Part shown: positions 1 to 64,000 of the stretch, piece by piece
Position numbering within the stretch: position 1 is the first letter of the stretch
Layout of the letters: every line of letters begins with the position of its first letter
Source of the DNA: Bryum argenteum
Lineage: Eukaryota; Streptophyta; Bryopsida; Bryales; Bryaceae
Direction of reading: 5' to 3'
Length of the DNA: 64,000 bases
NCBI GenBank assembly: GCA_037043015.1
Contig: CM073321.1
Coordinates: 12,098,001-12,162,000 of the forward strand
Notes under the pieces: model-generated
The model's input: the letters and a program-made list of their open reading frames with translations, nothing else
Told to the model about the DNA's origin: nothing
Databases searched by the model: none
Position numbers and translations under genes: made by a program

Positions 1-783
1 CTTCGTTCTGGATAGAGCCCTTTGAGCACTATGACTTTGAGTGACTAGAGTATGATGTAGTTTCGATACAAATTCTTTGTATTGTCGTGGAAATATTTTT
101 GGAAATAATGAACAATTTAAAGTTCCTATAATGTAAGATGTTTGTTGATTGATTTTAAGTAGGTTTGGATATGACCTTGTTAATTATTGTGATTGGTGAT
201 GCGGGACCCATTTAAGGAGGTTTGAGTTGTCGAAGATGAAGTGACGGATAATGATAGCGATCTCTGTGCTATGAGAGTCCGTCTTCAAGCTATTGTGGAG
301 TCCTGTCATTTAGTGTTAGCATTGTCCGCACTCCCTACTGGCTCTCTTGTCTGTTAGACTTTGAAGTTTGACGTTGTTCGGGTTGCTAGAGCCAAGTACA
401 TGCGTAACTATTATGTTCAGGCCAGAGCTTGTTGTCTTGAAGCAAAGACAAAAGCTGATATCACCACGACGCTCACCACGTCTAGCAGCAAAGTCTAAAT
501 TAAAGTAACGGTTTCCTAAGAAAATATGATACATTTTATATTATCTATTAAATAAAGGGCTTCATTTGGTATATTCATATTTTAAGTTATCTGTGCTATA
601 CTCTTATTCGCTAGTTGTTTTGTTGTACTTGATAATTTTTATTATCAGATGAGAATATTCCAATACCAATGAATTCAAGACAGACAAGACATTGTACCTC
701 CTCTTGACGATCCACCAGTTCCAGCTCCGGATCAAGACGAGCTTATCGCTGGTGATGATTGAGTTCTCTCAACTCAGGAAACT
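1..783 (+). other. Upstream part of element A1, possible N-terminal exons
   Basis: No clean gene is visible. One plus-strand stretch near 221-305 reads as acidic protein (VVEDEVTDNDSDLC and onward) in the style of the N-terminal part of the A2 copy, and a second readable stretch lies near 360-500. Both are interrupted by stops. The sequence leads into the better-preserved A1 exon at 784, so I infer it is the decayed 5' part of that gene. The element's left end is probably outside the window. Confidence 0.3.
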
Positions 784-1486
784 GTGGAAGGCATCTGCAG
801 TCCAGATCCACAAGATGGCCCTTTGGAAACTGAACATTTACCTCGAGCGACTCAAGATCCTCATGTACAGGAGGCCCTTTCCGATGATGACGGACCTACC
901 TTGCCGGGAAGTGTCAATGTGGGCATCGTGCACATGCCTTCTCATCTTCAAAACAAGGACCCGGACTGGAGTGCGAACGAGATGCGAATGATTCACAAAA
1001 GTGATTCAAATGCGATCATAAACAGGTTTCGTTACAAACCTTTTAAAAAATCTCGCATGCTTATCCCATTGTGTTGTCTCGTTTCTTATCCTAAGGTTCA
1101 ACCTATCTCGGAAGAAGATGTTCGTAAGTTAGAGAATGAGTTCAACAAAGGCTATCGCGAAGGCGATGGGGTTATGTATGTTTCTCCTTCCGATAGGAAA
1201 GGTGGAGAAAAAAGAGTTGATGTAAAAGATGTTGTGTGAGCGAAACCGCTCTGGAGCGCTGCAAATGAAGAGTTCGAGAAGTCGCTAGAGTCGGATCCTG
1301 ATCTTCATCACCTCAGCAACAAGTACTTCTTTGTGTACGAAGGTAACCACCGTGTTACGGCACGGATGCAACATATTGAGAGGTACCACAAGATGGATCC
1401 TTCGTGGTATATTTCAGTGGACTGCATCGTACTAGATGCTCGCGGAGAGAGCAATCTACTCCTTGATGCTTGAACGACATAAATTG
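784..1486 (+). pseudogene. Element A1: ParB-like domain exon
   Basis: This exon encodes an acidic N-terminal region, then NEFNKGYREGDGVMYVS (around 1134-1182), then the ParB-like core FFVYEGNHRVTARMQHI (YEGNHR at 1336-1353), then SVDCIVLDARG. The GNHR box resembles the GxHR/DGxHR box of ParB/sulfiredoxin-fold domains, which hydrolyse nucleotides or cut DNA; the activity here is inference. The same order occurs in A2 on the minus strand near 46.2-46.9 kb (YEGNHKLTTWMRHI, DCIVLDARG). Decay is visible as an in-frame TGA at 1237-1239 and a frame break near 1471, just before a likely donor (GTAAGT near 1486). With the break ignored, the exon end would read DAMNDINW, matching NPMANIIW in A2. The initiator is uncertain. 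Confidence 0.6.
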
Positions 1487-1562
1487 GTAAGTAATTGTCT
1501 CTTTTGTTCAAATTGTATTATTTTAATCTGTTCTCAACTACGAAGTTTTCTTACGTCTCGTT

Positions 1563-3514
1563 GTGCTCTGTAGGTCTATCAAGCATGACTATGTCAAAGA
1601 TAGTTTGTGTGTGAAATTACAACATATGAGGAAGTTTAAAAGATTGAAACTCGAAGATTTCAAGGACCTCATTTCTCCGGAAGATTACACGATTTGCAAG
1701 AATGCGAAAGCAAGAAAGGATACTTGGTATCCTGTTATATTTAACATGTTTGTTAAATTTCTATATGCGGTGAGTTCGCTACTCATAAGCTTTAGCGTGT
1801 TACATTGAATATATTTCAGCACGTATTCTAACCCTTATTTATTTGCAGTATAGAGGAGGTTAGCAAAAGCATCAGACGATGCTGAAGCTAGTTACTACGC
1901 AACTGTTCCAAAGGAGAAACAAACAGGGCCGGGAGTTTGGAGTGCAATGGATAATGCCATCTAGGCGGAAATCAAAACAATCCGTGGCACAACTTTCGAT
2001 AAGATGGTGGCTGTAGCTAGCACCAAACTTGGAAAAGTATTTCCCAAAGAGGTATGTCTCAATCCCTTCCTATTTTCTAGCCCACCCATCCATATTTCAC
2101 ATAACTGAAATCCACATTGTCAATTTATCTCGTTTGCAGATTTATTCTCACTACAGTTAGAACTTAAAGCCGGATATGACGATCGAACGCTTGCACATGG
2201 TAGCCACTACCAATGTCCATTTCGATTTCAAGGAAAAGTCGCTGCAATGGTGGAACACACCAAACGACGTTCGTTGATCTTTCCACTTCCTTGAAGAGCG
2301 CCCAATGAAAGATAAAACTCTCATTGCATTTCTACATCGTGCATCCTTATGGGTACAAGTATCTAGCGTTTTCCTAACTTCTTTAGAGTCATTCTGTAAT
2401 TGCGATATATTAATTTTTAACGGGGTCTTTTTGTCTTTACAGCTTGAACAATCACTAGAAACTGAATTGCAAAAACTGGTGGAAGATGGCAATTTCAACA
2501 TTGAGTGGTCTAGTGTTCTTCTTAAGCCCTCTGCGTATGTGGAGAAGTAGAGTTTGTTCTTATGGGATAAGGCATTTAGCAACTACCTTGATTCTAATGC
2601 AAGCTCAAAGTTCATTAAGGACTCCGATCTTCAGAAGATTGGTGGTGGCAAAGTTACTATTAAACGACTATTATTTCGGTATGCATTCATTTCGCTTTTC
2701 ACTTTCACTAAAAGTTGTACCACATATAAATTTAATCATCTCAGTATGTTCGCTTGAATGTAGGTACTTGAAACAGGAGTTGGTTGTTAAGGGAGCATTA
2801 GCTTCTTCATCCATTCCACTAGAGTTCGAAGACGTCTCGGTGTCCAACGATACCTCCACCATCTTCTCCGAAGACCAACAGAGGCGGTTTTCTACAACAC
2901 AATTGCTAACTGGTGGTTGGTTTCTAGAATGCAAGGACAACCTTGTGCCGAAGGAGGAGAAGCATCTTCTTTGAAATATCGGTTCAAACGCACTTGACGC
3001 TACACCTATGGAGGTTGATGACGACGACGACGAGGACCTCTCAATTTTACCAAGTGCACCTGACCCACCCTCTTTGCCTCCTTCATCGGCTGCGCAACCC
3101 AAACCTCGAGCAAATAAAAAGCGACGCAACGCTGCTGCGGACCCTGTAGTAGATCTTGAGCAAGAATCCGAAGAAATTGCTCCTCTCCCAAAAGACACTG
3201 CAGGGCTAGTAGAAGCTAATCTGACCTAGGCTTCAAATGGAGCGACAAACAATCCAATGAGACACGCTGCAAGATTGACTCATCTTTTAGCAGGTGAACT
3301 TACAAATGCTGGGTCCCCTCCTCAATCATTCAACGTTGACTACAACTCCCTACCGTCCCCACGTCGCCTCAGCCAGCCAAAATTTGCCAAACGCTCACTT
3401 CCGAAACCCAATCACACTGGTAGCAGCTCGTCGTCAAAAATCACTCTGCCTATGTATCTCGAGAAGGGGAGTATTGGAGATTTGGTTCATCAATCGTTGA
3501 AGACTGGAAACTAG
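1563..3514 (+). pseudogene. Element A1: central exons
   Basis: A chain of exons shares its order with A2. KHDYVKDSLCVKLQHMRKF (about 1575-1769) is followed by a GTGAGT donor. A GVWSAMDNAI / TFDKMVAVAS exon (about 1855-2052) matches GVWLAMHAAN / NFDKFLAVAN in A2. Further exons lie at about 2140-2355 and 2443-2679 (ending SDLQKIGGGKVTIKRLLFR). An exon from about 2763 reads YLKQELVVKGALASSS, matching YFTRELVAKGAVSFMA in A2. It continues into an acidic, Pro/Ser/Lys-rich linker (3008-3514) that looks disordered and carries KKRR-type basic patches. Several in-frame stops occur (for example near 1963, 2548, 2972 and 3227). I recognise no named domain; it lies between the ParB-like and methyltransferase-like parts of one broken gene. 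Confidence 0.55.
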
Positions 3515-3650
3515 GATTCGCAAAATTCTTGATATCGTCCAGCACATCAAGAAGGTACTATTTCGTACATTTGTCATTTATAATCTCGCTACTTACATTT
3601 TGTAGTTATAAATCTATTATCTACTATCTAATTATTGACTTGTATCTCAG

Positions 3651-4950
3651 ATTGGAAAAGACCGGAAGTACCCGTGTACGGCGATGGAATATAATCCCAA
3701 GCATCTAGGGATTGATCTTATTTTTGCAGACGCTCCAGAGAACTTATCTGTCCCGGGTGTATCTCCAATGGAAATTCCGACCTGGACCTGGTGTGATAAA
3801 AACAACTTTGAGTGCCTCTTCTTCTTTGCCGCATACCATTGGAGAGAAGTTGGAGCCATTCTTGTGATGCATTCCAAATGTCGTAGAATCGAGCGTACTC
3901 TTGATTTTGAGTCCGCAACATATAATTTTTGTGTTGTTCGAGATTGGTAGGGATATAATCCCCTCCCTTTGGCCTCTACCGTACCACACCCGAAAGGGGT
4001 ACGGGGCAGTTTGTAGTTTCTAAGTTTACAATTGAGGATTACTGCCTTCTATGCTTGTATATTAATATATCTATACTTATGGTTTGCAGACTCACTGCTT
4101 CCACATCAAAGTTTATGTTCGTAAAGAGTTTTTTTCGAGGTTCCAAACTCGGCAAGTGGCACACGCATACGCGGGTGTGGCAATCATACCTGATGAGGAA
4201 GACCACCTCTCTCTAACTTTGCAGACAAAGAGACATTGCGTTATCGTCCAGACAGTACGCCATGGCGAGGCTCACGAGAGAAGGACCCCTCTTTTATTCA
4301 ATGCTTCGTGGATTGCCTCACAGACGATGGAGGTATTGTCTTCAACTGGAGCGCAAGTACAGGTAATGTTTCTTGAACCGCTACTTTAGAAATAATTAAT
4401 ATGTTCTGCGTTTCTAACATGGGTTTCTGAATCTTTAGGGGCACCTGTAATTGCTTGGCGCGCTCAATCTGACACCTGATCGCTATGGAACCTGATGAAG
4501 AAATCTTTGATGGTGTACTAGCAGATTACAAGAATGGTCCTCCCGGTGATGAAGAAAGTGGAGAATCAGCCCCCCTCAGATTATGACTCTGACGAACCGC
4601 AAGTGAAGAAGCCATGAAAGTTCATTTGTGCGTAATACCATCTTCTAATCTCTTCCTCAATTTTAAATTACGCACTTACAAATTGGTAGTATTGACTTTC
4701 TTTGTACTTTTAGGATCGCAGGTCTGAATGAGCGATTAACTCGCATTGCTCATCTTTACAACAGCCCTCCATCAACATTCACCCTACCTTCCGATGCCGA
4801 GCGTCTTGCACAAGAGTTCGTTTGAGATCCATCTCCCATTTTGTGTGACAGTACACGTCCATGTTTTAGCAATAGTGTGCTTAAGTTTATAGACTTTGAG
4901 GCTGATGAGTGTGACCAACACTTTAATGGTGCTACACCTTCAGCTTAGAG
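3651..4950 (+). pseudogene. Element A1: N4/N6 DNA-methyltransferase-like domain
   Basis: The first exon (acceptor CTCAG just before 3651) encodes HLGIDLIFADAPENL (DAPENL at 3729-3746), which resembles motif IV ([DNS]PP[YFW]) of DNA amino-methyltransferases after a beta strand. FFFAAYHWREVGAILVMHS follows (about 3813-3872), the expected helix and strand of motifs V-VI. A second exon (about 4090-4362) reads REKDPSFIQCFVDCLTDDGG and then NWSASTG, resembling motifs X and I. After a 76-bp GT-AG intron (4363-4438), HLIAMEPDEEIFDGV resembles motif II. The order IV...X-I-II is that of beta-class (permuted) enzymes. Decay: DPP reads DAP, there is a TAG at 3948-3950, and frames break near 4200 and 4470. 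A final exon reads IAGLNERLTRIAHLYN (about 4714-4760). A3 preserves the X-I-II part better. Confidence 0.6.
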
Positions 4951-5640
4951 TGTGATTTGTTTTCTCATAGGTACTAGACATGGTAGCGCCATACATTCGT
5001 AGTTGGCATCATCTATTACTAATATACTATCTATATGTGTTTTTCAATATATACGGTTTTATATTTCTACTTATCATGATTATGGTTTATAGCTTAATCT
5101 ACACTAAATGTTTTAAGTATTACTCTACGTATGTCAATATAATGTATTCGAAGCCATGCTTGCCTCTAATGGTGACGTCAGCCCTAATTTTGATGTAAAT
5201 CCTTCAATTATAATTTCAATGCATCGGTGTACCTATTCTCGCGATCCCTAATCCAGAAGCGAAATGTGTAAATAACTTAAACTCTTAATCAGGGGGAAAA
5301 TTGGCTTCGAATTTTATAAGGTGGCAAGCGATGACACCAGCCCTAATTTGTTGACAACAATCTAATAACTTTTGATTATTCATTATTTGAGGACTTATGA
5401 AATGGAGCCAACTTTTTCTTTGCGCGGAAATAGGATCTAACTTCATGGATTTGGGGTACTCATTTCGACTTAACTAATCCTAAATATATTTCATGACACT
5501 TAATTCAACGGTCACAGGCTCACTATCTCAAGTACTCTGAGTGGTAATAGGGTCTTAATCTTCCATGAAAAAAAAAAAACAAAACTGCCAATCACCGCTC
5601 ACCGCTCACCACTCTCCGCTCACACCCGTGCATTCCCCCT
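4951..5640 (+). repeat. 3' noncoding end of element A1 with terminal ACCGCTC repeats
   Basis: This is AT-rich noncoding sequence. It is matched in reverse complement by 62.98-63.30 kb next to A3, for example GATTTGGGGTACTCATTTCG against the CCAATTCAGTACCCCAAATT region. It ends with short repeats ACCGCTCACCGCTCACC, then ACTCTCCGCTC and CGTGCATTCCCCC (5592-5639). The same terminal pattern, in the orientation expected from gene direction, ends A2 (43198-43235) and A3 (about 62983-63010). I therefore take it as the element's 3' terminus. Confidence 0.6.
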
Positions 5641-5706
5641 CATTTCTCAAGGGTATTACTGGTAGGATCTTTCACGTCAAAGGTGTTTCACATAGTCTTT
5701 CAAATT

Positions 5707-8598
5707 ATGATACCCACACTTGTCAAAGCTTGCAGAATTGGTGACTTTGTCATCGATGGTGTGGACTTTTGGCCTCCTGTATTTCCAAATAATGTTGCTC
5801 AATGTGAAGGTTTCAGTTGATCCTCTTGGATGTCCAAACGAGTCACACTCTTGAATGAAGGTGGAGACGATGTCGCAAATGCGGTGTGTCAGTCCGTTTA
5901 CTCAACTCTTGTTCCCCAGACAGATGGTAGACCATTGGGCATAGACTTTGTCTGTGATCAAATAGCAGAGTCTTTGGTAGAAACTTGTTCCGTATGGATG
6001 GATTTACTCATTGCGTGCATGGCCGATTAAACGTGTCATTCTCAATGGTGCCACCCTTTACGATCACAACCAATGCGCAATATACAATGCAGCAATGAAG
6101 TCATTTGGAAGACCTCCTCGGAATGGCGTTCGACAAGACGAAAGATTCCGTAAGAGGAGTCCTCGTAATTCAGCACCAAAAAAACAATATCACTTGACAT
6201 CTGCATCGATCAACTATGTGTCAACCAACGCTTGTTGTTCGGAGAATTGTGTTCAGCCTTTCCCTCGAGGAAAGATTAAAGATCTTAGGACTCAATTCTA
6301 TGTGACCGGAGACGTTTTCTTCAGAAAACATCGTCTCCTAGACATTCATGGCCAAGTCTATAAAATGAAGACAAATACGATGTGATAACATTGGTAGGTA
6401 TTGAGGTCTGTTGCATTGCATGGGCCTTGATTATGGGTGTTTCAAAGGCCACGTTCTTCAGGTACAGGTTTCTTTACCAAGACAGAGCACAAGCAAATCA
6501 TCATGGAAATTGTAGTTCCAAGAAGCCTCGTATTCACATGGTGCAAGCAACTGCTACCCTTAAGGCTATTGTGGAAAATGCGGCTGACCTTATGCCTCAT
6601 CAAACTAGAACAGCTCCTATAGGTGAGATGGTAGTATCAAAATGCTTGCCCTCCTTTTACCGTTGGAGAGACAGCTTACCACAAGTGAATGTCGTGAACG
6701 CCACGAATGGCCTCCTGCCATATCGCATTCATCTTTGAGCAAGACACGACAAGACAGTTCCTCGGAGTGTTATGCGAAGCTAAAGGGTGACACATTTGCT
6801 TGTTGTGGTGAATGTGATATGATCAAGCAACTTCGAGCGTCTAGTACGCCTGGTAGTCGTGCATGGGCTCTTCACAATGTCGGATTCAAAAAACACAACA
6901 CATCTCAAATGTCGCACAGGCTATTGTATTATGCCAACCGCGAGTCGTCAAAGTCATACCCAAAGAAGGAGTTGTGTATTATACATGACAAAATGGATCA
7001 TTCAGAGACTGCCTCTCCACAATTCTCCTACAAGAGCAAATCAACAGATTCTTTTATGAAGTTGCCGGATTTGATCACGGACATGATTGCGCATGGGCAC
7101 GGTGGCGTACGCTATACACATTATGGCCTTGACATTTACTCGACGGATTCCAATCATACGATTGGGTCATTTGCTCAACTACTGAGAGATTTAGAATCTC
7201 AACTGTAATGCTCTACAAGGGAATTATTACTGCAGGCAGAAGTGACCCCCTCTCAAAAGCGGTTTTGGATGGTGCTGACATCTGCTTGGATTTGCTTGGT
7301 CTTATATCCGAGGCACCAATCCATGCTAAATCACTACCACCGATGTTGCATTTGCAGCTCGATAATGCGTGCGGAGATAACAAGAACCGATTCGTATTTG
7401 CGTTCTTTTCCCTTCTAGTTTATAAGGGCATTTTTAGGGAAGTTTATTTGAACTTCCTTATCGTTGGACACACTCATGAAGATATTGACCCTCTTTTTGG
7501 GCGATGGAGCAATAAGTTGAAGAGCAACAGTTACCCCACTGTACCCCTTCTGATGAAATCATTCATGGATACGTGAGAAATGCCAGTCATTCTCCACATG
7601 ATTGAGGAAGTTCCAAACTTCAAGAATTTTCTTGAAGGCTATTTGTGTGATGGGGACGAAGCATTATCGAGGCATACCAGTGCACAACAATTCCGGTTCT
7701 TCAAAGATACATCCGGGTGGCCTCTTATGCAATACAAAATTCTTTGTACGGATAGTGAGTGGCTCCCAAAAGACATTGCTGGAATTAGGTTGTCAAAAGT
7801 ATTATCTAGTGGTCAACCCAAGGTTCCACTCGGAGAGCCAACATTGGTGGTTCCAAATGAGATGAGGAATATTGACGACATTTGTAAGGGCATCAGTAGA
7901 TTTGTGAACATGTCGGAGTCATTGGTGGATGCTGATCCATATGGGGATAATCGTAGGCAACACGAGCAATTCATTTACTATTAGAAGTCTGTTTGCGAGG
8001 CTCTAGACTTGCCTATTTCTACTCCTTCTGCATTTAGGAACGGATTTTGGCCAACATCAAGGTTCTCCCCGAGTGAAAAGGATCAATTTGAGACAACGGA
8101 GAATTGCGTGAGGAATTTGCTAATGATCCTCCATTTGTAGGACAAAGGCGAGACCGTCCTAACGCATCATTTAGAGTTATCCGCAATTGTTATGAGGGAT
8201 ATCTACTTGCCCTTTGTCCACCTGATGAAGATTCTAAGAAGGTTTGGATGGCCCGAGCTTTGAGCAACCCTCATGATAGTGTGGAACACCCTACTTCAAT
8301 TCCGCTAGAGTATTGGAAGCCAACATCTTATAAACATGTTGACCCTGATACTTACAAAGGGTGGGACACGAAGAAAGGTAACTCTTGGTTGAAGGACACA
8401 AAGTATCGACCAATTAAGATGGCTACTACTTCCATTATGACAGCTTGGAAACTAAGATTCCATTCCGGGACCATGAATCCGAAGATGTCTATACCGACAA
8501 CAAAAATGAATGTGATCAAAGATTCACTTACGGAACTTCTCGACTTATTTGTTGCCATCACTTTTATTGTGATTACCTTAAGCTTTCCTTATTATTGA
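5707..8598 (+). pseudogene. Decayed DUF7869-type (transposon-like) gene
   Basis: The diagnostic part is at about 7340-7575: HLQLDNACGDNKNRFVFAFF, then FLIVGHTHEDIDPLFGRWS, then YPTVPLLMKSFMDT. I associate this pattern with the DUF7869 family of multicopy, presumed transposon-derived proteins. Upstream parts fit the same family: a Cys-rich ACCSENCVQPFPRGKIKDLR (about 6228-6290), IEVCCIAWALIMGVSKATFF, and a CCGECDMIK box near 6800. Downstream, a C-terminal part runs from 7580 to 8598 with RPNASFRVIRNCYEGYLLAL and PLEYWKP. At least five changes of frame or in-frame stops occur (a TGA at 5818-5820; breaks near 6010, 6382, 6720 and 7200), so it is not translatable. The biochemical role of this family is unknown to me. 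It lies between the end of A1 and the start of B1, on the same strand. Confidence 0.6.
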
Positions 8599-9050
8599 AT
8601 AGAGACCTAAATAATTATGTTCCTAGCTTATTGGAGTAGTAGCCTCTATTATGTCATCATTTTAATATTATAGTGTTGACATGTGTGAATACACATGGTT
8701 GTACTTTGACATGTGTATAGTTTAAGTCCGGTTGAATATGAAAGGTGCAATCCTATAAATTTTATCTATTTCTTTAAATTTTGTATCCAATAATGACATG
8801 ATCTAAAGTTGTCTCAATGTTTTGGTTGTCTCAATTTAATTGGTTATAAGAGACATTGTTTATTTTTATAGTATGTTCTAATATCGGGCAACTTAAATTT
8901 TACATTGGTATGTTCTCACTCTAATTTTAGTAATCGTCTCATTTTATTTGACATACAATTTAAAAGATTATGTGCACCAATTGAATTTGAGATTGCAAAT
9001 AGTCTTAATTTACTGAATACACCCTTATACCTAAATTAGTGTACGTGCAC
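8599..9050. other. AT-rich intergenic sequence, no feature seen
   Basis: The sequence is AT-rich with no readable protein in any frame and no repeat I could match elsewhere in the window. It separates the DUF7869-type pseudogene from the start of B1. Confidence 0.5.
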
Positions 9051-9122
9051 CCTTTTGATCAAAGCAAACTTAGATAAAAAATGATAGAAAGTAGCGTAAT
9101 ATAATTATTGGAAAAAGAACTT

Positions 9123-9197
9123 GCCATGCCCATGGTCATGTGCATGGGCATGTATATGTCCATACCCATGCACATAATCATGGGCATGGCCATGATT
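9123..9197. repeat. Imperfect inverted repeat built from CATGGGCATG-type words
   Basis: GCCATGCCCATGGTCATGTG on the left is mirrored by CACATAATCATGGGCATGGC on the right, with a short centre near TATATGTCCATA. The transcript would fold into a long hairpin. The Met-rich open frames across it on both strands are by-products of the ATG/CAT-rich composition. It sits just upstream of the pyrimidine-rich leader of B1, where a second such leader (B2) shows no comparable structure. Confidence 0.6.
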
Positions 9198-9199
9198 GT

Positions 9200-9909
9200 A
9201 ATGATGGCAGGGAGTTCTGATGACTCCCCTCCGCCGTCATTCCTCTCTTCTTTTGCTATTTGTCTCCTCCATCGCGCAGCTCCGCTTCTCCGCTCATCGT
9301 TCTCCTCCTTTGTTTTCTGCACTTACGTTGTCCTCCTCGTTTGCTGTCCGCACTCTGCTTGTCGTCCTCCTCGTTTGTTCGTGTTATATCTACAGGTTTT
9401 TGTTGCTTTTCTTCTTTCTGTGTGGAGCTTGACTGTTGGAGTTTGTAAGAGAGCCTGCAATTTGAGCGAGCACGGAGTCTAGGTCTTCACTCTTGTCGAT
9501 CGAGCTCGAGTATTGTTTCCTGTCTTTTGCTGTCTACTGAGACTATTGCAAGAAGTGAATGCAAAGAGCTAGATTGTGAGGTGTGGTGAAAAGAGTCGTA
9601 GTACAATCTTTTAAAGTTTGCGTATTGAGGTACAAGGAGTAGCTATTGCACTCACCAATAGCAGCGGAGGCGCCCATCATACTTCAAATTTTTTTCGGTA
9701 CTTATTGTGACTAGATTTTCTGTCTCAACACATTGACTTTGCTAAAGTTGTACACATCGACGCGGTAAATTGGTACTAGGGTTTCAGCTGATTCAGTTGT
9801 ATTTGCTTTATATGTTTAAGGTTTCAGGTTCAGAGGCTTTGGAAGTGCAGTATTTAACTATTCTCAACATCAAATGTGTGGATAATTTCATGTGTCTATT
9901 TATTAACTC
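9200..9909 (+). promoter_or_regulatory. Pyrimidine-rich leader of element B1
   Basis: The sequence becomes C/T-rich at 9200-9430 (CTCCGCCGTCATTCCTCTC and similar) and then mixed noncoding up to the first readable B1 exon at 9910. A comparable C/T-rich leader precedes B2 at about 38.88-39.15 kb. I infer a promoter or 5' UTR region of the B family; no TATA box is clear. Confidence 0.3.
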
Positions 9910-11366
9910 TTGAGATTGTTTCAGAAATTCCAAATTCTAACAATGACATTTACAACTGCAAACAGCACAATGGCTCTCAGCGCCACCAATGTTCTTGACA
10001 TGTCCTTAGACAGGGACGAGCACCCCTTCGGGATAAACCCATTCCTGCGCAATAACGATGACAAAAGCCTTCATCTGTGGATCTTCAAAGAAGTGGTTGT
10101 CAGCTGGACACTGAAAATTGTCAAGAATCATGTCCTCGTCATGACTAAGATGGTCTACACTAACCCTTATCTTCCCTTACACTAGAATGTAAGGGTAACA
10201 ACATTCGAGGCACACAGACTGAATTACATGTTGCTCAGGTGTGTACTTCTGCAGCAGGACGAGGGTAGGGATACTTACGACTTCGGAATAGTGATAGAGG
10301 TGGGAGTAGACCGCAGAGCACAATTCGACCCGCACGGCTTTCTTGAAAAACTCCAAAAAACTCAACATGGCTTTCTCAAATTCTAGGAGGACAACATTAA
10401 CAGCTCGGAGAACATCAACCAGGAAGATACAGTTCGTAAGCTTACAACAATGTTGTTAAGACTCTCATAGTCGCATAAAGGATTAAGTAGTAAAGCGGGC
10501 GAATAAGAAGAAGGCACCCGCCTCCGCAGTAGTCTTGCACTCTAAAGCTTTGGCTTCGCTATTAAGAGTTGCTGTGTCGGCTCCTTCGCGAGTGCCTGCT
10601 AAGATGCTAATGAAGGATGCGATTGTAGCCGCAGCGCCGCCTCCAAAAAGAAGAGGCAGCATACAGCTCCCCCTGCCAGCGCAAGTCAAGGATCGGCCTT
10701 GACTTCAACCGTGGAAGTGCATGCTTGACAAAAGAAGAATAAATCCAAACCTTTGAATGAAGTGGCAGACTATGTGAAGTTTGCTACAAGCAGACAATCT
10801 TCATCGCCAGCTTGAAAGACTCCTTCATGTTCAAGAAAGAACAAAAGCTGGCGCCCATTACCCAGTTTGAAAGGAGAAAGCACACTTGGGTTTTACAAAG
10901 TCTAAAGAGGGACATTATAACCAACAACAAGATTTACCTTTCAAGGCTAGGAGATATCAACGAGAGGCAAACAATCATTATCACCCCTATTGATGCCGGG
11001 GGAAATTTGCTCGCTAGGCGGCCGACAACATGGAAGTCCATCAAAGATGGAAGATTTGCCATCATTGATGTCCAGCACTCCGTGGAAGCCTCGAGAGAGA
11101 TTCAGAATGAGCGTGTGACAGACGAGAGGAAGATATAACTTCAATTGTGGTATGCGTACATTCTTTACGATACAGACTCGAAGCGCCTTACAGCGGTTTC
11201 GGCATTTTACAATACCACAAACCTTCTTAAGCACGCCCAACCGACGTTGGGCAACCAAATAAGACCTGGGAGGTCTATTTGGATCAATTGTGGCCGTCCC
11301 TCTTCTATTGTGAACGAGAACGAGACACGGAATAACAACTTTGTCCACAATCCCACCAATTTCAAG
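9910..11366 (+). pseudogene. Element B1: N-terminal region and ParB-like (DGQH-type) domain
   Basis: The first readable part (9943 onward) begins MTFTTANSTMALSATNVLDM and continues, with in-frame stops near 10183 and 10384, to about 10470. A low-complexity Ala/Lys-rich stretch follows. The best-preserved part, 10812-11366, reads ITPIDAGGNLLARRPTTWKS, then GRFAIIDVQHSVEASREIQN (IIDVQHSVEAS at 11060-11093), then AYILYDTDSKRL, then HAQPTLGNQIRPGR. The IIDxQHSxxA box corresponds to the DGQHR box of ParB/DGQHR-type domains, here with Val for Gly and Ser for Arg. A stop lies at 11136-11138. The exon ends at a GTAAGA donor (11367). B1 is the same kind of gene as family A but diverged too far for line-by-line alignment. 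Confidence 0.5.
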
Positions 11367-11670
11367 GTAAGACGATAGCCTTTTCCCTTAGATTATCCCC
11401 GGACCGGGGATAATTCAACAACATACTTGTTTAGTTATCGGCCCCACTGCATTCGATTTAATCTCTCGCTCTAGACACTGTCGCTTAATTTGGTGTGCAC
11501 TTCTTCAGTTTAATGATTGATCTGGAACTTCATGTTATTACGAGGAAGTCTTAAACATCTATTCACGATCCGGGGATAACTAGGCTATAGTGATTCACAA
11601 CAAACTCTCTGTATGCTCTGAGTAGGTAGCAACTTCGCATCTAATACTTTAACTCCTTGTTCTCTCAGAA

Positions 11671-12115
11671 ATTTACGGATCTGCTCATCATTTGGTTTTG
11701 CAACATCGATCCCAACAAGGCAGGGAAGACCATTCTGATTACATCGGACCTCAAGCACGAGATCCAGATCATCACATTTTTCGACACCATGTACAATAAG
11801 TTCGAGGAGTTCCTCGAACTCCATTTGCTTTGAAATCTGATTAACCCCAACACATGTTCGCCTAATCGCATGAACACATCCTACTTCACCAAAAAGAATC
11901 ATCATGTCAGCCGGGAGTTCTTTACGAAGTTCGGAAATCTAACCGATGATGACATCGACATGGTCATCACTTTCCTCATCCATGTTGAAACCGCCGATGG
12001 AGCGATGAAGTATCCAAGGTTGTTCTTCTACAAGACAAAACACTTTCATTATATGAACCACGCGTGTGGTGATTGGATAATTCGTCACAAGTGCAAGGAA
12101 ATTGCTTGGAAACTC
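11671..12115 (+). pseudogene. Element B1: central exon
   Basis: The plus strand reads GKTILITSDLKHEIQIITFF, then MYNKFEEFLELHLL with a stop, then SREFFTKFGNLTDDDIDMVI, then HACGDWIIRHKCKEIAWKLN. The B2 copy has NIQNELKIITALDDDYNVWS and SREFFRWIGKTSYAQLTWLA in the same order (about 54.7-54.95 kb). This supports coding on the plus strand rather than the overlapping minus-strand frame at 11585-11905. No named domain is recognised. The exon is cut at 12116 by a MITE. Confidence 0.5.
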
Positions 12116-12343
12116 AATTCCGTTAAAATGGCACTATGCCATGTGCCATTTTGTCACACCAAATCTTACATATGTGCTCACATGGAATGTTGTATTCTGT
12201 AATATCACAATTTTTTTAATAATATCACTCCTTTACATACATTGTCACCCATTTTCCATAATATCATCTTCAAATTCTGTTATATCACATGGTTTTTGAA
12301 GTGTAGTTCAGAAAGTTGAGGTGTGCCATTTTAGCGGCATTCC
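12116..12343. mobile_element. 228-bp MITE with AATTCCGTTAAAATGGCAC ends (copy 1)
   Basis: The left end AATTCCGTTAAAATGGCAC is mirrored at the right by GTGCCATTTTAGCGGCATT. The interior is AT-rich and nearly identical to a second copy at 42020-42264, including CACATGGTTTTTGAA and CAGTTCAGAAAGTTGAGGTG. It has no coding capacity and interrupts B1 coding sequence. The transposon superfamily is not clear because I cannot see a convincing target duplication. Confidence 0.75.
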
Positions 12344-13250
12344 GTTGAAGATTTGGATAGAGCTGAAGGTAGTCAGGCCGACTCTTCCATTCTTCCTTCC
12401 CAACGGCGGAGCAGTATGCCCTGAGAAATAGTAGAAATGGAAGTCGAAGAAGGGCTTCTCCAGAGCATCGTGGAACATGCTTATCAGCGACGTCGAGGCT
12501 GAATTCTACTCGACGCGACTGCGGAATCAGGGGAAGTGCAAGACGGCCAGGGAGATGAAGTCCATGTTCCCCAACGTAGAGGACTTCTTCCGCTATAAAA
12601 ACAAGCATCGGGAGTCGAGCAAGGGATTCGATCTTTGAACCTTCCACTCAGAGACCATGACTCTCGGTGGCCAATGCTCGATGGAGGCGCCTACAGGAAC
12701 AGTATTGCTGGAGCTGTTCGACTTGCGAGACACAGCCTTCGCGCTATGCAGGGACATCAATTCTGCGAATGAGTTCTTCAAATCCTTAGTAGCAAAGTTC
12801 GCGGTCATATCAAGTCCAGCTTACACAGACCCTATTATTTGGGTCTGGATCGTGAACGGCTCCATTGCAAAGAAGCTGGATAAGTTGAAGGCGATGATTT
12901 AGCTCAGCCACCCCAACTACACAATGAGCACGTCCAAATACTTGGTCTCAAAAGCTAAGAAGATTTTCAACGCTCCTGCTCCAGAGAAATTTGGAAACGA
13001 AGTGCAGATCATCTTCTTATTCAAGAAGACACCAAAAGGGAATGCCTTCATCGGTAGCAACCCCTTGGAGTTCAAAGCCCCACTTGTGTCGTGTTACACG
13101 GATAGTAGGCATTACAACAAAGCCAAGTGGAGTGCTAAGTACTCAGAGCTACGGATGGAGTTTTACATTGGACTCATCCGCAAGTACCGCAAGGCAGATC
13201 ATTCAACTCTCAGGATCTTCTCCGGCTCCAGATTCATGGTCGCCTCCTTC
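12344..13250 (+). pseudogene. Element B1: DNA-methyltransferase-like region
   Basis: After the MITE, broken coding runs to 12638. From 12657 the frame reads TGTVLLELFDLRDTAFALCR, PIIWVWIVNGSIAKKLDKLK, a stop, IIFLFKKTPKGNAFIGSNPL, and ends KYSELRMEFYIGLIRKYR then LRIFSGSRFMVASF. The last segment resembles the motif X-I junction of beta-class DNA amino-methyltransferases (LY..LL...PGD.VLDPF.GSGTT..AA). The B2 copy has PVWVWICESK and TELRMELYLKLLDLLCKEGD then LTVFGDEKLYCAA, confirming the frame. I do not see an unambiguous motif IV. The exon ends in phase 0 at a GTAAGC donor (13251); the matching acceptor is at 33655, with about 20 kb of inserted DNA between. Confidence 0.5.
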
Positions 13251-13383
13251 GTAAGCTCGACATCCATGCTCCTCTCATTATTTGAAATAGTGCCATTATC
13301 CCCGCCCCGGAGATAATTTGTTCCCGGGCGTTAACAACTTTAATTGTATTCTAGTATTCACTAAAAACTTTGAGTGGTTTAGT

Positions 13384-13540
13384 CGGGGCTAAACAGGGGT
13401 GATTTAGCCCCTCGTTTAGCCCCCAGTTGCAGTAGTCGAAAATGGGGGGGGGGCTAAATTTTGTAGCCCCTTTTTTGTACCACTAGCCGGGGCTAAACTT
13501 GAGGTTAGCCCTGGTTAAAAATATGATTTAACCCCGAAGA
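13384..13540. repeat. TTAGCCCC-rich border sequence, left
   Basis: CGGGGCTAAACAGGGGTGAT is followed by GTTTAGCCCCC, a G run with GGGGGGGGGCTAAATTTTGT, then AGCCGGGGCTAAACTTGAGG. Several inverted copies of GGGGCTAAA lie within about 150 bp, typical of the ends of plant MITEs. The right border (about 33385-33454), read in reverse, starts CGGGGCTAAACTGG and also has GGGGGGGCTAAATTT. I infer paired ends of one element, but each cluster could also be an independent small MITE. Confidence 0.45.
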
Positions 13541-13589
13541 AAAAAAAGATTGATTGGTTAACTTTTGCTCTGAAAATGTAATCCGCGTG

Positions 13590-13738
13590 GATAGATGGAT
13601 GATTTATTATGACGTGTCACGAATGATGCTTGGATGGATGAATTAGTGTGATGTGTCATGGATGATGCTTGAATGGATGATTTAGTGTGATGTGTCACGG
13701 ATGATATTTGGATGGATGAAAACACATGAATGGATGAA
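13590..13738. repeat. ~39-bp minisatellite, about 3.5 copies
   Basis: A unit resembling TGGATGGATGATTTAGTGTG plus ATGTGTCACGGATGATGCT repeats in direct orientation at about 13590, 13629, 13668 and 13707 with point differences. GGATGGATGA gives the repeat a strong sub-period. Confidence 0.7.
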
Positions 13739-13739
13739 T

Positions 13740-16290
13740 GTTAAGAACGCACGGAGCATAGTATATGCAAAAAATATGCACGGAGCATGGCACGTATTTT
13801 AATTGAATCAATTTACAAAAAGTCTTGCACGCCATGCTACGTTGTTCCTCCTCTTCCTGGACGAAGTTGCGGATTGCTTGTGTAGTTCGGCTTTCCTCCT
13901 TCGGACCAACCAACAACTGCTCTTCCACTTCCTGCAATATCCACAAAAGATGTCAGTTACAGACCCCACTAACAACATTATCGTCAATTAACAAACTATC
14001 CAGCATATCAGTGTCCCTCAATACTTGCATGTCCACACTAGAGGAGATCATTGTGCTAATATTCCAACGTACCATGAGATTGACTCCACTCACAACCGTT
14101 ACATCATTCAGAGCGTCGATAATCTGGTCAGCTTCTGTTCCTTGCATCTTCTGCTTCTTACTGCATCTCCACCAAACATATCAACACAACAGCCTCGATA
14201 CATTGACACAAAATACCAAATTCAAAGAGCAAAAATCAGAAAAATAAACACCCGATTGCAACATCACAGAAAACGTCGGCAGTATTTAATGCATTCATTT
14301 CAAGCCAAACAGTATAATAAGTAGATCTGACCCACTAAAACCATCCATTGTAATCCAAAAGGGTCATTGATCCGGTAGTTTTTCTGTGCAGTTCAGTAGC
14401 TTAGGAGCGAGTGCTCAGGTGAGGCCTGGAGGATATTTCCCCGCTATGTCTGATTCTAGTCAACAGTCAGACCAGAAGCCACAATCAAAGTATGCAAAAT
14501 CAAAGATGAGAAAGGAACAGAAGGAACAAGAAAACTTGGGAATGAAGAAGATTCAAGAAGAAGAAAGATTGAGGAGCTTACAACAAGGTGGTCCTGTCGT
14601 TGCGAACACTCAGGCTCAATCATTGAATCAGCAATAACCAAGGATGCAGCAAGGCCTGTACTTGGGATTCCCTCTGTTCCTTGAGCGTAGCCACTGGGCA
14701 TTGGTGCTTTTAAGTCAGTCCACTGAATCGAAGCTCAGGCAGTACATAAATTCAGGCATGGTTCTTCAGGTTGCGCAAATAACAATACTCGTCGTATTGA
14801 GACTTTTTGAAAACAACTCCAATTTCAGCGATAGGAAAGAAGGAAAGATGGTGGATTGCGGAGTAGAAGACTCCTACAGCTTATGTAACTTATGGCAAAA
14901 ATAAGCAGCATAATGGTTACGTGTTGGCCTAGTATTAACTCTATATATCACGTTATGATTCAGGTTATGATTCAGGTTAGTCTTCGTTTCAATGAATGTA
15001 TGGGAAGTGGTGAAAGATGAAGTCTCCTTTTTGTGAGAAAGTGTTAATTTCCGATGGAATCTGAGCATTTGGATGGAAGAGTAACTTACGAGGGGGCGCT
15101 TGCAAGGATGGTTGGTACTTGAGGTTTCTGTTTATGGATATAAGTTTTGCCGCTGTAATAGAATCCGGTGAGAACGAGTGCATCTGGTGCCACACTTTGC
15201 AACACCACCAGCACGTTGGCTGATTTGCTACCGCTGTGGCAAAAGAAATAGAATTTCATCAGCCTCACATTCTGATAGAGGCTCAGATAGAGACTACAAT
15301 ATATATAGTAATTTGCGCATGTAATTTGTTCCCTATCAAAAATCCACAACTTCAATATCACCGTTATGCAGGAGGCCATGTTTTTGACCTCATGCTGTGC
15401 ATACCCAAGTAATCCACGAAGTTTTTGGTGTGTTTGAGACTTTGAGAGCGCACCTATGTGTGTTTCTCTAGGAAACTTCATATGGACAGTATCATGGTGA
15501 ATTATTATGACCGACTTACTTTCTGTTCGTTGTTTTTTCAAAACAACAACGTTGGAAATGTGATAATGGAGGTAATTTTGAGGAGGTAGGGGTGGTACCT
15601 TTTTGCGAATTTGTGGAAATCCCAGTGAATGAATTTGAGTCTTCGTTCCTCATGGTAGATTTGATTCAGGTACCCCACTGCAATAGCAAATTCTCGCCGC
15701 TACATTATTTCACGAGGACGCTTCTCCACTGTCTGCCAACAAAACCAATGTGTACATGTTTCAAACTGGAAACGAAAGCTCAATTAAAATGATACACCAT
15801 CATCAGTTAAGGACTCAAGAAGGACTTACAATAGTCGATTCTAAATTTCTAATGTGAACAACAGCAACTCATTGATAAAAAAAGGACTAAAACGTACTAA
15901 ATCAGAGAAGAAGCCTGGGGAACCTGCAAGGCACAAGCTACAAGTTCTAGTTAACCCCTAGATTTCCTTGTTGCAAAAAGGTGTAAGTCATAAAAATTGA
16001 CCTTCCTTTATATTACGCTCAAAAAATCTCAATCTGAGCATTATTCGAAAGATTCAACCGTAAGATCTCAAAGTTCACTTGACATTCTTCTCACATACCA
16101 AATTTGAACCGTTCATTCTTCCTCATTTGTGAGATTATAATGGTCAAAGTTGGCTGAGTTTTTCTCCTGCGGGAACCTCCAAAACCCGTTTCGGGTTTTA
16201 AGGAAAGTTAGGGGTTAAAAAACACCCAATCGTAGCTTTCCAACCTGTAGATCCTGCTATAAAAAAGGATAGAAAAGCCCTAGGAGAGAG
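13740..16290. other. Mostly noncoding; possible exon fragments
   Basis: Two pieces read as protein. Plus 14446-14637 is a Lys/Glu/Gln-rich frame (MSDSSQQSDQKPQSKYAKSK and onward) of unknown family. Minus 15237-15090 lies between a TTTGCCACAG acceptor and a GTAAGT donor and reads SANVLVVLQSVAPDALVLTG then FYYSGKTYIHKQKPQVPTI, which looks like a host-gene exon I do not recognise. The rest shows nothing clear. With the CCR, TypA and CSK fragments farther right, this makes a run of minus-strand exon fragments. Confidence 0.3.
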
Positions 16291-16297
16291 TTCTCGA

Positions 16298-17315
16298 TCA
16301 CCCTTTCAGAGTTTCATAATTGAGCATAACGATGAAGGGAATGGGCCGCACAAACCTGGCCTCAACTTTGTAGTTGGGAAACAGCTTCCGCAATACGAGG
16401 TCTGCGAAATGCAGGGTGCTCTCGGAGACAATGTATCGGCCGTGCGCTTCGGGCTTCTCGTACGCCGGGATGAGTACCATGGCGCAATCGTTCACGCCGA
16501 TCCAACCTTGCACTGCATTCGGGATGGTCTTCAGTTCCCCTGCATGCATCAAAGTTGGGTTTCAGGCTTCAAATCTGAGGAAAATCAACAAAACTTTCAG
16601 CGAATGTGTTACAGTACCGGAAAGAAAGTCCAGCGAAAACAAATTCGTGGAATTCATGGCATTCTGTAACGTAGGGTCCATCACCATAACTGGGTTGATG
16701 GACACCATATTCAAGGTTTGGAAATGAATGTTGATGAGTCCATACTTCCGACATAGAAGCAGCGTCGTAGGCTCCAGGTGTTGGTGTCGAAGTGTGGAAG
16801 ACACCATCGCAACCCTTGAAGATGGAATCGAAGACGCCTGGTGTGCAAATGTCGGCTGCTATCAACTGGAGTCGTTCATCGGCGCCCGGAAGTGCAAGCA
16901 AGTGCTTCGCATTTCCTGTACATGAGCAAACGATCACATAAGACGGTTGCGACATTCAATCAAAGCAGTGCCACACCGTAAACAGGTTCCTCGGACGTCA
17001 AGTCTGTACAGTCATACTTTCATATTGACAGGTTATGAGAGGCAGACCATGCACCGACTACATACAATCACACGCAATAAAATACATGACACATACTTGT
17101 CACAGGTCTATAATAGAGCTACAATTAGGACTAAGAATGACTGTGACTGTTTGGATGTTATAACAGCCGCTTGATCGACCGACAAACAGTCACTCACCTG
17201 GGTTCCGCACTGTGCCCTTTACATGATAGCCTTTCTCCAACAGCATCTTCACAATCCATGAGGCTATGAAGCCTGAGGCCCCACTTACGCACACCGTTCC
17301 TACGATCGACCTCAT
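16298..17315 (-). pseudogene. Cinnamoyl-CoA/dihydroflavonol-reductase-like gene, core deleted
   Basis: Four exons of an extended short-chain reductase are visible. Exon 1 (17315-17198) starts [20 protein letters not shown], the NAD(P)-binding GxxGxxG/A fold, and ends RNPG at a GTGAGT donor. Exon 2 (from 16915, acceptor TGTACAG) reads [20 protein letters not shown] then [15 protein letters not shown]. Exon 3 (about 16707-16618) reads [20 protein letters not shown] then FLSG. Exon 4 (16539-16298) reads LKTIPNAVQGWIGVNDCAMV then IPAYEKPEAHGRYIVSESTL. Missing is the middle third carrying the catalytic Ser and YxxxK motif, between CDGVFHT and SINPVM; only about 60 bases of unrelated reading stand there. 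The C terminus is also unlike the family. Family enzymes reduce hydroxycinnamoyl-CoA esters or dihydroflavonols in phenylpropanoid metabolism. This copy cannot be active. Confidence 0.75.
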
Positions 17316-17550
17316 GATATGAAAACTGCGAAGAATGTGCAAAGGAATAAACTTGAGTTCGCCGGTAATTGCACGCTTGAGTGACCAATCAGAATGACCA
17401 GTTGTGTGTATGAATCTATCTATGTGTTTAAAAACGGGTTCCGAACAGGTTCTGAGGAAAGAAAACACAAAAATATGTCACATATCTAGCATTATCAGAT
17501 TGCAAAACTAAAAAAACTCAACAATGTTCAGACGGAAACACTACCAAAAC

Positions 17551-17670
17551 ATCATCGACTCCTGAGTTACAGCAGATGTCTCCAGCCTCGACCACCTCAA
17601 CTGGGACGCGAGCATACTCGAATAACTCGTTGATGTTCGCATTCCTGCAGCGGTCGTCCGGGGTGCAGAC
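17551..17670 (-). pseudogene. Single-exon fragment of chloroplast TypA/BipA-like GTPase
   Basis: An acceptor (TTCTCACACAG-like on the minus strand: ACACAG before 17670) leads into VCTPDDRCRNANINELFEYA then RVPVEVVEAGDICCNSGVDD. TypA/BipA domain II contains a VEAGDICAVCGIDDI segment, and plant chloroplast TypA proteins have a CTSEDSCR-like stretch before it; that is the basis of the call. Intact TypA is a ribosome-associated translational GTPase. Here the invariant AVCGI is changed to CNSGV, no GTPase domain lies nearby, and neighbouring exons are absent, so this is a relic. Confidence 0.6.
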
Positions 17671-17739
17671 CTGTGTTCTCACAATTGAACAACAAAATTA
17701 CTTCAGAAAAGAAAAGAACCTACTGATGTAGAACTCTAA

Positions 17740-18132
17740 GGCCCGGTTCAGACTGGGACGTCCGGTGGAGGCGGACAAAACCGGATGTCTACCATTTTGT
17801 CCACTACATTGTGGAGGGAAAGGCGCCTACGTGGCAAAACCCTATGACGATGACGCAAAGGTGGTGCATGCAAGGAGGGGACGAGGAGGCAAGAAGACCT
17901 TGGTTTGTCCATTGGACAAGATTTGGGGTCACCTCTCAAGGTGACCCCAAATCTTGTCGGGTGGACAAAAGCATACATTGGATTTTTGGAGGAAAATGTG
18001 TCTATGTGGCAAAACCCTAAACCGGACGTCCTTCGAGTGTGTAAGCCCCACCGGACGAAACCTCTACATTGCCCAATGGAAGGCCGGAGAATTTCGTCCG
18101 CCTCCACTGGACGTCCCAGTCTGAACCGGGCC
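17740..18132. mobile_element. 393-bp Tourist/Harbinger-type MITE with TAA target duplication
   Basis: The left end GGCCCGGTTCAGACTGGGAC (17740) continues GTCCGGTGGAGGCGGAC, and the right end mirrors it (GTCCGCCTCCACTGGACGTC then CCAGTCTGAACCGGGCC, ending 18132). TAA flanks both sides (17737-17739 and 18133-18135), the 3-bp duplication expected for PIF/Harbinger elements. Inside is a second inverted repeat near 17917-17960 (GACAAGATTTGGGGTCACCT against AGGTGACCCCAAATCTTGTC) with only a 4-base loop. It has no coding capacity. The ends differ from those of the Harbinger element at 22.45 kb, so another element must have mobilised it. Confidence 0.85.
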
Positions 18133-18601
18133 TAATACTCACTGACAATGCAATTACGCCTGTTATCAGGAAGGTAGTACACAACGACCCTCGTAAGTCC
18201 AAAACTACCCAGGTCAATCTTCAGAATTAAATTTCAAGTGCCGACAGTGAACATCACGACATACGGTTATACTCACAAAGCAGACTGAGATGACCCTTGA
18301 GGTTAGATTTCCACTTTTGATGGCTGAGACCCTACCGGACCAGCTCCTTCTTGACTCGAAACCTGAGCCTGGACATCCCACAAAAACCACTTTCAATCTT
18401 AATTCATAGTGATAATGCTTAAACAATAATTTGGACACAACACATAGATTGCAAGGTAAGCACGAAAAAATTAAAATTGTTAAAAATATGAAGGCAAGTG
18501 TCATTGCAAACTCACCTTTCGTCACTCTCATCTCTTCTGGCATGAAAATATGCGGCCACTAGTTCTAGCTTCAAAGTAACATCCATCTCTCTAATTTCTC
18601 G
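18133..18601. other. No clear gene
   Basis: Short readable minus-strand pieces exist (for example LPDNRRNCIVSEY near 18150), but none has family resemblance or a convincing pair of splice sites. Confidence 0.3.
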
Positions 18602-19492
18602 CTAATTAGTGAACGATTTAGGGCTTCCTAGGGCGTTTTTCTGAATCATGAATGTTAGTAATTGGGCGTACATTTCATTAATGTCGCACAAATCCATTGC
18701 TTTTAACACAAACGACTCATTATCTTCCTCAACAACTTCTTCTACAAAACCCTTTAACAATAAGGGGGCCTCTTGATCAGACTGCTCACGGAACTGACCA
18801 GAATTAGAGGACTCTGGCACCTCACCTCTCCTCTATACGTCTCTGTTTTTGCCTCTGATATTTCAAATGTTTCTTGATGTGTTTGTAAATGTTGTTTTTA
18901 GCCCATTTATATGCCTCTCCTCTATCTTGAAATTTTAATTCTTGTAATTTTTCAATATTCTCGTCTATTATTGTATTTAAAGCTTCTGTTACTGTAGCCA
19001 ACGTTGCCAACAGGGTGGTCGCGGCCAAGTCAGGAGGATACGGGGCACCAAACGGCACCAGGGACTTCGGGCGCATCGGCTACTTAAGAGCGTAATCAAC
19101 AAGATAGTCATCGGTTGTTTTTGAGGCAATGAGATAGGGATTAGGAGAAAATACAATGTACTCTTATTCCATTATCAATACAAAGGCCATAGCCGATCTT
19201 CTCTCTACCTCCCCGTATCCTGTTGTGCATGATCAAGAAGTCTAACCGTTTCTGGCTACCTCTCTTGCATGCTTTTATAAGATGGAGCATTTAAGATAGG
19301 ATTAACATTTTCTACCTCTACATGAAGAGGGCCTCTAAAATCTAGATTAGTGCTAAAATCTAGATTAGTGTTGTTTGAGACTCCCTCCTGTCCCTCATAA
19401 TCCTCTCTAGCCATTTGACACTTAATACAAAATTTAACAATTTCATTTATAGACGTGAAACCACACCTAGCACAGAAACGCCCTCTTGCCAT
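18602..19492 (-). pseudogene. LTR-retroelement-like remnant: zinc-ribbon ORF, LTR-like block, coiled-coil ORF
   Basis: From right to left on the minus strand, 19492-19256 encodes MARGRFCARCGFTSINEIVK followed by FCIKCQMAR, giving two CxxC pairs typical of a small zinc ribbon. A noncoding block (about 19080-19250) then shares sequence with 60.65-60.80 kb. 19076-18822 encodes an Ala/Leu then Lys/Arg-rich helical protein (YPPDLAATTLLATLATVTEA then KHLKYQRQKQRRIEER). 18820-18602 encodes an acidic piece. I recognise no family. Shared sequence with 60.7-60.9 kb continues past the noncoding block into the start of the coiled-coil ORF, which suggests LTR plus leader of the same retroelement family. 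Confidence 0.35.
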
Positions 19493-20491
19493 GTTTTATA
19501 GTCACCTATGCATAAACAACAAAATTTATACTTTAATCAATGTACAACAATGAATATTTTATATTATTGTACAAGCAATTTAACTCTAGTCTACCAAACC
19601 TAAAGACATCAAGATGTGTGGGGCACTTACTTCACCCTGGCCAAGAATTATCCTAGAGATAATACTCAACCACAACCTCTTCTGAAAAGCCTGTAAGACG
19701 GCAAGAGAATTTGGTTAATATCTACTCTTGTATGAGTCCAAACTCTATATAGTAATAGCACAAGCGACTCTAGTCATATCTAAGCACCACAAATTTAGGT
19801 TGGAGAAATAAAAAAATAATACTAGTTAAATCTTCAGCACACTGTAAAGATGCATTACCTTCCTGCTTGAAAAACTTTTCGCCTGTATCGAGTTCCTTGG
19901 CGAAAGCTATTTCACTAGGTTTTTGCTCCCTGGCTGAATATTAGTCGATGAGATCTGCAACATTCCGAGAACAAATACAGGCAGTTCGTTGTCAAAAATA
20001 TGGGTGGAGCATACAGCTGTCATCAAGGCAAAGAACGAAACAGAAGATGGAGCCACCGTAGTTGACTATTTTGAACCGCTGAACAATTATCTGTTAGGGG
20101 AATTCATTCTAATCGTAGGCTGCAAACCAACTGAACCATGCGGAGGGTTCAGAAGGATTACCCTGAATCAGAATATCATGCAAGCGCACTAGCTCATCCA
20201 AATTTCATCAAAGCATGAGATTAATCTTCATACATTTTTACCTAAGTTTCGCCCGCAGCAGGACAATGACAATCAAAAATTAATGCAACCAGCAACTTTT
20301 CTGCATGTTGCATCACTACATGTAATGATACCTCACATTTTCTACAAATGAATGTTATCCCGCAGATTACCAAGCTCTGAATCCTCACCCTTCAACTTCA
20401 TAACGCTATCGTAACCTTCCTCGAGTACGCGACAATCCATTTAAGTTTCCTCAAAATCAGAACAAAAATAAACGCACCTTCGTACCAGCCC
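19493..20491. other. Noncoding stretch with no supported gene
   Basis: Only short frames are present, and none is convincing on either strand. It may be intronic to the minus-strand gene fragments on the right. Confidence 0.3.
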
Positions 20492-20755
20492 TTATATTTC
20501 AAAACCTATAGATTTGCCAGACCTTAACTTCTCTGCTTCTTCAAGCTTTTGAAATAAGACAGAGGTTTCGGGCTTTTGTGACTTCTTCTTCCTTGATGCT
20601 CTTCTCTTGGGAGATGCTGGTTCTTCTCCAACATCCGGAGGTGATTTCTTCGTTGTTGCTGATACCCGCTTCGAAGCCTGAGATGATGCTTCTTTGATCT
20701 CAGTCGACGACGACGACTTGGGCGAAAGTGACTTCTTTGGCTTCGAAGGTGTTGG
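20492..20755 (-). pseudogene. Ser/Lys/Pro-rich exon of unknown gene
   Basis: After an acceptor (GTGGGGAACAG ending at 20756 on the minus strand) the frame reads PTPSKPKKSLSPKSSSSTEI, a basic KRRASRKKKSQKPE patch, then VLFQKLEEAEKLRSGKSIGF and a stop. Composition suggests a disordered, possibly nuclear or plastid-protein tail. It could be a 3' exon of the chloroplast-sensor-kinase-like gene immediately upstream, but no sequence feature proves the link. Confidence 0.35.
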
Positions 20756-21529
20756 CTGTTCCCCACATACACAACAAACGTGCATGTATAAATGTTGCAT
20801 CCAAGTAGTGCAAGTCTGCAATTTATACATGAAAATTCATACACACATGGAGATTTGAGACTTAGTAATCTTTAATATTAGTAACTGAGTGAGTCCACGA
20901 GGACGCCGCTCTTATCCTTCAATGCTCTCGTATGATAGAAGCGTTTTACCGACGCTAGACAGTTAATGAATTACTTTGCTTTGACTCTCTGGTTCTGTGA
21001 CTTTACTTCATCGAACAGGTTCTTTGGTTCTAATCGTCGAGATTTTTAAAAGGCCATATCTTTTTCAAATTTGGTCAAAATTAAGAATATGAGGTGTATA
21101 AAGAGTGTACAAACAGAATGAGTCTACATTATTATGCTATTCATAAGCTGAATCAAAGCCCGTGTATTCTGCAGAAAATTGTAAAATCTTGACCAATTCA
21201 AATCGGACCCTCTCTGCTCACCACACTAAGCTTAACAGCCGGTGAACATGTATCAGTCGTGTCACGTGCCCCTAAATCTGATGCTTGCGGACTCAATATA
21301 CAATGCAAAGCCTTTCAAAGCTCCATCGATAGGGAAACTTCCAAGATTCGACATTCAAAAAGCAAACGTACCTCTTCGATATCGCGTTCAAGGACTCCCT
21401 GCTGTGACTGCTCACGCAGGAGGAAACTAAGAATACAGCTAACAGAGAAACGCACATTCATTGTTGCCCATTCCTAGCAATAGGGCAACAGCTTGATTGG
21501 AGTTATGGTAAAATAATCCTCGCCTCTTT

Positions 21530-22280
21530 TGAACTGAGGAAGCATGAGTTCGCTAAATGTCCTGATTGCTTGCAAGGGTGCTTGCGCCTGTTACACACAC
21601 AGAATCCGATTAACTTTATTTCAAAATAGAAAGAAAACATACAACAAGGAAGCCAAAAAAAGAATATCAACACATCTTTAGGAGTATTAGCTGCTCCAAG
21701 AGTCCCTCAATTTGCTCGCTTTTTTGCAGATTCGACTGTTTTAAGAGAATTGCCCGCTGAAAAATCATGCACATGCCTTGTGGTGGAACAGTGTCAGTGG
21801 TGGAACAGTTGTTCTATTCATCAAATCACAGGCCCTCGTCTCTAAATAATGTGACTGCTCACACACGAGCAAGTTGTTCAAATTTACCTGATCCACAACA
21901 CATGCAAGAGCCAAGGTACGTGCAATTTTCGGAATCTCAATCAATTGTTGTTTGCTCAAGGAGATAGTGGCAGCAGGACTCCGAGTAGTTTCCTAGGCGG
22001 CCACACGGGTTGAACAGGTTTCAATTTCCCTGTCTTCGGGCCAATGGTAACACCTTCTACAACGACGAATCCTATTAAGAACGTGTCCTTCACCATGGGA
22101 AGTATAATTGCGAAGCCACTTGCCACCTCTACAATCTGTGCAAATTCACAATCAAATATTAAGCAAGTTACGGAATCGCAATACTAGACATATCAATGTG
22201 TAAGTACCGAAAACATAACATACCTCTTGATTAATAAGTGCTGCCTCGTCCAGGGCGACGGGGACAATAGTGTCGGATTG
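21530..22280 (-). pseudogene. Chloroplast sensor kinase (CSK)-like gene, GAF/dimerisation exons only
   Basis: Consecutive minus-strand exons read as follows. 22280-22224: SDTIVPVALDEAALINQE, with a GTATGT donor. 22135-21888: IVEVASGFAIILPMVKDTFL and IGFVVVEG (end of a GAF-like domain), then SKQQLIEIPKIARTLALACV and VDQ, with a GTAAAT donor. 21756-21676: RAILLKQSNLQKSEQIEGLL then EQL. 21587 down to about 21530: AQAPLQAIRTFSELMLPQFK. The run ARTLALACVVDQ - ILLKQS - LLEQL - PLQAIRTFSELM matches my memory of the segment before the phospho-acceptor region in plant CSK, a cyanobacterial-derived kinase tuning chloroplast transcription. Decay: frame break near 21965, no proper donor after 21676, no ATPase domain seen. 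Upstream exons stop where the Harbinger element begins. Confidence 0.5.
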
Positions 22281-22991
22281 CTATAATACCAAGGTTCTCA
22301 CAATGTGAAGTTCTCACAGTGGTAAAATCCTAGTTGCGTAATCACAGGCTCTCCGGACACTCTCTTCCAGGAACTACGAACACTACAGGAGCCCGTTAGT
22401 CGTCCTCGGACTAGGGCTGAAGCTCCTGTGCGCATTGCTCTACCACAATCGGCCCCGAATGGCTTGAATGAGAGCTGCTGAAGAAGCGGAGCTGTGTCCG
22501 GAATATCCCACGACGGGCGATCGCGCAAATTGGCAGGCCTTCGCACATGAGGCGTTGAGCCGACGCTGACGCCCAAAACGCCGACGGTGGAGGCTCACCG
22601 CAGGCTTCGGGAAAACCTTGCGCCAGCCAGCGCCCAGCCAGCGCCCGTCTCTGCGGCACCCTGCCCAAACGCTGCAGCACCTGCCCCACCCACAAACAAA
22701 AAACAAAAGTGACCCATCTACTTGGGTCACTCCCACTTATCCCCACACCCCATGATCCCACCTACCCCTTGCTTTTTTATAGTATTCCCCTTCCTATTTT
22801 TTCCTCATTCCTTTGCAATTGCCATTATTCTTTGGCCTCTTCCTCATCCTCCATAACCAAATTATTTCAACAATCATCCAAAATATGCCCATAAAACAAA
22901 CATGGACACAAACATACACACATTTTCAATCTCTCTTCTACTTCCTCTTGTCTCTTCTCATTTTCTTGCTAAATTTTTCCACTCTCCTACC

Positions 22992-23896
22992 ATGGCCAAC
23001 CATTACACTTCTCTACTTCTTTCTAGCTATGAGGGGCCCCTTCCATAGACATTACTCCCATTTCTTCTCCTCCTCCCGTTTCTCAAGTTTCCGAAGATGT
23101 TCCCGTTACGCAAACTCCTCGACGTGTATGGGATACCTCCTGCGAGGAACGTTTGTTGGAATTATATGCGGAGACGTATTTCAACATTGGTCGGGGGACT
23201 TTGATACAGAAGCACTTCATAGACATCGCTGATTCTTTGAATCTTTCGCACCCGTGTTTTCTCGCGCGCAATCACAAGACTTGATCTGATAAGATACGCA
23301 AGTTGAAGGATAGACACAAGAGGATGGTTGATCGGATGGGCCAGACAGGAGCTGCTGCGGAAGGGTGGTGTCATTTCGAGAAGATAAACGAGATTATTGG
23401 AGGCACCGCCAAAGTGACTGGCATACCGGGAGGGATTGACAATGGCGTCCCGACTACGAATCAAACTGGTACGCCCGAACGCCCGGTACCTATCGATGAC
23501 GAGGACACCCCGACCCCACAGCCTCCATCGCCCCGTACTGCAGCATGCTCGAGGCCTGGAGTTTCAGGCAAGCCAAATTCCAAGCGTCGGAAGGTCGGTG
23601 TGGATTCTGCAGTTGCAGCAAATTTATTTGCTGACTATGCAAAATCCTCTGTCGATCTTGAACGCAAGAGGTTTGAGGCCCATACTCTCGCTCAGGAGCA
23701 GGCTGAGCGTTTTGAGGAGAGGCGGTTGGAGATGGAGGAGCGGAGCCGCCGCGAAGCGATCGAGATGGAAGAGCGTCGTTCCCGCGAGGCAATGGCGTCC
23801 GAAGAGCGCATCACCGATCGGTTTCTTAGCGGGCAGCTGGAAATGGCGAAGCTTTTTGCTAGTATTCTACAGGCTAGGAAGCCAGATAGCGCCTAG
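22992..23896 (+). pseudogene. Harbinger ORF1: Myb/trihelix-like DNA-binding protein, two lesions
   Basis: ATG at 22992 gives MANHYTSLLLSSYEG, then the frame is lost in a GGGGCCCC run near 23034-23041. The restored reading continues PVSQVSEDVPVTQTPRRVWD and a trihelix-like WDTSCEERLLELYAETYFNI, then KHFIDIADSLNLS, an in-frame TGA (23282-23284), SDKIRKLKDRHKRMVDRMGQ and WCHFEKINEIIGGTAKVTGI. Regularly spaced Trp and helices match the Myb/SANT-like domain of Harbinger ORF1, which binds the element's subterminal DNA and brings transposase to it. A proline linker and a long charged coiled coil (ERFEERRLEMEERSRREAIE) follow to the stop at 23896. From 23303 the frame is open, so a truncated protein is possible. 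Confidence 0.7.
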
Positions 23897-24296
23897 ATGT
23901 TTTATTTATTACTTTATACGTACTATTATGTTTGCATAGGGTTATTTATATTATCTATATAGATATATATATATATATATCATTACATATGTATTATCTT
24001 TATTATATGATTTACTTTGTATGTTTGGTATTTACCAAACAAACTATTTTACTTGGTTTTATATATATATAAGTATATTTTGTTGATAAAATTTTACTTA
24101 CATTGCATTGTGTTTGGTACTATATAATTTTACATACTAAAATCTCTTAAGCTATAATTGTATATAAAACCGAAATTTAATTTTAACTTATTTGTTATTA
24201 TAAGTATATCTAATATATGTGAGACATTTGAACAAATATCACGTATAATATGGAAATCACACAATCATATATATGTATATAAAAGATGAATACAGA
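23897..24296. other. AT-rich gap between converging Harbinger ORFs
   Basis: The sequence is strongly AT-rich with TATATA runs near 23960 and 24060. It probably holds the 3' ends of both converging transcripts. No gene is seen. Confidence 0.5.
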
Positions 24297-25643
24297 TCAG
24301 TCCTGACGAGGATGACTAGCCAACCAAGATGCAAAAATCGCATCTCTAACACGCCCACCAGCTACTCTAGCAGCATCAACGTCAATCACAGGCTGATGGC
24401 AAGGTATGTGGTTACGCTCTACATCACGAGGAAATCCATCAGCTGGTTCGGGCATCCCCTGTAGCTGGCAAAAATTGTGCAATGCACAACAAGCTAAAAT
24501 ATATAATCCTGCCCTATCTATCATAGGAGTGAACATATGCAAAATCCTCCAACGGTTCTTGAGAGAACCAAAACAGTTCTCAATCAAAACCCTAGCCACA
24601 TTCATGGAAGAATCAAACCTATTTTCGTCTATTGCTTGCGGAGTCCTCATCTTGAAGTTCTTCAGCAGGTACGGGCGCAAAGGGTAAGCTGAATCACCCA
24701 AGAGAAACGGGGCAACCTCCACGTCCCCGATACAAACAACGGGCTCCTTCAGAATAGATCCAGCAGCTAGCATCTTCCCTAGAGCAGAAGCTCTAAACGC
24801 TCCTGCATCATGTACTCCTCCAGGCTGCGTACAAGACACATCCCAGAAAAGCTTATCTGCATCACATACGCCCTGCACAACCACACTCAAAAGTCTCTTA
24901 CGGTTGTAGAAATCAGCGGCAGCGAGTGTGAGTCTGAGAGGGGGTTTAGCAGCTAGTTGGATGTGGGTCCCATCAATAACCCCACAAATCTGAGGAATGC
25001 CTGTCATCTCCGCAAACCTAGCAATAGTAGAAGCTAAGCGTGCACCACTCGGAATCTGGACGTATAAACCGAACAATTTCTCTCTATCAGAGAGAATATC
25101 ACAGACAATGACGGTGTACTTCCTGATGGTGGAAGCGCCTACGTTGTACAAATCTACCATACGCTCTGGACTAATCCCGTGTGCCAAACTATACAAAACA
25201 ATCTTCAGAATGGTACGAGGGGATAACGGACAGCGAACATAGAAAGGTGCAAAACGTAAGAAGGGGGTGATAAGAGCCACGAGCTGCTCGAAAGCAAAAA
25301 AAGTCATCCGGTAAGAAGATAAGTATTGTCTATCGAGAAACTCTGGCGATGTAAACCACACATCCCTTTCTATGATATCAGAATGTATACTCTGTCTAGG
25401 AATCTTCCACCACATCCTCTGGAGCTCCTCTATCTCACTGGGAAGTAACAAGGTTAATGCAAGTAAATCTCGCTGTAAGAGGGAACGCTCGTCAGTGAAT
25501 GGAATCGGCCTTGGGGTAATACGAAACAGGCGAAATCGAACCGGTCTAAAACGCTTCTTGGCCCTCAAGGGTCGAGGAACTGTGAAAATGATCGTCAAAA
25601 GAAACCAAATGCCGACTATCTCGGCGATTGTAGGATCCGCCAT
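24297..25643 (-). CDS. PIF/Harbinger DDE transposase, intact 448 aa
   Basis: A single uninterrupted frame encodes a Harbinger-type nuclease. The N terminus has a hydrophobic stretch (residues 9-22) and a basic region. The first catalytic Asp is D224 in ICGVIDGTHI, the second D317 in LLGDSAYPLRPYLL, and the Glu is E355 in ARVLIENCFGSLKNRWRIL. Other family marks are PGGVHDAGAFRASALG (274-289) and the closing YILACCALHNFC (381-392). Length and motif order match full-length Harbinger ORF2. The enzyme cuts and rejoins element ends with a 3-bp target duplication and needs ORF1 as DNA-binding partner. It is the only full-length open transposase in the window, in contrast to its damaged ORF1, suggesting recent activity or mobilisation in trans. 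Host HARBI1-like genes are less likely given the TE context. Confidence 0.92.
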   Translation of the reverse strand: MADPTIAEIVGIWFLLTIIFTVPRPLRAKKRFRPVRFRLFRITPRPIPFTDERSLLQRDLLALTLLLPSEIEELQRMWWKIPRQSIHSDIIERDVWFTSPEFLDRQYLSSYRMTFFAFEQLVALITPFLRFAPFYVRCPLSPRTILKIVLYSLAHGISPERMVDLYNVGASTIRKYTVIVCDILSDREKLFGLYVQIPSGARLASTIARFAEMTGIPQICGVIDGTHIQLAAKPPLRLTLAAADFYNRKRLLSVVVQGVCDADKLFWDVSCTQPGGVHDAGAFRASALGKMLAAGSILKEPVVCIGDVEVAPFLLGDSAYPLRPYLLKNFKMRTPQAIDENRFDSSMNVARVLIENCFGSLKNRWRILHMFTPMIDRAGLYILACCALHNFCQLQGMPEPADGFPRDVERNHIPCHQPVIDVDAARVAGGRVRDAIFASWLASHPRQD

Positions 25644-25794
25644 TTGCGAAAACGAAAACTATAAAAAAATAAAAACTACCTTACAAACAATATGGACGCA
25701 AAATGGACTCAAAAACAAAAAGAAGCAAAACAAAATGCCAAACCTAGAAGTAAATTGAACCCATGCATTAATTAGTAAGCAAGACTAATTCTAA

Positions 25795-26078
25795 TGGGCC
25801 CCGTTCATTAATTAAAATTTAAAATATCTACTTTGTATTTGGTATCAAAAAGTCAAAATGTAGAAGTCAAAATGATTCCAAGTACTAAGTGGCCCCATTC
25901 ATTAATCAAATTTTGAAATATCTACTTTGTATTCGGTATCAAAAAGTCAAAAAGTAGAAGTCAAAGTGATTCCAAGTACTAAGTGGCCCCATTCATTAAT
26001 CAAATTTTAAAATATCTACTTTGTATTCGGTATCAAAAAGTCAAAAAGTAGGAGTCAAAATGATTCCAAGTACTAAGT
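25795..26078. repeat. ~103-bp direct repeat, about 2.8 copies, in the Harbinger 5' region of ORF2
   Basis: Units start GGCCCCGTTCATTAATTAAA (25799), GGCCCCATTCATTAATCAAA (25901) and GGCCCCATTCATTAATCAAA (25984). Each holds ATCTACTTTGTATTCGGTAT then CAAAAAGTCAAAAAGTAG and ends near TTCCAAGTACTAAGT. They lie upstream of the transposase start, where such repeats may be binding sites for ORF1 or transposase (inference). Confidence 0.75.
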
Positions 26079-26147
26079 ACTAAGTACATAAAGACTCTCT
26101 GAGAATAAGTTTTAAAAAAAATTCAGTTTTTTTTTTTAAAAAAAAAA

Positions 26148-26480
26148 TTAAAATTTAAAAAAAAAAGCAAAGCGGGTCAGCCCTGCTGGCTGCCCGCGTC
26201 TCGCGGCGGCCAGGGGCGGCGCTTGGCTGGCCGGTCGGCACCTGGCCCAGAATAGGCTGCCAGGCGCTGCCGCCGGCGCCAGCCCCCTGCCATGTGCGAA
26301 GGCTAGGCGATTGCGGGACGGGGATCGTGGTGTTGTTGCGAGGACGACAATGTCAGTAAGGCAAAAGAGGGAGACAACAAACGGGGTGAGTGCAGAGAAT
26401 TGAACAGGAGTAAAAAGGTGAAGGAAGAAAAAGTAAAAGGGGCCCCACTCGCGGAAGGCTCCATCAAAGACATGCATCAA
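26148..26480. other. GC-rich subterminal region
   Basis: A sharp change from poly(A)-rich sequence to very GC-rich sequence (GGCGGCCAGGGGCGGCGCTT and similar) occurs at about 26170-26330. An inverted match to the left subterminal region (GCCTTCGCACATG, 22533-22545 against 26292-26304) supports its being the other flank of the Harbinger element. The open frame across it is low-complexity and not a gene. Confidence 0.5.
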
Positions 26481-26750
26481 TTACAGGCCATTATTATTAA
26501 GCGTAGATCAACAATTAATAAACAGAAGTTTCAAATTTCATGCGGAAAATTAATACTCAAAAAATCCATACATGGTCCATGTACTGGTCAACATTGAGCT
26601 AATCATCAAATTCAGACCATATGAGCCACCTCCTTTACTTACAGGTTGTAATGTACCACTTACATTCCATGTAAAAATGTACTAGAGCTATTAGGAATGT
26701 ATTAGCCCAATACTCAATTGGAGTTAATTGTAAAAGTATTAACACTTTAC

Positions 26751-29558
26751 TTACGCGTTTATCAATCTATCACGTCTTCTGAGGTCTTGCACTTCATAAG
26801 CTATATTTTGAGTCCTGCCTTGTTTGGGATTTATTATGTTAATGAACTTGTGCATAATGCATCTTACAGATCTTATACACATGTCGTCAAATGTAACAAA
26901 GAAATTGTTCTTGATCGAGTTCATTCCGGTGATTGGATCCACTTTGTCTACCTCCACCCCGTTCAGTATTTGTGAATAATTCTGGTAATAGTCAGCAGAG
27001 AAATATACTTCGATTTCCTCGTTGTGCTCATGACTAAAAATTTCTCTTATTCTTTCTTTGTACGGGGTCTCGTGTTCTTCATCATTTATTACAACCACAT
27101 CATCGCCAGCCTTATATATTGTTCGTCCCAACATACATCTTTTGTGAAGAAGTACGTGCGGTGGATGTGTGGTTTCTAATCCTCGTACACGATGCCGCAA
27201 ATAAGACCAGATAACCTGAGAAGCTTGTACATGTTTGTTGTCAGCTCTACTAATCAATATCCCCTTTCGTTTTGCTGAAATGACACATACGCAATCATGA
27301 GATGCCTGCATTAAAAACTAAAACACATCCAACGCTTTCTTCTTAGAAGTCATATGTAAACAACAATTATGATGCCATGGTGGGCATGGGAAATTGTTGT
27401 CGTGATTTTCGACAGTGCCTTCCGGAAAAAGCATCACTTCATGTACTAGTGCCAATGCCTTCTCAAAACTCTCTAATCCATCACTTTCAATCTGCACACA
27501 TATTTTCACTTTCTGAAACAATCTGCGAGCACAATATCTTATAAATTTTGCTTCCACTGATTTTTGATTTGTCTTGATATTTTGATATTTTTGGACCTCT
27601 CTCTCAAATGGAAAGCACCAGTACATATCGAGATGACCAAACCGTCTTACATCTTCCAAAAAGTGACCCGCTCCTGCTGCATATTCAAGTGGCCTTCCAT
27701 TTGGACCATCGAGCGCTTCTGAATATATACGCCACTTCTGAAAAAAGAATTGAACAAAATTTAAATCATCTTCTGTCCAACCTTCACTCCTAGTACGAAC
27801 AAATAAATAATGTCCAATATCTACAAGCAAGTGCCCAACCAAGACCCTTTCATCAGATAATGCTCCATCTAGTTTGTTTAGTATGATAGGTAGCATCCAA
27901 AGTACGCAATGTTGATATTCTTCGACAATATAACTTTCGTGGTCATCGACAATATAACTTTCGTGCTCTCCACTTGCGAACACTTTCATGAAGTTCTTTA
28001 GCACTTCGTCTCGCAGGTGGATGTCGTACTTGCAATTCATTATCCCCGTAAATGTATCTGCCGTCTGCGTTCTGTGTCGAATTCATTTTGCATCTTTTAC
28101 ATCCCCATTTTCCCGAAGATTTCAAATTTGAAATCTTACACTGTGCCGGGTGAGTAGTGAGCAACATCAATATATCTCTGATTTCTGGTGTTTCCGAGTT
28201 TCGAAGAATGTAACTAATCCGCCTATTCGGATAGTTATACTGACAACTAATACCACCTAAGAATAAGTCTTCAAGTTCTTCAACAAATGGTTGAATGAAA
28301 GCGGAAATGTTTTCTTTCATACGCTCTACTGTATACGCTTCGTGACCTCCCAATGGTATGGATAAAACCGGTAAGAGAGATATACTTGATGCAGTTCCCG
28401 CATCCAATACACTAATTTCCATTGCCCAGCAACCTCGTCTCTTCTACCCTGATACGTTGAATCCATCCCAATGCGCGCCTAGAGCTATGTTACGAGGATC
28501 CCCTCTTTCAAAAACTCTAGGCGCCTTGATAACAGTTTTACACTTCCAACATGTGAAATTATAACATCCTAATTCATTTTTCCATCGATAAAGTAGTTAT
28601 CGCATTTTGTTGGAAATCCATTATATAACATCTGACACTTATCATTTAGGCAAGTTATTGGCAATTTTCATTGGCTATGTGGATTCCAAAAATCTTGGTA
28701 TTCCCTCACCTTCTCACCATCCCAAAAGTGTTTAATTTGTTGGGGTGTTGCATTAGTAGTCAACCAATCAAGTCGATTCCGCCACATTGTCAACATTTTA
28801 TAGCATAAAGATTTTGATTCCATAATGAATGACAATTGGTTTGCAATCGGGAGGTAATCAAACGCAATCATATCGGTCCTTGCTTTTCCACAATGTGTAC
28901 AATGTATTGCACTTTATTCTTCTGCTGGGGGTAATATAACTGGCTCGTGAGAATATTCTTTGGTGCCCAAGCACATCCGCCACCGTTTTGGCTCAACCAA
29001 CCCCCATCTTTTATATAAACCAATCAATCGCTTAAAAGAAGACGGTGTTGAAGAAGGTCCTTGAAGATTGCCTGTCCAATCAATAGGCATCTTTCTTATA
29101 AGGGCGCCTAGTCCATCTTTATAATTAAAATCATTTGCGTCGTCATTTAGAATTAGGTGTCCATATAATTGTTTTAGCATGTAATTTTGCAACTCAATGG
29201 ACATTTCTTTGCTATCCCATACTTCTTGTACCTTAATTATTTTGTTTTTTAAAATCTCTTGGAAATTATGGAAACAATCGTTGATATTTTCTTCTCCTAC
29301 ATCCATTGGGACATGCAAAGATGGTTCCCCTTCAGATTCAACCGCTTCAGAGATGGGAAAATCTTCATCACTCGAAATATCAGGTTCTGCAGATGCTAGT
29401 TGTATATTTATTCGTCTTTGCAAGTTTTCTTCAATCCTTTGGTGAGCTTGTTGTGTCCTAAAATCAATCATTTTGTATCCAAGAGCAACACCACGTATAG
29501 TAAATCGTCGACATTTTGTACACTCACAGCGAACTTTTCTATTGCGATGTCTATCCAT
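26751..29558 (-). pseudogene. Tnp2/EnSpm-like transposase gene, broken
   Basis: Pieces in order on the minus strand are as follows. 29558-28914: an N-terminal CECTKCRRF finger, acidic linker, then LQNYMLKQLYGHLILNDDAN. 28871-28668: KMLTMWRNRLDWL. 28500-27943: ALGAHWDGFNVSG, then AFIQPFVEELEDLFLGGISC then ILRNSETPEIRDILMLLTTH and a CKISNLKSSGKWGCKRC region. 28040-27318: HYLFVRTRSEGWTEDDLNFV, GAGHFLEDVRRFGHLDMYWC FPFE. 27311-26751: a C-terminal GDDVVVINDEEH and FSHEHNEEIEVYF module. The DGFN and D(I/V)RRFG..YWCFPFE boxes recall Tnp2-type (CACTA) transposases and the associated DUF4218 region. At least four stops or frame breaks are present. No CACTA terminal repeats were found. Confidence 0.6.
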
Positions 29559-30185
29559 TTTCCAATTACTAGAGTAAAAGTGTAAAATGAAAGTACCTAA
29601 TGAAATTGCTAGAGGATCTAATGAGTTTCAAAAACTATAAACATTAAATGAATATAGTATATATTATACATATATGTATACTAAGAAATTTTTAATTATA
29701 GGTTATAAGTAAAAGTGAAGTGAAAATAGAGACACTGCTACAAGTTCACTTATAATAATAAAATGACAATCGGGGAAGTTTGAGATGGGGAGCTAAGGCC
29801 AAAATTTCTCTCATTCAAGCCATTTGGGGCTGATTGCTGGATACGTCCTGTAGAGAGGCTCCAAAAATAAAGAAGTAAAAGAATAATAATTTAAAATAAA
29901 GTAAATAATTGGCAATGATATATTTATACCTTTTTTGGATGTAGAAGTTTAGTTTTAAATAACGCAAGGACTTTAACAAAATAAAATTTTTAAAAAAATA
30001 AAAAAAATAATAAACAATTAAATTCTTAACCCGAGAACAACTACGGCCACCAACATGGCCTTTTGCTATTTTGGGCAACTTCGATGAATGGCCTTTAAAT
30101 ACATATTTTTGCTTTCCATTGGTCAATCCTCTTCGTTGGGATTTGCTCTGTAAACGTAAATTCTAGTTTGAAAATAAGATGAAGA
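29559..30185. other. AT-rich gap with inverted copy of the Harbinger terminus
   Basis: CTCTCATTCAAGCCATTTGG GGC at 29808-29830 is the reverse complement of the Harbinger left end at 22451-22474 with one mismatch. The rest is AT-rich and shows nothing else. Confidence 0.6.
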
Positions 30186-30188
30186 ATA

Positions 30189-30242
<54 letters not shown>
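30186..30242. repeat. (TA)n then (GA)n microsatellite
   Basis: TATATGTATATATATATATA continues into a pure AGAG run ending near 30242, next to the 5S-like sequence. Confidence 0.9.
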
Positions 30243-30243
<1 letters not shown>

Positions 30244-30362
30244 TTTTGAGTTTTAAGGAAAGTAAGGGGTCAGAGTAGTTAAAGAAGGCAATCGGAGGCC
30301 ATTTAAATTGAAGCTCTAAAATTATTTCCGGGTCATGTACATTTTAGCCGCCTATAATGAAT

Positions 30363-30481
30363 GTGATGCGGTCATACCAAGGCTAATACAGCAGATCCCA
30401 GCAGAACAATGGAGTTAAGCGCCTTTGGGCTGAAATGGTATTCGGATGGGTGACCTCCCGGGAAGTCCCGGCTCGACTCGA
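30363..30481 (+). pseudogene. 5S rRNA-like sequence (pseudogene or 5S-derived SINE head)
   Basis: Recognisable 5S landmarks in order are GCGGTCATACCAAGGCTAAT, CAGATCCCAGCAGAAC, the internal promoter GGAGTTAAGCGCCTTTGGGC and the C box GGATGGGTGACCTCCCGGGA AGTC. The length to the expected end is about 119 bases, as for a full 5S. The 3' end GGCTCGACTCGAGC does not pair with the 5' end GTGATGCGG, so helix I is lost. There is no T-run terminator right after it and no tandem 5S array. It is either a lone pseudogene or the 5' head of a 5S-derived SINE. Confidence 0.85.
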
Positions 30482-30729
30482 GCTAAAATGTAATCTCTCA
30501 AAATCATGCAAAAAATATTGAACAAATTTAAATAAGAAGTTGGTGCATGGGTGACGATAAAAAATTGGGGAAAAAATATTCTTGTGTACTTCATACCCTT
30601 TACAAGCCATGGAAATAATCCTAGTGCCAACAAAAATACGTCATCATTATAAAAAAAATATTATGGTTTCACTAGGACTCCTTGGAGTTTTGAACAAGGG
30701 GGTGAGGGCCTTTGTATAGGAAATGAAGG

Positions 30730-32690
30730 GGTTGAAATTTTTTTTGAAGTTTTACTAGGTGATTGGTACCCCATAAAAAATATAGATTGTGTTTTGGAAG
30801 GATGGAGGAAATAAAAATACTTTCTAATAAGTACATAAGTTTAATTAGACTTATCAAAGTGGAGGGCGCATGTAGATGTATTTTATAAAATTAATGTAAA
30901 GTGGTTTTTATATTTTAAGTAGCTAATAAGAACCCTATAAAAATTATGGAATCATCAAAATAATTTTAGAAAAATCGGAACTATTTTTTCCGAATTACTT
31001 TAGATTGCGTCTACCAACTAGAACTTTGAACAATTGGTAGAAAATATAAAGACGGTGAGTATATAAATATTTTTAAATCTTATATTAGCTAATTATGACC
31101 TTATAAAAAATTACGGTGATATTTATAAATTTGTGAGAAAGACGCATCTAGATGCTATGATTTTCTTGCAAAAGTTTTAGCACATTGGAACTTTGAATAA
31201 TAGGGGTAAAGTAAATAAAATGCGGAAAGAAAAGATTTGTGTTGTTGGACTAGTTAGCTAATAAGAACCTTATAAGAATGATGGGATCATAAAATAAATC
31301 AAAGGGATAACGCATCTACGTGTCATCATTTACATGGACCCTCCATAAATTTGAATAACGGGGTGAGTAAGAAAATGATGGAAAGAAGGTGATTTTGATA
31401 TCGAAAGTAGCTAAATAGGACCATATGAATGTGGTGGAAGTGTTATAAATACCATAGGACAAATGGAACTATGTGTAAAAAAATTCGAGAGAATTCAATA
31501 ACTCGGCAGAAACTGAAGTAGGAGGGAGTGCAAATATATGGGCAAAAAGGGAGGGAGAGTGTTTTTTGAAGCTTTGGTAGGTAATTCATGTCATACAAAA
31601 ATTATGATGAAAATCTTAGGACCACGAGAGCAAGGGAAGTATTTTTCTCAAATTACTTAAGATTAATTATATTCATGAAAGTAGGGGGTGTATGCAAATG
31701 TATTAGAAATTAACGTGGTGGAGGTGGTTTTTAGGTTTATAGTAGCCAATAAAGACCCTATAAATTTTTTGGAATCATCCAAAAAATTATTGGAAGACCG
31801 GAGCTATTTTTCCCGAATTACTATAAAGTGGCGAAAGTGACTAGAACTTTGAATAGTAGAGGAAATTTAGATAAGAAGGGAGAAAAAATACTTTTAAATC
31901 TTGGAATAGCTAATATGTATCTTATGAACATGATGGAATCATTAAAAAAATCAAAGGAGTAACGGAAATATAAGGTCAACTTGACTTGCAAGTATTTTGA
32001 ACCACCGGAACTTTGAAAATAAGAAAAAAATAGATATAAGGAGGAGTGACATGATTTTAAAATTTGGAGTAGATAATAAGGACCCTATAAAAATTATGGA
32101 ATCATAAAAAAATCACAAGAAAACCGCATCTACATGTCATGATTTACTCAACCCTTTAGATTTTTATATAAGAGTGCAAACAAGCAAGTAGGTGGGTGAA
32201 GATCGTCTTACAATCATTTATAGCTAACTATGATGCTATGAATGTGATGGAAGTGCTAAGAGTACCATAGGAACATGGGAACTATGCTCAAATAATTAAT
32301 CAAGGATATCACAATCCGGTAAGATTGGAAGCCGAGAGGCATGTGCAAATGTATGAGCTAGAAAGGTGGGAGAGTGATGTCTACATTTTTTATAAGAAAG
32401 TCGGAGCTATTTTTCCCAAATTAGTTTAGAATGGTTGAAGCGACCATAACTTTGAAAAACAGAGGGAAAATAGTTAATAGGGAGAAAAAATAATTTTAAA
32501 TCTTTGACTTGCTAATAAGCAACTTATGAACATGATGGAACAATAATAAAAATTGTATGAGTGACGGATCCATATGGTGGATTTTGGTTGCAAGTATTTA
32601 GAACCAACGAAACTTTGAAAAATATGAGAAAAATAGGTAAAAGGAAGAAGTGGAAGATTTTAACACTTAGACTACCTAATAATGACCCTA
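30730..32690. repeat. Diverged satellite, ~165-bp unit, about 12 copies
   Basis: A unit marked by TAGCTAATAAGAACCCTATAAAAATTATGGAATC recurs with changes near 30905, 31085, 31252, 31402, 31580, 31737, 31903, 32073, 32214, 32503 and 32662 (for example TAGCTAATTATGACCTTATA, TAGATAATAAGGACCCTATA). Between marks are shared blocks such as AACTTTGAA, GGAACTATTTTT(T)CCGAATTA and TCATCTACATGTCATGATT. Units are 150-180 bp, close to nucleosome repeat length, and well diverged, so the array is old. No coding content. Confidence 0.75.
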
Positions 32691-33003
32691 TGAAAAAAAA
32701 TCTAATAACCTTCTAGAATTGGTCCATATAGAGGACTTTTTACATTTCATTTTTAAAATCTATCTTTGGTGCCAATTCTTTCTTGGGCACCCCATGTTTC
32801 TTTTTCCCGCCACTCGCTACGTCTTTTTATCCTTAAATTTCTTTTCACTTCTTGCTTCTCCTTTCACGCCGCTTCCACAGTCAAGATTTATGTATAATAA
32901 ATTAATTGAATAAGTTTTTGAGTCACAAAGAGTTCGTATAAGGCGTGGATATGTTAATAAGGAATGTGAATTGAAGAATAAACTAAAAATAGAAATGATT
33001 AAA
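32691..33003. other. No feature seen
   Basis: AT-rich sequence; a short plus-strand frame of hydrophobic residues (32719-32913) has no family resemblance. Confidence 0.4.
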
Positions 33004-33352
33004 GTGTGAAAGGGGTTTGGATACTATCGAGAGTTTAGATTTTCAAACTTTGTTTGAAATTTCAGTGTGAAAACGGGTCACGATATTAGCGGAGTGAGGA
33101 AAACAAAAAAAAAAAAACTCCAAAAATGTATTTTGGGACAGTAACGGAAGTTTACATTTTCAAAAAAAGCGCGAAAAATGCAGTGTGAACCCGGTTGTGG
33201 GGTCTATCGGGAGTTTAAATTTTTTTTAAAATAAATCGAAACCGGTGTGAAACCGGTTCTACTCTCTGTCGGGAGTTTAGATTATTAAAAAAAATTAAAC
33301 ATCCGGTGTGAAACCGGTTTCAGCTGCCAATATAGAAAACAGTGTGAAAGGG
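33004..33352. repeat. GTGTGAAACCGGTT tandem repeat, five units
   Basis: GTGTGAAAGGGGTTTGGATA at about 33006, then GTGTGAAAACGGGTC (33066), GTGTGAACCCGGTTGTG (33183), GTGTGAAACCGGTTCTAC (33245) and GTGTGAAACCGGTTTCAG (33306), each followed by (T)ATCGGGAGTTTAGATT-type sequence. Units are about 60 bp apart from one longer unit. It lies just inside the right border of the ~20-kb insertion. Confidence 0.75.
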
Positions 33353-33384
33353 GGACGTAGTGGATAAAGTCATAAATTTGCCCC

Positions 33385-33454
33385 CCCAGCTAGTCTTCAA
33401 TATTTAGCCAGGGATAAAGTTAGAAATTTAGCCCCCCCAGCCAGTTTAGCCCCG
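33385..33454. repeat. TTAGCCCC-rich border sequence, right
   Basis: ATTTGCCCCCCCAGCTAG, AAATTTAGCCCCCCCAGCCA and GTTTAGCCCCG (ending 33454) are, in reverse complement, the counterpart of CGGGGCTAAACAGGGG and GGGGGCTAAATTTTG at 13384-13480. Confidence 0.45.
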
Positions 33455-33655
33455 GGGGCAAAACGAGTTAGAGTTCCCAGTGATAGAAATCCGGCCATAT
33501 CATCTCGTTAGATTTTCTCGTTTTTAGCTGTTCGTGATTTTGAATATCTTGCTCATCACCCGCTGTCAAGTTCTATCATTTATCTCCGGATTGGGGATAA
33601 CTATACCCAGTCCAATTGTCCAACGTCACTTATCGTTATATCACTGCTCATGCAG

Positions 33656-35275
33656 ATTTTGAAACATGCCTTTTATGGCTTGGTTGACAAGCACTACTAT
33701 GGGTGTTATCTGCTTTCTGCAGGTAAAAGGGCCAGGGTTGACTATAGGGACTTCATACACCACGAGTGTCCCTACGACTCTAAGAAGAACTCATTGTATA
33801 ATGAAACGGCTGACCTCAGCCTCGTAATGAGGGTTTCATTCCAGAGAGCCAACCATCAACTTCTGCAGCAGAGTCGCTGTCCAACCTCGGAGCTGAGAGT
33901 ACGCGGTTGCCTCAAACTCAGGCTCCAAATACTCTTTCTGATTCCTCAGACGAGAACAATAGCAATGATTCTTCCAAGAACTCCGACTCTGACAATTCTG
34001 ACGTCTCGGACGATCGTTCGGTTGATCAAGCTACAGGAGAATCCCTGATCATGCAATCTCCGTATCCATCGCCCACAGCACCATCAAGTGAGGCAATGGA
34101 GACATCTCCTCCTAGGTCCACTCTGATGAGTGACGAGCGCATCAACTTGTATGAATTCATTCTTGTGTCAACTTGTATGCATTCATTCTTCTGTTATCTT
34201 TATGACTAATTTGATTTCACTGGTTCTTTCCTTCTTAAGTTCCTGTATGGTTGTACTTGTGAACTTGACGTCACTTCTTCTTTCCTAGCAATCCCTTCCT
34301 CTATTCAGCTTTGGAGGTATCTTCGCTTCGTGGTTAACTGTTGCATGTTGCTACGTCCATCTTTTCTTGTTGTGCGCGCTTGGCCCATGCTTAGGCTTTC
34401 TGGTTTTGTTATTTTCTGTTTTACAGGTCAAGGCGCCTACCATCCTCGACGAGTCCAGTGATGAGGATGATGTCTTCAACCAAACCTCCATCCCCTAATG
34501 TTTTCTTTCACCCTCAGTAAGTGTGGCCGCCTCTCTCACGTCATGGCATTTTGATATGTTCACGGCTACGCACTCACAATCTGCAATGATAGACTTTACA
34601 AGAGATAGTGTTGATGACAATGTTGTCGACAGCCCGTGCAGTTGTCGTTCTGTTCGGACTCCTGTTTGCTCTCCCTCCCCCCTGAAGCGGCTTTGTACAT
34701 CACTATCGCAGCGGCGCTTTATGTCGCCGGATGCTCTCAATTCGAAAACACCTCAGGGGTAGCTCTACTCCGGTGTGGGTGCTATGGACGTTCCTTTGCA
34801 AGATTCAATTACATCTCCTTCTACGATTAATGTAGGTGGGACGTCCAAAACATCACAACTGCCGTTCCAAGTCAACAATTGTAACAGCATCAGGACAACA
34901 AGATCATGCGGTGGTGTCCCGCGACAACTTCTTTCAAAGGGGGATTTCTTGCCTCTTACAAAGCCACTAGCATCGCGTCCCCCATCATCGAGGCGAGCTT
35001 CTTGCACATCTTGTCCCTATCTTGCACATAGGGAATTGCCATCTCCTTTATCTTTTTGTTCTTCGCGTTCTCTTGACTCCCTTCATAGGCGTAATGGGGA
35101 ATGTTTTGACACCTAGATTGCTCGTCGGAGTGAAATTTTGGGTACTAATTGCATGCCAAACTCCTGTTGCAATGATCTTATTCGCGCACTTATGAAGCAG
35201 CACGAGGCAGAAGCCAAGTCGTTGGAGAATTCAACCAAGCTGAATGGCACCAAGTCTAAGAAGAAGAAGCTTTAA
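33656..35275 (+). pseudogene. Element B1: C-terminal part after the interrupted intron
   Basis: The first exon continues the methyltransferase-like reading (ILKHAFYGLVDKHYYGCYLL then SAGKRARVDYRDFIHHECPY), consistent with motif II and following helices. A Ser/Asp/Asn-rich linker follows in a second frame (NTLSDSSDENNSNDSSKNSD, about 33920-33990). After an intron, 34430-35275 carries acidic then Ser/Pro-rich sequence (TILDESSDEDDVFNQTSIP, stop; CRSVRTPVCSPSPLKRLCTS) and closes with LIRALMKQHEAEAKSLENST then a KSKKKKL tail and stop at 35275. The same type of tail (METLVRMQTEAKSRQMRDVA) ends the B2 middle part. Stops at about 34496 and 34760 and frame changes show decay. Confidence 0.5.
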
Positions 35276-36040
35276 TGATTCTCCTCCGTGGTCTTTGTAC
35301 TCGGTTCTGATATCCTTGATTGGCACGATATATTCAACATTAAGTGTATCGCATTTTGGTGGAACCTAGTAAATATAGATTTCTGCGCTTAGCTAGTTGT
35401 CATTAGTTGTGAACTATACCCTTTCTTCACTATGCATTTATAGCTCGTATGAGATTAGTATATTCCTTGTATATTCTTCATATATTCTACGTACCTTCTT
35501 CTAATTACTCTATGTTTAGTATTGTTACGGGCACAACATTTAATGTCTCTACATTCATTCTCTTATTTCATACATTCACAATATAACAGTGTCAAAATAT
35601 AGTGTACAACTGTACAAATATACGTATTCTTCATATTGCAATACAACCTTTAACATGTCTTCCAACTATGATAAAACTTGAACTAAATGTGACTTCTCAT
35701 GGGAATTAATGTGAACATGGTTCCTATGTGATTTTTTACTACGTTTCATTCAATGTCTATTTTTAGAAATATTAAATTGCCAAATTGATCTCTACTTCCT
35801 TCCATTTATAGTAACTTCTCATTTTCTAACCTAGTGCTTTGTCTTTGGACCCTTCAACTCTTTCTCTAAGCTTGGCATGTGGATTTAAATTTCAAATTTT
35901 TCAAATACTTCAACAAATTTATCCTTTTCCCCCTTGCGTGTGTATATCCCAACATCTCAATATGTCCATTTTGTCTCAAAATAATGAATATCCCCTTCCA
36001 CCACCTACCTCAATTCTCTACTTCCAATCATGCAAATCAC
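35276..36040. other. AT-rich intergenic sequence, no gene seen
   Basis: No readable protein and no matched repeat. It follows the last B1 coding piece and may include the B1 3' end. Confidence 0.4.
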
Positions 36041-36044
36041 CGCT

Positions 36045-36540
36045 TTAGCTCAACTCTGTATGACATACAATAATAATAGCTTGGAGAATTTCGAGCCATA
36101 CCGCGATCTGAAGATTGTAGTGGTGGTCAACTGCAATCTGAATCAAGTCATCGTCAATAGCACATGCAGAGAATTGCTCTCCATCAAAAGAAAAGATCTC
36201 TACCTTGATGTTTGCAGAAACAGTCATAAACTCAGCTGGATTGTCAAACTCATCGACTCGACCGAGATACAATGCTCCAAGGAGCTTTCCTCCAAGCCTA
36301 CAGAAAACATTAGACCAAAAGTTAAGCTTCTTATATACGTACTTATATACATTCTGCAATAAATACTGACCTTATATTTATCTCATCTAGACCCCGATTT
36401 GGGTGATTTTCACTGCAGAGTCCCAAGTAGTCGCAAATGTTGCATCCTCCTACTACTGTTGACGGCGTGACATTGATGTGCAACTTAAATCCTCCACCTT
36501 CTTGAACTTTGCACTCACCTGAAACAAGCCACAAAAGCAT
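36045..36540 (-). pseudogene. Two minus-strand exons of an unrecognised gene
   Basis: An acceptor (GGCTTGTTTCAG) leads into ECKVQEGGGFKLHINVTPST then VVGGCNICDYLGLCSE and a donor GTCAGT (about 36525-36374). After an intron of about 75 bp, an acceptor TTTCTGTAG leads into LGGKLLGALYLGRVDEFDNP then AEFMTVSANIKVEIFSFDGE, ending before 36045. Both read well and have plausible splice signals. I do not recognise the family. No initiator or other exons are visible, so it is probably a fragment. Confidence 0.35.
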
Positions 36541-38640
36541 GCACATATAGTACCTTTCTTAACTTTGATGTGAAGCATGATAATACAAAAGAGAAGAGTT
36601 TTAAAGCATGTCATTGCAGAAAGTTTGATTTGATAAGTTTTTTAGCAAATTGAGGTGCTTGCATATGAAGGTGAATGTGAACTCATATGTTCCAGTTGTT
36701 CTGATAACGAAGTCAAGGTTAGTATCGGTGGTGCTATAACACTGGACGCCTCTCCAGTTGTTTTTTGTGCACGTTTTAGTTTTTTAGCTCGGTCTTTTGC
36801 TCCACGCACTAGCAGTATCATTTCCATGCACTTTGCAATGATATTATTCTACTTCAATTTGAAAGCTTCATTCTTTGAACCTTTAGGTCTCTTGCAAAAG
36901 CTTGGCCTCACCAGTGCATTCCTAAACATCAAAGCATACTACATCATTCATGCGAGAGACATTCAAGCTTGGACGAGCTTTAGGAATGCTTGTTACAAAA
37001 GAACTCAGAGAGAGGTGGATAGTATGCATCACTTTGAAGCTTAATACTTTTATAACCGGGCTACTTATATGTCTATTGCCACCTTCTGTGCGGCTTATAG
37101 TTAGCTATGAGACCTCAAGTTCATTTAGAAGGTCGAGGAACGAGGGTATTTTACTCTAGAATTTCTCTAGTTCTTTTTGTCATGCCGCTTTACGAAATGT
37201 GTGATGTTGCATTCTGTCCATAAGTGAGTCTATTGTTTACAATCAAAGTAGATAGTTCTTGTGAATACTTACAGGTTGTCAACCTATTTGCAAGGTCTTC
37301 AACGCTTGAAATAACTAAAAATCAAGCCTCTCGTTTGGTTTGGAAAGTATGAGTTGATAGTTTCTCTAGTTCTCCCTGGTAAAACAAGCTTCACCTTGTT
37401 GGTGAAGAGAATCTCCATGGGAACAACTTGTGATTCTCCAAGTATGAAATAAGGAAGTTGTACATCCTCATCAATCTACTTAGTTTGGCTTCCACGTTCC
37501 TTGGGAGTTTCCATCGGCCTGCAAAATTTTCACTTCAAGGAACATAGATTAACAATTTGGCTATTTCAATTGACATATTGATTTCCATATTTGTACTCAA
37601 CTCCAATGGAGTAGATATGTTTGAACTTAAGCATTCTTGAAATTCTTACCTTCTGATTTATTTAAATAGGTACGTCTAGTTTTCTTGCACAAGATAGTCA
37701 TATTTAATAATACACAATTTATGACTACTTATATTCATACACCTTTGCGTACTCTAGATAAATCATAAATAAGCAACTGCAAACGACATTTAAAGTAACA
37801 CCCAATGCGTCATTTTGTAATTACTATCTTCATATAATTAAGTAATAGTGAAGTAGAGGGCAGTGGATTATGAGTGTTGACAATTAAATAATATTTTTTA
37901 TTATGTAGGTATAAACATGTCTACAATGACTGCCAATCTATTTAAACAAACTTCTCGAAGACTATTTAGAAAACAATGTGTGAGTGTTTGCAAGGCAAGT
38001 TGTAGCTAGAACAAATAGCATCAAAATAGTATGTTATAATTATATATATATATTTATTTTTTTAATATTCTAATGTTATAGTTCTAATACAATAGTTATA
38101 GCAAAGGCGCATGATCAATGTTTAACTAGCACTTGAGTGTTGACAATCAAGTAATAATTTTTCATTGTGTAGGTATAAACATGTTTACAATGACTCATTC
38201 TATTTGAACCAACTTTTTGAAGACTATTAAGATTGTAGTATATAGAAATAATATATGGATGTTTATTTAGACTATTGCAATATTTAGAATTTTCTTATAT
38301 TTAGCAATTTATGAATAATCTTGCTTGTATCCCATTCTAGTATGGACCTTCTCACAATTTCTTAGTAATTTACCATTAATTTATCCAATTTCGACATTTG
38401 GGTTCTATTTTATGGTGCATGTACTCTTGTAAAGTATTGAAATGCTTAAATTTTATCGTAGAGCAATTTTAGTGTTAAAGCTGTTAGAAATGAATATTGT
38501 ATTAAAAAAATTAAAGTAGAGAAATGGTTAAAAATTAGTGTATCCAACTGTAATTCTAGAATTTAGTATAGTGTTATGGTGCGCAATGAGAGTTTGTTAC
38601 ACTAATACAATATAATTTACTTAGAGTTACAAAAGCAAAT
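36541..38640. other. Mostly noncoding; one 104-bp direct repeat
   Basis: No supported gene. Two direct copies (about 37871-37975 and 38128-38231) share GAGTGTTGACAATTAAATAA, GTAGGTATAAACATGTCTAC and TCTCGAAGACTATTTAGA with small changes, spaced about 257 bp. Confidence 0.5.
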
Positions 38641-39990
38641 TATATGCAAATACTACGGGCAAGCATTGACATGCACGGGTAGACACAAGCAAGCACGTGC
38701 AGTCACAAGCAGTTATACGGCACTCATGACCAGAACCGGCAGACAAGGGCAGAGTAAGTCAACACGGGCAAGATCGGTGAGCACTAAAGTGCTGACCAAT
38801 GGCATGGGCAGCTAACTCGAGGAGTTGAGTCGTGAATGCAGTGGGGGGCCCTCGGGTTTGGCCCCCGTACTCTCTTTCTCATCCGGGTATTTTCCCTCAT
38901 TCTCCGCCGCGCCGACGGGATTTTCACTCCTGTTGTGAGCTTTTCCTCTTCTGCTGTAAGCTTCTAAAGCTGCTTTAGTAATCCCGCTCTGAGAACTACT
39001 GCACCTCTTTCTTCACCTTTTTTACAATTCTGTTGTGCTCTTCTTCTTCAACGCACTCATATTGCGCCGTTTTCTCTTCCGTTTTCGCTGCGCATTTCTG
39101 CATCAAGTCGCTCGCGACATTTGCGAGGCATCTGTTTAGGCGGCGCTCTTGCTAGTGCTGGACTTCTACAACTCTAGAGTATAAGTTCTCAGATTTTATT
39201 TTAAGTTTCCGTTTTTACTTTTTACTTTTGAGTTTCTGTTTGTAGTTTTTTTTGTTAATTTGTGTGAGTTTTCTAAACCTTGGTGCTCGAACTTTACTAG
39301 GTTTAGAATTTTAAAAATTTAAAAAGATGAGAAGTCCAGATGAATTTGAGAGGAATAATTGCAACAACCAATTCAGAAAAGATGAGGAGGAAGTCTTGAA
39401 TTGAAGACGACTGATGTTGAGAAGAAGAGGAGACAAGCTTGTTGGAGCTGGCTGCTCGATTCAAAATTTTGATTTAGGGCTCTTAAATTATAGAGTAGCT
39501 CTTCATTTTGAATATTAGAACAAATGCTGGAATTTCTTGAGCAGTTTAGGGTTGAATTGGAAAAGTTGAGAAACCCTTTCAATTGCCAATATCTGAGAGT
39601 CGTCGGTCATATTCTACTTCATGATTTTAGAGATTCATGATGCTTATGTTGACTTGTAGAATTGCAATTTGACAAGCAATTGCACTTGAATCTGACTAGT
39701 ATCTGCTTCATTTCTGCATACATGACTCTGCATTGCTTAGAAGTATTTGCTTACTTATCATTCATTGCATAATTCTCTTATTCTGATAATAGTTCAATGA
39801 GTATTGCATTGGATTTTGTTTTCTTGAGATATAAGTGTAGTTTAGAAGTCCATCCTTGTATTGACTTTTTGAGGCACTTCGTGAGAATACCTTCGTGAGA
39901 ATTGCTTTTGAAGGTATTCTCACAAAGTGCCTGTAGTTGCTTGCAATCCTTTCTAAGTAGCTATACCTGCTGTGTACTGGAGTTCTCATT
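38640..39990 (+). promoter_or_regulatory. GC- and pyrimidine-rich leader of element B2
   Basis: A GC-rich block (GGGGGGCCCTCGGGTTTGGC, about 38843) is followed by C/T-rich sequence to about 39150, then T-rich noncoding DNA. The pattern recalls the B1 leader (9.2-9.5 kb). I infer the 5' region of B2. No TATA box or initiator is certain. Confidence 0.3.
39870..39930. repeat. Perfect-stem hairpin, ~22-bp arms
   Basis: GAGGCACTTCGTGAGAATAC CTT pairs with AAGGTATTCTCACAAAGTGC CTG, with one mismatch, around CGTGAGAATTGCTTTTG. It could be a MITE relic or a small-RNA hairpin. Confidence 0.6.
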
Positions 39991-40269
39991 TCTCTCATAA
40001 CTCCGTCAACATTCAGTGAATGATATCACAAAACTGATCAAATTTGAATGCTATATTGTTTGCTTCAGATTAACATCAAAGCTCAAGCTTGTGCAATTGT
40101 ATCCACTCTCTACTTGCTAGAAGAAAACTAGACATAACCATGGGTGAGTAAACATTACTTTGCTCCTGATCAATTCACATGATTTTGTAGTACAAAAGTT
40201 TGGCTTTGAAGTTGTGTATTTGTACTTTCGACAAAATACTAGTCTTGCTTGTAGGTAGGGTACATGAAA

Positions 40270-41400
40270 TAATCCAACTCAACTCGAGCAAGATTAAGTT
40301 GAATTTAATTCTCATAGAAGAATTGAAGTACAGCATTTCAACTCGACTTGAGTTGAATAAGAAGTACAATTTACTACTTAACATTACAACGCTCCAAATA
40401 TATTTCAATGAGATTCAACTCGGTTTGAGTTGAATTCTTACTTCATGTTTATAATTACCTGGAATTAGATTTGTGACAATTGACCTCGCGAATCCCAAAT
40501 AACCCACAACGCTTCTTCTCGCAAAAAACTCAAGCTCACACAAAGAGTAGGAAATTCAACTCGAGTCGAGTTGAATCTCTTAACTAGAAGCGTACACCTT
40601 ACTATAGGTGGTTACCAACAAGCCCAAGCAATTGCTTAACATGAAGCACTACAATTATTAATAAAATGTAGAATCACAAGAATTATTGAAAAGAAACTTC
40701 GAGAAAAGATGGCGTAAGCAATTCAATTCGAGTTGAGTTGAATCTATCAACTAGAAGGACATAAACTAATACACTGCTGGTACACGCATTAAGCATTGCG
40801 GTTGTGAAATGATGTTCTACAACTCAGCATCGCGGAAGAGATACAATGACTAGATAACGTAGAATCTCACAGTTTTAACTCGACTCAAGTTAAACAGACA
40901 CATGTCCATCCACTAGAGCCACCGTATCATAGATTCAACTCAACCTAAGTTGAACAGAGAGAAATCCACTTATAGAGCCACCATATAATAGATTCAACTT
41001 GACTCGGGTTAAATTTCCAACAAATCCACTCATTAGAGCCACCATCAAATAAATTCAACTCGACTTGAGTTAAACAAATACAATTGATCTTATTGGAGCC
41101 ACTACAAGAGAGATTCAACTCGACTCGAATTAAATATCCTTCAACTCAACTGAATAGAAACACCATACAATATATTCAACTTATCTCGAATTAAGCAGAG
41201 ACAACTCCACTCACAAGAGCCACCATATGATACATTAAAGTCAACTTGAGTTAAACATAGACAACTCCCTCACCAGCGCCACCGTAAGATAAATTCAACT
41301 CCAGTCAAGTTGAATACAAATCGAGCGACTATGATTTACTTTCATCCTCTACTCTCAAACAAATTGATCACGTGCTAGTTCAACTTGCCTCGACTTGCAT
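40270..41400. repeat. Array of palindromic TTCAACTCGACTCGAGTTGAA-like sites
   Basis: At least 14 copies of a near-palindrome occur, for example TTCAACTCGACTTGAGTTGA (40328), TTCAACTCGGTTTGAGTTGA (40411), TTCAACTCGAGTCGAGTTGA (40553), TTCAATTCGAGTTGAGTTGA (40719), TTAACTCGACTCAAGTTAAA (40877), TTCAACTCAACCTAAGTTGA (40932), then about every 60 bp to 41300. From 40.87 kb the spacer also repeats (CACTCATTAGAGCCACCATA-like), making a 60-bp tandem unit. The same palindrome recurs in B2 introns at 43.0 and 56.8-57.1 kb and near 58.11 and 59.74 kb. Confidence 0.85.
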
Positions 41401-42019
41401 ATTTTGACATCAATTCTCAATTGTGATGTGAAACTAATCCAGCTTTTGCGTGTCATCAACAGAGTACAATCCGAAGCAAAGGCTCATAGCATTCTTCAAA
41501 CCCTATGTTCATCGGGAAGAGGACAATGAAATCTGAGATCCAGATATAGTTGGTCACCTATGGAAGCACAAAGAGTCTCACGATGTCCAATGGTGGAGTA
41601 ACTATGTTCTTTACCCCCCCACACGGACAAGCTGGCAGCCGTCACCAAGTACACGGGAACGGAGTGTAACCTACCTGTAAATATGGAGGAGAACATCATC
41701 AATGTAGTCGTCCTGAACACGGATTGAATCTGCATGACTTGTTTTCTAGACGACCCCAATTAAGAGACCACTGTTGACCAAGACTACCGATTCACATTCA
41801 TGATTGATACGGTGAAAATAGATTTTGACATATGGGCTCATGTCGAAAGTTTCAAAAATACTCTATACAATTCCTTGGCAAGGAATGCGGAGCAATACAT
41901 TCGCGAGTTTTGCTTCTTTACCGAGAATGAAGAGTAGCAACCTGCAAATGTTATGGCACCTCCACTCCAATCTTTGGTTACAGGCTTACTGCTATGGTAA
42001 ACTACAAGGCTAAAACCCC

Positions 42020-42264
42020 AATTCCGTTACAATGGCACTATGCTATGTGCCATTTTGTCACACCAGATCTTACATTTGTGCTCATATAAAATGGTATATT
42101 CTGTAATATCACAATTTTTTTTGTGATATCACTTCTTTATATACATTGTCACTCATTTTTCCTAATATCACCTTAAAATTCTGTTATATCACATGGTTTT
42201 TGAACTACAGTTCAGAAAGTTGAGGTGTGCTATTTTACCGGAATAATGCCATTTTAACGGAATT
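42020..42264. mobile_element. 245-bp MITE with AATTCCGTTAMAATGGCA ends (copy 2)
   Basis: AATTCCGTTACAATGGCAC at the left and TGCCATTTTAACGGAATT at the right form the terminal repeats; with flanking bases the match extends to CCCCAATTCCGTTA. The interior is nearly identical to copy 1 at 12116-12343. It has no coding capacity. Confidence 0.8.
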
Positions 42265-42530
42265 GGGGATCTAAGCTCCAGAGAAAAAAGGTGCAAATGC
42301 AGACCCTTTGTCTGACGCAGGAGGTAAGCATGTGTAGTGGGAGCCATGAAGCAATCCTATATCAAACTCCTTAGACAAAGGGTAGTGGATCAAAGAGGCG
42401 CAAGGTAAATGCGCCCGTGACCAAACGGAGGCCGGCACTAAAAAAAGCTGAAAACTATAACGACAAAGATTTTGATTCTGGCCAAACCTATGGAGGTTGA
42501 TCACACAAGCCTAGCGTCGGCCTTGACTGA

Positions 42531-42650
42531 CAACCTTCTTCTTGTTGTAATCAACAACCTTCTTCTTGTTGTAATCAACAACCTTCTTCTCGTTGTAATC
42601 GGTAACCTTCTTCTTGTTGTAATCGACAACCTTCTTCTCGTTGTAATTAT
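42531..42650. repeat. 24-bp tandem repeat, five copies
   Basis: CAACCTTCTTCTTGTTGTAA plus TCAA/TCGG/TCGA is repeated five times in direct orientation. The unit length keeps the reading frame, but stops and a poor protein reading argue that it is not part of a working protein. Confidence 0.9.
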
Positions 42651-43700
42651 GCATGGTCAACGAACAACACTGCGTTGAGGCCTCCAAGAAGTTGCAGAGA
42701 AGGAAGGATGTGGATGAGAAGATCAGGAACTTTTTCTACTCTTGTAAGTGCTTCGAAGCGTGGAATGAAGACAATGCTATAACTGGAAGGATCTCCTTGT
42801 AATACAATAGGGTCAACCACTTTATGAATACGAATCCAACGTGGGCGACCAACATCATCGACGCGAGAAAGATTTGGATTACCTTAAGTAGTCAAGAAAA
42901 TCCGAAGGAGGCGACTAAAGTGGGCAAGGCCCTGACACAAAGGAATCCAAAGGGCAACAAACACTCGAAGGATGCGTACAATGTATGTGCAACTCCATTC
43001 AACTCGAATCGAGTTGAATTGTTTCAACCAATTCAAAATATGATTAATTACAATCAACCTCTCCTAAAGAATCCATTCCGGCTATGACCTGTTTCAACTC
43101 GACTTGAGTAAAATTACTAACTCACCATCGCAATTGGTTGTTACACGAGTTTATAGAGGTTGCAAAGCTAAGATTTGCTTTCATGGGGGGAATACACGTA
43201 TGCAAGCGTAGAGCGGTGAGCGGTGAGCGGTGAGGACTTTTTCAGAAAAATTGTGTGGAGATTTTTAAAAAAAGGATACCCTATTACCAATATTTAGTTA
43301 TTAAAAATTATTAATTTACTATTTTTTCCCAAAATAACGGCTCGTAAATCCGTGGAAGTATTAATATGTTTATTGTATACTCGAGTTGAAAATTAGGGCT
43401 GATGTCATTACAATTCAACATCGTAATATAATGTGAACTTCAATTTAGTATATGACTATACTACAGATAGGGTTGACGTCATCATTGCTTTCTATGTGAT
43501 CGTTAGAATTTAATTATATGTTGAAACTTATGAAGAAGGCTCCATAGGGGTTAATAAGCCCAATTGTGCTTGAAATAATCATCATATCGTGCCGCCTCAA
43601 GGCTAGCTTGTTTAGACATTGTCATTGTAAGGCGGTGGTCTGGGTTCATCTTCCCATGGACTCGTATGAGCATTCACTTGCAACGGTTGTTGCTATCCTG

Positions 43701-43960
43701 AGCTATAAAGACATAATGTTATAGCCCCATCTCATTTAAATGTGACAAATGTTTAGAATCACAATGAATAAAATTTGAAAACGATGCTTTATTGGAGTAC
43801 ATACTGTGTCCAAAGAACTGTAATGATGAGAGCTATAAAGACATAATATTATAGCCCTATTCTATTTAAATGTAACAAGAGTTTGGAATCACAATGAATA
43901 AAATTTGACAACAATGCTTTGTTGGAGTACATACACTGTTCGAAAAAACTGTAATACTAT
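43701..43960. repeat. Tandem duplication of ~130 bp
   Basis: Two adjacent copies share GAGCTATAAAGACATAATRT TATAGCCC, TTTAAATGTRACAA, GAATCACAATGAATAAAATT TG and TTGGAGTACATAC, at 43701 and 43831. They lie in the 3' noncoding region of A2. Confidence 0.85.
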
Positions 43961-44353
43961 GGTATATATAAATACTAGAAATTCAATAATGAGTTAATAA
44001 AATATCATAAGCACACAATAAGAGAAACTAAAAAGGTCATAAGAGAGACTGGAGAACCCGCCCCATGTGCTCCAAAACCAGAAATCAAACTACACAAGTA
44101 CTCAAGTAGATTTGTTGTTGCTTAAGTCGGAAGCATTGAAGTTATGGTTGCACTGATCAGCTTCAAAATCGAGGTAGCGAAGTATTCCGCACGTGGAATA
44201 GGTACATGCTCCCTTACAACTCGAATTGGGGACGGAGCAGCAACGAACTCCTTGGCGAGACGCTCAACATACTACCAGTATGCATGGAACGATTCATTTC
44301 CCGTGGACAAGCAAGTCCTGATAAACGTTCGGTGGGTGTAGGTGACCCGACAC

Positions 44354-47000
44354 CTACAACCGGATCATGTTGGCTTCCTTGTGTAAGGTCGCCAAAGTCC
44401 TCACTGTCGCGTCTGAAAAGTAAAGCGGATTCCGTTTGTGAAGATGGAACACTTGCATCAATCGGAAGATTATTCGGCGCACGTTGATGCCTCGCTGGAG
44501 CGCGTCTCTTTCCACCTCAAGCAGCCCGGCAAATAGGTTCGCTAGCAAAATCATCGTCATCGCCAAAGTCTCGAATGTCAACGCGATCATGCAGTGTGGA
44601 GGCAATACCAACTGAAAGAGCAAGATCGAAATCTGTGGGTGGAACGTAGCTCTTAGAGCAATCTAAAAACCATGCTCTAGTTTTTAGCTTTGCAAGAGTA
44701 AACCTCTCATACTGGGTTGTTGTGAACGCATTGTGCGAGCTGTCTTGCTCGGTCACGAGGTGGAAAAATGGGGGGAGAGCCATGAAAGAAACTGCACCTT
44801 TTGCTACCAATTCACGAGTGAAGTACCTCGGCAAAAATTGAAAGTTAGATTTGGGATAAATAAGTTCGACAAAACAAATTGAGTAAATACTGTATATAAA
44901 GTTTCTTACCAGTATACTTGAAGATTGATTGCCAACTTTCCGTTATCAAATTTCTGCAAGTCAGTTGCCCTTGTGAATTTAGGATTGCAATTTGGAGACA
45001 AAAACGCAAGGTAAGCATGCTGCCAAAGGGAAAGTCTCCAGAACTCAATGTAGTTAGATGGTCGGATGATTTTGTCGTCCCATACAATTGGCATGGGGTG
45101 TCCTTGGAGAATGTCGGCAACAGCAGTCACGAGCACCGTCTCCAACTACATGTATAATGGTGGATTAGATATGTACATTGAACACAACTATATTTTGAAG
45201 TAACGTATGAATACAAGAGTTAATACTGAAATTACACAAGATTGATTAAACTTCGAACCTGAGCTTGGAAAGCCGCCTTTACAATCTAACATCAAAACTT
45301 CTCTCTTTCATAGGACGGTCATTGGGAAACTGCACACTTCGGCGGACAATGTCTGGACTATTCCAGAATTTAAGCCATTTGGCTTTGTACTCGCGTGAAA
45401 CATGGGAGCAAGCTATTTTTTAAAGGCTCTCAATTGTCAAATCAGGCCCATGAAACTGTGTGAAGTAGGCATTAATTAGGACACAATAACATGGAAGCTA
45501 ATGTAAGAATATCATCTTACAGTTGGAATGACAAATAAGAATATTGAAAGGTTGAATGGAGTGGACCTCATCAAAAATTGCCGAGCCATTCTCAGGATTT
45601 GCCACCGCCAAGAACTTATCGAAGTTCTTTCCACGTGATTGCTTGACTGTTTTTAGATTGGCTGCATGCATAGCCAATCAAACTCCATGGCCACTTTGTT
45701 GGTTTGGTGGTGTATTTTGTTTGTAATGCACTACTGCGAGGTCTTGAGCACGAACAAGCTCCCTCTAAAAGATTAAGCAAAGAATCAATTTAGAGTGGGA
45801 TAGGATGGAACAAGGGAATCGAAGGAAAGAAAAGATTGAATCTAGTTTGAGTATGGCTTACCTGGAACAAAAATGAGACAAAGACGTCAATAGTGAGGGG
45901 ATAACACTTAGGTACCATGTCTGGCTTTTTCCTTCAAGCACACTTCATAAGAGGCCGACGGGATCAGGTCCTTAATCGCTTCTAAAGACAAGTTACCAAA
46001 TGTTCTAATGCATTGTAACTTTGCAAGTAGACTCGTTTTGACGTGGTCAATTTCTGTTGACCTTTAAACAATCATCCGCACAATAAAAGTCAGAAAAATA
46101 TTAACATATGAGTAATTGATATTATAAAGGAATAATACAGAAGGTAAAGTTACCAGATAATGTTAGCCATGGGGTTGAGAAGGACTCCATTACTTCCTCG
46201 TGCATCAAGAACAATGCAGTCTAGTGCTAAATGCTAAGAAGGGTCGTTCTCGTGGAAGTCTTGGATATGTCTCATCCAAGTGGTGAGTTTGTGGTTACCT
46301 TCATAGACATACAACATCTTACCCATAAACTGTTGCAGATGAGGGTCTTGGGCCAAGTCTCTCTCAGAAGAGTGATTGGCATCAACCCAATGACTATTCC
46401 AAGTGCTCTGAATGTCGTCAACGAGGAGTTCATTACTTAAGTTGTCGTAAAGCGAGACGTACATAACACGGTCACCTTCTCGGTACCCTCGAACGAACTC
46501 GTTCTGTAACCTCTAAACGTCGGTTTCTAGAACAGGTCGCACTTTTGGATAGAAAATGAGGCAACTCAGAGGAACGCAAAGCCAAGACTTCTCAACAGGC
46601 TTGTTGCGAAGCCCGTTGATGACAACAACAGAATCTGTCGTAGTGCAAAGCCGAATTTCATGTTTGCTAAATTTCGGATCTAATTCACGGAGATGGACAG
46701 GGTGCTGAGCTATGCCATCTTCATCTTCATCTTCAGATGGGAAAGGAGGGCTCTCCGTTACTCCCTCTCTCTCCAGAGTAGAGTGTCTCTGAACAAGCTT
46801 AGGACTTGCCAGAGATGGCAAGGTGGCAAGTGGGTCTTCGAGTGGAAGAAATTGGACACCCATGTCATTGATTGAGCTCAAAAACGGAGTACTTCAATCT
46901 TCATGATTTACTTCCACCAAGTCATTATCGCCAGCGTCAAGACGACCAAAGACAAGAACATCTGGTTCAAGTTCATTTGGTGGAGGGTTGTCATTGTCTC
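44354..47000 (-). pseudogene. Element A2: ParB-like gene, methyltransferase part not seen
   Basis: From right to left on the minus strand: an N-terminal acidic region (MGVQFLPLEDPLATLPSLAS, 46865), PLSCLIFYPKVRPVLETDV, then NEFVRGYREGDRVMYVS, DANHSSERDLAQDPHLQQFM, and YVYEGNHKLTTWMRHIQDFH (about 46330-46270) with DCIVLDARGSNGVLLNPMAN. Exons toward 44.5 kb match A1 in order: DHVKTSLLAKLQCIRTFGNL, NFDKFLAVAN, HAYLAFLSPNCNPKFTRATD LQKF (45145-44906), YFTRELVAKGAVSFMALPPF (44834-44517). YEGNH is kept but R is K, and stops sit inside the domain. Downstream, 44517-44100 no longer matches the A1 linker or methyltransferase, so that part seems deleted or diverged. The protein cannot be made intact. 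Confidence 0.6.
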
Positions 47001-47440
47001 TTTGCTGCATAGAGAGTAGGAGAAATATACCAAGGCAAATGACAAATAACAGAAGCAACCATTTTATCCAAGCAACATGCCAACATAAAAATCATAATGA
47101 CATATTTGGTTCTTAAATGATTTATCAACCACCATGGGTAGCGTGTTTTGAAACTCTTTGTCTAAGCATGATTTAGAGCTAGACGCTCCGTACGTTGAGG
47201 ATTAATTGCCACGTTGTCGCATTTCATCTACATCGGAACTCTTAGTCTCCAAATCAATGATCTCATCCAAACTATCTTCAGAGTACTCAGAATTCATCTG
47301 CAAAACACGTGAACACAAAATTTTAGTAAAATACAAGAGATAGAAAACTCATTCTATAACATGTATAACAAATGCAAGCAACCAAGAAATACAGTCTTCG
47401 ATTGGATCGACTTAATCCAAAATAGTCACCACCAACAACA
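47001..47440 (-). other. Upstream region of A2 gene
   Basis: One short acidic minus-strand piece (NPPPNELEPDVLVFGRLDAG, about 46990-46930) and a second near 47270-47200 may be N-terminal exons of A2. Otherwise noncoding. Confidence 0.3.
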
Positions 47441-49330
47441 CTCTCAGGTTCCAATCCAAACTCCAAGATCATGCTCTCGTACAGGAGGGGCTTGCTCATC
47501 GAGGAGCATCATCAACATCGGATCATGAAACCATGAGAATGATGGCAAGCAAGAAGAAAACTAGCAATTGTAAGGACGGATACCTCATTGAACAACGCTC
47601 ACAGGTTATATTTTCAACCTCGAGCTCATGCTCTCATGTACAAGAGGCTTGTTCATATGAAGCAGTCATGAACATTAGATCACAAAACCAAGAGCACGAT
47701 CACGCGCTACCAAGACAAACAATCTTCTTTAAGAAGAGGTTAACCCAAAATTGTCACAACCAACAGCACTGTTAGGTTCCAAACCAAAATTTGAGCTCAT
47801 GCTCTTGTACGCGAGAGGCTCGCCTACCCAGGGGAATCTTCAACATCAGATCACTAAACCAAGATGAATTTCACCTTCCTTCAAAATAACCAGCAAAATT
47901 GGATGAAGATGGAACCGAAATATTTTACCATGTTCGCAAGAACAAATAACTCAAACAATCTTCATAGGTTACAAATTCCACCTTGAGTTCAGGCTCTCAT
48001 ACACGAGAGGCGTGCCCATCTTGTGCCGTGGCAAAAATCTGATCTTCTTACCATGAGCACGACGGCAAGTACGAAGGAAACCATCAAGATTGAATCAAGT
48101 TGATCATGAAGTTCTGAGGCCATGAATTGCACTTACGAGTTCCGAATCAAACTTCAAGCTCATCCTCTTGTACACAAGATGCTTGCCCATCCAAGAGAAT
48201 CTTTGACATCAGATAAAAAAAACAAGAGGAATATCACATCTTTGAAGAAAACCAGTAACATTCGATTAAGAAAATCACGAATTTGTCACCACTAACAACA
48301 CTATTAGGTTCCAAACCAAAATTTGACATGAGATCATCAACATGAGATTACAGAACCATGAGTATATTCGCGAGTAAGAAGAATAGGAGCAGCATTGGAT
48401 TACTCTTCGACACTATATTGTCACCATAATTGCAATGACGAACATAACCGACAAGTTACAAATCAAACCTCGAGCCCATCTCTCGTAGACGAGAAGCTCA
48501 ACTATTGGTTTGATCATCATCATCAAAAAATGAAACCATGAGCATGATCGCCAGTAAGAAAAAAACGAGCAACTTTCAATGAAGATCAAACCGCAATACT
48601 TTACCACAATTGGTGAAACCAGATACCTCAAACAATCTTCATAGGTTACAAATTCCACCTCAAACTCAGTATCTCGTACACGAGAGGCTCGCCCATCTCG
48701 TGCCTTGAACATCTGATCTTCTTACCATGAGCACGGCGGCAAGCACAAAGGAAATATCTTCCAAATCAGATCATGAAATTGAACCTCGAGCCCATATCTC
48801 GTACAAGAGAGGCTCAACTATCGGAAGAGGTAGGGGAAGCACCAGTGGCCGTATCGGTGGTCATTTGCCACATCACTAGGCGTCACAACAACAAAATGCA
48901 TTTGGATTCAACCTCAAAGTCTGAGTAGCCAGACTATCAAGCGCACCAATTTGATGACACTGCCTTGATAAGTGCACCAAATCCATGACACTGCCTTGAC
49001 CCAGAACATTCCATCCGAGATAAAGTTCACTCAGCACTCAGCATTTGGCACAATCCCTCATACCTCTTCTACTCTTTCAACTTCTTGCAATATCGACGGC
49101 CAACGCACTAATCTCCACTTTCCACCATCCACTCACCAGATACAAGCTAGTACTCAGTTGATTCAATGATTGTGCAGGCAGTAGTGTTTCGTAACATTTC
49201 CACGACGTCGTCGGGATGCAAGGCCGTGCGTTACTACCAAGAAATGGCCATGCGGGGCACCATTTCTGACATGGATATTGATGCCTCTGACAAGCTCGAG
49301 GCCATCTCTCGTACATGAGATGCTCAATTA
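47440..49330. repeat. ~170-bp repeat array centred on CTCTCGTACACGAGAGGCTC palindrome
   Basis: Units carry GAGCTCATGCTCTCGTACAC then GAGAGGCTTGCCCATC, or variants, near 47465, 47622, 47792, 47983, 48155, 48470, 48660, 48785 and 49297. The first five are spaced 157-190 bp. Other shared blocks are GATCATGAAACCATGAGCAT, CAATCTTCATAGGTTACAAA TTCCACCT (47955 and 48637) and AACAACACTATTAGGTTCCA. The CTCTCGTACACGAGAG core is self-complementary. Two longer direct copies (48826-48885 and 49335-49392: GGAGCACCAGTGGGCGTATC then GGTGGTCATTTGCCACATCA CTAGGC) end the array. Confidence 0.75.
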
Positions 49331-49429
49331 TTGGAACAGGTAGGGGGAGCACCAGTGGGCGTATCGGTGGTCATTTGCCACATCACTAGGCCACACATTT
49401 GATGATCACACATCTAGCTCCATTCAATT

Positions 49430-49480
49430 CAGAACATTATATATAGTCCATTCCACTTCCACCAGCACTCCTATCAGTAA
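49430..49480 (+). promoter_or_regulatory. Putative TATA box for the Ole e 1 gene
   Basis: CATTATATATAGTCCATTCC lies about 370 bp upstream of the first candidate ATG, with a possible 5'-UTR donor (CCGAGGTATGTGC) at about 49544. The TATA element is well formed; its use is inference. Confidence 0.35.
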
Positions 49481-49809
49481 TAAGCTATCACTGTTTTCAG
49501 CTGCATTAATCGATCATCTTAAGTTACAGTAGCTTCCAGGTCCGAGGTATGTGCAATCTTGCTCTTCCTAGGACATATTTACTGCAATTGCAGGTTCCTG
49601 AACTTTGCAACGGGAATATGAGAACTAGTGGCAGAAATTTTAGGGTTCACAAGGCCCAGTAGTCTTGTAGTTGAACGAGTGCGTCACTGACTCGGTTCAA
49701 ACTTGATCACTCAGATTGTTTGCAACGATATTAGTCTGCAAATGTATATGGTTACTGTGATTTGAAGATCAATGCAGCGTTTGATGTGGTTCTGGTTTCT
49801 CCAGATATA

Positions 49810-50735
49810 ATGACATTGATCGGAGGGATGGTCTTCATGGTAGTCCTAGAAATAGGTCTGAGTCAAGTTGCATCGACAAAGGAGCAGGCACACGCAGAGA
49901 AGGATTGACACTATGGTCTGCAGTTGTGATCGGAAAGGTGATCTGCGACCAGTGCATCCAAAACAAAGTGTTTCCATTCGCACATCCCATGCAAAATACG
50001 TACATGTGCAAAGCAACGTCCAACCATCAACAATGGATTCGCCTATCTGATCCATTGTGCTTTTGCGGGAGCGAAAGTGTTGGTTCAATGCAAGGACAAG
50101 TCAGGGAAAGTGGTAGCTTATGCGCAAACGAGACCAATTTCTTTGGGACTTTTGGTGAACTTCAACGGGAAAGAGGATCTGTTAGGATGCTTCATCTACC
50201 TGTCCGGGAGCTCAGACAGCCAGTGCAACATTGTCGGAGGTGGAGGCAAGACCTTGAGTCTGAAATTGAAGTTCCTGTTCAAGTTGATGTATGTGGTGGA
50301 TCCGTTGTTTTACAAGCCTGCAAGGTCGATGGGATTCTGCCCTAAGAATCGTAGTCCACCATCGCGCAGAATCACCGTGCCATTTTCCAACGGGAAACCG
50401 TCCACTTGCTCATGCGCGTAAGTCCTTTACATTCTTTTAAGTAAGGTTAGATGAGGGTTGGGTTTCTAACATTATCTATCTCTTGCAGGGACTGGTTGCA
50501 CCCTGATTACAAGTGCTACTGGCCAAAGGATCTCCAACCTTGGAAGACGACTGTGGGTGTTGTGTTCGGGAGAAGAGCACAGAAGAAGTATGGAAACAAG
50601 ACCCTGGCTGGTGGTCTTCTCACTAGCAATGAGCTTCTGCGTCAAGCCATCCCCGCTCTCCTTAATGCTCGCACAAACAAGCATTTCTACATGTCTCCTC
50701 ATGCCATCAAGACCAAATTCTCCAAGGCGCTGTAG
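49810..50735 (+). pseudogene. Pollen Ole e 1 / extensin-like family gene with frame breaks
   Basis: The first ATG (49810) gives MTLIGGMVFMVVLEIGLSQV AS, a plausible signal peptide, but the frame stops at 49906. The next frame holds VVIGKVICDQCIQNKVFPFA HPMQNTY, the Ole e 1 start (G.V.CD.C). A third holds GAKVLVQCKDKSGKVVAYAQ, DLLGCFIYLSGSSDSQCNIV and SMGFCPK to a 71-bp GT-AG intron (50418-50488). Spliced in phase 2, exon 2 reads DWLHPDYKCYWPKDLQPWKT and ALLNARTNKHFYMSPHAIKT KFSKAL, stop at 50735. Family proteins are secreted, disulphide-bonded cell-wall proteins of mostly unknown function. About 70 bases between NTY and GAK do not fit the family and may be an unresolved intron. It is the best-preserved host-type gene here, inside the A2 insertion. 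Confidence 0.65.
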
Positions 50736-53700
50736 GCCTCGTGGTCTGTGAAGTCGGCCCAGGCCAAAGCATTCCAGATTGCTAATTGGAAAGGCAAATG
50801 TCTGCTTGTTTCTTGCACGTGGTAACTTTGGCTTAGTATCCTCTTAAAACATATCAGATCTTTTTCTTATTTGATAGTACTCAACTGTAGACGGGAAATA
50901 TAGGTCTTACTAGTCAACTAGCATGGGTATGAGAATGTTGGAATAACTCTTCTAGGTAGATAACTATGAAGCAGAGTACTCTTATGAAAGAGTTTGCATA
51001 CTTATGTGTTGTGAACATAATTTATAGAACTATAATATTTCTACTCCAATGGATTTCTACCCCTTTGAATATCAATCACTTTAAAAGCTCAGTTTACTAA
51101 TTGACCTTTCAATCTAAATTAATATAGTTGTCATTGATCATTATATGTGATTGGTAAATCCTAGTCCAGGCAAGGGAAGAGTTAACCATATAGAATGTAC
51201 TATGGGCAACAAAAATTGAATGAAGAAGTGGGAGAGTTGTAACATCCACTAAAATAGCATGGAAAACACTAACAAAAGAACTCCCCTCTACATAAACATA
51301 CATTTATACAAGACTACCCTCCATACAAAGCTCTATTCGAGGCTCTCTTAAGCCAAATAAAAGGCCGATGAGGTTGAATTGGAGAATCCATAGGAGCAAT
51401 TACAATGAAAGTTCTTTCACAATTAAGAATTAGAATTGATGAAGAAGCAACCCATGAGGCTGTATCAGAAATAACCGTAAGCCATGAGAGTGTTGGGATC
51501 AGTGAAAAGGAAGGTCATGAGCCCATGGGGCTTATTATGAATCGGTACAAACTATACATTTCATTTGATATGGCACAACAATAGTAACCAACAGACTTCA
51601 AGCATGCATGCAATAAGCATATCTTGAACTGCCACACGCAAATGCTCTCCAATAGGAAGGCCAAGAACGAGGTAAAAACTCGAGAAGTCAATAACAATTA
51701 GAATTTTCTTCAAAATCTAGTTTTCTGAGCCGCATTTAGCTTTGGTGAACTAAGTCGAAGAGTGCATCGGCGTCCATCGGTAGTGAGTAAATCATCGTGT
51801 CCTTGCACTGTCTTATCAAAGCCAAACTCTCGTCTTGGAAGAACGATAGGCTGAAAGAACAATAAACTGAAGTTTTTAGCTCAAGACTGAAAATCTAGAT
51901 CAATTGCAATTTGTCTAACATGAAAACAACCTTGACAAGACAAACTTAATAGAAACGTTGAAAAACCTCTGTAAACAAACTCCGAACACTTACACTCTCT
52001 TTGAAAAAACAAGAAATAAATTCTAGAGCCAAGGATTCTAAAACACAAAGATCAATAGGAACGAATGAGTAACATGTTATGAAACCCTAATGAATAATGT
52101 TGGAGTGTGAAAACATTCTGTGTGCGCACCTTCGCTAACTATTGATTGTGGCAATCAATCTTAAGCAAGCCTATATATAGAGGCCAAGCTGCAAGTAACG
52201 GAAAGATATGCAAATACTACAACTGAAGAGAGTTGCAACAAAACGAGGTCATGCAAAACTGCGTTGTTACTACCTTTGCATCCTTCCGATGATGCATCGA
52301 AATTGAGGGCTCTAAAAATGTTTGGCAGAGTGCATCAATGAAGGTGGAAATGATGAAGCGACGCCCTCGGAGGTGCGTTGTCCTTCCTCTTGATTTGTCT
52401 TTTTGTATATACTTAAGGCAAATAGGTGGTTTTGTTTTCTTTTGGATAGTAATGACATCTCAACTTTTGAGGACTACCACGAGAGGTGTTATTAAATGCA
52501 TTAATTAAATTGTATATATGATGTGTAGATTGAGAGTTATGAAATTTTTATGTATTTGAAAATCTCGAGACAAGGTTAGAAATAAGGTTTGAAACAAGGT
52601 CAAGATTTAGGATCCAGAGTATTTTCTGTTGATGTATGTATGTACATGATACATATTTGCATAGTTGGTAAATTTTATTTTAAGATCGTACTTACATAAA
52701 AAACATCCATGAATATCTAAACTTGATCTCATAGAACATGCTTGCATTGGTGAACCACACCCCTTGTCTGTAGGCCTCAATATCAAATCTGCCTGTACTA
52801 AACTGCATCTCACAAATCTACAATGTCTTAATTGGATATACAATTGTTACCACAAAAAGTAGACCTGATTTGGAATCCAACTCAACTAATTTTGTCAAAA
52901 ATAGACTTAAGATTAATAAATCATGACACTCCAAAGTCTTAGCCCTTCATCTTATATGTCAGAGTTTGAAATAAATGACATAAATGACGTTCATCAATAA
53001 ACATGAAAGCGATAATTTGATGATGTGTAAACAGAATAAATCTCCAAAACAATATAAACAAAATCAAGAGTTTACAATCAATGCATCCAACACTTTCTAG
53101 ATTCAGAGAATCTAGAGATATTTCACCTTTATAATTTGTACAAATACAAGAATGCTAGTTGGAAAATCATATTGGGATAGTCCAATTTTTTATACTCAAA
53201 ACTCAAATTGCTATATTGAAGTAATGTGCCATACACCAAAAACTAGGAAGTTTTTCCATTGGATTACCTTAACTTCCATGCACAAATTTTAGAATATGTA
53301 CAAAAAACACTATCCAAGTAAAACGAGCAAAACTCCCACTTGCTAAGGATGGTCATTTAAGATAAACTTTGCTACAGTATTGATATTCTTCACTAGGAGA
53401 TACCTTTTGACTAAAATGGATATGGCACTCCCTCCGGCTAAGCCACAACACATGCACACCGAAACATGCACATTGGTCAAGGCAATGGGTGCGAGTACAC
53501 ATTTCTGACTGGTTGAGAGTCTCCAACTTATGACCTTGCCTCCAATTTGGATGGATCCTAATGAAAGCATGGTGTTCTATGAGAGTGCAACAATCTCTAC
53601 CAACAGTAACAACTAACAAGCAAATACACATGGGGTGCTTGATTAAAACTATGGCAGACTATAGAAACTTCGAGATCTGAGCTTAGCACTGCGGAATTGT

Positions 53701-54060
53701 GATGTTGGAGGAGGTGAAGATGGCTTTGACCCGGTTACCGAGGCCCTCTCCGTGCCTCTATGTAGTCCCTTGATCATACAACTAGGCTGAGTTTTACTAT
53801 GCTTTAGATAGGGCGATTCTGCAAGTGGGAATCCATCCATGCAAGTTGGGTGTTTTTGGGTGCGGGCCAAGGTTGGCTGACTGTGCATTTGAGTGTATTT
53901 ATCGGACGGGACATCAATGCTTGCAATCAGATTTCGGTATAACCTCTTGTCTAGAATCTTCAATGTCTTAGGTCACTCCATGAATCAATGTCAAGTGGCT
54001 AGCTCCTAGCTATCCGTCTAACTAGCCACTATAGCCCGGATCAAGTCGTTGCTCATTAAA
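50736..54060. other. AT-rich DNA without supported genes
   Basis: No frame reads as a recognisable protein. The stretch at 53343-53963 has overlapping minus-strand frames of moderate length without family resemblance or splice pairs. No repeat was matched elsewhere. Confidence 0.4.
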
Positions 54061-54061
54061 G

Positions 54062-54138
<77 letters not shown>
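54061..54138. repeat. (TA)n microsatellite, about 78 bp
   Basis: An almost uninterrupted TA dinucleotide run. Its length is likely unstable and hard to assemble. Confidence 0.95.
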
Positions 54139-54140
<2 letters not shown>

Positions 54141-54164
54141 AGTATATGTATTTTCACCACCCAG

Positions 54165-54422
54165 TATGGCAATATTCGTTACTTTGAGACAATAGGAGCA
54201 CTTTGAGACTATGAGGATATTTTAGGTCTGTTGGATTTATCCCCAGGTTGGGAATAATACTTGAATGCAACCTTTGGGAAACAAAGGTATTCATATATAC
54301 TGATATGTAAAAGCCTCAAATTATCAAAAAGATTCAATATTGAACATGTAGAATAGTTTTTCTTTATCCTTGGATAAAATATGAGTCTTCAAATTGCCGT
54401 CAATGTAACGAATATCGCCATC
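54165..54422. mobile_element. Small MITE with ATGGCRATATTCGTTAC ends
   Basis: TATGGCAATATTCGTTACTT at the left is mirrored by GTAACGAATATCGCCATC at the right, giving about 258 bp with an AT-rich interior. It directly follows the (TA) run, whose expansion may be linked to insertion at a TA target. No second copy was seen in the window. Confidence 0.6.
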
Positions 54423-54640
54423 AATCTTGAATTATACTATCCTAAATTCCATGATAATGGATACCAAGTTCCATGGTCATGGGTCAGGAATATACAAATA
54501 TTCTCAAGAATATTCTCATTTTATAATTTCTATTTTTATTTTTAGTATTTTTTTATTAATAATAAAAAAATCTCCTCTTGCAATTCTGAAAATGTACGCT
54601 CATCGCTCTCCGCTCTACGCTCTACGCCCGCATACTAGCA

Positions 54641-56820
54641 ACGTCGGCTCTCTTCGATGTGAAGAGGGCCCAAAAAGTAGTGTCAACAAGCAAGTGGGCA
54701 AAGTTAAGCTCAACATTCAGAATGAGCTGAAAATCATAACTGCTCTTGATGATGACTACAACGTCTGGTCTGAGCTCATCTCTACAACATTCCAAGGAGA
54801 GTTCATCCACTCCGACTCAGGAAAAAAGATGAAGGAGTTGGGCAAGTGAAAGCTATCACGTGGAATAATCTCTAGGGAGTTTTTCCGGTGGATTGGCAAG
54901 ACGAGCTACGCACAACTTACATGGTTAGCCGAGCAGTTGTTGAACAAATCCAATCCGAAGCAGTCACACGCATAATCAAATGTCACGATGAAGCAGATGA
55001 AGGTTGTGTTTGTGGATTGCTACAGCGCTTACGACTAGCATGAGCACTACAAAAGGAAGACTATAGTGAAGCACATTATTCACAATATAGTTTTGGAGGT
55101 CCTGCTGTTTAGCATGAGCGGGGACTTTAGGAATGATACCTGGAAGAAACTCAATAAGGATTTCAAGATCACACTAGCTACACTCAATGTTTTGCCGACA
55201 ACTTCTGGAGAGGTCTTCTTCATGCTAGCAAAGTTTCTCTGCAACAATAACAAGTATCTCGAAGAACTCTTGCTGCAAGGACCGGATTTTTTGAAAGTCT
55301 TCCTCGCAAATATGCGGAAATTTTAGGTCTCAAAGGGCCTAGCAAATTTCAAGGCCTACAGCCTAGAGCACGACGTGCTAAGAGAATGGCACAATGATTC
55401 TTGGACAGAGTCATTTGTGTTACCCGCCAAAGCACCCGCAGATATCAATACCGAGGACCACAACGACTACGAGGATCAAGATCGAGGACCACAATGACCA
55501 CGGAGATGAAGACCAAGGACCACAGCGACCACAGGGATCAAGACCAAGGATCGCAGGTAAGGAGGAACACCAGGGCAAGATTAGGTTTTATTACAATATA
55601 AATAGAGGACAAATTACATAGTTTACACTTCCATGTCTTGCACAAGTGCAGTAGTAGATCCACGAGCGCATTATTGCACATCTATGTAGCCATTCGGCCC
55701 CTACTCATTCAATGCAAACACGGACCAACTTTCCTCAATCTTCTTCCTCCCGCTAAAACCCTCCTCCTCTCCTTGCCTCTAAAACTTTGAATGCTCTCAT
55801 TTCTACGTAGGCCGTGGTGTCATCAATCTTCACAGGCCCAAGTCTTAGTGTCTGGGTCCGCGGGCCACCGCGGGACACAGCGTTGTCACGGGGAACTTGC
55901 ACTCAGGCTTTTTGCCGCGCCGAGGCCATAGACGCAATGCACAGACAGCGCCCTGGCCGTGGAAGACGAACGAGGAGTAGAGCCAGGGGAGCATAACCCT
56001 CGGGCCGCTGATTGTCTAAACCCACGCTCAGACTCTCCTGTGAGTTGACATAGCCACGGCAGTGTTAAACACCCTATGATTAAGCACGATAAATGAGCCC
56101 ACGCCCGGTCATCGATATTGCCTTTTTACCTTGGCAACCCTGGGATATCCGTGGTTTTGGAACCATGATCCCTGTTTTTCTCCAACCCCCCTGCTCTTAC
56201 GCCTCTCCTTGTACCTCGAACAGCTCCATACGCATACCTTCGCTAACAATTTGCAAAGAGCATCAAAATCGCAATATTGGACTTCTGAAATCTGCCTGGA
56301 GCACAGGAGGCTCAGGATCATCACGCGCTGCTCCATAATTCTACAACGTCTTCCAGGTCTTGAAGTCCATCAATGACCTGGTGACCACTGAAATTCCCGT
56401 GTGGGTATGGATCTGTGAATCTAAAGACGCGGAGGCAAGAATCAAGAACCACCTCGACAGTTGCGAGTTTTGGAAGAATCATAAGATTGAGTATACGGAA
56501 TACATTCCGGCTCAATACGAGCAACTCGAGGATTATACCTACTCATCCAAGAAAGCAACGGATCACGTACACATCCTCTTTTTGTTTTGCAGGAGGCTGA
56601 AGCTGAAGATGGCAAACCTTCCTAAGTTCTTCTAAGCTCCTGAGACTCCAGAGTTCAAATTGGTCGCAAAATACAACAAACTCTAGTACCGTATTTATAA
56701 TACAGAACTGAGGATGGAGCTCTACTTGAAGTTACTTGATCTCCTCTGCAAAGAAGGAGATGCAGCATTAACAGTCTTCGGTGACGAGAAGCTATATTGT
56801 GCTGCTTAGGTAAGGACCGA
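54641..56820 (+). pseudogene. Element B2: right part, central and methyltransferase-like exons
   Basis: Just after the A2 right end the frame resumes: VGKVKLNIQNELKIITALDD DYNVWSELISTTFQGEF, stop at 54847-54849, SREFFRWIGKTSYAQLTWLA, then IVLEVLLFSMSGDFRNDTWK KLNKDF (55080-55326) and acidic repeats rich in Asp/Gln (55440-55550) before a GTAAGG donor. From 56341: VFQVLKSINDLVTTEIPVWV WICESK, YSSKKATDHVHILFLFCRRL, then TELRMELYLKLLDLLCKEGD AALTVFGDEKLYCAA, stop and GTAAGG donor at about 56810. The last segment parallels ELRMEFYIGLI and FSGSRFMVAS in B1 and resembles methyltransferase motifs X and I, with GDE where FxGxG is expected. Stops at 54847, 55324, 56633 and 56685 show decay. GC-rich DNA at 55.8-56.05 kb is probably intronic. 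Confidence 0.5.
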
Positions 56821-57144
56821 CACTTCAATTCAACTTGTTTCCAGTTGAATGGATTGAATTGAGTCTCCTCTTTGTCTATGTCTTTGTTTTCAACTTAAGT
56901 TGAGTTAGATCCGCACATTAGAATAGTTTATTACTACTTTTTACACTACAATTCAACTCGATTCGAGTGAAAGGATTAAATTGAGTATGCTCTTTGTCTA
57001 AGTCTTTGTATTTAACTCAAGTTGAGTTGATTGCGCCCATTAGAATAGTTTAGTACTACTTTCTCAAGCCAACTTTATTTTAACTCAAATCAAGTTAAAC
57101 GTACAAGTTGTTGACGTATTCATCTCTTGTTGTGTCAACTTCCA
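56821..57144. repeat. B2 intron with three palindromic sites
   Basis: TTCAACTTGTTTCCAGTTGA (56828), TTCAACTCGATTCGAGTGAA (56951), TTTAACTCAAGTTGAGTTGA (57011) and TTTAACTCAAATCAAGTTAA (57078) lie within one intron ending CAACTTCCAG at 57145. Between them AGTCTTTGT..GAATAGTTTA-TACTACTTT repeats, a 110-120-bp unit. Confidence 0.7.
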
Positions 57145-58098
57145 GATGTGTTTGCAAATGAATTATTCAATCAGCCCAAGCGCCAACACAACGTCATTGT
57201 CCAACTTTCTATGGCGGTCTTAAATTTGGATCGAAGAGATTTCAAAGGTGGATACAATAACGGTGATCATTCTCAGTCAAAGGAGAAACTCGAAGTACTA
57301 CCACCAGCTATGAAGACCAAGAAGGGAAAGGAGAAGAAGAAGGCAAAAGAGTATGAGTTACCACATGACGTTGATTATGCTCAATCTATAGTAATTGGGT
57401 CAAGTGACAATGATGCAGACACTGTACAAGAAGTTGAGACCTATGGATTCCAAATTCCCATAATGCCCCAAACTAGTCGCGGCTCTTCTTCACGTCTTCG
57501 TTCGTCGGAGGAACAAGGTTTCTCGGATAGCTCACTTCCGGCTCCCTCTCCTTTGCCTAAAAAAAATTCGAGGGAGACAAAATCTCTTGAGAGTATGATG
57601 GAAACATTGGTAAGGATGCAAACAGAAGCAAAGTCACGACAAATGAGGGATGTTGCAGAAATGTTTGCTTGAGAGCGCGAAGAACGCAGAGCTCGGAGGA
57701 GGATGATAAGAGATGGAGCTTGGTGATGACTCAAGCCTACTAGAAAGTACCTTTGATGCTCCAAGCTATCACAAACCTCCATGCAAAGCCGCTTGTTACG
57801 CACTCAAAGTAAACTTGTGCTTCTAATCCACAGGGCTACTTAGTCCTCCGGCAGCGATGCAGCTCGACAATCATCTCTTCAACATTCCCTCCCAGTCATG
57901 CCATTCAAATCGACTGCAGCTATTGCACCCGCGGGCAATACCGATCAGTTGGATTGTGATGACAAGGTGCGGTGAGTGAATTCTGATCCCCCGAACCTAG
58001 TCGATGTGGACATGGAAGTGGTTGATGAAAAAGAGCAGATAGTAACACAGGATGAGGCTCTCAATTGGACCAATATCAAAATAGGTTCAACTCCATGA
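57145..58098 (+). pseudogene. Element B2: C-terminal low-complexity region
   Basis: The exon reads DVFANELFNQPKRQHNVIVQ then LSMAVLNLDRRDFKGGYNNG. A Lys-rich block (KTKKGKEKKKAKE), a Ser-rich block (SRGSSSRLRSSEEQ) and a coiled tail LESMMETLVRMQTEAKSRQM RDVAEMFA (stop 57670) follow. The reading goes on REERRARRRMIRDGAW and later NLVDVDMEVVDEKEQIVTQD EALNW, ending 58098. Composition and position match the B1 tail. Confidence 0.45.
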
Positions 58099-58339
58099 TC
58101 ATGTCTTTCTATTAACTCGGCTCGAGTTAAATTGCTCCTACAATTGATGGCAGATCGCCTGTAGAAGCCTTTGTGAGTTGTTGACTTGTTGTTAGCCTAG
58201 TATATATATCCATAGGACAGTTTTGTTAGATTAGACGTTACGTACATTGTTTGATTACTTTATGTAAATGACACTCATTTTCCTCTCAGTTTGGAATATA
58301 GTCATTTTTTCTTACACATTTTTCTCCTTGTCTTTATAC

Positions 58340-59515
58340 CCAGGCTTTGTTGGTCTCTAGGGTGTTCCAAATGTAAGTCTTTCTAATGAGGTCTCCCCAA
58401 TGCAAGAGAATAGTCCACTAAGTCCTTCTCATGTTGAGCTAAGTTACACGCTGCAAGATGATCACACTAAGGCTCGCATTCCGGATGTCATTCTGCTCAT
58501 GGTTTACATTCCTCTTCCATCCTCGACCGTTGTACAAGATCCCCATACAAGAAAAACTGACTCGATGGCGCCGATAAGAAATTCAAGTACCAATATCTCA
58601 ATAACACCAAATCCTTCCTTTATGAAATTGATGTGGTCACATGGTTAGGATATTGAATCGCTTCGTGAAATGGCGTTGTTGAGTCTCAAAATGTAACAGT
58701 GGAGTACTTAAGTGTCTACACATTTGTATATCCCCCTTCACAACAGGAGATGAGTAGTTTGTACAATCCGATAGATGCAGCATTGGAGGTTGTACCTCGT
58801 TTTATTCCTAAAAAGGTGCCATGCAACTGGCTCAATGTTATCCTGGAATCGCGTGGTATGCTCTTTGTCTGCAAGGAGAAGAGATTTTTGCTGAAGGACC
58901 AAGCTCACAACATGGTCTCGAATGTACATTCCTCTGTCCTTCATGTTGCACTCGATTCCAAGGGAGTTTTTTGTTCGGCCCTATTGTCTTGATTTCCTTC
59001 GTGAGTTGACTGCAGTTGCATACGTCTTTGTATGGAGTTCAATCGTCCAAGCGACCATGAAGTCTATATGTGATTACTTGTTTATGGGTGTGCCGTCCTC
59101 CTACCTTATTTGGGGGCAGAACTCATGTGAGCTTGTGAAGGTTCTTGAACTTCGGAATAAGTTGTCCAACTTCAAGGTGAAGGGGAGTAATAAGGATATT
59201 TTCCTTAAATCCGTGGATAAGCTTTTCGATGGTCTAAATTTAAAGTTCAATGCGCAAGACACGATCCTCATCATAAACGATAGCCGTGCAAAGCATGTCG
59301 TAAATGAACATGAGAACGTCCTTCTGCCAGTCTCGCGGTCAGAGCGTGATGTCTCTCACAGACTCTTGGTTGACAAGATCCTTCCTTGGATTCAACGGCT
59401 GCATCTAAGCCGCAATCGGAACTTGTTGTCTTCCGAAGGAAAGACTACATTGGGCGTAGAATGCTCTCGGAAGAACTCAATAGTTCAAAATATGAGGAAT
59501 TTATTAGCGCCGTAG
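58340..59515 (+). pseudogene. FCP1/NIF-like HAD phosphatase domain, catalytic residues lost
   Basis: After a Ser/Pro-rich lead (58400-58648) the frame reads PCNWLNVILESRGMLFVCKE, where NIF/FCP1 domains have the nucleophile box DLDGTL or DxNGxL; here the Asp positions are changed. A frame break in a T run (58967-58972) joins to EFFVRPYCLDFLRELTAVAY VFVWSSIVQATMKSICDYLF, matching V.LRPG...FL..L...V.VWSS. Then FLKSVDKLFDGLNLKFNAQD TILIINDSRAKHVVN, matching the D(D/N)SP motif. FCP1/NIF proteins dephosphorylate proteins such as the RNA polymerase II tail. Without the nucleophile this copy would be inactive even if made. It lies inside B2, flanked by its tail sequence and palindromes, so it may be captured or a second element ORF. 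Confidence 0.65.
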
Positions 59516-60140
59516 AGACTTCTAAAAACTAGTGCATGATTGATCTAGTCACCCTTGCTAGTGCATGATTGATCTAGTCACCGTTGCTAAGATGAGTTTC
59601 ACATGTGTATTGTGTACATTATAATAAAGGATTACATTGATATTCTATTGTTGGTGACTGGATTTGTTTCATGGCATCTCGAGGTCCAATATATTATCTA
59701 ATTCTTGTATTTGATGGTGTTGGTTCTGCCAAGATTAATTTAACTCGAGTCGAGCTGATTTGGCTATATAATATTGCATATCATCCTTGTTAATGATTCC
59801 TCTAAAATAAACTTATATCCTTGTGTTCCATTCCGTCTCGGATTCGGACAATGAATTTGATTTCCATTCCGCTCCTTCTACTGATTCGATATTAGACTAC
59901 TGACAATACGCAATTTCAGAGAGTGGAATAGGCCATATTAGGTACTCATCAGCTATCGTACAATTGACTATGGACTATACAATGATGGCAATTGATGTTG
60001 GTGTTGTGGATAGCCCTCTTTACAGTGGTTGATGACTATACTCTGCACGTTCTCCCTCCACGTTGAAAAACCAAACAATGAAAGTCAATTCAAGACGAGT
60101 TGGCGCTCCACAAAGAAAGCTTTATGATGATTCTGAGTTA
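59516..60140 (+). pseudogene. Element B2: end region with tail-like coding relic
   Basis: A 28-bp tandem pair (GTGCATGATTGATCTAGTCA CC, 59532 and 59560) follows the phosphatase-like ORF, and one more palindromic site is near 59740. From 59825 the plus strand reads FHSVSDSDNEFDFHSAPSTD SILDY, stop, then MAIDVGVVDSPLYSG and VNSRRVGAPQRKLYDD, similar in style and order to VDDNVVDSPCSCRSVRTP in the B1 tail. I take this as the 3' part of B2. Confidence 0.35.
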
Positions 60141-61140
60141 GTCCATTGTTAGCCAGGTAAATATGGAAGTGCTTTGAGAGCCTACTGAAGCCGACCAATG
60201 TACGTATTTTTTAGGGAGCATAGAGTGCCTTGGTGTCGTAGGAGAGGGAAGAGGTACAAACTTAATGGAACAGTGTTCTGGGAAGAGTACGGGAACCGAC
60301 CCTGGTCAGCGTTGTCAGCAAGGTTTACTTTTTACTTCGAGTGAACACTCTGTTAACTCAATGGTGGCCTAGGGTGCTTTTGCAAGCCTCAGAAGTTGGC
60401 GTCATTGATATCAACGCTGACTTCGTAGTAGTGTGAGAAAGTGAAGTCCAGCCTCTTGGCCGGCGAAGACGAGAGAGAAGTAAGGGTGGTGAGAGTCCTT
60501 AGACAACCATAGTTGCTTTAGGTTGTCTATCGAACAGGCAGCGGAGGGGGAGTTGTTCCCTCGGAGAATCACCCAAGGTAGGCAACGACGTTTGAGTAGT
60601 AGAGTTAGCCAATAGAGCAAGTGCAAGAATAGCAAGAAGGCAAGAGGTAAGGAATCAGAGGAGCATAACGTAGAGATCAATAGATAGAGGAAAGACTAGC
60701 CTTTTGCCTTGTATTGATAATAGAAAAAGAGTACAAGATTTGGTAACCCCTAGTCTCACGTCTCAATGCACTATAAAAAAAAAGGTCCCTATTGTGTGTT
60801 TGCTACGCTCTTAAATACCGCAAATGTCTCTGTAGTCTTCTGCTGCAGATTGGTGGCCTATCCTCCCATCTTGATTGCGTCCCCTGTTGTCAACGCTGGC
60901 TCCGGTAGCATTTTGCCTTCCCTGTGAGAGCGCAATCCGTCCTCGGATTGGTTAACAGCGGGAAGTTTGTTCTGCAAGTTGTCGGTTGGGTCGTGTGTAG
61001 ATGTCGTGGACTGTCTTCACTAACATCTTGTTACATCCTGAGCAAATGACATCGCTAGATCGGGGTCGGAGAATTTCCGTGCTAGGTTCGGGTACCCGAC
61101 GAAGTACTTGCAGACATCCTCCTAAGCGTCGCTAATCTCC
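60141..61140 (+). mobile_element. LTR-like retroelement remnant sharing sequence with 19.0-19.25 kb
   Basis: GCCTTGTATTGATAATAGAA AAAGAGTAC (60692) and CTACGCTCTTAAATACC (60804) match the reverse complement of 19250-19080 (CCTTTGTATTGATAATGGAA TAAGAGTAC and TTACGCTCTTAAGTAGCC). The match continues at 60850-60910 into CCTATCCTCC..TTG..TGCGTCCCCTGTTGTCAAC, the counterpart of the YPPDLAATTLLAT coding region near 19050. A conserved block followed by a coding leader suggests an LTR and gag leader. No second LTR is visible. Confidence 0.4.
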
Positions 61141-62930
61141 TCTTTGTTGTCGCTGGTGTCTCCTGTCAGTACACCTTACGATGCATCGTCTGATAGTCTG
61201 TTCAGGTGCTTTCTATGTTCAGCAAATGATCTAAGTGTGGAGATTACCGATGGGCGTAGTCGGCTTGGCGACGTTGATTTTGGCAAGCATTGGTGGATAG
61301 GTGCGGTCTCCTCCAGCAGTGGTGGTCGTGGGGACGTCAACGCCACCTCATCGGCATTAGTATAGTGATTAGGTATGTGTACTTGGTTCGCATGTGGCTC
61401 CACCGGTACCACTTGAAATCTCTCCTCATGTACAATTAGGTCAACAATGGTCGATTTGTCATCGGTAGAAGGCACCTCAGTTCCTTGCGCAAATGACGGA
61501 GAGTTACTTATTTCTTCTTCCGTCAAGTCGCCCTGATGGCCGTATCAATGACTTTGAGACTAGACGCCTTGTCGTAGGAACTTTCGTAATCCGGCTCGTC
61601 CAATCCCAAATCCCGCAGTGCTTTGTCGACACACTACGTCACAAAATCCTCTGGCAACGTTTGGCTGGAAGGGTATTTGCACATTGTGTTGCACATTATT
61701 GACGCAATTACATTGGCAGCATTGTTCATCTATAGCCTCTTGTTGGCCTCAAAGTTGTCGATGTTGTTATACAGCTCATTCTGTTGCATGGCGTCTGCGG
61801 GGGTTTCTTGTTGCCGTTGAGTGGCATCGGAGAGCTGTTGAAATTGCTCCAGGAGTGCCGCCTTGTTGGCCTCCAAGGCCTTAACATGGCCATGTGCTAG
61901 GTCACGCTCCTGCTCAGTCGTCCGTATACGATTGTTGGCCGTCTGTAGGTCTAGTTGTAGGATGCCAACTCTGGTGCTCGATAGCTGCCTCGCATCATTT
62001 GCTTGGCTCAGGTCACGCTGAAGCTACGACAGCTTCTCCTCCCTCTTCCGTACTCGGCATTTGCGGCTCGCAACTTCCAAGCATTATCGACTTTTAATTT
62101 GCGCAAACGGATGTCTAGGGCACCTGTGCTGGCTTTGGTGGCGTCAAACTATGCTAGCAGTGCTTGTACGCAGAGAGTTAGGGCATTGGCATGTGCCTGT
62201 AGCTGCTCCCGAGGCGACGTCTATGTTGCCTCTCCACATGACTGCGCTTCGAATTGGATTTAAGAGCGCTTGTTTGTATTGGGCATCGTAGTTGTCGGCA
62301 CAGCCAACGCTGGCGGTGGTGGGTTGCCACCCAAATGTTGTTGGATGTCCGCGAACGTCATCAGCGGAGGCATCGACCGATGCTCCTTTAGGTAGGCCAA
62401 TGTTTGATTAATGAAGGCACAAAGGAAGGGGCCATAGGGCTTGCAGACCACGGCTTGCGCTGGTAGTTTTTCAACTCCGGTCGCAGATTTTGCTCCATCA
62501 TAAGCCCCCAGTTGATTTTAGCTCCGGCCTCTGTTTGCACTAGCAATTCTATTGTCTGCAGTGTGGTTGCAATTGATACGGAAGTTGATCTGGCTAAGTA
62601 CTAGGGCTTGGGAAGTGTGGCGCCTACCTGCCGCACATCGAATCCCTTGCCTTGTTCAAGATTTACGTTTGGCAACCTCGCTCGCAAGTCGGGTTTCTCG
62701 TACCCGCAATCCTCCATCCACCTTGTGAGTCCTGTTCCATCCCACCCATACTGCTGGAACAAATAATAGGGCGAGAATTGCACCTCCACGCCGTCTACGA
62801 TGCCCGTTGGAAATGCATTTGCGTCGGCGTGCATCACCATGGTGTCGATAAACTGACGCCAACGGCCGATGTCTAGCTGCCAGAGGTGCACGTCGTCTTG
62901 GTAGCGCTGAATGTCTCCCGCCGCAGCCTA
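61141..62930 (-). pseudogene. Decayed minus-strand ORF of unknown (gag-like?) family
   Basis: The clearest piece, 62891-62601, reads HLWQLDIGRWRQFIDTMVMH ADANAFPTGIVDGVEVQFSP YYLFQQYGWDG and LRARLPNVNLEQGKGFDVRQ. Without the stop it goes on LARSTSVSIATTLQTIELLV QTEAGAKINWGLMMEQNLRP, then KPYGPFLCAFINQTLAYLKE (62451-62260), a likely coiled coil (62.15-61.85 kb), and a Pro/Ser/acidic piece at 61526-61176. Many stops interrupt it. The order globular, coiled coil, disordered would fit a structural element protein, but I recognise no family. It ends where the A3 terminus begins. Confidence 0.4.
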
Positions 62931-62982
62931 CACACTGTCTATTCTAGAAATCCAATCCGTTGGGGAATGTAGGGACGTGAGC

Positions 62983-63300
62983 ATAGAGCGTAGAGCGTAG
63001 AGCGGTGAGGTCCAAGGTGGTATGGTTGTTGAGGAACGTTTTTTTTTTCTTTTTGTTAGAGATAGGGACCCTATGACCATTAATTTTGGTGTTGAGAAAT
63101 TTTTTAAGGATTAGTTAAGTCCAATTCAGTACCCCAAATTCGTAGATTTAGATCCTATTTCCATGTAAATGTGTTGTTGGCTCTATTTTGTAATTCCTCA
63201 AATAAAAAATAATGACCTCTTATTTTATCGTCTTTCTAAATTAGGGTTGACATCATCGTTCGTAAACTTATCAAATAAGAGGTTGCTATTGTCAACTCTT
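62983..63300 (-). repeat. 3' noncoding end of element A3 with terminal repeats
   Basis: GTGAGCATAGAGCGTAGAGC then GTAGAGCGGTGAGG (62981-63010) is the terminus. The interior is the reverse complement of the A1 3' region (for example AGGATTAGTTAAGTCCAATT against the 5463-5490 region) and shares GGGACCCTATGACCATTAAT with A2 (GGATACCCTATTACCA near 43276). Confidence 0.65.
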
Positions 63301-64000
63301 GAGCAAGACGCTCAGCGTAGGTAGGATGAATGTTGATGGAGGGTTGTTGTAGAGATGAGCGTTGCGAGTCAATCGCTCTTTCAGACCTGCGATGCTAAAA
63401 GTACAAAGAAAGTCAGTACAATATATTTGTTAGTGCGGAAATCAAAGTTGAGAAAGACAATAGAAGATGGTATTACGCACCAATGAACTTTTGTGGCTTC
63501 TTCACTCGCGGTTTGTTAGAGTCATAATCCGCGCATGGGGCTAATTCTTCACTTTCTTCATCACCGGGAGGACCATTCTTGTAATCCACTAGAACACCAT
63601 CAAAGATCTCTTCGTGAGGTTCCATAGCGATCAGGTGTTGATTTGAGCATGCGCAAGCAATTATAAATGCACCTAAAGATTTAGAAATTCACGTTAGAAA
63701 TGTGAAATGTGTAAACAAATTCTAAAGTAAACGTTACAAAAACATTAACTGTACTTGCGCTCCAGTCGGAGACAATACCTCCATCGTCCGTGAGGCAATC
63801 CACGAAACATTGAATGAAGAAGGGGTCCTTTTTACGTGAGCCTCGCCATGGCGTACCGTTCGGACGATAACGCAATGTCTCTCTGTCTGCAAAGTTACAG
63901 ACGTGGTCTTGCTTATCAAGAATGATCGCCACACCCGCGTATGCGTGTGCCACTTGCTGAGATTTGAACTTCAAAACAAACTGCTTATGAACATAGACCT
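63301..64000 (-). pseudogene. Element A3: best-preserved methyltransferase X-I-II region (runs off the window)
   Basis: On the minus strand the exon entering from the right edge reads VAHAYAGVAIILDKQDHVCN FADRETLRYRPNGTPWRGSR, then KKDPFFIQCFVDCLTDDGGI VSDWSAST (to 63749). The donor is TT instead of GT. The next exon, from 63672 after TTTAG, continues in phase as GAFIIACACSNQHLIAMEPH EEIFDGVLVDYKNGPPGDEE. Together this gives IVSDWSASTG...AFIIAC...HLIAMEP, a good match to motifs I and II of beta-class DNA amino-methyltransferases (VLDPFxGTGTT..AA...R..IG.E). A last exon reads IAGLKERLTRNAHLYNNPPS (about 63395-63310). Frames are open longer here than in A1, but the mutated donor would block normal splicing. 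Upstream exons, including any motif IV, are outside the window. Confidence 0.65.

Follow-up and report, generated by a model that had tools for sequence, protein, structure and literature searches.

Introduction

The closest described counterpart of the locus is Sola1-1_Ec32 of Ectocarpus, a 21.5 kb element in which a gene for a 1104-aa protein, joining ParB to an N4mC/N6mA methyltransferase (MTase), lies opposite a transposase gene, and for which binding and modification of its own sequence are proposed in the available text of the study (Dinatale et al. 2025, PMC12477816). ParB-MTase proteins of green- and red-algal transposons are cited in the same text (Iyer, Abhiman & Aravind 2011; Petroll et al. 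2025, as cited in PMC12477816). Going by that text, the pairing of a ParB-MTase gene with an oppositely oriented transposase was already published for a brown-algal transposon, similar proteins being cited from green and red algae, and the preliminary description of the present DNA, in which no named plant transposon family built this way was known, is superseded on this point. Other classes of DNA-modifying enzyme also occur on mobile elements: going by the available descriptions, some retrotransposons carry C5-MTases (PMC5890265), and fungal DNA transposons carry TET/JBP (PMC12730594).

Homology to the MTase part of the present element was found in two families of phage DNA methyltransferases, phrog_67 (E 8.5e-11, with the MTase of the L032 family) and phrog_498 (E 0.01). 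Ahead of its MTase, phrog_498 seems to have a ParB domain: YbdM matches the first part (E 2.5e-10) and the element MTase a later one. Nine solo phage MTases carry DPPY, DPPF, DIPY or DLPY as motif IV, whereas the family studied here has DAPE. Plant elements of the MuDR/VANDAL type have a second gene, and their accessory proteins are not MTases; the likeness to these two-gene class II elements is a functional analogy only.

The window, the whole stretch of 64,000 nucleotides analysed here, contains three copies (A1, A2 and A3) of a gene that shares with Sola1-1_Ec32, as described, a ParB-like plus N4/N6 MTase protein, a transposase on the opposite strand in its relatives and a large DNA transposon as carrier. 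Sola1-1_Ec32 is a brown-algal Sola1 element of 21.5 kb, while the complete relative here measures 13.3 kb and at least 130 ParB-like places occur in the genome. What is new is the scale, the coexistence of several diverged families within a single genome and the variants of motif IV.

Results

Structure of the copies in the window

A1 occupies 205-5638 on the forward strand and preserves, in decayed form, the right part of a multicopy transposon gene with about 11 exons. Its coding sequence begins near 205 and the right terminus of the element lies at 5638, so that the limits first proposed (784-4950) were too narrow. The five peptides quoted in the preliminary description were all recovered, once each, on the forward strand and in the order given: YEGNHR (1336-1353), FADAPENL (3723-3746, not from 3729 as first placed), REKDPSFIQCFVDCLTDDGG (4275-4334), NWSASTG (4344-4364) and HLIAMEPDEEIF (4473-4508). 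No single reading frame runs through A1, because the peptides sit in separate exons and exons i and j are frame-broken.

The exon limits are our own and were drawn without transcripts. The 5′ coding exon a (205-462; tblastn E 6e-30 with a query taken mostly from the open exon of L010) contains two in-frame stops. Exon b (650-1481; tblastn 769-1470, the outer limits being inferred from GT-AG sites and alignment with open copies) has one stop and comprises an acidic N-terminal part and the ParB-like core (IPLCxL...YPKVxPISExDV...GYREGD...YEGNHR), the label of which derives from phrog_1033 matches of relatives; it also matches a separate family at E 1.8e-29. Exon c (1575-1769) comes after the core, and then come exons d (1854-2051), e (2140-2352), f (2443-2676) and g (2762-3523), the last an acidic, low-complexity linker. 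Of the MTase-like part, exon h (3651-3995) has the motif IV region (IDLIFADAPENL) and the strands that follow, exon i (4090-4364) has motifs X and I (PWRGSREKDPSFIQCFVDCLTDDGGIVFNWSASTG) and a frame break near 4209, and the frame-broken exon j (4438-4596) has motif II, so that the motif order IV-X-I-II is given by exons h, i and j in sequence. Exon k (4715-4822) is the 3′ coding exon, and the right end of the element (5583-5638), identified by its terminus pattern, consists of GCTCACC repeats with the final part CCGCTCACACCCGTGCATTCCCC.

The two other copies lie on the reverse strand, as had been proposed for A2. A2 (44643-46713) is a diverged relative of exons b-g, with 34-51% identity over full exons, and the MTase part was not found in it. 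A3 (63316-63998) holds exons i-k of an A1-like copy and runs beyond the window end. A DUF7869 gene at 6642-7576 was considered as part of the element and rejected, since the right terminus is reached before it; at L024 the terminus abuts a different position of a related DUF7869 sequence. The window also holds PIF/Harbinger-like genes (PF13359, PF04827) and tnp2-like genes (PF02992, below its cut-off), both of which agree with the plant label of the sequence without proving it. The host of the element is probably a plant.

Copy number, termini and the transposase-like gene

The A1 stretch gave 49 matching rows in the genome when the best 39 of 759 candidates were scored; one is the window itself (100%), two are scraps of 32-37 bases (94-95%) and the rest show 72-90% identity. 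A scan of 20 loci and the window for the right terminus, with up to four mismatches allowed, found it in 16 of these 21 sequences, and the DNA flanking it differed each time. Segments of 4-5 kb are repeated at 74-97% identity with this common terminus and differing flanks. The multicopy, mobile nature put forward in the preliminary description is thereby borne out. An endogenous virus was considered and rejected in favour of a transposon, which is what the numerous short introns, the inverted ends and the transposase-like gene suggest; no viral hallmark genes turned up in the pieces scanned.

In relatives, the left part and a transposase-like gene are located further upstream. One complete relative (C1:4579906-4593252, 13,347 bp) has a transposase-like gene on the opposite strand and imperfect inverted ends, GGGGACGTAGCTACGGTGTGAGTGGAGAGCGGTGAG and, reversed, GGGGAATGCACGGGTGTGAGCGGAGAGCGGTGAG, in which 18 of 40 positions are equal without gaps and the GGTGTGAG..GAGAGCGGTGAG part agrees once shifted by one base. 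Its left end was also found in a second copy, L030, and no target-site duplication was seen at the C1 element, the only one with both ends known. The transposase-like ORFs carry a late SWIM-like motif, for which Pfam SWIM gave only E 0.13, and none of the five pieces scanned matched a Pfam transposase profile. In some copies, tandem-repeat arrays lie upstream of the ParB-MTase-like gene, with units of 26-27 bp in L031 and L016 and of 117 bp in L010.

All copy counts are lower bounds, as only the best candidates were scored. The transposase-like fragment has at least 142 matches (best 142 of 1215 candidates), and among the matches listed many show about 95% identity and have open frames of 700-800 aa; the ParB-like exon has at least 187 (best 131 of 1571), many of those listed lying within open frames of 300-490 aa. 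A divergent transposase was located at most 16 kb upstream at 14 of the 130 listed ParB-like places, one of the 14 being the element that supplied the query. Random placement produced a mean of 0.95 and a maximum of 5 such pairings in 500 trials, an excess of about fifteen-fold. In this test, secondary rows of one place were omitted, three pieces near C4:20514 kb were counted as one, and the sizes of C8 and C16 were guessed. Among these best-scoring matches, 112 of the 130 ParB-like places lack a listed transposase within 16 kb, whatever its arrangement, and so do 35 of the 39 places of the A1 family.

The joining of the two domains, claimed from A1, holds in a single A1 gene model, and in four other families, too, a ParB-like part has an MTase-like part close by (L036 with L035, L037 with L032, L064 with L073 and L068 with L074). 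Across copies, dN/dS ranges from 0.08 (exon c) to 0.37 for exons b-k and is 0.54 for exon a. The closest pairs gave 0.72 (L010/L011) and 0.50-0.58 (L015/L016/L019), as expected for decaying copies, and two other pairs gave 0.22 and 0.19. The copies had been called dead, which is correct for A1-A3 but does not extend to the family genome-wide, where long open frames occur.

The methyltransferase-like and ParB-like domains

Judged by sequence, the MTase-like half is established through L032, a relative from this genome whose match to the curated Pfam profile N6_N4_Mtase (PF01555; E 2.8e-7, 31.1 bits) exceeds the cut-off of 26.7, in support of the proposed beta-class part of order IV-X-I-II. Exons h and i of the A1 family align with L032 over motifs IV, X and I, and the A1-family MTase exons alone matched no Pfam or PHROG family. 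The PF01555 cut-off was exceeded at two of 15 genome matches, L032 and L033. Further PF01555 matches on C5 (L058) and C2 (L059) were judged by eye to be ordinary host methyltransferases and set aside from the element family.

In N4/N6 MTases, the aromatic residue of motif IV stacks on the flipped base. The A1 family does not carry the catalytic motif [DNS]-P-P-[YFW]: among 22 aligned copies, motif IV reads DAPE in 15, NAPE in three and HAPE, NVLE, VAIE or DVPE in one each, so that all 22 end in E and none in Y, F or W. Seven loci were surveyed outside this family, and DTPF was found in L032 and L033 only, with DVPE in L074, DIPE in L034, DISE in L035 and L060, and DYPD in L073. Counted by family, the fourth residue is acidic in three besides the window's, and DTPF occurs in one.

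The sequence support for the ParB assignment is modest. In each of two overlapping sets, six of 12 members matched phrog_1033 (best E 0.0013), the only PHROG matched by more than one member, which lends some support to the ParB-like label proposed for this part; Pfam ParB and the profile comparisons go against it. Pfam ParB (PF02195) gave no match for either set of 12 at E up to 10. Compared by hhalign with ten YbdM-type ParB proteins, two element profiles reached a probability of 0.1 percent and 0.3 percent, respectively. The score of the second (14.6) was exceeded by those of the ten best column-shuffled controls (15.9-20.7) and by that of an unrelated phage MTase profile (20.5), and in hmmsearch, run in both directions, true pairs ranked among shuffles. 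Nothing relevant came from a sequence/profile search of the PDB, one viral-contig scan led nowhere, and phage tblastn with the ParB part gave no match in one search and five records at E 5-10 in another. By our reading, about 45 residues separate the two ParB-like boxes.

Discussion

Overall, we read A1 as the decayed right part of a two-gene class II transposon of about 13 kb that encodes an accessory DNA-binding protein, with a probability of about 0.66. The anatomy is highly probable: two divergent genes would stand head to head, one transposase-like and the other, of about 11 exons, encoding a beta-class N4/N6 MTase-like domain with a ParB-like domain in front of it. We would put even odds on the accessory DNA-binding role, in which the ParB-like part would bring the protein to element DNA, perhaps to the upstream tandem-repeat arrays, and the MTase-like part would bind SAM and DNA. 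Catalysis is most likely confined to some lineages. The DTPF lineage (L032/L033), which keeps the aromatic residue, may methylate the element, and in the window's DAPE family the MTase-like domain would more likely be a non-catalytic or altered DNA-binding module.

The preliminary description had suggested that such a methyltransferase could mark its own DNA. An active enzyme of this kind, located on the element by its ParB-like part and adding N4mC/N6mA that hides it from host silencing, would fit the beta-class motif order, the constrained coding exons, the DTPF motif and PF01555 match of the L032/L033 family and the similar proposal for the Ectocarpus element (PMC12477816, available text), but as a general account it is unlikely, for the stacking aromatic residue is replaced throughout the window's family and in L074, L034, L035, L060 and L073. 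For the window's family, self-methylation is doubtful because motif IV is DAPE and not DPPY, and we regard N4/N6 methylation there as quite improbable; for the DTPF family it is a tentative proposal, with slightly less than an even chance. A partition-like self-recognition is more doubtful still. The ParB-like domain would then nucleate upstream of its own gene, where iteron arrays with units of 26-27 bp or 117 bp would separate the two divergent genes, and spread from there along the element. The MTase-like domain would mark or coat the element, thereby evading silencing and regulating transposition; it would be catalytic in the DTPF lineage, and in the DAPE/DVPE lineages it would have turned into a reader or spreader without catalysis.

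That the gene belongs to a host ParB-MTase-like family repeatedly picked up by transposons, and is not native to them, is highly unlikely: most listed ParB-like places do lack a nearby listed transposase, but both lists hold only the best candidates, the head-to-head pairing far exceeds random placement, and the recurrent 4-5 kb stretches share a terminus amid different flanks. A somewhat better chance, still well short of even, goes to a different fold for the exon-b domain, with a DGNHR/EGNHR box that merely resembles ParB box II. The failure of every comparison save phrog_1033 and the spacing of the two boxes speak for such a fold; against it stand the recurrent phrog_1033 matches, with other PHROGs matched by at most one member, the ParB-like annotation of an algal protein of like layout (PMC12477816, available text) and the ParB-MTase fusions that seem to exist in phages.

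Transposon-borne DNA methyltransferases matter for two questions: how mobile DNA evades epigenetic control by its host, and where the N4mC/N6mA enzymes of eukaryotes originated. With at least 130 ParB-like places and several diverged families, some with open frames, this genome is a natural experiment: the catalytic motif is plausible in some families and altered in others, so methylation as a function becomes testable.

Structure and Full Extent of the Element

The main copy, A1, contains 11 coding blocks with short introns between them (exons a–k; window 205–4822, + strand). In-frame stops were found in exons b, d, f and h (one each), a and e (two each) and g (three), with frame breaks in exons i and j, and exons c and k are open. 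The five peptides quoted in the preliminary description were each found once in the window, with one small coordinate error, and its outline of the anatomy was correct: A2 repeats the ParB part as a diverged copy of exons b–g on the opposite (−) strand, and A3 repeats the X-I-II part as exons i–k of an A1-like copy, also on the − strand.

A genome search with the A1 stretch returned 49 rows including the window itself (genome size 258.8 Mb; the best 39 of 759 candidates scored), and 20 longer copies were fetched for comparison of the ends. A right-end pattern (≤4 mismatches) was present in 16 of the 21 sequences scanned (20 loci plus the window, with L001–L008 left out), each then continuing into different DNA, and was not matched at this threshold in L012, L013, L019, L021 and L027. 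In the window, the right end lies at 5638. Extra upstream DNA was fetched for three copies (L016/L029, L019/L030 and L015/L031). L016 and L029 join into a full-length element (13,347 bp, C1:4579906-4593252, on the contig of the window), so the extent first proposed (784..4950) was too small. The left end of this element, GGGGACGTAGCTACGGTGTGAGTGGAGAGCGGTGAGCG, matches its inverted right end imperfectly, with 18 of 40 positions equal in an ungapped comparison and far more after a one-base shift. The same left end was observed in L019 plus L030, and none was found in L015 plus L031. No target-site duplication was seen at the C1 element, the only one for which both ends are known. The DNA to its right opens within exon f of a different, diverged member (~76% identical), indicating that the element lies inside a relative. 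A DUF7869 gene remnant (PF25273, E 1.4e-31) lies at window 6642–7576, beyond the right end of the element there, and related sequence adjoins the terminus in L024 and is near it in L022; DUF7869 sequence at or near several right ends suggests repeated nested insertion.

Methyltransferase-like and ParB-like Halves

The PF01555 search of the genome gave 15 matches, none of them on C1, with only two above the cut-off, on C4 (L032) and C7 (L033), which are near-identical copies of one family. P0001, the protein read from the L032 region through one intron, matched PF01555 (E 2.8e-7, 31.1 bits, cut-off 26.7) and phrog_67 ‘DNA methyltransferase’ (E 8.5e-11). L032 aligned with A1-family exons h and i across motifs IV, X and I, and motif II is carried by A1-family exon j. 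The methyltransferase-like domain proposed earlier was thus recovered through a relative, while A1-family exons h–j alone matched no Pfam or PHROG family. Five of the 13 matches below the cut-off were read: L034, L035 and L060 are, judging by their sequences, one more family of this kind, and L058 and L059 were rejected as members, being ordinary host methyltransferases on by-eye reading. The expected ParB-like exons were found upstream of L035 (L036) and L032 (L037), and methyltransferase-like exons downstream of two more ParB-like exons (L064 with L073, L068 with L074); together with A1, these pairs place both parts together in five families.

Support for the ParB-like half is weaker than for the methyltransferase-like half. 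The core conserved in 12 members of several families, KSRxxIPLCRxxxxxxVRPxxxxDVxxLxxxFxxGYxxGxxVxYVS ... W ... FE..L..DPDL..FSxKxFxVW/Y-D/E-GNHRxxAW ... WxxxVxCIxL ... AMxDIN, resembles, in our reading, the box pair of the ParB N-terminal domain, with ~45 extra residues separating the boxes. The sole PHROG matched by more than one member was phrog_1033 ‘ParB-like partition protein’, with six of 12 members in each of two overlapping alignments, A4 (best E 0.007) and A5 (best E 0.0013). This favors the ParB domain of the preliminary description; against it, neither set matched PF02195, even with E values up to 10 allowed, and ten YbdM-type ParB proteins, compared by profile in both directions, gave no support. 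The best of these comparisons aligned DGNHR on DGFHR with a score of 14.6, below the 15.9–20.7 of the ten best column-shuffled controls (up to 40 shuffles) and the 20.5 of an unrelated phage methyltransferase profile. PDB sequence searches with ParB-like members returned nothing relevant. In phrog_498, E. coli YbdM matches the first part (E 2.5e-10) and P0001 a later part (E 0.01), and ParB-methyltransferase fusions seem to exist in phages.

Motif IV and Constraint on the Copies

Motif IV in 22 A1-family exon h rows reads DAPE in 15, NAPE in three, and HAPE, NVLE, VAIE and DVPE in one each, so that the last residue is E in 22/22 and DPPY occurs in 0/22; L006, matched in two pieces and reading EALK, was left out. 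Elsewhere the motif is DVPE (L074), DIPE (L034), DISE (L035 and L060) and DYPD (L073), and among the families read, only L032/L033 keep the aromatic residue (DTPF). In contrast to the DAPE of the A1 family, nine solo phage methyltransferases carry DPPY, DPPF, DIPY or DLPY. The fourth residue of motif IV in N4/N6 methyltransferases stacks on the flipped base, and ordinary catalysis is therefore unlikely with glutamate or aspartate at this place.

Despite the altered motif IV, the coding exons are, by sequence comparison, under constraint. Pairwise dN/dS (5 to 23 copies per exon, gapped rows dropped and stop codons skipped) was 0.08–0.18 for exons b–e, 0.25–0.37 for f–i, 0.24 for j and 0.34 for k, and 0.54 for exon a (5 copies only). 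Synonymous divergence in the A1 family was 0.98–1.18 in exons b–d versus 0.19–0.27 in exons h–k, so the copies look mosaic, through recombination or gene conversion. All-exon dN/dS reached 0.50–0.72 in four of six pairs (L010/L011, L015/L016, L016/L019 and L015/L019), suggesting that single copies probably decay once inserted; the other pairs gave 0.22 (L014/L025) and 0.19 (L022/L027). Among the listed exon rows, L010 has one stop, in exon e, and L011 has none in ten exons, exon g not being among them.

Pairing with a Transposase-like Gene

The left half of the 13,347-bp element encodes a long transposase-like protein on the minus strand. In our reading, a Cys/His cluster lies early in this protein, motifs CYFHW and NLAES mark its central region, and a SWIM-like motif (CSCPVF...CKHL, read in L030) lies late. 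Five transposase-like pieces scanned matched no Pfam transposase profile, and SWIM reached only E 0.13. A 272-aa piece of this protein, used as query, found at least 142 matching places (best 142 of 1215 candidates scored), and many of the listed matches are ~95% identical and lie within open frames of 700–800 aa, which makes recent activity of the gene probable. With P0002, the ParB-like exon of a relative, at least 187 matches were found (best 131 of 1571 candidates scored), many of those listed lying in open frames of 300–490 aa. An upstream, opposite-strand transposase within 16 kb was observed at at least 14 of 130 listed ParB-like places (one being the source element of the query), versus a mean of 0.95 and a maximum of 5 under random placement (500 trials); four more had only another arrangement, and 112 had no listed transposase. 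In the A1 family proper, pairing occurred at at least 3 of 39 places, with another arrangement at one more, among the matches listed. These counts are lower bounds, since both place lists hold best scores only.

C1 makes up 17% of the genome (44.1 of 258.8 Mb); among the matches listed, 34 of 39 A1-family, 58 of 130 ParB-like and 70 of 142 transposase places lie on it. It may be a chromosome rich in repeats, perhaps a sex-linked one, and candidate selection may contribute to the bias.

The window also contains an open 448-aa PIF/Harbinger-type transposase frame (24297–25643; PF13359, E 1.5e-24), tnp2/En-Spm-like remnants (26751–29558; PF02992, 6e-5, below the cut-off) with a BAH-like piece within them (E 0.006, below the cut-off), an NLI-interacting-factor-like phosphatase fragment, possibly captured or a host gene (58922–59515; PF03031, above the cut-off), and a ~60-bp direct repeat in seven copies (40900–41323; core TTCAACTCGACT).

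Relation to Known Elements and Possible Function

According to Dinatale et al. (Genome Biology 2025, PMC12477816), a ParB-methyltransferase gene opposite a transposase was published for an Ectocarpus transposon. On that account, the class of element is already known, and the earlier remark that no named plant transposon family built this way was known is out of date. No second relevant paper was found in the titles and abstract starts of the open-licence literature, a weak form of evidence as subscription journals fall mostly outside its scope. Within this literature, three features appear to be new: the great size of the family in a plant genome, the presence of several diverged families in that genome, and the division of these families by catalytic motif.

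Tandem arrays were observed upstream of the ParB-methyltransferase-like gene in L031 (1–1452 and 2263–2787), L016 (1–291, between the two genes) and L010 (16–1294), with units of 426, 26–27 and 117 bp. The unit differs among copies: the 26–27-bp array has 19.8 copies in L031, beside the gene of L015, and 10.9 in L016, and the units in L010 are of 117 bp. No array was found in the 8.6 kb of L030. We infer that the gene probably makes a transposon-encoded accessory protein, expressed divergently from the transposase and recognizing the element's own DNA, with the arrays as candidate binding sites for the ParB-like domain. In the DTPF family (L032/L033) the protein may methylate, and in the DAPE family DNA binding without methylation would be more likely. 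Such a protein might shield the element from silencing or help the transposase.
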